From Stomorhina lunata (lineage: Eukaryota; Arthropoda; Insecta; Diptera; Rhiniidae), in assembly GCA_933228675.1 (NCBI GenBank), contig OW121740.1, positions 159,088,486 through 159,152,485 on the forward strand: 64,000 nucleotides of DNA. The letters are read 5' to 3'. The position numbers and the translations under genes were made by a program. Below the pieces are notes generated by a model, which saw nothing but the letters and a program-made list of their open reading frames with translations, was not told the DNA's origin and did not search any database. Shown in pieces: positions 1-64,000 of this stretch. Position 1 is the stretch's first letter, and every line of letters starts with the position of its first letter.

Positions 1-1490
1 AATATATTTGGCTTAATATGTCAAGATGTGCAAATATATGCATATGATTTATACACTATTATAAAGCTAAGACTTTGGACTTTGATTTGCTATAAATCTA
101 ACTTAACACGTTACCAGCAATAAAATTTGTATTCGAAGAACCTGAATTATTAAAGGTTTAATGCAAAGTTTAACTTATATTAGATCATTGCCCCAATTAT
201 TGATTTTTGCCTTTGTATGCAAAGATATGCAGATGACTTATGTACTGCTATAAAGATGAGATACGGTACTTAGAATTGTCATATATCTTATAAAGCGTAG
301 ATTTAAGACTTGGATATAAAAGGATATGCATATAATTTATACGCTATTATAAAGCTGAGCTTTGTGACTTTTACAAGTCATAAATCTTAACTTCAAATTG
401 AAAACTTATATTCGAGTATACTGAGTTCTTTTCAGTAAAAATAAAAATTTTGATTAAATAGCATATTTGTTTTACTACCACTTTTAGGCTTAATATGCCA
501 ATATACGCAAATATATGCATATGATTTATATACTATTTTAACGCTAAGACTTTAGACTTTGATGTGCAATAAATCTAACTTTACACTTTACCAATAAAAA
601 ATTTTATATTCAGACAAACTAAAGATTTAATGCACAATTTTACTTATATAAGGTCATACCTTCAATTATCCTTTTTTGATTTTATATGCAAAAATATGCA
701 TATGATTTATGCACTGTCATAAAGATGACATATAGTTCTTAGATTTGTCATAAACCTAAGCTTGTAGGTTTCGAATGAAAAAAGCTATAGCCCAAGAAAC
801 GGAGTTATTTTAAGTTTGCTTTAAAATAATACTTATATTAAGTCTATTACCTCATTTATGATTTAATTGACAGAGTTATTTTGATATAAACGAAAGTTTT
901 AATAAAAATAATAATAGAATATCTTTCTTATAACTACTTTTGACTTAATACGCCAAATGTGCAAATATATGCAAATGATTTATACACTATTATAAAGATG
1001 ACCTCTTGGACTTTGATTTATCATAAACTCAAACTTGTATTCTTACAATAGAAAAAGTTATATTCTGATAAACTAAGTTATTCTTCATTTTATTAAAAAT
1101 TGTTTTTTTAATAAAATATCTTGCTTTTACTGTTTTTGGCTTAATAGGCTAGGATATGCAGATGACTCACAAACATTATTAAAGCCAAGACTATGGACTT
1201 TGATCTGTCATAAAACAAAATTTATACTTTTCCAATAAAAGAAGTAATATCCTTGCAACCTAAGCTATTATAGGTTTAATACAAAATTATACTTAAATTA
1301 GATCATTACACTAATAATAGATTTTTCCCTTAATATGCAATAAAATGCAGATGATTTATATATCGCAACAAGGCCAAGATTTATGACTTTCTTTCTTCAT
1401 AAATTGAAGTTCATAAGTTTTCAACAAAAAAAGTGATGGTATAACAAACTTCCATAAATTAAGTAATTACAAAATTTCTACAAAATATTT
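1..1490 (+). repeat. Diverged ~190-bp tandem repeat
   Basis: A phrase of the form GCTTAATATGCCAA, then GCAAATATATGCATATGATT, then an ACTATTATAAAG-CTAAGACTT-GGACTTTGAT-CATAAATCTAA block recurs with many substitutions. Copies begin near 11, 210, 316, 488, 680, 949, 1139 and 1330, so most spacings are 170-270 bp. Between copies a second shared phrase (ATAAAA, then ATATTC, then CTAAGTTATT) is also recognisable. The repeat is old and probably continues off the left edge of the window. No coding potential is seen. Confidence 0.75.
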
Positions 1491-1971
1491 GTGAAAACTC
1501 CCTCTGAATATGTTTATGAGTGTTTGCCTGAACTTAAGTGGTATATGTAAACCAAAAAGCAAACAATTATTACAATTTTTTTCGTATTCCTACCCCATCC
1601 TTTATATTAACAAAGAAACTAAGTAGATATGTATCTAAAGACAACTCAAACACTTGATATTTATAACATGACAATGTCATTTACTTCTTATAAAGTTTGT
1701 TTGCTCTCCCAAAAAAAAAGTTGCAAAAAACAAAGACTAAACTTAACAACTTAACAAACTTTTTTTTTGGATATGAATGAGGTTTCTCCATTTGACCAAC
1801 AAAAAAAAAACAAAAAAATTCCATGAAACATGAGCTCTTCAATGTTTTATTTCTTAATAAAAGAATATAAACAATTTAATATCTAGAAATAAAAATAAAA
1901 GACAAAAAAAAAACAAAACCTATAAAAAATAAAAGTATAATATTAGAAAATATCCAACTAATTGAGTTCTA
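1491..1971. other. AT-rich non-coding stretch
   Basis: I see no gene and no clear tandem structure. Poly-A and poly-T runs are frequent, for example around 1708-1770 and 1800-1815. Confidence 0.5.
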
Positions 1972-2330
1972 AAATAAAGTTTAATATTTAGGCTTGGTTT
2001 TCTCTTTTTTTTTTGGTTTGGGTGAAATGGTTTGAAGTTTGAATGGTGGTTTCATTGGCGGTGGAACACGAGGTTCGATGATCATATTAAAAGAAATTTT
2101 GTTGATAGTATTATGACCTTTGTTAAAAAGTTTTGGAGGCATAGAAACTACAAGTGGGTGTGTGTAGACTAGATTAGCGTGTCTATATTTGCTTACATGT
2201 GAAATGAAAAAAATACATACAGTCGTGGGCAAAAATATGTAACAGCTTCTTAAGATTTTTAATAAATGGGATTTTTAATAAACATCAGCATTCGATTCTC
2301 ATTGAAATAAAAAATAAAAATTTTTCGACA
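1972..2330 (+). repeat. Direct repeat, copy 1 (left border of 29-bp array)
   Basis: This ~359-bp block matches 5059-5419 almost base for base, with scattered substitutions and one-base length changes in T/A runs. The two copies bracket the homogeneous 29-bp array. The minus strand of this copy holds an 83-codon frame (1981-2232) ending in a proline/lysine-rich tail. In copy 2 an extra base in an A/T run puts a stop right after the MPPKLF residues, so coding function is unlikely. It may be the single-copy edge of an older array that was duplicated together with repeats. Confidence 0.9.
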
Positions 2331-5058
2331 GAAACTTTTTGGTACAAAATTTTCCGATAGAAAATTTTCAGTACAAAATTTTTCGATAGAAAAATTTCGG
2401 TACAAAATTTTTCTATAGAAAATTTTCGGTACAAAATTTTTCTATAGAAAATTTTCGGTACAAAATTTTTCTATAGAAAATTTTCGGTACAAAATTTTTC
2501 TATAGAAAAATTTCGGTACAAAATTTTCCTATAGAAAAATTTCGGTACAAAATTTTTCTATAGAAAAATTACGGTACAAAATTTTTCTACAGAAAAATTT
2601 CGGTTCAAAATTTTTCTATAGAAAAATTTCGGTACAAAATTTTTCTATAGGAAAATTTCGGTACAAAATTTTTCTATAGAAAAATTTCGGTACAAAATTT
2701 TTCTATAGAAAAATTTCGGTACAAAATTTTTCTATAGAAAAATTTCGGTACAAAATTTTTCTATAGAAAAATTTCGGTACAAAATTTTTCTATAGAAAAT
2801 TTTCGGTACAAAATTTTTCTATAGAAAATTTTCGGTACAAAATTTTTCTATAGAAAATTTTCGGTACAAAATTTTTCTATAGAAAATTTTCGGTACAAAA
2901 TTTTTCTATAGAAAATTTTCGGTACAAAATTTTTCTATAGAAAATTTTCGGTACAAAATTTTTCTATAGAAAATTTTCGGTACAAAATTTTTCTATAGAA
3001 AATTTTCGGTACAAAATTTTTCTATAGAAAATTTTCGGTACAAAATTTTTCTATAGAAAATTTTCGGTACAAAATTTTTCTATAGAAAATTTTCGGTACA
3101 AAATTTTTCTATAGAAAATTTTCGGTACAAAATTTTTCTATAGAAAATTTTCGGTACAAAATTTTTCTATAGAAAATTTTCGGTACAAAATTTTTCTATA
3201 GAAAATTTTCGGTACAAAATTTTTCTATAGAAAATTTTGGGTACAAAATTTTTCTATAGAAAATTTTGGGTACAAACATTTTTTATAGAAAATTTTCGGT
3301 ACAAAATTTTTCTATAGAAAATTTTCGGTACAAAATTTTTCTATAGAAAATTTTCGGTACAAAAATTTTCTATAGAAAAATTTCGGTACAAAATTTTCCT
3401 ATAGAAAAATTTCGGTACAAAATTTTTCTATAGAAAAATTACGGTACAAAATTTTTCTACAGAAAAATTTCGGTTCAAAATTTTTCTATAGAAAAATTTC
3501 GGTACAAAATTTTTCTATAGAAAAATTTCGGTACAAAATTTTTCTATAGAAAAATTTCGGTACAAAATTTTTCTATAGAAAAATTTCGGTACAAAATTTT
3601 TCTATAGAAAAATTTCGGTACAAAATTTTTCTATAGAAAAATTTCGGTACAAAATTTTTCTATAGAAAATTTTCGGTACAAAATTTTTCTATAGAAAATT
3701 TTCGGTACAAAATTTTTCTATAGAAAATTTTCGGTACAAAATTTTTCTATAGAAAATTTTCGGTACAAAATTTTTCTATAGAAAATTTTCGGTACAAAAT
3801 TTTTCTATAGAAAATTTTCGGTACAAAATTTTTCTATAGAAAATTTTCGGTACAAAATTTTTCTATAGAAAATTTTCGGTACAAAATTTTTCTATAGAAA
3901 ATTTTCGGTACAAAATTTTTCTATAGAAAATTTTCGGTACAAAATTTTTCTATAGAAAATTTTCGGTACAAAATTTTTCTATAGAAAATTTTCGGTACAA
4001 AATTTTTCTATAGAAAATTTTCGGTACAAAATTTTTCTATAGAAAATTTTCGGTACAAAATTTTTCTATAGAAAATTTTCGGTACAAAATTTTTTTTTTC
4101 TATAGAAAATTTTCGGTACAAAATTTTTCTATAGAAAATTTTCGGTACAAAATTTTTTTTTTCTATAGAAAATTTTCGGTACAAAATTTTTCTATAGAAA
4201 ATTTTCGGTACAAAATTTTTCTATAGAAAATTTTCGGTACAAAATTTTTCTATAGAAAATTTTCGGTACAAAATTTTTCTATAGAAAATTTTCGGTACAA
4301 AATTTTTCTATAGAAAATTTTCGGTACAAAATTTTTCTATAGAAAATTTTCGGTACAAAATTTTTCTATAGAAAATTTTCGGTACAAAATTTTTCTATAG
4401 AAAATTTTCGGTACAAAATTTTTCTATAGAAAATTTTCGGTACAAAATTTTTCTATAGAAAATTTTCGGTACAAAATTTTTCTATAGAAAATTTTCGGTA
4501 CAAAATTTTTCTATAGAAAATTTTCGGTACAAAATTTTTCTATAGAAAATTTTCGGTACAAAATTTTTCTATAGAAAATTTTCGGTACAAAATTTTTCTA
4601 TAGAAAATTTTCGGTACAAAATTTTTCTATAGAAAATTTTCGGTACAAAATTTTTCTATAGAAAATTTTCGGTACAAAATTTTTCTATAGAAAATTTTCG
4701 GTACAAAATTTTTCTATAGAAAATTTTCGGTACAAAATTTTTCTATAGAAAATTTTCGGTACAAAATTTTTCTATAGAAAATTTTCGGTACAAAATTTTT
4801 CTATAGAAAATTTTCGGTACAAAATTTTTCTATAGAAAATTTTCGGTAAAAAATTTTTCTATAGAAAATTTTTGATACAAAATTTTTCTATCAAAAATTT
4901 TTGGTACAAAATTTTTCTGTAGAAAATTTTCGGTACAAAATTCTTCTATAGAAAATTTTCGGTACAAAATTTTTCTATAGAAAATTTTCGGTACAAAATT
5001 TTTCTAAAGAAAATTTTCGGTACAAAATTTTTCTATAGAAAATTTTCGGTACAAAATT
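2331..5058 (+). repeat. 29-bp minisatellite array, type A
   Basis: About 94 copies of a 29-bp unit: TTTTTCTATAGAAAATTTT followed by CGGTACAAAA. The core is a near-perfect palindrome centred on CTATAG, so each unit could form a ~10-bp hairpin. The variant with GAAAAATTTCGG occupies about 2390-2820 and again 3360-3660. Rare variants (TCCTATAG, ATTACGG, CTACAG, GGTTCAAA) occur in the same order near 2521-2610 and 3391-3480, exactly 870 bp (30 units) apart. That shows a block duplication inside the array. Two units with expanded T runs lie at 4081 and 4144. The right edge (about 4850-5050) is more variable. Confidence 0.97.
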
Positions 5059-5419
5059 AAATAAAGTTTAATATTTAGGCTTGGTTTTCTCTTTTTTTTT
5101 TTGATTTGGGTGAAATGGTTTGAAGTTTGAATGGTGGTTTCCTTGGCGGTGGAACACGAGGTTCGATGATCATATTGAAAGAAACTTTGTTGATAGTATT
5201 ATGACCTTTGTTAAAAAAGTTTTGGAGGCATAGAATCTACAAGTGGGTGTGTGTAGACTAGATTAGCGTGTCTATATTTGCTTACACGTGATATGAAAAA
5301 AATACATACAGTCGTGGGCAAAAATATGTATCAGCTTCTTAAGATTTTTAATAAATGGGATTTTTAATAAATATCAGCATTCGATTCTCATTGAAATAAA
5401 AAATAAAAAACTTTCGACA
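5059..5419 (+). repeat. Direct repeat, copy 2 (right border of 29-bp array)
   Basis: Second copy of the 1972-2330 block, in the same orientation. The minus-strand reading frame of copy 1 is interrupted here by single-base length changes, including in the GTTAAAAAAG run near 5211-5220. A degenerate 29-bp array follows directly, as the homogeneous one follows copy 1. The unit of duplication was therefore border plus array start. Confidence 0.9.
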
Positions 5420-6260
5420 CACAATTTTTCATTAGAAAATTTTCGGTACAAAATTTTTCTATAGAAAATTTTCGGTATAAAATTTTTCTATAGAAAATTT
5501 CGGTACAAAATTTTTCTATAGAAAATTTTCGGTACAAAATTTTTCTATAGAAAATTTTCAGTATAAAATTTTTTTATAGAAAATGTTCGGTATAAAATTT
5601 TTTATAGAAAATTTTCGGTTAAAATTTTTTTGAAGAAAATTTTCGGTTAAATTTTTTTGAAGAAAATTTTCGTTTTAATTTTTTTTTTTTTCAGAAAAAT
5701 TTCGGTCCAAAATTTTTCTATAGAACATTTTCGTTACAAAATTTTTCTAAAGAAAAAATACAAAAATTTCTATAGAAAATTTTCGATACTAAAATTTCTA
5801 TGAAAAAATTTCCATATAAAATTTTCGTTTTAAATCTTTTCTTTAGGAAATTTTCGTTATAAAATTTTTCGGTACAAAAGTTTTCTATAGTAAATTTTCG
5901 TTATAAAATTTTGTATAGAAAATTTTTGTTATAATTTTTTTATAGAAAATTTTTGTTATAATTTTTTTTTAGAAAATTTTCGTTATAAATTTTTATGTGT
6001 AAAAAAGTTTTGTTGAAAATTTTTCTTTAGAAATTTTTTAGTTATAAAATTTTTTTTAGAAATTTTTTTTTTATAAAATTTTCGTAATAAATTTTTTCTG
6101 TAGAAAATGTTTGTTAAAATTTTTTTTTTTTGAGAACTTTTTCAGTCATAAAATTATTTTAAATTTATTTAAAATTTATCTTAAATTTTTTTCTTTAGAA
6201 TGTTTTCGTTATATAATTTTTTTTGGAAAATTTTGGTTATAAAATTTTTCTAGAAAATTA
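5420..6260 (+). repeat. Degenerating 29-bp array, type A
   Basis: Starts with recognisable type A units (TTTTTCTATAGAAAATTTT) and decays to the right. The CGGTACA spacer becomes CGGTTA, then CGTTATA, and T runs lengthen. Past about 6250 no monomer is recognisable. The open frame at 6223-6492 begins in this degenerate DNA and looks spurious. Confidence 0.85.
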
Positions 6261-7845
6261 TTATATGGGAACTATGGGGTATATTTTTGAGGTTTTGAGC
6301 CAATTTTTCCTTATACCCTTCACTTTTGCCCTTCACTTTGGCAAAATTATAAAAAACAATTCTCCTTCCAAAATTTTTCCATTATTATTTTCGTTTCGCA
6401 TTTTTCGCAAAAGAATTGGCTACAATTTTTATTTTCTGGCTGTTTATCAATTTTATTTCATTTTCAGTTTTTCGGTTGTTTTGTTTTTATGATAAAGGAG
6501 CGGTTGACACACACAAAAGTGTTTTCTAATATTATTAATGGAGCGGCATTTAAATTTTGCAAAAGGAAAAGGGAAATAAACAACAGAAAAAGTAAAATAC
6601 AAAAATACAAGGAGGCGTAGGACACGAAAATAAAAGTGAAGAGCAGCAGTTGTGGCAAAAAACCAAAAAAATGGGATGTTTAACAAGAAACAATAACAAG
6701 GTTATAAACGAAAGTACAACAACAAGAAATAAACTTGAATAACCTCCTTACAACCAACCAATCAAACAACCAACCAACCTAAATCAAACTTTGTTAATAG
6801 AAGAAGAAGAAATTACTACAACAACAAGAACAAAAATCTAAAAAAACAATAACAATAACCATTGAATGGTATTTGCTCAACCCTCGAGTTAATGTAATAA
6901 TATTGTTTCGTGTTGTCTAAATTGTCATGTGTAGCAAACAGTTGATGGCTGTCAGACAGACAGACAGACAGACGGTAGGATCGACTGACTGACAGACAAT
7001 CTCTTATTTACTCCTTAAACTTAGGGTCTTGCCAAAATTTGGTATATTTTTTCGCTTTAGTAACCCCCAAAACAAATTTCATGTTCTATTCAATTCAACC
7101 TGTTCACGTTTTTGTTAACATTTTTATTGTATTTTGTTTAAATTTCAGTTAACAATTTTTATCGAAGAAATATCTAGTTTAAAATGGTATAAAAAATTGT
7201 CTTGCGATGAAAAACTTGGAGAAGATGGGTGAGTTGTTTTCATTATAAATTTCAAAGATATGCATATCATATAAGTATTAAATATTTTTTTCTTTAAATA
7301 TATCAAAAAAGTCCCTGCATGTGCAGTTTTTTAAAGATTCAAAAAAGTACAAAAACTTTATAAATTTAAATATCAACTTCAAAATGGATAAATTACCCTT
7401 TATAACTTTTTCATTATTCTCATTATGGTCCATACAAAATTTCCTCCAACCACTTCCAAACCTCACCTTCATGTCCTTGTTTGCAGAAAGGAACTAACAC
7501 CAATGATACTAATCCTTTTTGAACACCTTAAGATAACTCTGTTTATTTTAATTAATCCTTGTATCTCCTGCTTTTTTAATTTTACGCCATTATCCCTAAT
7601 TACATTTAACCTTTTTTCCGTTTCTATTTATTTAATTTAAAAGAAAACTTTAATGCCATTAACTTAGGTTTTATGATTAGTTTTTTTTTTCTTTCTTTTA
7701 TGTCCTTAACTATTTTTTTTTTTTTTTTTTTGTAACTCATTATGACTTTGGAGGTTTATAGAGTTGTATGCAGTTTTTGTCTGTTTGTAGATTTTTAATG
7801 TGTCCACCGCTTTAGCCTCAGTTACACTGTAGCCTAAAAATTTAA
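6261..7845. other. Non-coding spacer
   Basis: No gene is recognised. It contains a CAAC/CCAA-rich tract (about 6755-6780), a CAGA microsatellite listed separately, and long T runs (7680-7730). Short frames on both strands (for example 7425-7640 plus and 7278-7472 minus) have no recognisable domain and overlap each other. Confidence 0.5.
6951..6998 (+). repeat. (CAGA)n / (GTCY)n-type microsatellite
   Basis: About six GACA/CAGA units are followed by GACGG and a GACTGACTGACAGACA tail. The same motif class appears inside the interspersed elements at 13424-13441, 62041-62060 and 62828-62848. Confidence 0.85.
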
Positions 7846-10800
7846 ATTTTTGTTCGAAGAAATTTTGATCTAAATTTATTATAAAATAATTTCGTAAAGA
7901 AAATTTTTTGTTTTTATTAATTTTTTATATAGAAAATTTTCATGTTCGATCAAACTTTTTATGTTTGATGTTGTTTTCTACAGAACTTATTATGATCAAT
8001 AATATTTCCTATTCAATTTTTCATGTTTGATGACATTTTCTATGTTTAATGATATTTTTTTTTAGAAAATGTCATGTATGATGATATTTTCTAAAAAGAA
8101 AAATTTATACTAGATGATATATTAGAAAAATTTATGTTCAATTATACTTTCTATATAAAAATTTATTTCTATGATATTTTCTGTAAAAACAATTCATGCT
8201 CGATGATATAGAAATTTAATGTTCAATATAAATTATATTAAAAAATTTCATGTTCGATGATATTTTCTATAGAAAATGTCATATTCGTTAATATTTTCCA
8301 TGGAACATTTGAAGTTTGATCATATTTTCCCTAGAAAATTTAAAGTTTGATCATATTTTCTACAGAAAATGTAATGTTCGATAATATTTGCTATAAAAAA
8401 TTTCAGGTTCGATCATATTTCTGTATATAAAATTTCATGTTCGATGCCTTTTTTATATAAAATTTCATATTCGATGATTTTTTCCAATCAAATTTTATTT
8501 TTAATAATATTTTTGTATATAAAATTTCATACTTGATGATTTTTTTTTTATATAAAAAATCCTTGTTTGATAAAATTTTTTATATAAAATTAAATGTTCG
8601 ATAATATTAATTATATAAAATTATATCATGTTCGATGACATTTTATATAGAAAATTTATAGTTAGATGATATTTTCTATAAAAAATTTCATGTTTTGGTG
8701 ATATTTTCTATATCAAACATTATGTTCGATGATATTTTCTATAAAAAGTTTCATGTTTGATAAGATTTTCTATATAAAATGGTATATTCGATGATATTTT
8801 TCATACAAAATTATATTTTCTATAGAAGATTTCATGTTTGATGACTTTTTTCGATAGAAAACTTCATGTTTGATTATATTTTCTGTATAAAATTTTATAT
8901 TTTGATAACATTTTCAATAGAAAATGTCATTTTTCATGCGCAATGATATTTTCTACACAAAATTTCATGTTTGATATGATTTTTCTATATAAAATGTTAT
9001 GTTTGATAATATTTTCATGTTCGATGATATTTTCTATAGACACTTTCATGTTCGATGATATTTGCTACAAAAATGTCTTATTATAATTTCTATAGAAAAT
9101 TTTATGTTTTATAATTGTTTCTGTAAAAAATTGCATGCTCGAATTGATTTTCTATAGAAAATTAAAAGTCAGATTATATTTTCTACAGAAAATTTCATGT
9201 TTGATGATTTTTTCTATATAAAATATCATGTTCGATGATATTTTCTATAAAAAATTATATTTTCTATAGAAGATTTCATGTTTGATGAATTTTTCTAAAG
9301 AAACCTTAAGTTTAATACTATTTTGTGTAAAAAATTTTATGTTTGATAATATTTTTAATAGAAAATGTCATGTTCGACTATATTTTCTATAAAAAATTTC
9401 ATGTTCTATGATTTTTTTTTTCATGTTTGATAAGATTTTCTATATAAAATTTCATGTGCAATAGTATTTTCTACATTAAGTTTCTTGTTCGATGATGGTT
9501 TTTTTTAATGAAAAATTTTATATTCCAAGATGTTTTCCATAGAAGATTTCATGTTCGGTTATATTTTCTATAGAAAATTTCATGTTCGATGATATTTTCT
9601 ATAAAAATGTCATGTTTGATAATATTTTTTTTTAGAAAATTTCATGTTTGATGATATTTTCTATTGATAATATTATGTTTTATAATATTTTCTATAATAA
9701 AATTTCATGTTCGATAATAAAATCTATATAAAATTTCATGTATGATGATATTTTCTGTAAAAAGTTTCATTTTTGATGAGATTTTCTATATAAAATTTCA
9801 TGTTCAATTGTATTTTCTACATTAATTTTCATGTTCGATGATGTTTTTAATGAAAAATTTTATATTCCAAGATATTTTCCATAGAAGATTTCATGTTCGA
9901 TGATATTTTCTATAGAAAATTTCATGTTCGATGATATTTTCTATAAAAATGTCATATTTGATGATATTTTTTTTTGGAAAATTTCATGTTTGGTGATAAT
10001 TTCTATTGAACATTTTATGTCTTATAATATTTTTTATAATAAAATTTCATGTTCGATGATTAAATCTATATTAAATTTCTTGTTTGATGATATTTTCTAT
10101 AGCAAATTTAAAGTAAGATAATAATTTCTATAGAAAATTTTATATTTGATGATATTTCTATATAAAATATCATGTTCGATAATATTTTCTATAAAAAGTA
10201 GCATGTTCGATAATATATTCTATATAAAATTTCATGTTCGATGATATTTTCTATAGAAAATTTCATGTTCTATGATATTTTCTATAAAAATTTCATGTTT
10301 GATGATATTTTTTCAGAAAATTTTATGTTCATTTAAATTTTCTATATAATATTTTCTATAATAAAATTTCATGTTCGATGATTAAACCTATATAAAATTT
10401 CTTGTTCAATGATATTTTCTGTAGAAAATTTAAAGTTAGATAAAGTTTTCTAAAGAAAATTTCATGTTTGATGATATTTTCTAAAGAAAATTTCATGTTC
10501 GATGATATTTTCTATAAAAAGTAGCATGTTCGATAAGATTTTCTATATACAATTTTATGTTTGATGATATTTTCTATAAAAATGTCATGTTTGATAATAA
10601 TTTCTTTAGAAAATTTCATGTTTAATGATATTTTCTATTGAACATTTTATGTTTTATTATATTTTCTATTATAAAATTTCATGTTCAATGGTTAAATATA
10701 TATAAAATTTCTTGTTCGATGATATTTTCTGTAGAAAATTAAAAGTTAGATTTAGAATTTCATGTTTGATGATATTTGTTATAAAAAATATCATGATATT

Positions 10801-11900
10801 TTGTACAAAAAGTAGCACGTTCGATAAGATTTTCTATATAAAAATTTATGTTCGATGATATTTTATATTAAAATGTTATGTTTGATGATATTTTTTTAGA
10901 AAATTTTATGTTTGACGAAATTTCCAACACAAAATTTCATGTTCGATGATATTTTCTATAAAAAGTAGCATGTTCGATAAGATTTTCTATATAAAATTTC
11001 ATGTTCGATGATATTTTCTATAAAAATGTCATGTTTGATGATATTTTTTTTAGAAAATTTCATGTTTGATGAAATTTTCTACACAAAATATCATGTTCGA
11101 TGATAATTTCTATAAAAAGTAGCATGTTCGATAAGATTTTCTATATGTTTGATAATATTTTTAATAGAAAATTTCATGTTCGATAAAACAATCATACATA
11201 AAATTTCATGTGCAGTTATAAAATTTTATGTTCGTTAGTATTTTTTACATTAAATTTCATGTTCGATTATATTTTCTACATTAAGATTCATGTTCGTTGA
11301 TATTTCATATCGATGATATTTTCAATAAAAATATCATGTTTGATGATAATTTTATAGAACATTTTATGTTTGATGATATTTTCTTTAAAAAGTATGATGT
11401 TCGATAAGGTTTTTATACTAAATTTCTTGTTCGATGATATTATCAATACAAAATTAAATTTTTTATAGAAGATTTCATGTTCGATGATATTTCTAAAGAA
11501 TATTTTTTATAGAAAATTTCATGTTCAATGATAAAATGTTCCTTTAACTTTTCTATGTAAACAAGAAATCGATTAACTTAAAGAAATCATATTCGATTAA
11601 GTTTTCTACTAAAAATTTTATTTTTGAAAAATGTTGTAACCAAAAATTTCAGGTTCGATTAAATATTTAAAAAAAAATATAAGGTTCTATTGATTTTTCT
11701 ATTAAAAAATTTAATGTTCGTTTGAAAATTTAATGTTTGATAAATATTTTATCAAAAACATCTAATGTTCGATTGAGTTTTATATAAAAAAAAACTTCAT
11801 ATTCGGTAAAAGTATATGTTCGATTCAAGTTTAAGAGAAAAACTTTGATTTTCTATAAATTCTTATTAATAAAATTGTATGTTCGACAAAATTTGCTATC
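7846..11900 (+). repeat. 31-bp minisatellite array, type B (block 1)
   Basis: The unit is TTTCATGTTCGATGATA followed by TTTTCTATAGAAAA, 31 bp in total, repeated over about 4 kb with heavy divergence. Clear adjacent copies are at 9889-9950. Many variants (TTTGATGA, TATAAAAA, TATATAAAA) are interleaved. Longer phrases recur, such as AAAGTAGCATGTTCGATAAG near 10196, 10517, 10810, 10963 and 11116, which points to block duplications. Copies fade out past about 11530. The open frame at 9900-10121 is made only of repeat units. Confidence 0.93.
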
Positions 11901-13340
11901 AAAATCCCTATAAAATTATTATCTAAAGTTTGTTATTATGAAAATGTCATAGCAGTTTATGCAATGTCCGACTTTTATTAATTTTTTTTTTTTTTAATTT
12001 CTATCATTTAAAAAAATTTCTGAACATGGTGTTTTTTTAAATTTACTTTATATAATGCGGCTACAGCAGTCCAGTCTCTGCTGCAAATCTAAAAGTATTA
12101 GCAAAAAATAAAATAATTCACTTTAAATATAAAAAAAAACTGCGACTCGTGTTTCTTCACTTGCCACGTTCTTTAAAAAAAAAAATTATAAAAAAAATCT
12201 ATATTAAAAGTCGTTGTATTGCGTTTTGACCAAATTATATTTATGCTGGTGTTGAGCACATAACCCCAACAACCGCTGCCGCAATGCTTAGGTCGGGAGT
12301 TAAGTCTCTTGCCACAAGTTTCAGCTTTAGTTTTCCTTTCTTTTTTTTATGGCACATTTCATTATAACTTCAACATGTTAAAGACTGCAATAATATCAAG
12401 GAATAGAAAATGAAAGAACCAACGAAAGAAAGTCAGAAAGAAAAAATCAGTCACGTCTTTTAACAACCAGAAACGACATGATGATGATTATAATTTTGCT
12501 GGGCTCCAACTTAAAACTTGTTTAATCAAATTGTATGTCAGTTTTTTTTTAGTTTTTCGCTTATATGTGTGTAAGTGTGTGTGTGTGGCTATGCTCCAAA
12601 GTCTCAGTATTTTTCCGTAATTTTCTACATAATCATTATTTTATACGATTTAATACTCGTACTCTTGTTGGTTTGTCTGTTTGTTCTTTCGTTGGCATGA
12701 GTTTGAGTATGTAGAAGTATTTCCTTACTAACTGTTTCTGTGCCTTTTTGAAATATGTGTGTGTATGTATAAGTATGTAAGAGTGTGAATATTTCTGTAT
12801 AGAAATTGAGTGTCCTGACCAGATAAGAAGATTTGCTTGCAATTTACTGTTGTTAGGATTCTAGAAAAAAAACCCAAAGAAGGGTTTTTTCATTTTCTAG
12901 TTGAATTTTTTTTTTTTGTCCTTCTTTGAAAATCGTTCTTTCTGCAACGAAATAAAACTAAGGGTCTTTACTTTAATTTGATATATGTAAGTCTATCTGT
13001 CTTTTGATTATGAAGATACTTTTAGTCGTTCTTAGTATTTACAGAGTTCTTGTGTCACTGTTTGATTTTCCTTACGATTTCCTCTGTCATTTTCAGTTTG
13101 TTCATGTATTTACTTGTGTGTAAGTGACGTGTCATTACTGCAGTAAATAGAGTGTTGAATTAAATTATTTTATTAGCTTGAAAAAAATATACACCGTTGC
13201 AGCAATTTTTTATGAGCTATTAAATCCTGCTTAAATATGTAAGGACACAAGTTATGCGAAAGTGTACGCATTACATTTTAAATTTAAATTGTTTGCAAAT
13301 AAAATTCATAATAAATAGAAAATTTCAGGTCTAACATAAT
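11901..13340. other. Non-coding spacer
   Basis: No gene is recognised. It includes T runs (11970-11995), a GT microsatellite at 12565-12587 and a GTATGTATAAGTATGTAAG stretch near 12762. The last ~25 bases before 13341 resemble a type B monomer (GAAAATTTCAGG), so the element that follows probably inserted next to or inside type B DNA. Confidence 0.5.
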
Positions 13341-14071
13341 TATACCCATATACATATTAGACCCACCTTTTAGTATAGCAATAGGCTTAGAATCACTTTC
13401 TGAGTCGATTTAGCGATGTCCGTCCGTCCGTCTGGCTGGATGGACCCCCATGTAAACCTTGTAATCAAAGTGCAGGTCGCAATTCTAAATATAATTTGAT
13501 GAAATTTTTCACAGATCATTTTTTTGATAATAAGACCATGACTATTGAAATTCGTCAAAATCGGTCCATTATTTAGGGTACCTCCCATAGGTCCCACTTC
13601 CCGGAATTGATATATTGGCCACAAATATCAATATTTTTTCACGAAATTTAAATCAAATACTGCTTATGTTAACCTTAATCACTGTACCAAATTTCGTTAA
13701 AATCGGTCCATATTTGACCATAGCTCCCATACAAACTTTTCTTAAAAAAAGCACTAAATGAGACAAACATCACTAAAACGCTTAAATCTGAAGATAATGG
13801 GAATTTTAAGTTTATTTTTTGCATACATAATTTTTGTTACAACTGTAATCAGTTTGCCAAATTTCGAGATAATCGGTCCATATTTGACCCTAGCTCTCAT
13901 ATAAGTCCAAATGTCGGAAGCAGCTTAAATATATAAGTTTTGAGAAAATGTTTGTATGATGGCAAAATTTAGCAAATATTTGTCTTTATACAGGAAAAAT
14001 AACACCTTCGACCTTAGTGGTGAGGGGTATCGTATGGTCGGGCTTGACCGATTATAGAACTTTCTTACTTG
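13341..14071 (-). mobile_element. Non-autonomous interspersed element, copy 1
   Basis: This ~730-bp block is the reverse complement of 62191-62965, with clear base-by-base similarity across most of its length. Read on the minus strand it starts with ACAAGTAAGAAAG, then a GGTC...GACC hairpin-like phrase, and runs through repeated 'tcaaatatggaccgatt' phrases. It has a (GTCY)n tract (13424-13441 on the plus strand) and ends near a GGGTATAA motif. There is no open frame beyond a spurious 84 codons, so it is non-autonomous. The (GTCY)n tract and GGGTATAA end recall the mini-me type elements described in Drosophila; that link is inference, and a Helitron relationship is also possible. Type B units resume directly on the right side. 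Confidence 0.75.
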
Positions 14072-17000
14072 TTTTCTATTGAAAATTTTATATAGAAAAA
14101 TTTTATGTTTGATAATGTTTTCATTTGAAAATATCATGTTCGATGATATTTTCTATGAAAAATTTCTTGTTATATAAAATTTTGTATATAAAATTTTATA
14201 TTCGAAAGTATTTTCAACATTAAATTTAATTTAAATTTAACTAAATTTAAAAAAAAATTATGTTCGATGATATAATGTTCAATATTAATTTCAATAAAAA
14301 AAAATTCTTGTTCGATGATATTTTCTGTAGAAAATTTTATGTTCGATGATATTTTCCATTGAACTTTTAAAGTTCGATGATATCTTTCATACAACATTTG
14401 AAGTTTGATCATATTTTCTACAGGAAATTTCATGTTTAATATTTTTTTCTATAGAAAATGTCAGGTTCGATCTTATTTCTGTATATAAAATTTCATGTTC
14501 GATGACTTTTTTATATAAAATTTATTATTCGATGATTTTTTCAAATCAATAATAATAATTAATAATTTTTTTGAAAATAAAATTTCATGTTTGATGATTT
14601 TTTTCTACATTAAATTCCTTGTTTGATAATATTTTTTATATAAAATAAAATATTCGATGATATTTACTACATAAAATTTCAGGTTTGTTTTTATTTTCTA
14701 TATAAAATTTCATGTCCGATTATATTTTCTATATAAAATTTCATGTCCGATTATATTTTCTATAAAAAAAATTCATGTTTAATTATAGTTTCTTTAGAAA
14801 ATTTTATGTTCGATGAAATTTTTTATACAAAATTTAAAGTTAGAAGATATTTTCCATAGAAAATTTCATGTTCGATGATATTTTCTATAAAAATGTCATG
14901 TTTGATGATATTTTCAATAGAAAATTTCATGTTCGATAACAAAATCTATATAAAATTTCATGTTCCATAATATTTTCTATAAAAAATTTCATGTTTGATA
15001 AGATTTTCTATATAAAATTTCATGTTTGATAGTATTTTCTACATTTAGTTTCATAGTCGATGATATTTTTTATACAAAAAATAAACTAAACTTCATATTT
15101 TCTGTATAAAGGTCTATGTTTGATAATATTTTCAGTATAAAATATCACGTTTGATGATTTTTCTATATAAAATTTCATGTTCTATGATATTTTGTAAACA
15201 AAAATGTAATCTTTGATGATTTTTCTAATGAAAATTTCATGTTTGATTATATTTTCTGCATAAAATTTTATATTTTATAATATTTTCAATAAAATTTAAT
15301 TTGTTTGATGATATTTTCTAAAAACAAAATCATGTTTGATAAGATTTTCTATATAATATTTTATGTTCGGTAGTATTTTCTACATTAAATTTCAGGTTCG
15401 ATTATATTTTTCTCAATAGAAAATTTCATGTTCGATGTTATTTTCTATAAAAATTTCATGTTCGATGATATTTTTTAATGAAAATTTCATGTTTGATGAT
15501 ATTCTACATAGAAAATTTTATGTTCGATAATAAAAATTTTATATTATAATAAGATTTTCTACATAAAATTTCATGTTCGATATTAGTTTCTACATTAAGT
15601 TTTATGATGATATTTTTTATGCAAAAAATACATTAAATTTTATAGTTTCTGTAAAAAATTTTATGCTTGATAATATTTTCAATAGAAAATTTCATGTTCG
15701 ATGATTTTTCTATATAAAATTTTATGTTTGATTATATTTTCTGTATATAACTTTATATTTGATAATATAAACAATAAAAAATATCATGTAATATGATATT
15801 TTCTATAAAAAATTTCAGGTTTGATAAGATTTTCTATCTACAATTTTATATTCTACAGTATTTTCTACATTAAATTTCATGTTCGATTATATTTTCTGTA
15901 GAAAATTTCATGTTCTATGATATTTTCTATGAAAATTTTAATTTGATGAAATTTTATATAAAAAAATTTCATATTCGATGACAAAATCTGTATAAAATTT
16001 TATGTTGGATAATAATTTTTATAAAAAATTTCATGTTTGATAAAACCTTCTATAAAAAATTTTTTGTTTGATAAGATTTTCTATACAAAATTTTATTTTC
16101 GATGATATTTTCTATACAAAAATACATTAAATTTCGTATTTTCTGTATAAAATTTTATATTTGATAATATTTTCAGTAGAATATATCAGGTTCGATGATT
16201 TTTTTTCTATATTAAATTTCATGTGCGATGATATTTTCTATAAAAATGTCATGTTTGATGATATTTTTTATAGAAAATTTCATGTTCTATGATATTTTAT
16301 ATAAAAATTTTAATTTGATTAAATTTTCTATAAAAAAATTTCATGTTCGATGACAAAATCTATATAATATTTCATTTTCGATAATAGTTTTTATAAAAAA
16401 TTTCATGTTTGATAAGAGATCTATAAAAAAATTCATGGTTGATAAGATGTTCTATGATATTTTCTATACAAAAATACATCAAATTTCGTATTTTCTGTAT
16501 AAAATTTCATGTTTGATGATGTTTTCAATAGAAAAAATCATGTTCAATGATTTTTTCTATATTAAATTTCAAGTTCGATGATATTTTCTAAAAAAAATTC
16601 CATATTTTATAATATTTGTTATAGAAAATTTCATGTTCTATGATATTTTCTCTAAAAAGTTGTCATATTTGATGATAAAATATTTCATGTTTGGTAAAAT
16701 TTCCTATAAAAAATTTCATGTTCGATGATATTTTTTATATAAAAATACATTAAATTTCCTATTTTCTGTATAAAATTTTATGTTTGATAATATTTTCAGT
16801 AAAAAATATCATGTTCGATGATTTTTTTCTATATAAAATTTCATGTTCGATGATATTTTCTAAAAAAAATGTCATGTTTGATGATATTTTTATAGAAAAT
16901 TTCATGTTCGATGATATTTTCCATACAAATGTCATGTTTGATGATATTTTTTATAGAAAATTTTAGGTTTTTTATATTTTTTCTATAAAAGATTTTATGT

Positions 17001-18365
17001 TCGATGATATTTTTTTAATTATTTTCATCTTCGATTGTATTGTTTTATTAAATTTCATGTTTTATGTAATTTTCTTTAAAAAGTTTTATGTTTAATGGTA
17101 TTTTCTATGTTAAAATTTATGATACTTAATATTATCTTTATTTAAATTATTTGTACGATGATATTATCTTTAAAAATGTATGTTGCATTGAGTTTTGTAA
17201 AGAAAATTTTATGTTTGATGAAATTTTTTATATAAAATCTCTTGTTTGATGCTAATTTTTTTTAGCAAATTATATGTTTAATAATATTGTCTATTAAAAA
17301 TTTGATGTTGGAACATATTTTCTAGAGAAAATTTTATGTACGATAATATTTTTGGAGTCTAATTTTATGTTTGATGATATTTGCTTAAGATAATTTAATG
17401 TTCATTGATAGTTTCTATATAAAAATTCATGTTCGATGAGATTACCTTAAGAAAGTATTATGTTCCATTAAATTGAGTATAGCAAATACATGTATGATGT
17501 ATTTTCTATTCATATTATCTGCAGATAATTTCATGTTTGATGATATTTTTTAAAGAAAGATTCATGTTTGATGATCTTATAATTAGAAAATTTTATGTTC
17601 TATTAAGTTTTGTATACAAAAATTTTTATTTGATGATATTTTCTATATAAAATCTCTTGTTTGATGATATTTTCTGTAGATAATTTCATGTTCGATGATA
17701 TTTTATATTAAAAAATTCATGTTCGATGATATTTTCTGTAGAAATTTTTATGTTTGATGATTCATAGAAAACTACATATTCGATGATAAATTCTTAAGAC
17801 AAATTATATATTAAAAATTTGATGTTGGAACATATTTTCTAGCGAAAATTTTATGTACGATAATATTTTTGGAGGCTAATTTTATGTTTGATGATATTTG
17901 CTATAGATAATTTAATGTTCATTGATAGTTTCTATATAAAAATTCATGTTCGATGAGTTAACCTTAAGAAAATATTATGTTCCATTAAATTGAGTATAGC
18001 AGATACATGTATGATGTCTTTTCTATTAATATTATCTGCAGATAATTTCATGTTTGATGATATTTTTTAAAGAAAGATTCATGTTCGATGATATTATAAT
18101 TAGAAAATGTTATGTTCTATTAAGTTTTGTATACAAGAATTTTTATTTGATGATATTTTCTATATAAAATCTCTTGTTTGATGATATTTTCTATATAAAA
18201 TATCTTGTTTGATGATATTTTCTGTAGATAATTTCATGTTCGATGATATTTTCTGTAGAAAATTTTATGTTTGATGACAATATCTATAAAAATTTTGAAT
18301 GTTTGATGATTCATAGAAAACTACATATTCGATGATAAATTCTTAAGACAATTTTATTACAAACT
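14072..18365 (+). repeat. 31-bp minisatellite array, type B (block 2)
   Basis: Same 31-bp unit as 7846-11900 and the same orientation, heavily diverged. Variants that insert ACATTAAATTTC or ACAAAAATACATTAAATTTC recur (for example near 15070, 15610, 16115, 16480 and 16735), showing duplication of multi-unit blocks. Short open frames (16784-16966 plus, 14170-14433 minus) consist of repeat units. Confidence 0.92.
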
Positions 18366-18366
18366 T
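17301..18366 (+). repeat. Tandem duplication of ~520-550 bp inside type B array
   Basis: The segment from TTTGATGTTGGAACATATT at 17301 repeats from 17818. Order and private variants match: TTGGAGNCTAATTTTATG, ATTAAATTGAGTATAGCA, ATTATCTGCAGATAATTTC, and a final TTCATAGAAAACTACATATT at 17761 and 18310. The offset grows from 517 to 549 bp because the second copy has one extra ~31-bp unit. Confidence 0.88.
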
Positions 18367-19440
18367 ATTCGAATATACCTCAATTTTTTTCTTAAAACCC
18401 AGAATTTGTATCTTCTCTTACTTCTTAGTAAAAAATGCTTGGTTTTATTAAAGAAAAACTTTCATCAATTATTTTCTAACTTATTCCAAGAAAAAAAATA
18501 ACTAAAAGTTTTACAAACGAAACCAATGGCAATACAACAATCTCTTTGTTTAATATTTAAATAACAACAATAAAAATAATAAATAAGAAAAAAAAATACT
18601 TAATAATAAATGCAATTCCAAGGACAACAATAAGTACCAAAGCTACTCTGGGCTGCTCCAGTTAAACATATTTTCTGTTGCAACATCAGCTGCTGTAGCT
18701 GCAACCAAAGCAGTAGTAGTTTAAGTTTTTGCTTTTTTATTGTGGTAAGTGATTGAGGTAGCAAAAGTCAAAACTTATATTCACTTGAATTGAATTGAAT
18801 TCACTGTTAAGCTAAATAAAAAATCTAGACCATAAAGTTTTTCTACTGAACATTTTTTTTTTCTGTTTTACTTTTTCCCTTCTCTATCCATCATTTATCA
18901 TTTGGCTCGGAAAACTATTGTATCTGTGAGAGTGTGTGTGTGCTTTTTTGCACTTATTCCTCAGTTAAATGTAAATGTATGTATGTTTAAATGTCTTTGT
19001 TAAATTTTTTTCTCTCACCTTGTTTTCTTGACTTATTTAACAAATTGAAATAATTTTATTTTATTTTATTCCTCGTCTTTTCTTCCGTTACCACAGAAAT
19101 AACAAGAAAAACCACTCAAACGCATACTTTTTCCCACAGTCACCTCCACACATACACACTCGCTCATACTCATGCTTGCATGAATAAACATTAATAAAAT
19201 CATAAAGTCAAAAGAAAAGTTTTTCCTTGATTTCATTGTTAGCGCATAAGAGACTTCCCTTTTGTGTGACTACAACTGGAAGATGTGGGGACTTTGTCTT
19301 TTCAATTGCGGTTTTTACTGCTTGAATCTTTCAAATTATTTTATAAATTATACTTTAATTTATTTCTAAGAAACTTAAATTATTTTATTAAAAATTTTTA
19401 AAATATGACATTTTTATAGAGATTATAATCTAAATTAAAA
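18367..19440. other. Non-coding spacer
   Basis: No gene is recognised. It holds a short GAATT repeat (18786-18801), a GT run (18929-18942) and CA-rich DNA (19140-19165). It resembles ordinary fly intron sequence. Confidence 0.5.
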
Positions 19441-22160
19441 AGTTGATTTTTTATAAAAGTTGATTTTTTATAAAAATTCATGTTCCAATATATCTATAGA
19501 AAAATTTATGTTTGATGATAATTTCTGTATACATTTTCATGTTCGATGATATTTATTTTAATAAATTTCATGCTCGATGTTATTTTTTACAGGAAATTTT
19601 ATGAAAGACGATATTTTCTATAAAAAAATTCTATGTTCGAAGATAATTGATATAGAAAACTTTATGATCGATGATAATTTCGGTAGATATTTTCTTGATA
19701 TTTTTTTTAATAAATTTCATGAAAGGTGATATCCCATATATATTTTCTATAGAAAATTTTATGTTCGATGATAATTTCAGTTGATATTTTCTTGTTAAAA
19801 GATAACTCGTTTAGTAAATTTGATGTTCGATGTTTTTATGGAAATTTCATCAAAAATTATATTTTCTATGGAAAATTTTATTTTTAAGATATTTTGTATA
19901 AATATTTTAATGTTCGATGATATTTTTTGCGGAAATTTTTTGTTCGATGATATTTTGTTTAGTATTTTTTATGTTCGATGGTATTTTTTATAGCAAATTT
20001 CATGGTATTTTCTATAGAAAATTAAATTTTCAAATCTATATTTTATAGAATGTTTTATGTTCAATGATCATTTATGTAGACATTTTCATGTTCGATGATA
20101 TTTTGTTTAGTAAATTTCAGGTTCGATGTCACTTTTTATAGATAATTTTATGAAAACAATATTCTCTATGTAAAATTTCATGTTCGAAGATATTTGCTAC
20201 AGACAAATTTATGTTCGATGATAATTACTTCAGACATTTTTTTGTTTGATGATATTTTCTTTAGTAAATTCCATTTTCTGTGTTATTTTTTAAAGAAAAT
20301 ATTATAATAGATGATATTTATTTCTATAGAAAATTTCATGTTTGATGACATTTTCTATAAAAAATTTTATGTTTGATGATATTTTTTTTTTTATAGAAAG
20401 TTTTATGTTTTATTTTCTTTAATAAATTTCATGTCCGATGTTATTTTTTATAAGAAATTTATTGGTAGGTGATATTTTCTACAGAAAATTTAGTGTTCTT
20501 AGATATTTTCTATAGAACATTTTATGTTCGATGTTAATTTCTGTTCGATGATATTTTGTTCAGCATACTTCATGTTCGATGTTACTATTTATTGAAAGAT
20601 AGTATTTTCTATAAAAAATGTCATGTTCGGTGACATTTCCTATAGAAAATTTTTATAAGAAAATGCAGGAAAGATAATATTTTCTATAGAAAATTTCATG
20701 TTCAAAGATATTTTTATAGGAAGTTGTATGTTTTGTAATCATTTCATATATTTTACATGTTCGATAATATTTGCTTTAATAAATTTTATGCTCGATGTTA
20801 TTTTTTATAAGAAATTTTTTGGTAGGTGATATTTTCTACAGAAAATTTAGTGTTCTTAGATGTTTTATAGAAAATTTAATGTTTGATTATAATTCCTGTC
20901 AACATTTTCATGTTCGATGATATTTTGTTCACCATATTTCATGTTCGATGTTACTTTTAATAAGAAATTTCTTGAAAGATTATATTTTCTACAAAAAATT
21001 TTATGTTGGATAATATTTTCTTTAATATATTTCATGCTCGATGTTGTTTTTATAAGAAATTTCTTGAAAGGTGATATTTTCTACAGAAAATTTAGTGTTC
21101 CTTGATATTTTCTATAGAAAATTTTACGTTCGATGATAATTTATGTAAACATTTTCAGGTTTGATGATATTTTCATAAACAAATTTATGTTCGATGTAAT
21201 TTTTTATAGAAAATTTCTTGAAAAGTAATAATTTCTTAAGAAAATATTATGTTTGAAGATATTTTTTGCTAAAATTTTATGTTCGATGATAATTTCTGTA
21301 GGTAATTTAATGTTCGATAATATTTTGTTTAATAAATTTTATGTTCGATGTTATATTTTATGGGAAATTTAATGAAGGATGATATTTTCTATAGAAAATT
21401 TCATGTTCAAAGCTATTTTGTATAGCAAATTTTATGTTCGATGATATTTTTTTATAGGAAATTTCATGTTCGAAGATATTTTCTATCGAAAATTTTATGT
21501 TCGATGATATTTTCTGTAGACATTTTCATGTTTAATGATATGATATAATGATTTTCTCTAGTAAATTTATGTTCGATGTTATTTTTTTATAGAAAATTTC
21601 ATGAGAGGTAATATTTTCTTAAGAAAATTTCATGTTCGAAGATATTTTCTATCGAAAAGTTTATGTTTGATAAATAATTTCTGTAGACGCTTTCGTGTTC
21701 AATGATATATTTTTTTTTTTATTAAATTTCATGTTCGATGTTATTTTTTATAGGAAATTTCATAAAAGATGATATTTTCTATAAAAAATTTTATATCCAA
21801 AGATATTGTCTATAGAAAATTTTATGTTCGATGATAATTTTTGTAGAAAATTTTATGTTCGATGACCTTTTTTGTAAAAAATTTCATGTTTGATGATATT
21901 ATCACTAGTAACTTTCATGTTTGATGAAATTTTCTATTGATAAATAATACTTTTTTATATATTTAAAATTTTTTTTGTTCGAAGATATTTTCTGTAAAAA
22001 ACTTTATGTTCCATTGTATTTTCAGTACAAGCTTAAAGTTCAATGAGATTATCTATAGAAAATTTCATGTTCAATTTAATTCTGTATACAAAATTTTTAT
22101 GTTTGATGATATTTTATATAAAATTTTATTCATTTTTTTATACAAAATTATTTAGTTTTT
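19441..22160 (+). repeat. 31-bp array, type B (block 3), with ~155-bp higher-order repeat
   Basis: Type B units occur here in a repeating order of five kinds. (1) A unit ending AGACATTTTCATG...GATATTTTGTTTAG. (2) TAAATTTCATG...GATGTTATTTTTTATA. (3) GGAAATTTCATGAAAGGTGA... (4) AGAAAATTTCATGTTCGAAGA... (5) a unit with GATGATAATTTCTGT. The AGACATTTT marker at 20078 and 20232 is 154 bp apart, about five units. Further rounds, with additions and losses of single units, are seen near 20893, 21149, 21298, 21515 and 21685. Confidence 0.85.
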
Positions 22161-22700
22161 CTATACAAATTTCCATTAATTTTTTTATGCAAAATTTCAT
22201 TAATTTTTCCTAAGAAAACTTTTTCGAACATAAAATTTCATATACAAAACTTACTCAAACTTAAACTTCTCTATGCCAATCTTTATAGAATAATATTTTA
22301 AACGCAAAATTTTAATAAAGAAGAAAAGTTATATAGTTAAAAATAAAGTTATATTAAAATCTAAATTTACTAAAAAAAATTCTTTCGAACAAAAAAGTTA
22401 ATATAAAATATTCATTCAAACAACATTTTTATAGATAATTCAACCTAAAATATTATTAAGAAAATTTTTCCAAACAAAAAAAACTTTATTGAACTTGAAA
22501 TTTTTTATAGAAAATTTAAGCAAACATAAAATTTTTTTCAAAAAATAGGTTTCGAGCATGAAATTTTCTATATAAAACTTATTCAAATATAAAAGTTTTT
22601 TAAGAATATGCTTTGAATACTAACTGAACTATAGATATTTCTTTCGAACATGCACACTTTTATGCTAAATTTTTTACAAAATTTATTTTTCTTAAAAATA
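22161..22700 (-). repeat. Degenerate type B units in inverted orientation
   Basis: The phrase flips here from CATGTTCGA to its complement (TCGAACATG, TCGAACATAAAATTTC, TCGAGCATGAAATTTTCTAT). It is seen near 22213, 22386, 22551 and 22638, with spacing compatible with the 31-bp family but poor conservation. The array therefore changes strand around 22150-22200. Confidence 0.6.
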
Positions 22701-23660
22701 TTTAAAATACTTGAATGATTAATTTTTTCGATTAATTTTTTTCTCGAAAATTAAATGTCATTTCAATATTCTATACATAATTTCATGTCAATTATTAGAC
22801 TCGGCTACAAAATAATATATCCACATAAACTCTTTCATTCATGTGTTAAAGACATACCCATTACATTAGACTAGTTTACTTCCGCTCTACTAAAACAATA
22901 ACTAACTAAACATTTTAAATTGTAGTTGTTTTACTTTAGTTACAATAATGACAAAGGTATTGTAATAATGTTGATAAATTGTATTCCTCATTTGAAGTCT
23001 AGTAATAAAAAAATAGACAGAAGTGTTAAATACATATTACAATACCGGAACTTTTGGTAAGATACGCTTTAAAACAATTTTCAAAAATTTAAATTAATGA
23101 AATTTAAAAATTTTTTTCAAAATTCTTATAAAGTTTAAAAAAAATGTTTGAAATTTTAATTTACTTCTTAAAAGTTTAATTCTCCTCGTATAAATCGTAA
23201 CTAATTAAAAACTTCATTATAATTTTGCTCATTATAACCATAATAATAATGAAACTTAAAATTTAAGCTAACATAGGGGAACATAATTTGAAATGTATAA
23301 CAAAATGCTCACATTTATGAATAGCAAAAAGAAAAAAGAACAACAGTTTTAAAAAAGCTCATCCTAAAGGGAATTTTGTATCTAATGTTCGTTGGTATTA
23401 TACTCAACTTTAACAAACAATAATTGTTTAACTATTTCATTAAATAATCCAAACTATTGTGGATATAGTCAAACGCCTACATATGAAACAAATGACAAAG
23501 TTTAAACAAATGTCAGCAATTTTCATGAGTTAACTTATTTTAAAAGTTCACAACAAAAGATACTACGCACTTTTGAAGAAAGTGATTAAATTCATAGTAC
23601 AATTGGTAAGCCTAAATAGCTTAAGTGGAGCTATCTATGTCCAAATGTAGATCTTATTCA
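22701..23660. other. Non-coding spacer
   Basis: AT-rich and without a recognised gene, RNA or repeat. The left part is almost pure A/T. Confidence 0.45.
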
Positions 23661-26445
23661 ATATTTTAGTTTTATGTCTTAGTCTATGTCTTATTCTATG
23701 TCTTAGTCTATGTCTTAGTCTTAGTCTATGTCTTAGTCTATGTCTTAGTCTATGTCTTAGTCTATGTCTTAGTCTATGTCTTAGTCTATGTCTTAGTCTA
23801 TGTCTTAGTCTATGTCTTAGTCTATGTCTTAGTCTATGTCTTAGTCTATGTCTTAGTCTATGTCTTAGTCTATGTCTTAGTCTATGTCTTAGTCTATGTC
23901 TTAGTCTATGTCTTAGTCTATGTCTTAGTCTATGTCTTAGTCTATGTCTTAGTCTATGTCTTAGTCTATGTCTTAGTCTATGTCTTAGTCTATGTCTTAG
24001 TCTATGTCTTAGTCTATGTCTTAGTCTATGTCTTAGTCTATGTCTTAGTCTATGTCTTAGTCTATGTCTTAGTCTATGTCTTAGTCTATGTCTTAGTCTA
24101 TGTCTTAGTCTATGTCTTAGTCTATGTCTTAGTCTATGTCTTAGTCTATGTCTTAGTCTATGTCTTAGTCTATGTCTTAGTCTATGTCTTAGTCTATGTC
24201 TTAGTCTATGTCTTAGTCTATGTCTTAGTCTATGTCTTAGTCTATGTCTTAGTCTATGTCTTAGTCTATGTCTTAGTCTATGTCTTAGTCTATGTCTTAG
24301 TCTATGTCTTAGTCTATGTCTTAGTCTATGTCTTAGTCTATGTCTTAGTCTATGTCTTAGTCTATGTCTTAGTCTATGTCTTAGTCTATGTCTTAGTCTA
24401 TGTCTTAGTCTATGTCTTAGTCTATGTCTTAGTCTATGTCTTAGTCTATGTCTTAGTCTATGTCTTAGTCTATGTCTTAGTCTATGTCTTAGTCTATGTC
24501 TTAGTCTATGTCTTAGTCTATGTCTTAGTCTATGTCTTAGTCTATGTCTTAGTCTATGTCTTAGTCTATGTCTTAGTCTATGTCTTAGTCTATGTCTTAG
24601 TCTATGTCTTAGTCTATGTCTTAGTCTATGTCTTAGTCTATGTCTTAGTCTATGTCTTAGTCTATGTCTTAGTCTATGTCTTAGTCTATGTCTTAGTCTA
24701 TGTCTTAGTCTATGTCTTAGTCTATGTCTTAGTCTATGTCTTAGTCTATGTCTTAGTCTATGTCTTAGTCTATGTCTTAGTCTATGTCTTAGTCTATGTC
24801 TTAGTCTATGTCTTAGTCTATGTCTTAGTCTATGTCTTAGTCTATGTCTTAGTCTATGTCTTAGTCTATGTCTTAGTCTATGTCTTAGTCTATGTCTTAG
24901 TCTATGTCTTAGTCTATGTCTTAGTCTATGTCTTAGTCTATGTCTTAGTCTATGTCTTAGTCTATGTCTTAGTCTATGTCTTAGTCTATGTCTTAGTCTA
25001 TGTCTTAGTCTATGTCTTAGTCTATGTCTTAGTCTATGTCTTAGTCTATGTCTTAGTCTATGTCTTAGTCTATGTCTTAGTCTATGTCTTAGTCTATGTC
25101 TTAGTCTATGTCTTAGTCTATGTCTTAGTCTATGTCTTAGTCTATGTCTTAGTCTATGTCTTAGTCTATGTCTTAGTCTATGTCTTAGTCTATGTCTTAG
25201 TCTATGTCTTAGTCTATGTCTTAGTCTATGTCTTAGTCTATGTCTTAGTCTATGTCTTAGTCTATGTCATAGTCTATGTCTTAGTCTATGTCTTAGTCTA
25301 TGTCTTAGTCTATGTCTTAGTCTATGTCTTAGTCTATGTCTTAGTCTATGTCTTAGTCTATGTCTTAGTCTATGTCTTAGTCTATGTCTTAGTCTATGTC
25401 TTAGTCTATGTCTTAGTCTATGTCTTAGTCTATGTCTTAGTCTATGTCTTAGTCTATGTCTTAGTATATGTCTTAGTCTATGTCTTAGTCTATGTCTTAG
25501 TCTATGTCTTAGTCTATGTCTTAGTCTATGTATTAGTCTATGTCTTAGTCTATGTCTTAGTCTATGTCTTAGTCTATGTCTTAGTCTATTTCTTAGTCTA
25601 TGTCTTAGTCTATGTCTTAGTCTATGTCTTAGTCTATGTCTTAGTCTATGTCTTAGTCTATGTCTTAGTCTATGTCTTAGTCTATGTCTTAGTCTATGTC
25701 TTAGTCTATGTCTTAGTCTATGTCTTAGTCTATGTCTTAGTCTATGTCTTAGTCTATGTCTTAGTCTATGTCTTAGTCTATGTCTTAGTCTATGTCTTAG
25801 TCTATGTCTTAGTCTATGTCTTAGTCTATGTCTTAGTCTATGTCTTAGTCTATGTCTTAGTCTATGTCTTAGTCTATGTCTTAGTCTATGTCTTAGTCTA
25901 TGTCTTAGTCTATGTCTTAGTCTATGTCTTAGTCTATGTCTTAGTCTATGTCTTAGTCTATGTCTTAGTCTATGTCTTAGTCTATGTCTTAGTCTATGTC
26001 TTAGTCTATGTCTTAGTCTATGTCTTAGTCTATGTCTTAGTCTATGTCTTAGTCTATGTCTTAGTCTATGTCTTAGTCTATGTCTTAGTCTATGTCTTAG
26101 TCTATGTCTTAGTCTATGTCTTAGTCTATGTCTTAGTCTATGTCTTAGTCTATGTCTTAGTCTATGTCTTAGTCTATGTCTTAGTCTATGTCTTAGTCTA
26201 TGTCTTAGTCTATGTCTTAGTCTATGTCTTAGTCTATGTCTTAGTCTATGTCTTAGTCTATGTCTTGGTCTATGTCTTAGTCTATGTCTTAGTCTATGTC
26301 TTAGTCTATGTCTTAGTCTATATCATAGTCTATGTCTTAGTCTATGTCTTAGTCTATATCTTAGTCTATGTCTTAGTCTATGTCTTAGTCTACGACTTAG
26401 TCTATGTCTAAGAATATGTGTTAGTCTATGTCTTAGTCTTTAAAT
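23661..26445 (+). repeat. 12-bp tandem array, about 230 copies
   Basis: The unit is TCTATGTCTTAG. After an irregular start (a 6-bp partial unit near 23717), the stretch from about 23724 to 25268 is uninterrupted: about 128 identical copies. Single-base variants appear at 25269, 25466, 25532, 25590 and 26267, and then accumulate rapidly to the right end (26314-26440). Two plus-strand frames have no stop (repeating LCLS and YVLV), but neither contains a start codon; the frame with ATG stops two codons later. I read this as a satellite, not a gene. Perfect arrays of this size are often collapsed or over-extended in assemblies, so the copy number is uncertain. Confidence 0.98.
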
Positions 26446-26635
26446 TAGCCAATATCTAAAGCCAAATATATTCTTCATATACTTGACTTTTGGTAGTAAT
26501 TGTAAATTTTTAAAATGCAAATACAATTGACATTATAACGTCGCATTGTTTTCTTCAAATTATACTCATGCATGCAAACGAAACAACTCTAACATCAAAT
26601 AAACCCCAACAAAAATTTCCTTTTAACCAAATATG

Positions 26636-26785
26636 TATACCCTACACCAGCACAGGTTGATGATTGTAATTCAATAAAAGATTAATATAAGACCAACCCA
26701 AGCTTTTAGCTCTTTAATTATTATTACCTTAGAGGTGTATGGTTTCATATGGTCAGTCTATCCCGACTATTAATTTTCTGTTTTA
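26636..26785 (-). mobile_element. Decayed fragment of interspersed element
   Basis: TATACCCTACACCAGCA is followed about 75 bp later by ACCTTAGAGGTGTATGGTTT and CATATGGTCAGTC...CCCGACTA. This matches, with many changes, the end of the 13341-14071 element (CCTTAGTGGTGAGGGGTATC, then GTATGGTCGGGCTTGACCG). Most of the interior is missing. Confidence 0.45.
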
Positions 26786-27819
26786 TTTGCTTCCATAAAT
26801 TTCGAAATAAGTCTGTGAGAACAATTAAAATCATGTAGCGATTGTTGCTAGGTCCTGGTAGAACTACAGAAAGTAGTCAGCTAAAATTATGATTAGAACT
26901 ATACTACGATTTTGTTTAGTTGATTGAAAAGTAAAGTTATTTTGATTTATTTTACACTTGATGTTAATTTTAACGATGTAAAATGTTACTACTAACATTT
27001 GTTAGTTTGAATATGTGTGTGTGTATCTATGATGAATTTACATGTTAAAGTAGTTGCACCAGTAGTTTGGCGTCATATCCTTGGTTATTGATTTCCGCTT
27101 AGTTTAACCAGTCATCATGCCATCTATTCTATTTCAAATTTCAGTTAGAAAATTTAAAAAAAATGGTTTTTTGAAGGCAGTAAAATTCTGTTCAATGTTT
27201 AAAAAAAAATTTAAATTTTTTATTGACAAAATAATTCAAACAATGAATTTAAATTTAAATTAAATTTAAAAAAGATTTCTTAGATCTTGCTGTATCCTAA
27301 ACTAATTCCCTGTCGATTTTAAAAATTTAGGTATAACATTTTTAAAAAAATTAAACTGCTACATTTTTACAAACCTGAATTTTTCTATTTCTAACAAGTT
27401 TTTAACGCACCTGAAAAGACAAACAAAATAATACAAAATATTAGCGCAGAAAAATAGTATATTAAAAAATTATAACAAAAACAAACTTTTTTATAAAAAT
27501 TTTCTAATAAAGCCATTTTTTGTATAATTTTATATCACCTAGTTTCTTTCATAAACTTTAAAACTTTAACATTTATTCTAAACCATCCCATTAACTTCCG
27601 TTCCAACATATGCATAAAATCCAACAATTATTTCAAACCAAAATAACGACTTATAACATTTATGCCACAAACAGTTCATTCAAATAAGTAAAAGTATTTA
27701 AGTATTTTTTGCATTTTATGACGGCTCTTAAATTTTTAAGGTCAATTTTTATAAGTCATTTTTATATTTTCACTCTTTTCTAGCTGAGGGTGTAAACAAG
27801 TAATGGCTCTGCTAATATT

Positions 27820-27884
27820 AATGACGATGATGGTGATGATGAAGATGATGATGAAGATGATGGTGATGATGATAATGATGGCGC
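27820..27884 (+). repeat. (GAT)n microsatellite
   Basis: Interrupted GATGATG triplets with GGT and GAA interruptions. One frame gives a methionine-rich peptide of about 40 residues, which is a product of the triplet and not evidence of a gene. Confidence 0.9.
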
Positions 27885-28145
27885 TAAAGACGAAGACAAC
27901 TATGACAATTCAGGAGGTTGTTGTTGTAGTTTTATTACGTTAGCTCTTCCTTTTTAACCTAAACACTTGTCTGTTGTTACTTAATAACTATGAAGTATTT
28001 GAAGGCGCTGATGATGATGTTTGCTTGGTTAGACTTGGGTAGGTTCTTAGTGATATCATCAAGGTCATTTCTAAAACTATAGTAGGTGTTATGTTGTTGT
28101 TGTGTTTTACTATAACAAATTTTAAATCAGAGGTGGGACCCTTGA

Positions 28146-31100
28146 ATTGAATATAGTCGACTAGATTATAGCCGGCTAGACTTATAGTCAGATAGACTTA
28201 TAGTCGGCTAGATTATAGTCGACTACACTATAGTCGACTAGACTATAGTCGACTTGACTATAGTCAACTAGACTATAGTGTACTATACTATAGTCGACTA
28301 GACTATAGTCGACTAGACTATAGTCGACTAGACTATAGTCGACTAGACTATATTCGACTAGACTTTAGTCGACTAGACTATAGTCGACTAGACTATAGTC
28401 GACTAGGCTATAGTCAACTAGACTATAGTCGCCTAGACTATAGTCAACTAGACTATAGTCGACTGGACTATAGTCGACTGGACTATAATCGACTGGACTA
28501 TAGTCGACTGGCCTATAGTCAACTGGACTACCGTTGACCAGACTATCGCCGACTGGACTATAGTCGACTGGACTACCGTCGACCAGACTATCGTCGACTG
28601 GACTATAGTCGACTGGAATATAGTCGACTCGACTATAGTCGAGTGGACAATAGTCGACTAGACTATAGTCGAGTGGACAATAGTCGACTAGACTATAGTC
28701 GAGTGGACAATAGTCGACTAGACTATAGTCGACTGGACTATAGTCGACTAGACTATAGTCGACTGGACTATACTCGACTAGACTATAGTCGACTGTACTA
28801 TAGTCGACTGTACTATAGTCGACTAGATTATAGTCGACTAGACTATAGTCGACTAGAATATAGTCGACTTGACTATAGTCGACTAGAATATAGTCTACTA
28901 GACTATAGTCGACTGGACTATAGTCGACTAGACTATAGCCGACTGGACTATAGTCGACTAGAATATAGTCGACTAGACTATAGTCGACTAGACTATAGTC
29001 GACTAGACTATAGTCGACTAGACTATAGCCGACCAGACTATCGTCGACTGGACTATAGTCGACTGGACTACCGTCGACCAGACTATCGTCGACTGGACTA
29101 AAGTCGACTGGAATATAGTCGACTCGACTATAGTCGAGTGGACAATAGTCGACTAGACTATAGTCGACTGGACTATAGTCGACTAGACTATAGTCGACTG
29201 GACTATACTCGACTAGACTATAGTCGACTGTACTATAGTCGACTGGACTATAGTCGACTAGATTATAGTCGACTAGACTATAGTCGAATAGAATATAGTC
29301 GCTTGACTATAGTCGACTAGAATATAGTCTACTAGACTATAGCCGACTGGACTATAGTCGTCTAGAATATAGTCGACTAGACTATAGTCGACTGGACTAT
29401 ACTCGACTAGACTATAGTCGACTGGACTATAGTCGACTGGACTATAGTCGACTGGACTATAGTCGACTGGACTATAGTCGACTGGACTATAGTCGACTGG
29501 ACTATAGTCGACTAGACAATAGTCGACTGGACTATACTCGACTAGACTTTAGTCGACTGGACTAAAGTCGACTGGAATATAGTATACTAGACTAAAGTCG
29601 ACTAGAATATAGTCGACTAGACTATAGTCAACTGGACTATAGTAAACTAGACTATAGTCGACTAGAATATAGTTGACTAGACTATAGTCTACTAGAATAT
29701 AATCGAATGGACTATAGTCGACTGGACTAAAGTCGACTGGACAATAGTTGACTGGACTATAGTCGACTGGACTATAGTCGACCGGACTATAGTCGACTGG
29801 ATTATAGACGACTGGACTATAGACGACTGGACTATAGTCGACTGGACTAGAGTCGACTCGACTATAATCGACTGAACTATAGTCGACTGGGCTAGAGTCG
29901 ACTAGACTATAGTCGACTAGAATATAGTCGACTAGACTATAGTCGACTAGAATATAGTCGACTAGACTATAGTCAACTGGACTATAGTAAACTAGACTAT
30001 AGTCGACTAGAATATAGTTGACTAGACTATAGTCTACTAGAATATAATCGACTGGACTATAATCGACTGGACTATAATCGACTGGACTATAATCGACTGG
30101 ACTATAGTCGACTGGACTATAGTCGACTGGACTATAGTCGACTAGACTATAGTCGACTGGACTATAGTCGACTGGACTATAGTCGACTGGACTATAGTCG
30201 ACTGGACTATAGTCGACTGGACTATAGTCGACTGGACTATAGTCGACTGGACTATAGTCGACTGGACTATAGTCGACCGGGCAATAGTCGACTGGACTAT
30301 AGTCGACTGGACTATAGTCGACTGGACTATAGTCGACCGGGCTATAGTCGACTGGACTATAGTCGACTGAACTATAGTCGACTGGACTATAGTCGACTGG
30401 ACTATAGTCGACCGGGCTATAGTCGACTGGACTATAGTCGACTGGACTATAGTCGACTGGACTATAGTCGACTGGACTATAGTCGACTGGACTATAGTCG
30501 ACAGGACTATAGTCGACTGGACTATAGTCGACAGGACTATAGTCGACCGGTCTATAGTCTACTGGACTATAGTCGACTGGACTATAGTCGACTGGACTAT
30601 AGTCGACTGGACTATAGTCGACTGGACTATAGTCGACTGGACTATAGTCGACTGGACTATAGTCGACTGGACTATAGTCGACTGGACTATAGTCGACTGG
30701 ACTATAGTCGACTGGACTATAGTTGACTGGACTATAGTCGACTGGACTATAGTCGACTGGACTATAGTCGACTGGACTATAGTCGACTGGACTATAGTCG
30801 ACTGGACTATAATCGACTGGACTACCGTCGACCAGACTATCGTCGACTGGACTATAGCCGACTGGACTATAGTCGACTGGACTATAGTCTAGTGGACAAT
30901 AGTCGACTAGACTATAGTCGACTGGACTATAGTCGACCAGACTATCGTCGACTGGACTATAGTCGACTGGAATATAGTCGACTGGACTATAGTCTAGTGG
31001 ACAATAGTCGACTAGACTATAGTCAACTGGACTACCGTCGACCAGACTATCGTCGACTGGACTATAGTCGACTGGAATATAGTCGACTGGACTATAGTCT

Positions 31101-34010
31101 AGTGGACAATAGTCGACTAGACTATAGTCGACTGGACTATAGTCGACTGGACTATAGTCGACTGGACTATAGTCGACTGGACTATAGTCGACTGGACTAT
31201 AATCGACTGGACTACCGTCGACCAGACTATCGTCGACTGGACTATAGCCGACTGGACTATAGTCGACTGGACTATAGTCGACTAGACTATATTCGACTAG
31301 ACTATAGTCAACTAGACTATAGTCAACTAGACTATAGTCGACTAGACTATAGTCGACTGGACTATAGTCGACTGGACTAAAGTCGACTGGACTATAGTCG
31401 ACTGGACTATAGTCGACTGGACTATAGTCGACTGGACTATAGTCGACTGGACTATAATCGACTGGACTATAGTCGACTGGACTATAGTCAACTGGACTAT
31501 AGTCGAATGGACTATAGTCAACTGGACTACCGTCGACCAGACTATCGTCGACTGGACTATAGTCGACTGGAATATAGTCGACTGGACTATAGTCTAGTGG
31601 ACAATAGTCGACTAGACTATAGTCGACTGGACTATAGTCGACTGGACTATAGTCGACTGGACTATAGTCGACTGGACTATAGTCGACTGGACTATAATCG
31701 ACTGGACTATAGTCGACTGGACTATAGTCAACTGGCCTATAGTCGAATGGACTATAGTCAACTGGACTACCGTCGACCAGACTATCGTCGACTGGACTAT
31801 AGTCGACTGGAATATAGTCGACTGGACTATAGTCTAGTGGACAATAGTCGACTAGACTATAGTCGACTGGACTGTAGTCGACTAGACTATAGTCGACTGG
31901 ACTATAGTCGACTAGACTATAGTCGACTGGACTATACTATACTCGACTAGACTAGAATATAGTCGACTAGACTATAGTCGACTAGAATATAGTCGACTTG
32001 ACTATAGTCGACTAGAATATAGTCGACTAGACTATAGTCGACTGGACTATAGTCGACTAGAATATAGTCGACTAGACTATAGGGGACTGGACTATACTCG
32101 CCTAGACTATAGTCAACTAGACTATAGTGTGCTAGACTATAGTCGACTAGACTATATTCGACTAGACTATATTCGACTAGACTATAGTCGACTAGACTAT
32201 AGTCGACTAGGCTATAGTCAACTAGACTATAGTCAACTAGACTATAGTCAACTAGACTATAGTCGACTGGACTATAGTCGACTGGACTATAGTCGACTGG
32301 ACTATAATCGACTGGACTATAGTCGACTGGACTATAGTCAACTGGACTATAGTCGACTGGACTATAGTCGACTGGACTATAGTCAACCGGACTACCGTCG
32401 ACCAGGCTATCGTCGACTGGACTATAGTCGACTGGAATATATTCGACTGGACTATGGTCTAGTGGACAATAGTCGACTAGACTATAGTCGACTAGACTAT
32501 AGTCGACTGGACTATACTCGACTAGACTATAGTCAACTAGACTATAGTGTGCTAGACTATAGTCGACTAGAATATAGTCGACTAGACTATAGTCGACTAG
32601 AATATAGTCGACTTGACTATAGTCGACTAGAATATAGTCGACTAGACTATAGTCGACTGGACTATAGTCGGCTAGAATATAGTCGACTAAACTATAGTCG
32701 ACTGGACTATACTCGACTAGGCTATAGTCGACTGGACTTTAGTCGACTGGACTATAGTCGACTGGACTATAGTCGACTGGACTATAGTCGACCGGGCTAT
32801 AGTCGACTGGACTATAGTCGACCGGGCTATAGTCGACTGGACTATAGTCGACTGGACTATAGTCGACTGGACTATAGTCGACTGGACTATAGTCGACTGG
32901 ACTATAGTCGACTGGACTATAGTCAACTGGACTATAGTCGACTGGACTATAGTCGACTGGACTATAGTCGACTGGACTATAGTCTACTGGACTATAGTCG
33001 ACTGGACTATAGTCGACTGGACTATAGTCGACTGGACTATAGTCGACTGGACTATAGTCGACTGGACTATAGTCGACCGGGCTATAGTCGACTGGACTAT
33101 AGTCGACTGGACTATAGTCGAGTGGACTATAGTCGACCGGGCTATAGTCGACTGGACTATAGTCGACTGGACTATAGTCGACAGGACTATAGTCGACTGG
33201 ACTATAGTCGACAGGACTATAGTCGACCGGGCTATAGTCTACTGGACTATAGTCGACTGGACTATAGTCGACTGGACTATAGTCGACTGGACTATAGTCG
33301 ACTGGACTATAGTCGACTGGACTATAGTTGACTGGACTATAGTCGACTGGACTATAGTCGACTGGACTATAGTCGACTGGACTATAGTCGACTGGACTAT
33401 AGTCGACTGGACTATAGTCGACTGGACTATAGTCGACTGGACTATAGTCGACTGGACTATAGTCGACTGGACTATAGTCGACTGGACTATAGTCGACTGG
33501 ACTATAGTCGACTGGACTATAGTCGACTGGACTATAGTCGACTGGACTATAGTCGACTGGACTATAGTCGACTGGACTATAGTTGACTGGACTATAGTCG
33601 ACTGGACTATAGTCGACTGGACTATAGTCGACTGGACTATAGTCAACTAGACTGTAGTCGACTAGACTATAGTCGACTAGACTATAGTCGACTAGACTAT
33701 AGTCGACTTCACTATAGTCGACTAGACTATAGTCGACTAGACTGTAGTCGACTAGACTATAGTCGACTAGACTATAGTCGACTAGACTATAGTCGACTAG
33801 ACTATAGTCGACTAGACTATAGTCGACTAGACTATAGTCGACTAGACTATAGTCGACTATAACATAGTCGACTAGACTATAGTCGACTAGACTGTAGTCG
33901 TCTAAGTCAAGAGTCTACTTGACTATTGTCGACTGGACTAAAGTAGAGATAAGACTATAATCTTAAGTAGACTCTAGTAGATATTAGACTTAGGTCGGAG
34001 TAGACTTAAG
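28146..34010 (+). repeat. 15-bp self-complementary tandem array, about 380 copies
   Basis: The unit is GACTATAGTCGACTG or GACTATAGTCGACTA. GACTATAGTC and AGTCGACT are both perfect palindromes, so the strand is almost its own complement and a SalI site (GTCGAC) occurs in most units. The CTAGAC form dominates the left part and the extreme right (33640-33905). The CTGGAC form dominates the interior, with its most uniform block at 33241-33640. Both ends degrade. Because 15 is a multiple of three, long frames are open on both strands: (DYSRL)n forward, up to 400 codons at 32129-33331, and (TIVQS)n in reverse. These have no non-repeat domain and I do not call them genes. Confidence 0.97.
31454..31930 (+). 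repeat. 240-bp duplication within the 15-bp array
   Basis: A string of private variants recurs 240 bp (16 units) apart: AATCGACTGG, AGTCAACTGG, AGTCGAATGG, ACTACCGTCGACCAG, ACTATCGTCGAC, GGAATATAG, AGTCTAGTGGACAATAG. The ACCGTCGACCAG marker sits at 31529 and 31769. The same marker is also at 28575, 29070, 30824, 31034 and 31214, all separated by multiples of 15 within each neighbouring set. Confidence 0.85.
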
Positions 34011-35655
34011 TTGTACAATGTATTCACCCCATAAACTACCTTAATGTATACAATTCATGAGCCTACAAGAAAGATGACATATTATTCACATTGAAGCCTA
34101 AAAGGGAAATGGAAATGATTATTGTTCTCGTTTCTGTTACTTATTGCCTTTTGGTGCCACAATTTGTCGTTGTCGTTGTTGGGTGTTACCTCTTCCATTT
34201 AGTGGTTAGAGTAGTTTATGGTGTTGGCAGTTTTTATAGCAAAGAGATATTGTCGATGTTGTTAGATTGGTTTTAAATATTCTGGGTTATAAAACCAGCT
34301 GCTACAAAATGGATTGTACTCTTGATGTTGCTGTTGTTGTATGCCACCAGCTGTGTGGTGTTTGTTGTACTCATAGCGTCATTTATTTGTTTTTGTTTAA
34401 CTATCGACTTTAGTAATTTGTATGTGTGTGTATGTATGTGAATTGATGTTGGTTAGAAGTATATATGGATGTAGTTGTTAACATTCTTTTTTATGTTCCA
34501 ATTTTTTTTTTTCAAGTTACTTGATTTGAGTTTTTCTTTTATTTCTGGTTGGTTTTATAGCTGCATGGCGCCAAATTTATTTATCGACATTCGACATAAA
34601 GTTGAAAGGTCAACTGCATATTGTTTTTAATGATTTTTTTCAGTTCAGTTTAGTTTTAGTTGATTCTTTTTCTATTTCGATTTTAGTTTCTTTGTTTCTT
34701 ACTCAAGTTACGTTGATTTCACTTGTATGTTATAGTTGTTGTTGCTGCTGCTTTCATTTGTTTAAACAGCAAAAATGATTTAGTAACCCCAGATAGAGTG
34801 AGTATAGCTTTCATTTCTTTCTTTCATTTTTTCTATTATTTTTTCCTAATATTTCTTTTGTGTTTACTGAGCACTTAAAATGTTTGCAAATGGAATGAAA
34901 CTTAATAGGGTTCTTTGTTTAAAAATGAATTTTTGAAAACAATTTTGTTATATTAAATTGCAAAATAATGAAGAGGAAATGAAACTGTTTTTAAAGATAA
35001 ATGCTATTAAATTTGAATAAATTATTTTAAAGAAATAAAATATTTATTCCAAAAGTTTGACTAAATGTATTTATTCCTATTACTCTTCAAATATTCTAAA
35101 AAAAAATATTGTAAAATTTTTAGAGCATAAAATCTCAATAATTTATAATTTATTCCCATTTAGTCTTTCCTAGATTTTCCCAAAGATTACAATTGTTTTT
35201 CAATAGCTTCATTCGTTCAGTCATTGAACATTGAAGTACTTGGATGCGTATGAGTTATAAAATATTTCTCATACGCTAGAGTATCCTTAGAAAAACTCAT
35301 GCAAAACATCATTTACAAACACATTTAAATATTTACAATTACTGCAAATGTATTTGTAGTGCTTAACAAACACTCACACACACAAGTATCTACTGAATAG
35401 ATCTGTAAATAAAGAATCTCTCCTGATTTGAGTTGAGTTTTTGAAATTCTTGTTGAAATTTTTAATTAGTCAACAAATATTTGATTTGATTTATTGCATC
35501 TGATAGAAACAAAGTAATTATGGGTTTTTAGACTTTAAATTATGTCATTTGTAATTGTTTATTTGGACATAAAAATAACGAGAATCAACTATGAAGAATG
35601 TTATTAGCTTTCAGTCATATTTTATAAAAGGCATGTCGATTTCCATGGATTCTAA
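34011..35655. other. Non-coding spacer
   Basis: No gene is recognised. The open frame at 34091-34276 gives a hydrophobic peptide from GTT/TTG-rich DNA and has no recognisable domain. TGTGTGTATGTATGTG lies near 34423 and a TTGTTGTTGCTGCTGCT tract near 34735. Confidence 0.5.
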
Positions 35656-36940
35656 CACACGGAAATTTTAACTATAAAAATTTTAACAGCAAAAATGTTA
35701 TTACCAATATTGTTCTAGAAAAATATTACACTAAAAATTTCTATTAAAAATAAGAAATTTTTTTAAAAAGTTTGTAAAAAATAAGAAATATTTTAAAAAT
35801 TTTTTAAAAAAATAAAAAAATTTTTGAAAAATTTCCTATAAAAATAAGAAATTTTTGAAAAACTTTTTATAAAATAAGAAGTTTTTGAAAAACTGCCTAT
35901 GAAAATAAGAAATGTTGAAAATTTTCCTATAAAAATAAGAATTTTTTTAAAATTTTTCTATAAAAATGAAAAAATTTGATAAATTTCCTACACAAATAAG
36001 AAATTTTTGAAAAAGTTCCTATTCAAATAAGAAATTTTTTAAAAATTTCCATTAAAAATAAGCAATTTTTGAAAAATTTCCTATAAAAATAAAAAAATTT
36101 TAAAAACTTACCATAAAAATAAAAATTTTTGAAAATTTTCATTAAACATTAAAATTTTTAAAAATTTTCCTATAAAAATAAGAAATTTTTGAAAAAATTC
36201 CTATTACATTGAGAAATTTTTGAATCATTTCTTACAAAAGTTAGAAATCTTTGAAAAATTTGCTTTGAATGACAATAATAAATAAAAATAAGAAATTTTT
36301 AAAAAGTCCTAATGAAAATAAGTAATTTTTTAAAATTTTGTATAAAAATAAGAAATTTTTAAAAAATGTCCTATCAAATAAGAAATTTTTGAAAAAATTT
36401 CTTATCAAAATAAGAATTTTTTGAAAAATTTCCTTAAAAATAAGAAATTTTTCAAAAATTTTCAAATTTTATTTGAAACATTTTTTATAAAAATAAGAAA
36501 TTTTTAATAAAATTTTCTATAAATTTTATTTTATAAAAATATGACATTTTTGAAAAATTTCCTTTTTTTTAATTTTCAATAAAAATTATAAATTTTTTAA
36601 AATTTTTCTGTAAAATAAGAAAATTTCCTATAAAAATAAGAAATTTTTGAAAAAAAAAAATCGTTTAAATACAAGAATTTTTTGAAAAATTTCCTTTAAA
36701 AATAAGAAATTTTTGAAAAATTTCCTTTAAAAATTAGAATTTTTTTTTTTTAATTTCCTGTAAAAATAAGAAATTTTTGAAAAATTTCCTATAAAAATAA
36801 GAAATTTTTGAACATTTTTTTTATTAAAATATGAAATGTTTAAAAAATTTTCTATTACAATAAAAAATTTTCAAAACTTTTAGAAAAATTTCGTACAAAA
36901 TATAATTTTTTAAATCAAAAAAAAAAAAACAAAACAAAAT
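35656..36940 (+). repeat. 31-bp minisatellite array, type C, plus orientation
   Basis: The unit is TTTCCTATAAAAATAA followed by GAAATTTTTGAAAAA. Adjacent copies starting at 36754 and 36785 give a 31-bp period. Copies are diverged at both edges. The minus-strand frame at 36241-36465 is repeat-derived. Confidence 0.93.
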
Positions 36941-37990
36941 TATAATAATTTTGCACAGAAAGATTTTCTATAAAAATTTTACACCGAAAATTTTTCAATA
37001 AAAATTTTACACCGAAAATTTTTCAATAAAAATTTTACACCGAAAATCTTTCTATAAAAATTTTTCACTGAAAATTTTTCAATAAAAATTTTACACCGAA
37101 AATTTTTGTATAAAAATTTTACACCAAAAATTTTTCTATAAAAATTTTACACCAAAAATTTTTCTAAAAAAATTTGACATCAAAATTTTTCTAAAAAAAT
37201 TTGACATCAAAATTTTTCTATAAAAATTTTACACCAAAAATTTTTCTATAAAAATTTTTCTGTATAAATTTTATACGTGAAATTTTTCTATAAAAATTTT
37301 ACACCAAAAATTTGTCTATATAAATGTTACACCGAAAATTTTACACTTGAAAATTATAAAAATAAAAATTCTACACCAAAAATTTTTCTATAAAAATTAT
37401 ACACCGAAAATTTGTCTATAAAAATTTTACACCAAAAATTATTCTATAAAAAATTTTCGAGCAAAAATTTTTCTACAGAAAATTTTGCAGCAAAAATTTT
37501 TCTATAAAAATTGTATACCAAAAATTTTTCTATAAAAAAATTTTACACCGAAAATTTGTATATAAAAATTTTACACCTAAAGTTTTTCTTTAAAAATTTA
37601 ACGCCCAAAATTTTTCTATAAAAATTTATACTGAAAATTTTTCTTTAAAAAATTTTACACTGCAAATTTTTCTTTAAAAAATTTTACACCTAAAATTTTT
37701 CTATGAAAATTTTACACTGAAAATTTTTCTATACAAAATTTTACACTGAAAATTTTTCTACACGAAATTTTACACCAAAAATTTTTCTATAAAAAATTTT
37801 ACACCAAAAATTTTTCTATAAAAAATTTTACACTAAAAATTTTTGTATAAAAAATTTTAAACCAAAAATTTTTCTATATAAATTTGAAACCAAAAATTTT
37901 TCTATATAAATTTGAAATCAAAAATTTTTCTATATAAATTTGAAACCAAAACTTTTTCTATATAAATTTGAAACCAAAAATTTACTATTT
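36941..37990 (+). repeat. 28-bp minisatellite array, type D, plus orientation
   Basis: The unit is AAAATTTTTCTATAAAAATT followed by TTACACCG (28 bp), with ACCA, ACTG and ATCA spacer variants. The last units (37861-37990) switch to TTTGAAACCAAA. It follows type C directly with no spacer, suggesting the two arrays expanded side by side. Confidence 0.93.
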
Positions 37991-39440
37991 GAAATTCGTT
38001 GAAATATGATTTGTCCTGCCTGCATTCAAATGAAAATGCCAACAATGTAAACAAATTATTATTTTTCATGACGCATTTATTTTGTTGGTTCTATAAATCA
38101 ATTTTCCAAACTGACAGTTAAAAAAAAAAACTAAAAATAGTAAAGCCAAATCACACGCAGACGAAGGCAAAAATATTTTTATATTTACCAAAAACACCCA
38201 ACAGTCAGAACCAACAATTTCGCATATTTAATAATGGCTCAAATCAAGATGGCCTAATGATTGTCATAATGACGTTATGAAAATGATTTGACCCCAACTA
38301 TAAACAACTGGTTAATGTCGTCACCAAAGGGAAAAAGTTTGCGAAAAACTTTCCACAAACAATTCAATTAAACTAAAATGAAAATAAAATAAATTATGTA
38401 GATTTTATCTTTGTCATCAAATATAATAAAAAAAAAAATGTTTTTAATGGCAGAGTGAAATAAAAGCTGGTGTCAATGAGGCAATAGTTATAGTATAAAA
38501 TCCATAAAAATCCCATAAAAAGGACATTTTCGATCCTTGTGCCTAATGTTGTTAAGAAGGTTTTTTTCACATACTTTTCTAACATTTGGTATGATAAGAC
38601 AAAAGTCATTAGTCCCGACTTTGTTTTTAAAAACTTAATTATTTTTAATACCTTTTCATCCTACCTCCTACCCCCAAGTCATCATGTTCTAGTTATTTAC
38701 ATCATTGAATTTCGCACTCATTTAATTTAATTTCGCTCGTCTTTGAATCGATGACGTACTTGGAAGGTCTTTGATTTGGTTTTTGTTTTTAGCCAACTGC
38801 CACTTCTAAATGGGGAAAAGGTAGGGAGCAATGGATTAGAATTATATTGTAAAAATCTCTTGATAAACTGAATAGCCTTGTGGTGCCTGGCTGTTGTTTT
38901 CCCCCTTTTTTTGCGCTGTTACAAAACTTTACGAAATGTTTGTAGTAAAGCCATTTACTAATGACGTCATCTCCTACTCTGTGATAAATGTAGTGCAAAG
39001 AAGTGTTTGTTGTTTGTTCAGCAGCTGGTGCTGCTATTATTATTTGCGCTCTGATTGTTACATGAGAGGCGAACGGAAAAAGTAAAAATTCAATACGGAC
39101 GTCATTGTTGATACGTAGGATTTATGAAATGAATGAATGAAGTTCATGCCAAAAATAAAGATAACAACAAAAATAGATTTCATTGTGAAAATTAATTTAA
39201 AATGTACATTTTTGTGTTTTATGAAAAATTACATAGATACAGAGATATTTTTCATAACAATATTTATTAATACTCGTATCATATGAATGAAAATGTTCTC
39301 CGGTGGGTATTAGTGATATTTTAATACTCATACGTCACGGGGTATTACCTGAAGAAAAGCAATTTGTGAGAAAAATTAAACATTTTCTATTAAGAGTAAG
39401 TAAATATGTATAGTAGGAAAAGCTCCATCAGATGATACGC
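37991..39440. other. Non-coding spacer between arrays
   Basis: No gene is recognised. Overlapping short frames occur on both strands (38394-38730 and 38789-39085), none with a known domain. This is the only non-repeat DNA inside the mirror-image C/D region. Confidence 0.5.
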
Positions 39441-39845
39441 TAGATTTTTCAACACATTTCCTACAAAAATCGGAAATTTTTTAAAATTTCCATATAAAAA
39501 AGTAAACTTTTAAAAAAATTTCTATAAAAATAGGAATATTTTGAAAAATTTCCTATAAAAATAGGAATTTCTTTAAAAGTTTCCTATAAAAATAGGAATA
39601 TTTTGAAAAATATCCTAAAAAAATTGGACTGTTTTGAAAAATTTTCTTGAAAAATAGGAATATTTTGAAAAATTTCCTATAAAAATAGAAATTTTTTCAA
39701 AAATTCCATAAAAAATAGGATTTTTTTAATAAAATTTCCTATAAAAATGGAAATTTTTTGAAAAATTTCATATAAAAATAGGATTTTTTTTTTTTTAATT
39801 TCCTATAAAAATATGAATTTTTTTAAAAATTTCCTATAAATTTTT
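39441..39845 (+). repeat. Type C array, plus orientation (short block)
   Basis: Units of TTTCCTATAAAAATAGGAAT followed by ATTTTGAAAAA run in the same orientation as 35656-36940, up to the inverted repeat at 39827-39868. Confidence 0.9.
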
Positions 39846-39868
39846 TTTTTTAAATTTATAGGAAATTT
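39827..39868. repeat. Perfect inverted repeat at array orientation switch
   Basis: The 17-bp left arm at 39827-39843 (AAATTTCCTATAAATTT) is the exact complement of 39852-39868, with eight T between them. To the left type C units read CCTATAAAAATA; to the right they read TATTTTTATAGG. It is the physical junction between the two orientations and could form a hairpin. Confidence 0.95.
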
Positions 39869-40440
39869 CTCAAAATTTATAGGAAATTTCTCAAAAAAGT
39901 TCTATTATATAAAATTTTTTTAAAAATTTTATATTTTTATATAATTTTTTTTTAATTTCCTATTTTTGAAGAAAGTTTTTTAGCAATTTCTTATTTTGAT
40001 AGAAAATTTTTATTTTTTTTTTTTTTTTTCGTAGGAGTTTTTTCTATTTTTCAAAATATTCCTATTTTTATAGGAAACTTTTGAAAAATTTCCTATTTTT
40101 ATAGTGAATTTCTTAAAATAAACCTATTTGTATAGAAAAATTTTGTATTTTTATTGGAAATTTTTTTAAAATTTCCTATTTTTATAGAAAATTTCTTAAA
40201 TTACACCTATTTTCATAGAATTTTTTTTTTAATTTGCTATTTTTATATTACATTTTTAAATATTCTTATTTTTATAGTAAATTTTTCAAAAATTTCCAGT
40301 TTTGATACAAAATTTTTCATAAATTTCCTATTTTTATAAAAATTGAAAAATTTTATAGAATTATTTTTAAAAAAATTCTTAGTTTTAGCAAATTTAAAAA
40401 AATCTTATTTTTATAGGAAAATTTTTCAAAAAATTTGTGT
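39846..40440 (-). repeat. Type C array, inverted orientation
   Basis: Units read TATTTTTATAGGAAA then TTTTTCAAAAATTTC, the complement of the block just to the left. The plus-strand frame at 40154-40339 is repeat-derived. Confidence 0.9.
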
Positions 40441-41620
40441 GCAAAACTTTTAAATAAGTTTAAAAATTTTTGAGAAAATTTTTCGGTACAAAATTTTTAC
40501 AGAAAAATTTTCGGTGTAAAATATTTATAGTAAAATTTTCGCTATAAAATTTTTATAGCAAAATTTTCAGTGTAAAATTTTTATAGTAAAATTTTCGGTG
40601 TAAAATTTTTATAGTAAAATTTTAGGTGTAAAAATCATATAAAAAAATGTTCAGTGTAAAATGTTGAAGGCAAAATTTTGGGTGTTTATTTTGAATGAAA
40701 AATTTTATAAAAAAAAATTTCTATGAAAAATTTTTATAGAAAAATTTTAGGTGTAAAATTTTTATAGATAAATTTTGGGTTTAAAATTATTATAGAAAAA
40801 TTTTCGGTATCAAATTTGTATAAAAAAATGTTCGGTATAACATTTAATTCTTATACCAAAATTTTCAGTGTAAAATTTTTATACCAAAATTTTCAATGTA
40901 AAATTTCTATGGAAAAATTTTCAGTGTAAAATTTTTATAGAAAAATATTCGGTGTAAATTACATAGAAAAATTTTCGGTGTAAAATCTGCGTAGAATTTT
41001 TTTTTTTTTTTTTTTGTAAAATTTTGGATGTTTTTAATATTTGATGAAAAATTTTTAAGAAAAATTTTTGGTTTTTAATTTTTATAGAAAAAGTTTCCGT
41101 GTAAAATTTTTATAGAAAAATTTTGGGTGTAAAATTTTAATAGAAAAATTTTGGGTGTAAAATTTTTATAGGAAAATTTAAGGTGTCACATTTTTATAGA
41201 AATATTTTCGGTGTAAAATTTTTATAAAAAAATTTGGGTGAAAAAAGTTTTATAGAAAAATTTAGGTGTAAAAATTTTATAGAAAAATTTTGGGTGTCAA
41301 ATTTTCCTAGAAAAAATTGTCGGTGTAAAATTTTTACAGAAAAATTTTCGGTGTAAGATTTTCATAGGAAAATTTTAGGTTTACATTTTTATAGAAATAT
41401 TTTCGGAGTAAAATTTTTATAAAAAATTTTCGGTGTAAAATTTTTATAAAAAAATTTTTGGTGTAAAATTTTTATAGAAAAATTTTCGGTGTAAAATTTT
41501 TATAGAAAAATTTTCGGTGTAAAATTTTTATAGAAAAATTTTCGGTGTAAAATTTTTATAGAAAAATTTGTGTAAAATATTTATAGAAAAATTTTCAGCG
41601 TAAAATTTTTGTTTGGTTCA
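40441..41620 (-). repeat. Type D array, inverted orientation
   Basis: The unit is AAAATTTTTATAGAAAAAT followed by TTTCGGTGT (28 bp), the exact complement of the 36941-37990 unit. The spacer here (CGGTGT) is close to the CGGTAC spacer of type A at 2.3-5.0 kb, which links the two families. The most regular copies are at 41457-41567. Confidence 0.93.
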
Positions 41621-42320
41621 AAAAATTATTATTTTTATAAAAAAATTCTTATTTTTATAGGAAATTTTTCAAAATTTTCTTGTTTTTATAGAAAATTTTT
41701 CAAAACTTGCCTATTTTTATAGAAATTTTACAAAAAAAAATTACGTACTATATAAACAGAAGTTTTTTTTTTTTTAAAACTTCCTATCTTTATATGAAAT
41801 TTTTCAAAAATTTCATCCCTATAGGAAATTTTCAAGAATTTCCTATTTTTATAGAAAATTTTTCAAAAATGGCCTATTTTTATCATTATATTAAATTTTC
41901 AAAAATTTCCTATTTTTATAAGAAAATTTTTTTAAATCTTCTATTTTTATAAGAAATTTTTCAAAAGTTACATATTTTTGTAAGAATTTTTGTTTTAAAA
42001 ATTTCCTTTCAAAAATTTCTAATTTTATGAAAAATTTTTCAAAAATTTCCTATTTTATCGGAAATATTTAAAAAATTTCTTATTTCTGCGGGAAATTTTT
42101 AAAAAATTTCTTATTTCTATAAGAAATTTTTCAAATATTTCTTAGTTCTATAGGAAGTTTTTTTAAAAATTTCTTATTTTTAAAATAAATTTTCCAAAAT
42201 GTTGTTATTTCTATAGGAAATTTAAAAAAATGTTCATTCTTTTAAAGAACATTTTTCAAAATTTTTTAAATAAGTAGGAAATTTCATACTTTTAATATAA
42301 AAATTTTTCTTATAAAATTT
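41621..42320 (-). repeat. Type C array, inverted orientation
   Basis: Units of TTTTTCAAAAATTTC and TTATTTTTATAGGAAA, moderately diverged. It completes the mirror of the C-D order seen at 35.7-38.0 kb. Confidence 0.9.
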
Positions 42321-43325
42321 TAGTTGTTGTTTTCTTCTTGATACATCTCCCATAACTTCCTAAATTCCCCAGAAATCAAATTTATTTAAATACCAAATTG
42401 TTTACATATTTAAATATTAAATATTTGTAAAATTCCTAAAGTTAAAAATTTATGATGAAAATAACTTATGTTTGCATATAAAATCATTTGTCTAAATATC
42501 TTTTAAGTTTTTAAGAAATATGACTAACATTTTACGATTCAGACAAAGTTACATATAAAAACAGATAAATTGCCAAAACTATTTAATTTCATTTCCACAC
42601 ATGAATTCTCTCAGATACTTAAAGTTTATTCATTTATTCATTTATTCATGTTTATAAACTTTCAACAAATAAAATCATAAAATGCAGATGATGATGATGC
42701 TCCTGCTGCAGCTCCTTCTACTGCTTCTGTTTCTGTTGATGGTTTTGAAGTAAAACCATAAATAACTCTTTTACAAAAATCCATAATAAATTATTTTCTC
42801 TACAGAGATAAAATGTTATGAAGTGTGACCAATTAAATATGAGGAAAATATAAAATGAGTGCAGGAATGGATAAGATGACTGCTAGAGATTGTAAAATTT
42901 ATAGATTCAATCTTTCATAAATTTTGCTTTACTTTACAAAAAAAAAGTATAGTCAACCACTTTACAATTTAAGTAAATTAAATAGTTAGTAAAATAATTT
43001 GTAATTATTTGTAAAAAAGTTTTCCAGTAGATACATATATTTAAATTTCCCTTAGCAAACAAATACTCATGCAAGTGTTATTCAAATATTTTTGTAGCAA
43101 TTTCTAATAGAAAAAATGCAACTTTCGTCCTTTATTTAAGTAGTTCCATCCTTTGCGCAGTGAAGCGATTTTACATTTGTATTTCTGTGCGTGTTTTTAT
43201 GACAAATTAAATAACATAAATCAACATTTGCACTGAAATGTAAACATAGTTATATAAACACTATTTGTATTTACTAATACTAATGCACTTACGAATCCTC
43301 AAATATTTGCTTTGATTAAAAACTA
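42321..43325. other. Non-coding spacer
   Basis: No gene is recognised. A GAT/CTG triplet tract at 42684-42744 can be read as a 23-residue methionine- and leucine-rich peptide that superficially looks like a signal peptide. The frame stops at once and the composition follows from the triplet repeat. Confidence 0.5.
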
Positions 43326-46265
43326 TTTTTTTTTTAATATTTCTTACTTTTATAGGAAGTTTTTCAAAAATTTTCTATTTTTATAGAAAATTTTTTAAAA
43401 ATTTCTAATTTTTATAGGAAATATCTCAAAAAATTCTTATTTTTATAGAAAATTTTTCAAAAATGTCTTTTTTTTTGTTTGAAATTTTTCAAAAAATATC
43501 TTAATTTTATAGGAAATTTTTCAAAAATTTCATTTTTTTATAGGAAACTTTCTAAAAATTTCTTGTTTTTATAGCAAATTTTTCAAAAATCTCTCATTTT
43601 TATATGGAATTTTTTGAAAAATTCTAATTTTTGTAGGAATTTTTTGAAAAATTTTTTCAAACTTTTTTTACATTTCTAAGGAAAATTTTCAAAAATTTCT
43701 TATTTTTATAAGAAATTTTTAAATTTTTCCTATTTTTTTAAGAAAAATACACTATTTTTATACGAAATTTTTTTAAACTTTCCTATTTTTATACGAAATT
43801 TTTCAAAAATTTCATATTTTTATAAGTATTTCAAAAAATTCTTGTTTCTTATTTTCATTAGAAATTTTTCAAAAATGTCCCATTTTTATAGGACATTTTT
43901 TTAAAAATTTCTTTTTTTTATAGGAAATTTTTCAAAAGCTTTCATATTTTTATTGGAAATTTCAAAAACATATCCAATTTAAAAAATTCTAATTAAAAAA
44001 AATATTAATTTTTAAAAATTTTCTTTTTTTTCAAAAATTTCTTATTTTTATAGGAAATTTTTCAAAAATTATTTATTAAAATAGGAAATTTTTCCAAAAA
44101 TTTCTTATTTTAATAGGAAATTTTTCAAAAATGTCTCATTTTTATAGGAAAATTTAAAAAAAAATTTCTTTTTTTTTATTGGAAATTTAAAAAAAATATC
44201 TAATTTAAAAAAAATACCTAATTTAAAAAAAATATCTAATTTAAAAAAAATCTAAATCTTATTTTTATAATAAATATTCTAAAATTTCTAATTTTTTCGG
44301 AAATTTTTCAAATTTTTTTTTTAATTTTTCAAAAATTTCTTATTTTTATAGGAAATTTTTCAAAAATTTCTTATTTTTCTAGGAAATTTTTCAAAAATTT
44401 CTTATTTTTCTAGGAAATTTTTCAAAAATTTCTTTTTTTTTTATTTTATTTTAGGAAATTTTTCAAAAATTACTTATTTTTAAAGGAAATTTTTCAAAAA
44501 TCTCTTATTGTTATAGGAAATTTTTCAAAAATTTCTAATTTTTTTTTTATTTTATTTTAGGAAATTTTTCAAAAATTACTTATTTTTAAAGGAAATTTTT
44601 CAAAAATCTCTTATTTTTATAGGAAAGTTTTCAAAAATTTCTTATTTTTCAAAAATTTTCTATTTTTATAGGAAATTTTTCAAAAATGTCCCATTTTTAT
44701 AGGACATTTTTTTAAAAATTTCTTTTTTTATAGGAAATTTTTCAAAAGCTTTCATATTTTTATTGGAAATTTCAAAAACATATCCAATTTAAAAAATTCT
44801 AATTAAAAAAAATATTAATTTTTAAAAATTTTCTTTTTTTTTTCAAAAATTTCTTATTTTAATAGGAAATTTTTCAAAAATGTCTCATTTTTATAGGAAA
44901 ATTTAAAAAGAAATTTTATTGGAAATTTAAAAAAATATCTAATTTAAAAGAAATACCTAATTTAAAAAAAATATCTAATTTAAAAAAAATCTAAATCTTA
45001 TTTTTATAATAAATATTCTAAAATTTCTAATTTTTTCGGAAATTTTTCAAATTTTTTTTTTTAATTTTTCAAAAATTTCTTATTTTTATAGGAAATTTTT
45101 CAAAAATTTCTTATTTTTCTAGGAAATTTTTCAAAAATTTCTTATTTTTTTAGGAAATTTTTCAAAAATTTCTTATTTTTATAGGAAATTTTTCAAAAAT
45201 TTTCAATTTTTGTAAGAAATTCTTTTAAAATTTCAAAGTTGTGTAGGAAATTTTTATAGGAAATTTTTCTAAAATTTCTTATTTTAATAGGAAATTTTTC
45301 AAAAATTTCTCATTTTTATAGGAAAATTTAAAAAAAAAAATTTCTTTTTTTTTATTGGAAATTTAAAAAAAAATATCTAATTTAAAAAAAAAATACCTAA
45401 TTTAAAAAAAATATCTAATTTAAAAAAAATCTAAATCTTATTTTTATAATAAATATTCTAAAATTTCTAATTTTTTCGGAAATTTTTCAAATTTTTTTTT
45501 TAATTTTTCAAAAATTTCTTATTTTTCTAGGAAATTTTTCAAAAATTTCTTATTTTTTTAGGAAATTTTTCAAAAATTTCTTATTTTTCAAAAATTTCTT
45601 ATTTTTTTTATTTTATTTTAGGAAATTTTTCAAAAATTACTTATTTTTAAAGGAAATTTTTCAAAAATCTCTTATTGTTATAGAAATTTTTCAAAAATTT
45701 CTCATTTTTTTATTTTATTTTAGGAAATTTTTCAAAAATTACTTATTTTTAAAGGAAATTTTTCAAAAATCTCTTATTTTTATAGGAAAGTTTTCAAAAA
45801 TTTCTTATTTTTCAAAAATTTTCTATTTTTATAGGAAATTTTTCAAAAATTTCCTATTTTTGCAGAAATTTTTTTAAAAATTTCCTTTTGTTCAAAAATT
45901 TCCTATTTTTTTAGGGAAATTTAAAAAAAATTTCTATAAATATTTGTAGGAAATTTTTCAAAAATTTCTTATTTTAATAGGAAATTTTTCAAAAATGTCT
46001 CATTTTTATAGGAAAATTTAAAAAAAAATTCTTATTTTTTTTGGAAATTTAAAAAAAATCTAAATCTTATTTTTATAATAAATTTTCTAAAATTTCTAAT
46101 TTTTTCGAAAATTTTTCAAATTTTTTTTTTTTTTAATTTTTCAAAAATTTCTTATTTTTATAGGAAATTTTTTCAAAGCTTCTTTTTTTATAGAAATTTT
46201 TTCAAAACTTTCTTATTTTAATACGATTTTTTTTTATTTTTATTTTTATAGAAAACTTTTCAAAA
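43326..46265 (-). repeat. Type C array, inverted, with higher-order repeat
   Basis: Long run of TTTTTCAAAAATTTC / TTATTTTTATAGGAAA units. A distinct A-rich module (TATCTAATTTAAAAAAAAT, then CTAAATCTTATTTTTATAAT, then TTCTAATTTTTTCGGAAAT) occurs four times, with CTAAATCTT at 44252, 44991, 45431 and 46060. A second module containing GTCCCATTTTTATAGGACAT is duplicated at 43871 and 44682. The array has thus grown by copying 0.4-0.8 kb blocks. Confidence 0.93.
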
Positions 46266-46905
46266 GGATTGCCATAAATGTAAGCTAAAATAATAAAATT
46301 CCTGCTTATTGTTTTGTGATTACCCCCCTAATACTTGATACATAAACCTGCATTTATCATACTTTAAAACAGACGTACATAAGTAATTGTAAAATATTGT
46401 AAATCTTTTAACCCAAACATATCGTTCGTTTACATGAGAAGGATTTGTATGTTGCAGCTCACGAACATGAGGATGACACATGCAGCTCCCAGAGAACAAC
46501 GCACAGACACACACATTGTTGCACTTATGTATCTCATATATTTTATAACATGTATAAATGTATTAGAGAGTATGTTTTGGTGTAATATCAATATGGGGAT
46601 TTAGTTAAAAACATGCAGGCAACTTTAAACACGCTTAACATATGCAGCTTATACGTGCAGTAACGTCAAAATATGTTGCAAATTGTTAAAATTTTTAAAC
46701 AAACCATAAACGTAATTTTTATATAACAAAATTGTTTTCTAGACGAGATTTAACAATGCCCGTTAGTCTGCCTTTATTTGCAGGTATTCCTGTAATTAAG
46801 GTTCAAATTACAAAACTGAATAGAATATGAAGATATTGAGTGAACCTGTGAAAAGTTCTTCAAAGAATTCTTCAGCATGTAAAAGAAACAATCTTAAAGA
46901 ATTCA
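46266..46905. other. Non-coding spacer
   Basis: No gene is recognised; the minus-strand frame at 46320-46514 has no recognisable domain. The sequence looks single-copy within the window. Confidence 0.5.
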
Positions 46906-47623
46906 TTAAATTATGGAAAATTTTTCCAAAAAATTTTTATTTTATAGAAAAACTTTCAAAACTGTCGTATTTTTAAAGGAAATTTTTCAAAAATTTCTTA
47001 TTTTTATAGGAAATTTTTCAAAATGTCTTTATTTATTTATGGGAAATTTTTCAAAAATTTCTTATTTTTATAGAAAATTTTTCAAAAATTTCTTATTTTT
47101 ATAAGAAATTTTTAAAAAATTTATTATTTTTATGGGAAATTTTTCAAAAAATTTCTTATTTTTAAAAAATTTTTCAAAAATTTCTTATTTGTTTAGGAAA
47201 TTTTTCAAAAATTTCTTATTTTTATAAGAAACTTTTCAACAATTTCTTATTTTTATAGGAATTTTTTCAAAAATTTATTATTTTTATAGGAAATTTTTCA
47301 AAAATTTCTTATTTTTATAGGAAATTTTTCAAAAATTTCTTATTTTTATAAGAAATTTTTCAAAAATTTCTTATTTTTATAGGAACCTTTTTTAATAATT
47401 TCTTATTTTTATAGTAACATTTTTTAATAATTTCTTATTTTTAAAGAAATTTTATTTTCATATGAAAGTTTTCAAGATTTTCTTGCTTATCTGGGAAATT
47501 TTTCAAGAATGTCTAAATTTTATATGAAATATTTAAAAATTTCCTATTAAGAAGTTCTTCAAAAATTTTGTATTTTCATACGAAATTTTTTCAAAAGTCT
47601 TATTTTTATAGAAAAATTTTTAC
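46906..47623 (-). repeat. Type C array, inverted orientation
   Basis: Regular 31-bp units (for example 47281 and 47312 start identical TTTTTATAG phrases). The array is interrupted on its right side by the foldback element and resumes at about 48254, so 46906-49165 was probably one array before the insertion. Confidence 0.93.
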
Positions 47624-47658
47624 CAAAAAATAAAAAAATAGTCGGGATGTAAATATTA

Positions 47659-47920
47659 TTCAAAAAAAAGAGTATTCGCATTTGATCCCAGATCTGTTAC
47701 ATTAATTATTAATGTAACAGACCAATTTATTGATAAAAAGCCAAATTGATAAAAAGCCAAAAATGCTCTTCAGGAGGATTATCCCCAATTTAGACAGATC
47801 GAAAACGTCGCATTATTACTAAATTTACAAACATAACTTTTAAGAATTATGTTCATAAACCAAAAGTAAAAACGTAGATTATCGACTGAAAAAAAACAAA
47901 CATTTTTCAGTTTTCATCTA
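47659..47920 (-). repeat. Left inverted arm (hammerhead truncated)
   Basis: Complement of 47956-48253 with few mismatches. It carries the marker CTCTTCAGGAGGATTATCCC at 47766, the complement of the 5' part of the hammerhead. The next 51 nt of the right arm (48111-48161) have no counterpart here. A local duplication of GATAAAAAGCCAAATT (about 16 bp, near 47730-47752) is private to this arm. A 27-nt near-palindrome lies at 47694-47720. Confidence 0.93.
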
Positions 47921-47955
47921 CCTTCACTTCCATTCTTGCTGAAGCCGTCGGCTAC

Positions 47956-48253
47956 TAGATGAAAACTGAAAAATGTTTGTTTTTGTTCAGTCGATAATCT
48001 ACGCTTTTACTTTTGGTTTATGAACATAATTCTTAAAAGTTATGTTTGTAAATTTAGTAATAATGCGAGGTTTTCGATCTGTCTAAATTGGGGATAATCC
48101 TCCTGAAGAGATGGCTTAACCAACCATCGAAACGCGTCGAGGAATTTGGTTTCTCCGCAAACATTTTTTGGCTTTTTATCAATAAATTGGTCTGTTACAT
48201 TAATAATTAATGTAACAGATTTGGGATCAAATGCGAATACTCTTCTTTTTGAA
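47956..48253 (+). repeat. Right inverted arm (hammerhead intact)
   Basis: The longer arm. It opens with TAGATGAAAACTGAAAAATG and ends with AATACTCTTCTTTTTGAA. It contains the hammerhead motif at 48098-48143 and the complementary 27-nt near-palindrome at 48192-48218. Confidence 0.93.
48098..48143 (+). ncRNA. Type I hammerhead self-cleaving ribozyme
   Basis: All core elements are in order. Stem I 5' strand TCCTC (48098-48102). Core CTGAAGA (48103-48109; position 7 may be any base). Stem II GATGG (48110-48114) with a 9-nt loop and CCATC (48124-48128), five perfect pairs. GAA core (48129-48131). Very short stem III ACG/CGT (48132-48137) with no loop. Cleavage base C at 48138. Stem I 3' strand GAGGA (48139-48143), five perfect pairs. 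Predicted cleavage is between 48138 and 48139. A minimal stem III is known from hammerheads of Penelope-like elements and retrozymes, where the active form is often a dimer. Activity is inferred, not shown. Confidence 0.82.
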
Positions 48254-49165
48254 GAAAAATTTTTACTTTATAAACATTTTTTTCAAAAATTTCTTATTTT
48301 TCTAGGAAATTTTTTAAAAATTTCATATTTTCAAAGGAAATTTTTCAAAAATTTCTTATTTTTATAGGTAGTTTTTTAAAAATTTCTTAAATTTATAGGA
48401 AATTTTTCAAAAATGTTCTTACGTTTATAAAAAATTTTTAAAAATTCTTTTTTTTATTTTTATAGGAAGTTTTTCAAGAAATTTTTCAAAAATTACTTGT
48501 TTTTTTTTTTGATAGAAAATTTTTCAAAAATTTCTTATTTTTAAAGAAATTTTTCAAAAATTTCTTATTTTTTAAGAAATTTTTCAAAAATTTCTTATTT
48601 TTAAAGAAATTTTTCAAAAATTTCTTATTTTTTAAGAAATTTTTCAAAAATTTCTTATTTATTAAGAAATTTTTCAAAAATGTGTTATTTTTTAAGAAAT
48701 TTTTCAAAAATTTCTTATTTTTTAAGAAATTTTTCAAAAATTCCTTATTTTTTAAGAAATTTTTCAAAAATTTCTTATTTTTATAGGAAATTTGTCAAAA
48801 ATTTCTTATTTTTATAGGAAATTTTTAAAAAATTTCTCATTTTTATAGGAAATTTTTCAAAAATTTCTTATTTTTGTAGAAAATTTTTTAAAAATTTCTT
48901 ATTTTTATAGGAACTTTTTCAAAAATGTCTTTTTTTATATGAAATTTTTCAAAAATTTCTTATTTTTGTAGGAAATTTTTCAAAAATTTCTTATTTTTAT
49001 AGGAAATTTTTCAAAAATTTCTTACTTTTATTGAAAATTTTTCAAAAATTTTTAATATTTATAGGAAATTTTTTGTAAAATTCTTATTTTTATAGGAAAT
49101 TAAAAAAAATGTTTATTTTTATAAAAATTTTTTCAAAAATTTCTTTTTTATATAGGAAAATGTTC
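48254..49165 (-). repeat. Type C array, inverted, resumes after insertion
   Basis: Same units as 46906-47623. At 48530-48775 there is a sub-array with an exact 30-bp period (TTTTTCAAAAATTTC, then TTATTTTTTAAGAAA). Because 30 is a multiple of three it leaves a minus-strand frame of repeated KNKKFLKNFL (48486-48767), which is not evidence of a gene. Confidence 0.94.
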
Positions 49166-50250
49166 TTTGAGGGAAAATTCGATATTTTTGCTTTTTACTG
49201 TAACTTATATAGTCAATGAGTTTACATGAACATTAGACAAACTTGACAACATTAACAGAAATACAATTTTGAATAACAAGAGCTAAAAATAAGCAAATGC
49301 ACAACATTCGACTTAAATACCAAAAACTGTTTGTTGCACAAGAGATAACATGGAAATCATGTTACAAATGCCAGTAATATGTAAGTCCATGTTTCTATTT
49401 CTATATATATAAAGTAGGAAACTGTTGTAGTCTCTGGTATTTGAAATATCAACACATTTAAATCTAATAATGATCTTGTTTGTAAATGTTTTTCTGTTCA
49501 TTTTGTTTCTAATGTATTTGTATATGTATGTACTATGTATGTATATATGTATGTATGTATGTATGTATGTTAGGTGAGTAGTAAATCACCCATACAATTG
49601 CATTTCATGTAACATAAGAGTATTAAAACGTTTGTATGAGTGTCCATTTGCCTTAACTAAGACTAATGCAATAACTTGCCTGGTTTATTGCTTTGTATGT
49701 TTTGAACCAAAATAAAGATACCACATTCTTCTCGTCCTATATGATGATGAATCTTGTTATTACAAATCCTCCATTGCCTCATCGTACATCAATTTCAATT
49801 CGAAAACTAAGTTACTTTTTAGCTACTTGTGTTCTAACTCTCTAATGTTTGCAGAATTTGCAAAAATCTGATTTTTTTCACAATTTGTTGTTGCTTTAAA
49901 AGCACAAAACTGCCAGTATCTTCAGTCTAAGACCAGCTGCAAGAATTTCTCATTTAATTTGGTTTTGTGCAATTACAAAAACTGATTTTATGGTTTAAAT
50001 TGACAAATACTTTTTCTGTCTATTTTCTGGCTTTTAGGCAAAACATTTCATTTCAATGGTTTCTTGAAAAAATGTTGCAAGAATTTTTAGTAGAAAATTT
50101 GTAAGTTTTTTTTCCAACTTTCTTTTTTGTGTGGTTGCTGTTCTTGTTTTAACTTTGGGGAATTCTGTAATTAATTAAAAGCTGTCAGCTGAAATATTTG
50201 TAAAATTGTAATTGATAAAATGTGTTAGTTTTAGATAAATTTGTATGGGA
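49166..50250. other. Non-coding spacer with (TATG)n
   Basis: No gene is recognised. A (TATG)n microsatellite lies at 49528-49571. The minus-strand frame at 49313-49501 has no recognisable domain. Confidence 0.5.
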
Positions 50251-53125
50251 AAATATTTTATATTAAAAAAAAATTTCAAGGAATTTCTTATTAATATAGG
50301 AAATTTTTCAAAAATTTTCTATTTTTATAGTAAAATTTTCAAAAATTTCTTATTTTTATAGGAAAATTTAAAAAAATTTCTTATTTTTATAGAAAAATTT
50401 TCAGACATATCTTCTTTTTTATAGGCAATTTTTTTTAAATTTATAAAGGATAAAAAAATTCCTTTAGAAATTTTTAAAAAATTGCCTATAAAAAAGAAGA
50501 AATGTCTGAAAATTTTCTTCTTTTTTATAGGCAATTTTTTAAAAATTTCTAAAGGATAAAAAAATTCCTTTAGAAATTTTTAAAAAATAGCCTATAAAAA
50601 AGAAGAAATGTCTGAAAATTTTTCTATAAAAATAAGAAATTTTTGAAAATTTTCCTATAAAAATAAGAAATTTTTGAAAATTTTATTATAAAAATAAGAA
50701 ATTTTTGAAAAATTTTCTATAATAATAAGAAATCTTATTTTTATAATTTTTCAAAAACTTCTTATTATTATAGGATTTTTTTTTATAAATTTCTCACTTT
50801 TATAGGACATTTTTCAAAACTATTTTGTTTTTATAGGAAATTTTGTAAAACTTTTATTTCTATAGGAAATTTTTCAAAAAAATTGTTATTCTCTTAGGAT
50901 TTTTTTTTTAAATTCTTATTTTTATTGGAAAATTTTCAAAATTTATCATTTTTTTTTTTTGGAAATTTTTCAAAAATTTCTTATTTTTTTTTTTTGGAAA
51001 TTTTTCAGAAATTTCTTATTTTTATAGAAATATTTCATAAATTTCTTATTTTGAAAGGAAAAATTTTCAAAAACTTTTATTTTTATAGGAAATTTCTAAA
51101 AATATTTTATTTTTATAAGAAAAAAAATTTTAAAGTTTCTTATTTTTATTAGAAATTTTTAAAAAATTTCCTGTTTTCATAGAAATTTTTTAAAACTTTT
51201 TTATTTTTATGGAAAATTTTTCAAGAATTTCGAATTTTAATAGAAAACTTTCGAAAAAAATTCTTTTTTTAGAGGAAATTTAAAAAAAAAATTCTTTTTT
51301 TATAGGAAATTTTTTTTAAATTTATTTTTATAGGAAATTTTTTAAAAATTTATTTTTTTATAGGATTTTTTTTAATTCATATTTTCATAGGAAATTTTTC
51401 AAAAAATTTATTTTTATAGAACATTTTTAAAAGATTAAGAAATTTCATAGGAAATTTTTCAAAAATTTCTTATTTTTATAGGAAATTTTTAAAAATCTCT
51501 AATTTTTATAGGAAATTTTTCAAAAATTTTTTACTTTTATAGAAATTTTTCAGAAATTTCTTATTTTTATAGAAAAATTTTCAAGAATTTCTTGTTCTTA
51601 CAGGAAATTTTTCAAAAATTTCTTATTTTTATAAAAAAATTTTCAAAAAGTTCTTGTTTTTATGGGAAGTTTTGTAAAAATTTGTTATTTTTAAAGGAAA
51701 TTTTTCAAAAATTTCTTATTTTTATAAAATGTTTTTATAGAAATTTTTAAAACTTTGTTATTTTTTAGAAAATACTTCAAGAATTTCCAATTTTTATAAA
51801 AAATTTTTCAAAAAATTTCTTTTTTTTTTGAGGAAATTTTTTAAAAAAATTATTTAGGAAATTTAAATAGGAAATTATTAAAAAATGTATTTTTTTACAG
51901 GATTTTTTTTTTTTGAGTTCTTATTTTTATAGGAAATTTTTCAAAAATTTCATATTTTTATAGAAAATTTTCAAAAATTTTTTTTATTTTATACGAAATT
52001 TTTAAAAAATTTCTTATTTTTAAAGGAAATTTTTAAAAATCTCTTACTTTTATAGGAAATTTTTCAAAAATGTCTTATTTTTATAGGAAATTTTTCAGAA
52101 ATTTCTTATTTTTAGAGAAAAATTTTCAAGAATTTCTTGTTTTTATTGGAAATTTTTCAAAAATTTCTTATTTTTATAGGAAATTTTTCAAAAATTTCTT
52201 ATTTTGTTAGGAAATTTTTCAAAAATTTCTTATTTTTATAGGAAATTTTTAAAAATCTTTAATTTTTATAGGAATTTTTTTTTTCAATTTCTTATTTTCA
52301 TAGGAAAATTTTCAAAAACTTCTTATTTTTACAGGAAATTTTTCAAAATATATAAAATAGGAAATTTTCCAAAATGTTCTAATTTTTATATTAACTTTTC
52401 AAAAATGTTTTTTTTTATAGGAAATTTTTCATAAATTTCTTATTTTTATAGGAAATTTTTCCAAAATTTCTTACCTTTATAGGAAAGTTTTCAAAAATTT
52501 CTTGTTTTTAAAGGAAATTTTTTAAATTTTTCTTATTTTTATACGAATTTTTCCAAAAATTTCTTATTTTTAAATGAAATATTTCAAATTTTCCTACTTT
52601 TATAGGAATTTTTTTTTTAAATTTCCTATTTTTAAAGATATTTTTTTAAAAATTTCTTATTTTTATAGAAAATTTAAAAACAAAATTTTTTAATTTCTTA
52701 TTTTTATAGGTAAAATATTTTATTTTTAAAGGAATTTTTTTAAAACTATCTTATTTTTATAGTAAGTTTTTCAAAAAAATTTTATATTGATGGAAAATTT
52801 TTCAAAAATTTCGTATCTTTTAGGAAATTTTTAAAAAATTTCTTGTATAAAAAAATGTATAAAGAATGATTATTTTATAGAAAATTTATCAAAAATATCT
52901 TATTTTTATAGGAATTTTTTCAAAACTTTCCTATTTTTATAGCAAATTTTAAAAATATCTTATTTATGTAGAAAATTTTTCAAAAATTCCTTTTTTTATC
53001 GGAAATTTTTCAAAAAGTTCTTATTTTTATAGAAAATTTTTTAATAATTTCTTATATCTATAGAAAATTTTTAATGATTTCATATTTTAATAGGAAATTT
53101 TTCAAAAATTTTAGAATTTATCTGT
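50251..53125 (-). repeat. Type C array, mainly inverted, with internal strand switches
   Basis: 31-bp units of TTTTTCAAAAATTTC / TTATTTTTATAGGAAA. Orientation is inverted at 50251-50450, then alternates through the nested palindromes at 50376-50645. It is plus at about 50612-50728 (CTATAAAAATAAGAAA) and inverted again from about 50729 to the end. The last flip lies at an AATAAGA-AA-TCTTATT inverted repeat near 50727. Frames such as 50925-51152 and 52204-52434 are repeat-derived. Confidence 0.93.
50376..50645. repeat. Nested double palindrome
   Basis: Arms 50401-50450 and 50460-50511 are complementary (TCAGACATNTCTTCTTTTTT...AAAGGA), around a TAAAAAAAT loop. The same pair then repeats in shorter form at 50516-50556 and 50566-50605. 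Outside both, type C unit halves at 50376-50400 and 50612-50645 also pair. The order is a-b-b'-b-b'-a', a product of repeated fold-back copying or template switching. Confidence 0.9.
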
Positions 53126-54295
53126 ATACTTTCTTACTTGTTATCTTAAAAACCATAAAAGTCATGCCTTAAATACATAACTAGAAACTCTTTAAATAGA
53201 TTTCTTATGTCTCATCTAAACACTTTTCGTTCACAGCTAAAAATAGTCTCAAAATCAATTACATTTCAAGTTAACAATTTTGTATGTATGTACAATTTAA
53301 TTTATTCCATTTGTCAAATGTTCTCATATAAAATTCAACCATTGTTTTATTTGCTTTCCCCTAGTTCCCGAAGAATCTCCTTCGCTGATCGTATCTTGTA
53401 AAATGCATTAAATCAGGCAACCTACCATCCATCCAATCATCCTTCCATGCCTGCATCCATCTCCACTTAATGTTATTTTTTAGCAATTGTTACATTCAAA
53501 TTCACGAGTACTTATACTCGTATGACATTCTTATCCTTGTTCTAATTTTATTTTATATTGTTGTGGATGATGATGATGACGATGATAATGATGATGACAA
53601 TGATGTTGTTGTTGTTGATGCTGTTATTGCCACAGCTGCTGCTTCATTTGTTGTTGTTCTTGTTTTTGCAGCAATGGATAGAAAAATGTAATAAAAAGTT
53701 AAAAAAAACTGCCTGCGGTAACTTTATGATGTTGTCTCTTCATTTTCATTTCGATTTTTTTTTTTCACTTTTTTCAAGAATTTTTTTTTATTCTTAAATA
53801 GAATTGAATTGACAACAATGATGCAGATGTTGCTGTTGCTACTATTGTTATTGGGGGAAATATTGTTTTAAATGTTAAAGAATTGTTTTACGTTTTTCTA
53901 TACGAAATTTAGCTCAGTAACTGATTTCCTTACAAGGATTTTTAAATTTACTTTTACTTAATTTGCCGCTATTGTATGTCATCCGAATAACTATATCCTG
54001 GCAAAAGTGAAGCTGATGATTCAGTTGATTGTACTAAATATGATGGTTACTATGAGTTTTAATAACATCGAGGAGAGGACACTTTAAAAAGTAATATTCC
54101 GTTATTATCATTATGCTTTTATACTTTTCTATGTATTAAATCATAAAATTTTTACTTTTTTCAGTTTTTAAGTATTTAGGTACATTTTAGGATTGTCTAC
54201 GTAATATTTCGTTATTTTATTTCTATAGCAACTGTTGTACTTCAACTGATGCTTAATTAAGTAAGAAAGACAAAAACTACTCTTGAATTATAATT
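53126..54295. other. Non-coding spacer with triplet microsatellite
   Basis: No gene is recognised. At 53560-53640 an interrupted GAT/GTT tract yields overlapping Asp-rich, Val-rich and Met/Leu-rich frames (53470-53797). A TTTTTGCAG at about 53663 resembles a splice acceptor, but no convincing exon follows. Confidence 0.5.
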
Positions 54296-57200
54296 AACTA
54301 AATACTAGTTTTTTATAAATTTTTTTTATAAAATTTTTTATATAAAAAAATTTTGATAAAATTTTTCGTTTAGAAAATTTAGATGAAATTTTTCCTAAAG
54401 AAAAATTTTTAAGAAATTTTTCGTGTAGAAAAATTTTGATAAAATTTCTCATATAGAAAAATTTTAATGAAATTTTATCGTATAGAAAAATTTTAATGAA
54501 ATTATTCGCATAGAAATTTTTCTTAAAATTTTTTGTAGAAAATTTCTTCGTATAGAAACATTTGGCTAAAATTTTTCATTTAGAAAAATTTTGATGAAAT
54601 TTTTCACATAGAAACATTTTGGTGAAATTTTTCATATAGAAAAATTTTGATGAAATTTTTCATATAGAAAAATTTTAATGAAATTATTCGCATAGTCATT
54701 TTTCATATAGAAATTATTCATATAAAATTTTTCATATACATACAAATTTTGATAAAATTTTTTAATATAGAAAAATTTTGATGAAATTTTTCATATAGAA
54801 AAATGTTGATAAAATTTTTCGTATAGAAAAATTTTGATGAAATTTTTCATATAGAAAAATGTTGATGAAATTTTTCATATAGAATAATTTTGATGAAATT
54901 TTTCAAATAAAAATTTTGATGAAATTTTTTATATAGAACAATTTCGATGAAATTTTTCGTATAGAAAAATTTTAATGAAATTTTTCATATAGAAAAATTT
55001 CGATGAAATTTTTTGTATAGAAAAATTTCGATGAAATTTTTCGTATAGAAAAATTTTGATGAAATTTTTCGTATAGAAAAATTTTGATGAAATTTTTCGT
55101 ATAGAAAAATGTTGATGAAATTTTTCGTATAGAAAAATTTTGATGAAATTTTTCGTATTGAAAAATTTTGATGAAATTTTTCGTATAGAAAAATTTTGAT
55201 AAAATTTTTTAATAGAAAAATTTTGACGAAATTTTTCATATAGAAAAATTTTGATGAAATTTTTTATATAGAACATTTTTGATGAAATTTTTCATATAAA
55301 AATATTTTAGTGAAATTTTTCATAAAAAAAAATTTCGATGAAATTTTTCAGTAGAAAAATTTTGACGAAATTTTTCAGTAGAAAAATTTTGACGAAATTT
55401 TTTATACAGAAAAATATTGATGAAATTTTTCATATAGAAATTGTTCATATGAAATTTTTCATATAGAAAAATTTTAATGAAATTTTTCATATAGAAAAAT
55501 TTAGATGAAATTTTTTAATAGAAAATTTTCGATGAAATTTTTCATGTAGAAAAATTTTGATGAAAATTTTTATATAGAAAATTTTTGATGAAATCATTCG
55601 TATTGAAATTTTTCATATAGAAAAATTTTGATGAAATTTTTGATATACAAAAATTTTGATGGAATTTTTCATATAGAAAAATTTTGATGAAATTTTTTAT
55701 ATAGAAATTGTTCATATGAAATTTTTCATATAGAAATATGAAAGTTTTCAATACAAAAATTTAGATGAAATTTCTCATATAGAAAAATTTTTATGAAATT
55801 TTTTCATATAGAAAAATTTTTATGAAATTTTTTCATATAGAAAAATTTTTATAAAATTTTTTCATATAGAAATTGTTCATATGAAAAATCAAGATGAAAT
55901 TTTTCAATAGAAAAATTTAGATGAAATTTTTCAGTAGAAAAATTTAGATGAAATTTTTCAATAGAAAAATTTAGATGAAATTTTTCATATAGAAAAATTT
56001 TGACGAAAATTTTTATATTGAAAAATTTTTAAGAAATTTTTCATATAGAAAAATATTGATAAAATTGTTCGTAAAGAAAAATTTTGATGAAATTCTTCAT
56101 ATAGAAACATTTTGATGAAATTTTTTAATAGAAGAATTTTGATGAAATTTTTTACATACCAAAATTTTGATGAAATTTTCATTTAGAAAAATTTTATAAA
56201 ACTTTTCGTAAAAAAAATTTTGATGAAATTTTTCAAATTGAAAAATTTTGATGAAATTTTTCATATAGAAAAATTTTGACGAAATTTTTCGTATAGAAAA
56301 ATTTTGATGAAATTTTTCGTATAAAAAAATTTTGATGAAATTTTTCGATTATAAAAATTTTGATTAAATTTTTTATATTGAAAAATATTGATGAAATTTT
56401 TACTATAGAAATAATTTGATGAATTTTTTTATATTTTGACGAAATTTTTCGTATAGAAAAATTTTGATGAAATTTTTCGTAAAAAAAAATTTTGATGAAA
56501 TTTTTCGATTATAAAAATTTTGATTAAATTGTTTATATTAAAAAATATTGATGAAATTTTTACTATAGAAATAATTTGATGAAATTTTTATATGAAATTT
56601 TTCATATAAAAATTTTGATGAAATTTTTCATATAAAAATGTTGATGAAATTTTTTATATAGAACAATTTTGATGGAATTTTTCGTATACAAAAATTTTAA
56701 TGAAATTTTTCATATAGAAAAATTTTGATGAAATTTTTCGTATAGAAAAATGTTGATGAAATTTTTCGTATAAAAAAATTTTTATGAAATTTTTCGATTA
56801 TAAAAATTTTGATTAAATTTTTACATCTAGAAAAATTTTATTGAAATTTTTCATATATACAAATTTTGATGAAATTTTTCATATAGAAAAATTTTGATGA
56901 AATTTTTCTATAAAAAAAATTTTGATAAAATTTTCCGCATAGAATAATTTAAATTAAATTTTTCATATAAAAAATTGTATTGAAATTTTTCAGAAATTTA
57001 AGAAATTTTTCCTATAGAAAAATTTTGATAAAATTTTTCATAAATTTTTTGATGAAATTTTTCATATAAAAAAGTTTTTATGAAATTTTTCATAAAGAAA
57101 ATTTTTGATGAAATTTTTTATATAGAAAAATTTGTATGGAATTTTTTGTAGAGAAGAATTTTAATGAATTTTTTTGTATAGAAAAAATTTCGATGAAATT

Positions 57201-57535
57201 TTTGGCTTAAAATATTTTCATAAAATTTTTCGTATAAAAAAATTTTGATAAAATTTTTCGTGTAGTAAAATTTTGATGAAACTTTTCGTGTAGAAAAATT
57301 TTGATGAAACATTTCGTGAAGAAAAATTTTAATGAAATTTTTTCGTATAGAAAAATTTTGATTTAATTTTTCGTATAGAAAAATTTTGATCAAATTTTTC
57401 GTATTTAAAAATTTTGATGAAATTTTCATAAAGAAAAATTTTGATGAAATTTTCATAAAGAAAAATTTTGATGAAATTTTCATAAAGAAAAATTTTGATG
57501 AAATTTTTTGCATAGAAAAATTTTGATTTCATCCA
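54296..57535 (+). repeat. 28-bp minisatellite array, type G
   Basis: The unit is GAAATTTTTCGTATAG followed by AAAAATTTTGAT (28 bp), with CATATAG as the main variant and AATAG, CAGTAG and GATTATAA as minor ones. A ~160-bp block (starting at GACGAAATTTTTCG near 56278) is duplicated at 56438. Three near-identical 27-bp units (GAAATTTTCATAAAG...) lie at 57419-57500. Minus-strand frames such as 54929-55276 and 57118-57513 are repeats of YEKFHQNFSI-like text and not genes. Confidence 0.95.
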
Positions 57536-58000
57536 AAATCCACTAAAATATTAAGAAATGTTATGGTAAAACTGTCATAGCGATCAAATATTTTAAACCT
57601 CATATTTTAATATTATGACACTTTATTTACAAATGAGCGATATGATGATGTAAATAATGATAAGGCTAATAATAAGTTTAACTACAAAATTCCTATTGTT
57701 CTTGTAATCATTACTTTAATGTAATAATCCCTTTAAGAGATATTGTTTTTTTTTTTAATTTTTCATTAAATTTACCTCGGTAAACTTTTCATTAAAAATA
57801 TAAAAATAATTTTCATCATTAACGAGAAAAAATATTATCCGCTTAATATAATAATATAGTTTGTCTTAATTTCTCACACATACAAAGATTTATTAGCCAA
57901 CACGAACAAATTGAAAATCTTATGCAAAATTATTTCTAAGTAACGACTTCTAATGACAAAAACAAAGGAAATCCTATACTAAATTTAAAAATAAAAAAAT
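57536..58000. other. Non-coding spacer
   Basis: AT-rich; nothing recognisable. Confidence 0.45.
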
Positions 58001-58230
58001 GTAATACTAAATTTTTTCTATAGAAAAATGGTTTTAGCAAAAACTAACTATTTTTATAAAATTTTTCGAAAATTTACTCTTTATAGGTAATATTTCAAAA
58101 ATTTACTATTTCTAGGAAATTTTTAAAAAATTTACTATTTTTGGACAATTTTTCGAAATTTTTATTTTTATAAAGTTGTTCGATGATTAGCTTTTTATGG
58201 GAAATTCTTCGAAAATTTACTATATACGAG
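58001..58230 (-). repeat. Small degenerate type C-like array
   Basis: About six diverged units of TTTTTCGAAAATTTACT and ATTTNTAGGAAA. It resembles inverted type C with TTTAC in place of TTTCT. Confidence 0.7.
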
Positions 58231-59180
58231 TACATACCTTAGTATAATTAATCCTCTTCCAAAAAAAAAACATAAAATAAAACAAACTAAAATCCATTAA
58301 ACAAAAATCCTGTAAAGAATAAAACTACAAAACAAAATCCTTGTAACTTCTGAAATGTCTTAAATTCTTAGCGTGCGAGTGCCTGAGGTATGCCCTTAAG
58401 TTATTTAGCAGAACATTTTTCCTAAAAAACAAACCGAAAGAAAGAAATAAAACAATACAAACGGATGATGTTGAAAAGTGCCTTAAGCCCAGAAACACTT
58501 GAGATTTATATATTTTCTTATTATTTTACTTGTTTTTTTTTTTCCTTCTATTTGCATCATTTTTATAAACTAAAACTAAGACAGACAGACAGACAGAGAA
58601 TTATTAAGTTTTATTGTTTTCGTTTATTTTTCCTGAATTTATACTTTTATGGCCCAAAAACATTTTTGTTCCTGTCATTTTGGTATTTTTTTTTATGGGC
58701 ATTTAATCGCAATAGATTTTCTTAGTTTTAGTGAAAATGTTTATGTCAATCATTTAAATATCATTTGAACATTTTAGTTGATTTTTATAAAGGATGCAAG
58801 ATATTCTCGATGAATAATTTTGACACCTTGTTTTATGAAATGGGTGATTTTGAAGCATTTTAAAAATTTGTATATTATATTTCCTTTTTAGTTTTATTTT
58901 AGAAATTTTGAATCAAACATTTTTTGTATCAATTATTCTATTGCATAAGGTCCTCTTCTGTTGACAAACCTACAGGTTTGGTATCTTCTATAAAACTATA
59001 ACCTTTTTTTTATATTTTTTACTGCCGATAATGCCGATTTTTTGGAAAAATTTCTGGCAATCCTGGCTATCACTTCAGTGCCCAGTTAGTGCCCTTCACT
59101 GCTTTAAAGGTAAGATATAATGAGCAGCCAAATGTTCTCCAAATCATTGATAGATTTGATATAGTCGGTCAGATCACATT
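58231..59180. other. Non-coding spacer with (CAGA)n
   Basis: No gene is recognised. (GACA)n lies at 58579-58596. The plus-strand frame at 58465-58725 crosses this microsatellite and has no domain. TATAGTCGGTCAGATCACA near 59160 resembles the TATAGTCGGTCAAGCCC start of the interspersed element at 62191 and may be a remnant of it. Confidence 0.5.
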
Positions 59181-62013
59181 AGCTGTCATATAAAATTTTT
59201 CAATAGAAAAATTTTTATATAAAATTTTTTTAATAAAAAAAAAATTTCATATAAAATGTTTCAATAGAAAAATTTTTATATAAAATTTTTTAACAGAAAA
59301 ATTTTCATAAATTTTTTAACAGAAAAATTTTTCAATAGAAACAGTTTTATATAAAATTTTCCAATAAAAAATTTTTTATATAAAATATTTCAATAGAAAA
59401 ATTTTCATAAAAAATTTTTCAATAGAAAAAAATTCATTAGAAAAATTTTTATATCAAATTTTTTAATTGAAAAATTTTCATTTAAATTTTTTCAAAAGGA
59501 AAATTATCATATAAGATTTTTCAATAGAGAAATTTTCATAAAAAAATTTTCAATGGAAAAATTTTGATATAAAATTTTTCATATAATATTTTTCAATTGA
59601 AAAAATTTCATATTAAATTTTTCTATAGAAAAATTTTCATATTAAATTTTTCTATAGAAAAATTTTCATATTAAATTTTTCTATAGAAAAATTTTCATAT
59701 AAAGTTTTTTAATAAAAAAATTTTCATATAAAATTTTTTAATAAAAAAAATTTCGTACAAAATTTTTCAATAGAAAAATTTTCATATTAAATTTTTCAAT
59801 AGAAAAATTTTTATATTAAATTTTTCAATAGAAAAATTTTCATATTAAATTTTTTAAAAGAAAAATTTTTATAAAATTTTATACAAAATTTTTTTTTAAC
59901 AGAAAAATTTTTCAATAGAAACAGTTTTATATAAAATTTTCCAATAAAAAATTTTTTATATAAAATATTTCAATAGAAAAATTTTCATAAAAAATTTTTC
60001 AATAGAAAAAAATTCATTAGAAAAATTTTTATATCAAATTTTTTAATTGAAAAATTTTCATTTAAATTTTTTCAAAAGGAAAATTATCATATAAGATTTT
60101 TCAATAGAGAAATTTTCATAAAAAAATTTTCAATGGAAAAATTTTGATATAAAATTTTTCATATAATATTTTTCAATTGAAAAAATTTCATATTAAATTT
60201 TTCTATAGAAAAATTTTCATATTAAATTTTTCTATAGAAAAATTTTCATATTAAATTTTTCTATAGAAAAATTTTCATATAAAGTTTTTTAATAAAAAAA
60301 TTTTCATATAAAATTTTTTAATAAAAAAAATTTCGTACAAAATTTTTCAATAGAAAAATTTTCATATTAAATTTTTCAATAGAAAAATTTTTATATTAAA
60401 TTTTTCAATAGAAAAATTTTCATATTAAATTTTTTAAAAGAAAAATTTTTATAAAATTTTATACAAAATTTTTCAATAGAAAAATTTTCATACAAAATTT
60501 TTCAATAGAAAAATTTTCATACAAAATTTTTCAATAGAAAAATTTTGATACAAAATTTTTTATATAAAATTTTTTAATTGAAAAATTTTCATATTAAATT
60601 TTTCTATAGAAAAATTTTCATAAAAAATTTTTCAATAGAAAGATTTTCATATAAAATTTTTCAATAGAAAAATTTTCATATAAAGTTTTTTATTAAAAAA
60701 TTTCATATTTTCATATAAAATTTTTCAATAAAAAAATTTTCAAATAAATTTTTTCAATAGAAAAATTTTCATATAAAATTTTTTAATAAAAAAAATTTCA
60801 CATAAAATTTTTCAATAGAAAAAATTTCATATAAAATTTTTCAATATTAAATTTTTAATAGAAAAATTTTCATATTAAATTTTTCAACAGAAACATTTTC
60901 ATATAAAATTTTTTAAAAGAAAAATTTTTATAAAATTTTATACAAAATTTTTCAATAGAAAAATTTTCATATAAAATTTTTCAATAGAAAAATTTTGATA
61001 CAAAATTTTTTATATAAAATTTTTTAATAGAAAAATTTTCAAATACATTTTTTTAATTGAAAAATTTTCATATAAAATTTTTCAATAGAGAAATTTTCAT
61101 TAAAAATTTTTTCAATAGAAAAATTTTCATACAAAATTTTTCAATAGAAAAATTTTCATACAAAATTTTTCAATAGAAAAATTTTCATACAAAATTTTTT
61201 ATATAAAATTTTGATACAAAATTTTTTATATAAAATTTTTTAATTGAAAAATTTTCATATTAAATTTTTCTATAGAAAAATTTTCATAAAAAATTTTTCA
61301 ATAGAAAAATTTTTATATAAAATTTTTCAATAGAAAAATTTTCATATAAAGTTTTTTATTAAAAAATTTCATATTTTCATATAAAATTTTTCAATAAAAA
61401 AATTTTCAAATAAATTTTTTCAATAGAAAAATTTTCATATAAAATTTTTTAATAAAAAAAATTTCATATAAAATTTTTCAATAGAAAAATTTTCATATTA
61501 AATTTTTCAATAGAAAAATTTTCATATTAAATTTTTCAACAGAAACATTTTCATATAAAATTTTTTAAAAGAAAAATGTTTATAAAATTTTATACAAAAT
61601 TTTTCAATATAAAATTTTTCAATAGAAAAATTTTGATACAAAATTTTTCAATAGAAAAATTTTGATACAAAATTTTTTATATAAAATTTTTTAATAGAAA
61701 AATTTTCAAATAAATTTTTTTAATAGAAAAATTTTCATATAAAATTTTTCAATAGAGAAATTTTCATTAAAAATTTTTTCAATAGAAAAATTTTCATATA
61801 AGTTTTGTAAAAACAAATTTTATATAAAATTTTTCAATAGAAGAATGTTCATATAAAATTTTTTAGAAAAATTTTCATATAAAATTTTTTAGAAAAATTT
61901 TTATATAAAATTTTTTAGAAAAAATTTTATATAAAATTTTTTAGAAAAAATTTTATATAAAATTTTTTAGAAAAAATTTTATATAAAAATTTTTCTAAAA
62001 AATTTTATATAAA
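59181..62013 (+). repeat. 29-bp minisatellite array, type H
   Basis: The unit is ATAAAATTTTTCAATAG followed by AAAAATTTTCAT (29 bp), with CTATAG, TTAATAA and GATACAA variants. It differs from type G and type A mainly at the two bases before ATAG and in the short spacer. The last ~130 bp switch to a shorter TTTTTTAGAAAAATTT unit and end in an inverted repeat around 61982. Confidence 0.95.
59311..60470 (+). repeat. 580-bp tandem duplication inside type H array
   Basis: 59311-59890 and 59891-60470 are near-identical with a constant 580-bp offset (20 units of 29). They share private variants such as GAAACAGTTTTAT, AAAGGAAAATTATC, TCAATGGAAAAATTTTG and the TTTTATACAAAATTTTT end. A further ~370-bp block near 60575 is repeated at 61241 (offset 666 bp, about 23 units). 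Confidence 0.93.
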
Positions 62014-62190
62014 ACCCTAAAACCTAAACCTAAAGCCCTAAAGCAGACAGACAGACGGACATCGCTCAATCGTCTTAGAATTTCATAAGGATTCAGAATA
62101 TATATCGTTTTTGATTTTTGAGCCAAAATTAAGAAAATTGCAAACAGAATGACAATCTCAATATACCCCCCATTCTTTTTGATGGTGGGT
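62014..62190 (+). mobile_element. Interspersed element fragment ending GGGTATAA
   Basis: After a CCCTAAAACCTAAACC transition, a CAGACAGACAGACGGACATC tract is followed by TCGTCTTAGAATTTC, AGAATATATATCG and a final GATGGTGGGTATAA. This order (GTCY tract, 'tcttagaatttc', GGGTATAA) matches the 3' part of the larger elements. It abuts the next element head to tail. Confidence 0.65.
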
Positions 62191-62965
62191 ATAACAAGTA
62201 AGAAAGTGTTATAGTCGGTCAAGCCCGACCATACGATACCCTTCACCACTAAGGTCAAAGGTGTTCTTTTTCCTGTATAAAGACAAATATTTGCTAAATT
62301 TTGCCTTCATACAAACATAAATATTCTCAAAACTTATACATTTAAGGTGTTTTCGTCATTTGGACTTATATGAGAGCTAGGGTCAAATGTGGACCAATTA
62401 TCTCGAAATTTGGCAAATTGATTACAGTTGTTACAAAAATTATGTATAAAAATAAAATAAACTTCAATTACTCTTCGGATTTACGAGCGTTTTAGTGAAT
62501 TTTGTCCCATTTAGTGCGTTTTGAGAAAAGAGTTTGTATGGGAGCTATGGTCAAATGTGGACCGATTGTGGAACGAAATTTGGTACAGTGATTTAGATTT
62601 ACAAAAGCAGTATTTGTTTTAAATTTCATAAAAAAAATATTGATTTTTGTTTCTAATATATCAATTCCGGGAAGTGGGACCTATGGGAGGTACCATAAAT
62701 AATGGACCGATTTTGACGAATTTCAATAATCATAATCAAAAAAATGATCTGTGCCAAATTTTATCAAATTATCTTTAGAATTGCGACCTGTAGTTTGATT
62801 ACATGGTTTACATGGTGGTCCAGCCAGCCAGTCAGACGGACGGACGGGCATCGCTAAATCGACTCAGAAAGTGATTCTAAGCCTATTGGTATACTAAAAG
62901 ACAAATATTTCTATGCGTTACATACTTATAATACCCTTTCCACCTATGGTGTTGAAGGGTATAAA
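62191..62965 (+). mobile_element. Non-autonomous interspersed element, copy 2
   Basis: Inverted copy of 13341-14071. It starts ACAAGTAAGAAAG, has a GGTC-AAGCC-CGACC phrase that can fold, repeated 'aaatgtggaccgatt' phrases, a CCAGCCAGCCAGTCAGACGG (GTCY) tract at 62820-62848, and ends GAAGGGTATAA near 62965. There is no open frame of note. Its position at the edge of the type H array, like copy 1 beside type B, suggests a preference for, or survival in, satellite borders. Class is uncertain (mini-me-like or Helitron-related). Confidence 0.75.
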
Positions 62966-64000
62966 AACGACAAGCGGGGAACGCTAATTCAAGTACACTG
63001 AATCCACTGGGGCTAACTGTTCTCTTAGATTGGGTTTAATTTTCGAGATATAGCTTTGTTTTACCATCACTGAGAAAAATTTTTTAAATTTATTCACTAA
63101 ATGATGTAATATACGAAGGTAAACATAAAGCATGAATCGACCAAAAACTCGATTTTTATTTTTTTTTTGTTGTTGTTTACCACTTTTTGGAAATAAACCA
63201 TTCAATTGTTGTATTTCTATTAAAAAAAATTTATATAAATAGTGTGTGTCTGTAAAAAAATGTTAAGGAAAATATTTTACGGTTTCAATTGAATAAAATT
63301 ATTAAGCATATTGCCCCACTGTATTTAAAAGCCATAACCAAAGCAATTCATTTTAATAAAACAAACCTCTCACAGATATTTCCTTTGATACCAACACAAA
63401 GATATGTAAAGTAGCTCGAAAAAAAAAAGAATTTAGGCAAATTTAAATTTCTTAAACTTGTTGTCAAATAAACCCAACAGTTCCAAAAATAATTTTAAAA
63501 TAAAGTTTTAAAAAATAAAATAGACAAAAGAAGAAATGGGGTTTTTAAAGAACTACTTTTAACCTTAATGACAAGCTCTTATAAATAATAAATATCTAAT
63601 TTTACTGCTTACAGAGCTAGCCCTTACTCCCTTGAAACTGTTGGGTAAAATACAAGGACATGTCTGTAGGTTTGTGTTTAAAATTTTGGGTGCATGTCAT
63701 AAACTACAGCACGTGTAAACTGGCTTAAACTCTTTTATTCCATGTTTACTTATGTAAATACGTATAAAAAAATGTGTATGTGTGTGAGTCTATTAAACCA
63801 GCTCACGATATAATGTTAACCCAGGTCACCATTTCGGTTAAGGAAGTAAATAACATTAAGGATTTGCTGCGGAAAGCTCGTTTAGCTATAATGTGTTTTG
63901 GTGTTTGTCTGCATTGCATGCAAATGAGTGTAAGTGTATGTATGTATGTATATAAATGAATGTGTGCAAGAGTTACAAAGGACTTAAAGGATTTTTTATA
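62966..64000. other. Non-coding spacer
   Basis: No gene is recognised. The small plus-strand frame at 63774-63959 lies between TGTG/TATG tracts and has no recognisable domain. The minus-strand frame at 62984-63205 begins in AT-rich DNA and looks spurious. Confidence 0.5.

Follow-up and report, generated by a model that had tools for sequence, protein, structure and literature searches.

The stretch of Stomorhina lunata DNA analysed here (64 kb, hereafter the window) carries a 629-bp insertion at 47624-48252, held between 14-bp direct repeats and set in minisatellite DNA, much as the original prediction of a 0.6-kb element in a minisatellite array had it. The fold-back shape of this insertion arises because it consists of two head-to-head copies of a gene-less repeat. 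Its left and right units overlap by 6 nt at their junction, and its arms are complementary over 47766-47920/47956-48110 (98%) and 47651-47745/48167-48261 (95%). Some 51 nt, and with them most of the ribozyme, are missing from the left arm, which retains the 5′ strand of stem I together with CTGAAGAG; of the two arms, the right alone bears the complete motif. A 16-bp tandem duplication, ATTGATAAAAAGCCAA, is confined to the left arm, where it lies at 47729-47760 in the window, close to the ribozyme-removing deletion. The target duplication of this insertion scores 14, against an offset-control maximum of 15 in the surrounding minisatellite. The coordinates are collected in Table 1.

Table 1. Features of the insertion and of its hammerhead motif, in window positions
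Feature	Position	Strand	Basis or remark
Left 14-bp target-site duplication, AGAAAAATTTTTAC	47610..47623		2 occurrences in 64 kb, each adjoining the insertion
Optional 36-nt 3′ tail of the left unit	47624..47659	-	same end point, to within 1 nt, in 20 further tail copies
Left unit, inverted, unit positions 87-428	47660..47961	-	~51 nt absent at 47765/47766
Right unit, unit positions 131-428, tail-less 3′ end	47956..48252	+	
Possible outer extension of stem I, GGGGA (48090-48094)/TCTCC (48152-48156), one G-U pair	48090..48156	+	sequence, pair counts
Minimal hammerhead ribozyme, 46 nt	48098..48143	+	expected (putative) cleavage between 48138 and 48139
Stem I, 5′ strand TCCTC; partner GAGGA at 48139-48143	48098..48102	+	sequence
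Core CTGAAGA	48103..48109	+	sequence
Stem II, GATGG/CCATC, with 9-nt loop CTTAACCAA	48110..48128	+	sequence
ACGCGT: A-U pair and palindromic CGCG loop; 6-bp helix in the dimer	48132..48137	+	sequence and co-folding
3′ hairpin near the tail-less end	48191..48219	+	second copy at 47693-47721
Right 14-bp target-site duplication, AGAAAAATTTTTAC	48253..48266		

Several other repeats share the window. A long homogeneous array of a 29-bp repeat occupies 2317-5058 (97% matches), a 12-bp array of TATGTCTTAGTC occupies 23673-26439 (98% matches), and a 15-bp array of TATAGTCGACTGGAC at 28152-33944 (89%) stays open for more than 400 codons as a repeat, with no evidence of a gene. Similar translations starting VPLPGIDIL, at ~13591-13758 (+) and 62495-62680 (-), probably mark two copies of yet another repeat.

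A minimal hammerhead motif open at stem I

At the level of sequence, the motif at 48098-48143 is confirmed as a real hammerhead of the minimal kind, open at stem I. Its letters run TCCTC CTGAAGA GATGG CTTAACCAA CCATC GAA ACGCGT C GAGGA, and all the hallmarks of a hammerhead are present among them: CUGANGA, GAA, an A-U closing pair, UH before the cut, and stems I and II. A structural descriptor scanned over both strands of the window matched here and nowhere else. The original prediction had listed the core residues in order (CTGANGA, GAA and a C at 48138) along with perfect 5-bp stems I and II, TCCTC/GAGGA and GATGG/CCATC, and sequence and descriptor match agree with it on these points. It went astray at stem III, drawn as ACG/CGT: a 3-bp hairpin is impossible and was rejected, since ACGCGT leaves a loop of zero nucleotides. 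What is present instead is one A-U pair with a palindromic CGCG, the minimal kind of hammerhead linked to Penelope-like elements, as had been proposed.

Each shuffled window is expected to contain the bare core pattern, stripped of its stems, 1.29 times. When both stem I and stem II had to reach 5 bp or more (Watson-Crick), 3 matches turned up in 1500 dinucleotide shuffles of the 64-kb window, and shuffling the 629-bp element 20,000 times gave none; with the requirement relaxed to 4 bp, the 1500 window shuffles gave 27 matches. On the 5-bp counts, a chance origin of the motif was rejected. Among viral contigs, the palindrome had no match, and the hammerhead pattern occurred in at least 120 stretches; among the matches listed, one (L063) passed the stem filter.

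Two further signs had been named beforehand as those to look for, a hammerhead covariance-model hit and compensatory changes among genomic copies, and neither appeared. The Rfam covariance models gave no hammerhead match at the curated gathering thresholds over the whole window, nor at E ≤ 10 over 47500-48500, and in 12 distinct rows, chosen from closely related copies at 1-3% divergence, no ribozyme pair had both of its sides altered. We do not think that either result is decisive, since the Rfam models are inferred to expect a stem III, and since the copies stand only 1-3% off their consensus.

Copies, tails and inverted pairs across the genome

A search of the fly's own genome (728 Mb, 104 contigs), in which the best-scoring 40 of 2447 first-look candidates were followed up, yielded 130 matching pieces. 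The 40 copy places (L121-L125 and L128-L162; L126 and L127 duplicate the places of L125 and L123) are top-scoring rather than random and hold 46 insertions, a count from which L136 is excluded because its fetched stretch ends within the copy. The unit of the repeat is 464 nt long, 428 nt plus a 36-nt tail, as defined by head-to-tail joins through the tail. Such joins via the tail were seen at no fewer than five places (L130, L132, L133, L135 and L141), and head-to-tail joins occur at 12 of the 40 places (L122, L125, L130, L132, L133, L135, L136, L141, L149, L151, L158 and L161); the units so joined are connected through 128 nt that hold no ORF. The 3′ ends are fixed (464, or at or near 428, in unit positions); the 5′ ends are variable.

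The 46-nt ribozyme is identical in 41 of the 57 copies that cover it, and at L125 two hammerheads lie in tandem on the same strand, 465 nt apart. None of 87 mapped 5′ ends falls within 3 nt of the ribozyme cut, and templates ending at the cut were thus not seen. Copies extend past the cut and past the unit boundary alike, as multimeric or circular templates would explain. Ten of the longer frames in the neighbourhood of copies contain neither a reverse transcriptase nor a GIY-YIG domain; an insect odorant-receptor frame lies near another copy of the unit.

Two side observations concern the variation among copies. At L129:886-1402, two successive units have the same 11-nt deletion inside the ribozyme, as if duplicated together, and a poly-C tract of variable length lies in the 5′ part of the unit at L130, L132, L134, L135 and L136. 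Insertions are also seemingly enriched in AAAATTTT repeats (28.6 versus 1.25 per kb, in 39 insertion flanks compared with 60 stretches from 20 background places), an enrichment not relied on because the copy-search query itself included 18 nt of such flank.

Inverted pairs account for 21 of the 46 insertions and terminate in a 3′ end on both outer sides. All 18 of the classifiable pairs follow a one-tail rule, with one tailed and one tail-less end; the three others (L122, L134 and the old L143 copy) each have one unclassifiable end. The remaining 25 insertions have a single orientation, 24 of them tail-less and one tailed, a ratio biased by a query that ended tail-less with 18 nt of flank. With 25 of the 46 not being inverted pairs, “foldback element,” the class to which this copy had originally been assigned, does not describe the family. 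A query with the tail gave 370 candidates, 40 of which were scored. Of these, 20 were fetched; their tails all stop at one point, to within 1 nt, beyond which 19 give way to non-unit DNA and one to the next unit, with none of the 20 running into an ORF.

Perfect repeats of 12-14 bp flank 11 of the 46 insertions, and flanking repeats score above all 40 offset controls at 13 of the 46, the window's copy not being among them. Two of 24 listed head-to-head junctions (L132 and L135) were dropped as self-matches of a palindrome. In the other 22, the units overlap by 1-6 nt at 14 junctions and by 38 nt at one, show no overlap at two, and stand 12-23 nt apart at five. The arms of one pair can share private variants: at L123, position 48122 is changed from A to T in both, and at L128 a private AGTCATTC lies near both 3′ ends. 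Such sharing fits one source RNA or self-priming. Taken as a set, the copies display the Penelope-like traits of one-tailed inverted units, target-site duplications and 5′ truncation.

Folding and conservation of the ribozyme

The bare 46-nt core is the only construct predicted to fold as a hammerhead, with all pairs at a probability of 0.64 or more, and two such cores, co-folded without constraint, form a double hammerhead at −27.3 kcal/mol. Addition of flanks (67 nt) favours another dimer fold, at −40.2 versus −34.1 kcal/mol for the double hammerhead, an argument against ready folding. For a transcript spanning the entire insertion, stems I and II have predicted pairing probabilities of 0.0 and below 0.01, respectively, and the 5′ half of the ribozyme is paired with the left arm. 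A competing hairpin also leaves the stems poorly paired in the linear unit and in the right arm by itself (161 nt), with predicted values of ~0.008 for stem I and 0.06-0.09 for stem II. The description of this ribozyme as intact therefore stands for its sequence and fails for its predicted folding within the insertion. Cleavage would depend on dimers, on protein help or on co-transcriptional folding. With one ribozyme deleted and the other predicted not to fold, this copy, doubled back and partly damaged, is probably an inactive insertion and is unlikely to cleave unaided. The circularised 464-nt unit (GC 32%), in turn, folds to −122.0 kcal/mol (z −6.9), a value that none of 100 shuffles matched or undercut.

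An older subfamily of the unit, at 75-84% identity, is represented by pieces in L143, L147, L122, L153 and L148 (coordinates for four of them: L143:4366-4662; L122:2573-2638; L147:5527-5676; L153:1155-1320). It keeps the 3′ hairpin, 3 of whose 11 pairs change on both sides, and alike in L143 and L122, as judged by eye; the L147 copy is decayed at this hairpin. These compensatory pairs support a structured 3′ region near the inferred start of reverse transcription, not the ribozyme itself. As for the ribozyme, the L147 copy (81% identity) retains ACGCGTC and GATGG/CCATC, and the older copies that span it conserve it no better than their remainder at significance (Fisher p 0.11 for L143, 0.066 for L147, 0.57 for L153 and 0.21 for L148); the L122 piece does not span the ribozyme and hence stands outside this comparison. 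In young copies, ribozyme divergence is 2.0%, compared with 1.3% and 3.1% in the flanks, in a count that includes the deleted left arm and one misaligned row.

Mobilisation and comparison with published systems

A GIY-YIG profile search of the own genome returned 2 matches from 14 candidates. One (L204) we name, from its frames, an SLX1-like host gene. The other is a 143-aa frame (L203:3491-3922; Pfam GIY-YIG, E 1.1e-06), Penelope-type in our reading, with 30 relatives, two of which are named, as uncharacterized proteins of Haematobia irritans and Eurosta solidaginis; its element lies in the own genome at C2:141353790-141354419. About 160 nt downstream of this frame stands a second minimal hammerhead (L203:4080-4120). 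It resembles that of the window in being minimal and in having a self-complementary stem III (ATAT), and differs from it in sequence, in a U-C mismatch at the base of stem II and in a 4-bp stem I. The L203 element has no clear similarity to the 464-nt unit, and no autonomous Penelope-like element with the unit's 3′ end was found among the places and tails examined.

The element is best read as non-autonomous and retrozyme-like, moved by Penelope-type machinery. At a probability of roughly 0.6, the hammerhead is part of a retroelement that has no genes, is much repeated, has a unit of 464 nt and is inserted by a Penelope-like protein from multimeric or circular transcripts. The Penelope protein described in PMC11167929 cuts and extends both DNA strands, prefers AT-rich DNA, assists its own hammerhead, and starts reverse transcription at two internal sites, the interval between which is the tail. 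By the same route, a Penelope-like protein would here use multimeric or circular transcripts and make a staggered cut in AT-rich DNA; one strand would start reverse transcription at the tail site and the other at the tail-less site, and both cDNAs would be kept and joined, often at 1-6-nt overlaps, into an inverted pair, the “foldback.” The ribozyme would cleave tandem transcripts into single units, acting chiefly as a dimer or with protein assistance, as in the published elements. In favour of this explanation count the one-tail rule, the joins, the fixed 3′ and ragged 5′ ends, the flanking repeats, the tail endpoints, the circular fold, the double-hammerhead co-fold, the identical ribozymes, and the L203 frame with its second hammerhead. 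Against it count the missing autonomous match, the 0 of 87 5′ ends at the cut, the poor predicted stems in context, the account in PMC11167929 that the start site was no different between strands in vitro, and the fact that only 13 of 46 flanking repeats beat their offset controls. More tentative, at slightly under even odds, is the further proposal that such a Penelope-moved, retrozyme-like element obeys a strict rule of different start sites for the two strands of the break, leaving exactly one tail. Membership in the Penelope-like or the retrozyme family is not claimed, since the Penelope ORF is absent and the circle is only computed.

The units might instead be pLTR debris, pseudo-LTRs left by an autonomous Penelope-like element of which the form with the ORF has become rare, has diverged or has been lost, with the same integration and no independent retrozyme-like element. 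Penelope is known to have tailed pLTRs, both solo and inverted (PMC3846280), and Penelope-type coding sequence is present in this genome; yet the head-to-tail joins span 128 nt without an ORF, none of the 20 tails leads to one, the 10 longer frames near copies have no reverse transcriptase or GIY-YIG domain, and the lone Penelope-type element found bears no clear similarity to the unit, so that a debris origin is somewhat unlikely. A different doubt touches only how the pairs form. Self-priming of one cDNA or template, in place of priming from both strands of the break, was proposed for Penelope in PMC3846280, where it is favoured for inversions, and the private variants common to both arms in L123 and L128 speak for it. 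Shared variants follow equally from two templates of one source RNA, however, and simple self-copying alone does not yield tailed and tail-less ends in 18 of 18 pairs; we regard self-priming as unlikely.

Long target duplications and 5′ truncation occur with LINEs too. If a LINE or some other retrotransposon had moved a retrozyme or SINE, the copies would share these traits, and PMC7229834 leaves LINEs open as the retrozyme mobiliser; such an origin is nonetheless quite improbable, as the alternation of tail and no tail in inverted pairs is described for Penelope-like elements, and no poly-A or LINE-like 3′ end was noticed. That the hammerhead is a chance or dead look-alike is very improbable: the missing Rfam match, the poor predicted folding in context, and the lack of compensatory change and of significant extra conservation in older copies would suit it, but the shuffle controls oppose it, as does the retention of both motifs in the older L147 copy. 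The long inverted arms of this copy could equally evoke a foldback or MITE-type DNA transposon bearing the motif by accident, a reading that is extremely improbable given that 25 of 46 insertions are not inverted and that asymmetric ends, ragged 5′ ends and head-to-tail joins recur. A DNA foldback transposon was rejected, the copies being without two fixed symmetrical inverted termini.

If a Penelope-moved, retrozyme-like element is indeed what lies here, it would provide sequence-level evidence for a proposed and unproven mobiliser of animal retrozymes. Autonomous Penelope-like elements are a strong candidate for that role according to PMC7229834, because the two kinds share hammerheads, form tandem copies and co-exist. 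A gene-less hammerhead element with the Penelope pattern of tails and inversions would make the link between retrozymes and Penelope testable in one fly genome, and the one-tail rule bears on the Penelope protein's use of its two starts of reverse transcription. The kind is already known (Penelope hammerheads, retrozymes and their proposed link), and the combination looks new: no report of Penelope tails on a retrozyme-like element, or of such a calyptrate-fly family, was seen among the papers listed in full-text searches on these subjects.

Among published systems, Penelope-like elements share with the unit a minimal hammerhead with a short palindromic stem III (PMC3846280, PMC11167929), partial tandem and inverted head-to-head units with an optional 30-40-nt tail on one inverted unit, and 5′ truncation, target duplications and AT-rich targets (PMC3846280, PMC11167929). 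In PMC3846280, Penelope pLTRs lie in partial tandem or are inverted head to head, and one of the inverted pLTRs bears a tail of 31 bp; the target duplications in the cases given there are 8, 9 and 10 bp, compared with 12-14 bp here. A dimer requirement is described, together with the minimal variants of Penelope-like elements, in PMC6466107, PMC7761336, PMC6155905 and PMC3088659. The unit departs from these elements in having no ORF between joined units and no reverse transcriptase or GIY-YIG ORF behind 20 tails.

Animal non-LTR retrozymes, for which strongly self-paired units are described (PMC7229834), are likewise gene-less, low in GC (32% here) and self-paired, with an open-stem-I hammerhead, tandem joins and long target duplications. 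Their units measure ~170-400 nt in that source, as opposed to 464 nt here; the joins here are few and partial, with no long arrays at the places seen, the hammerhead is minimal where theirs is canonical, a Penelope tail is present, and the circle is a computed fold only. HHR_Amex1 of newt and axolotl, a motif with conserved loop 1/loop 2 contacts, has the same one-pair stem III with a palindromic tetraloop and the same expected action as a dimer, the axolotl form being described as poor as a monomer and better as a dimer (PMC7229834), whereas the repeat here differs from those of the newt and axolotl satellite hammerheads. The match is not to a shared protein; it is to the published Penelope pattern, with a stricter end rule.
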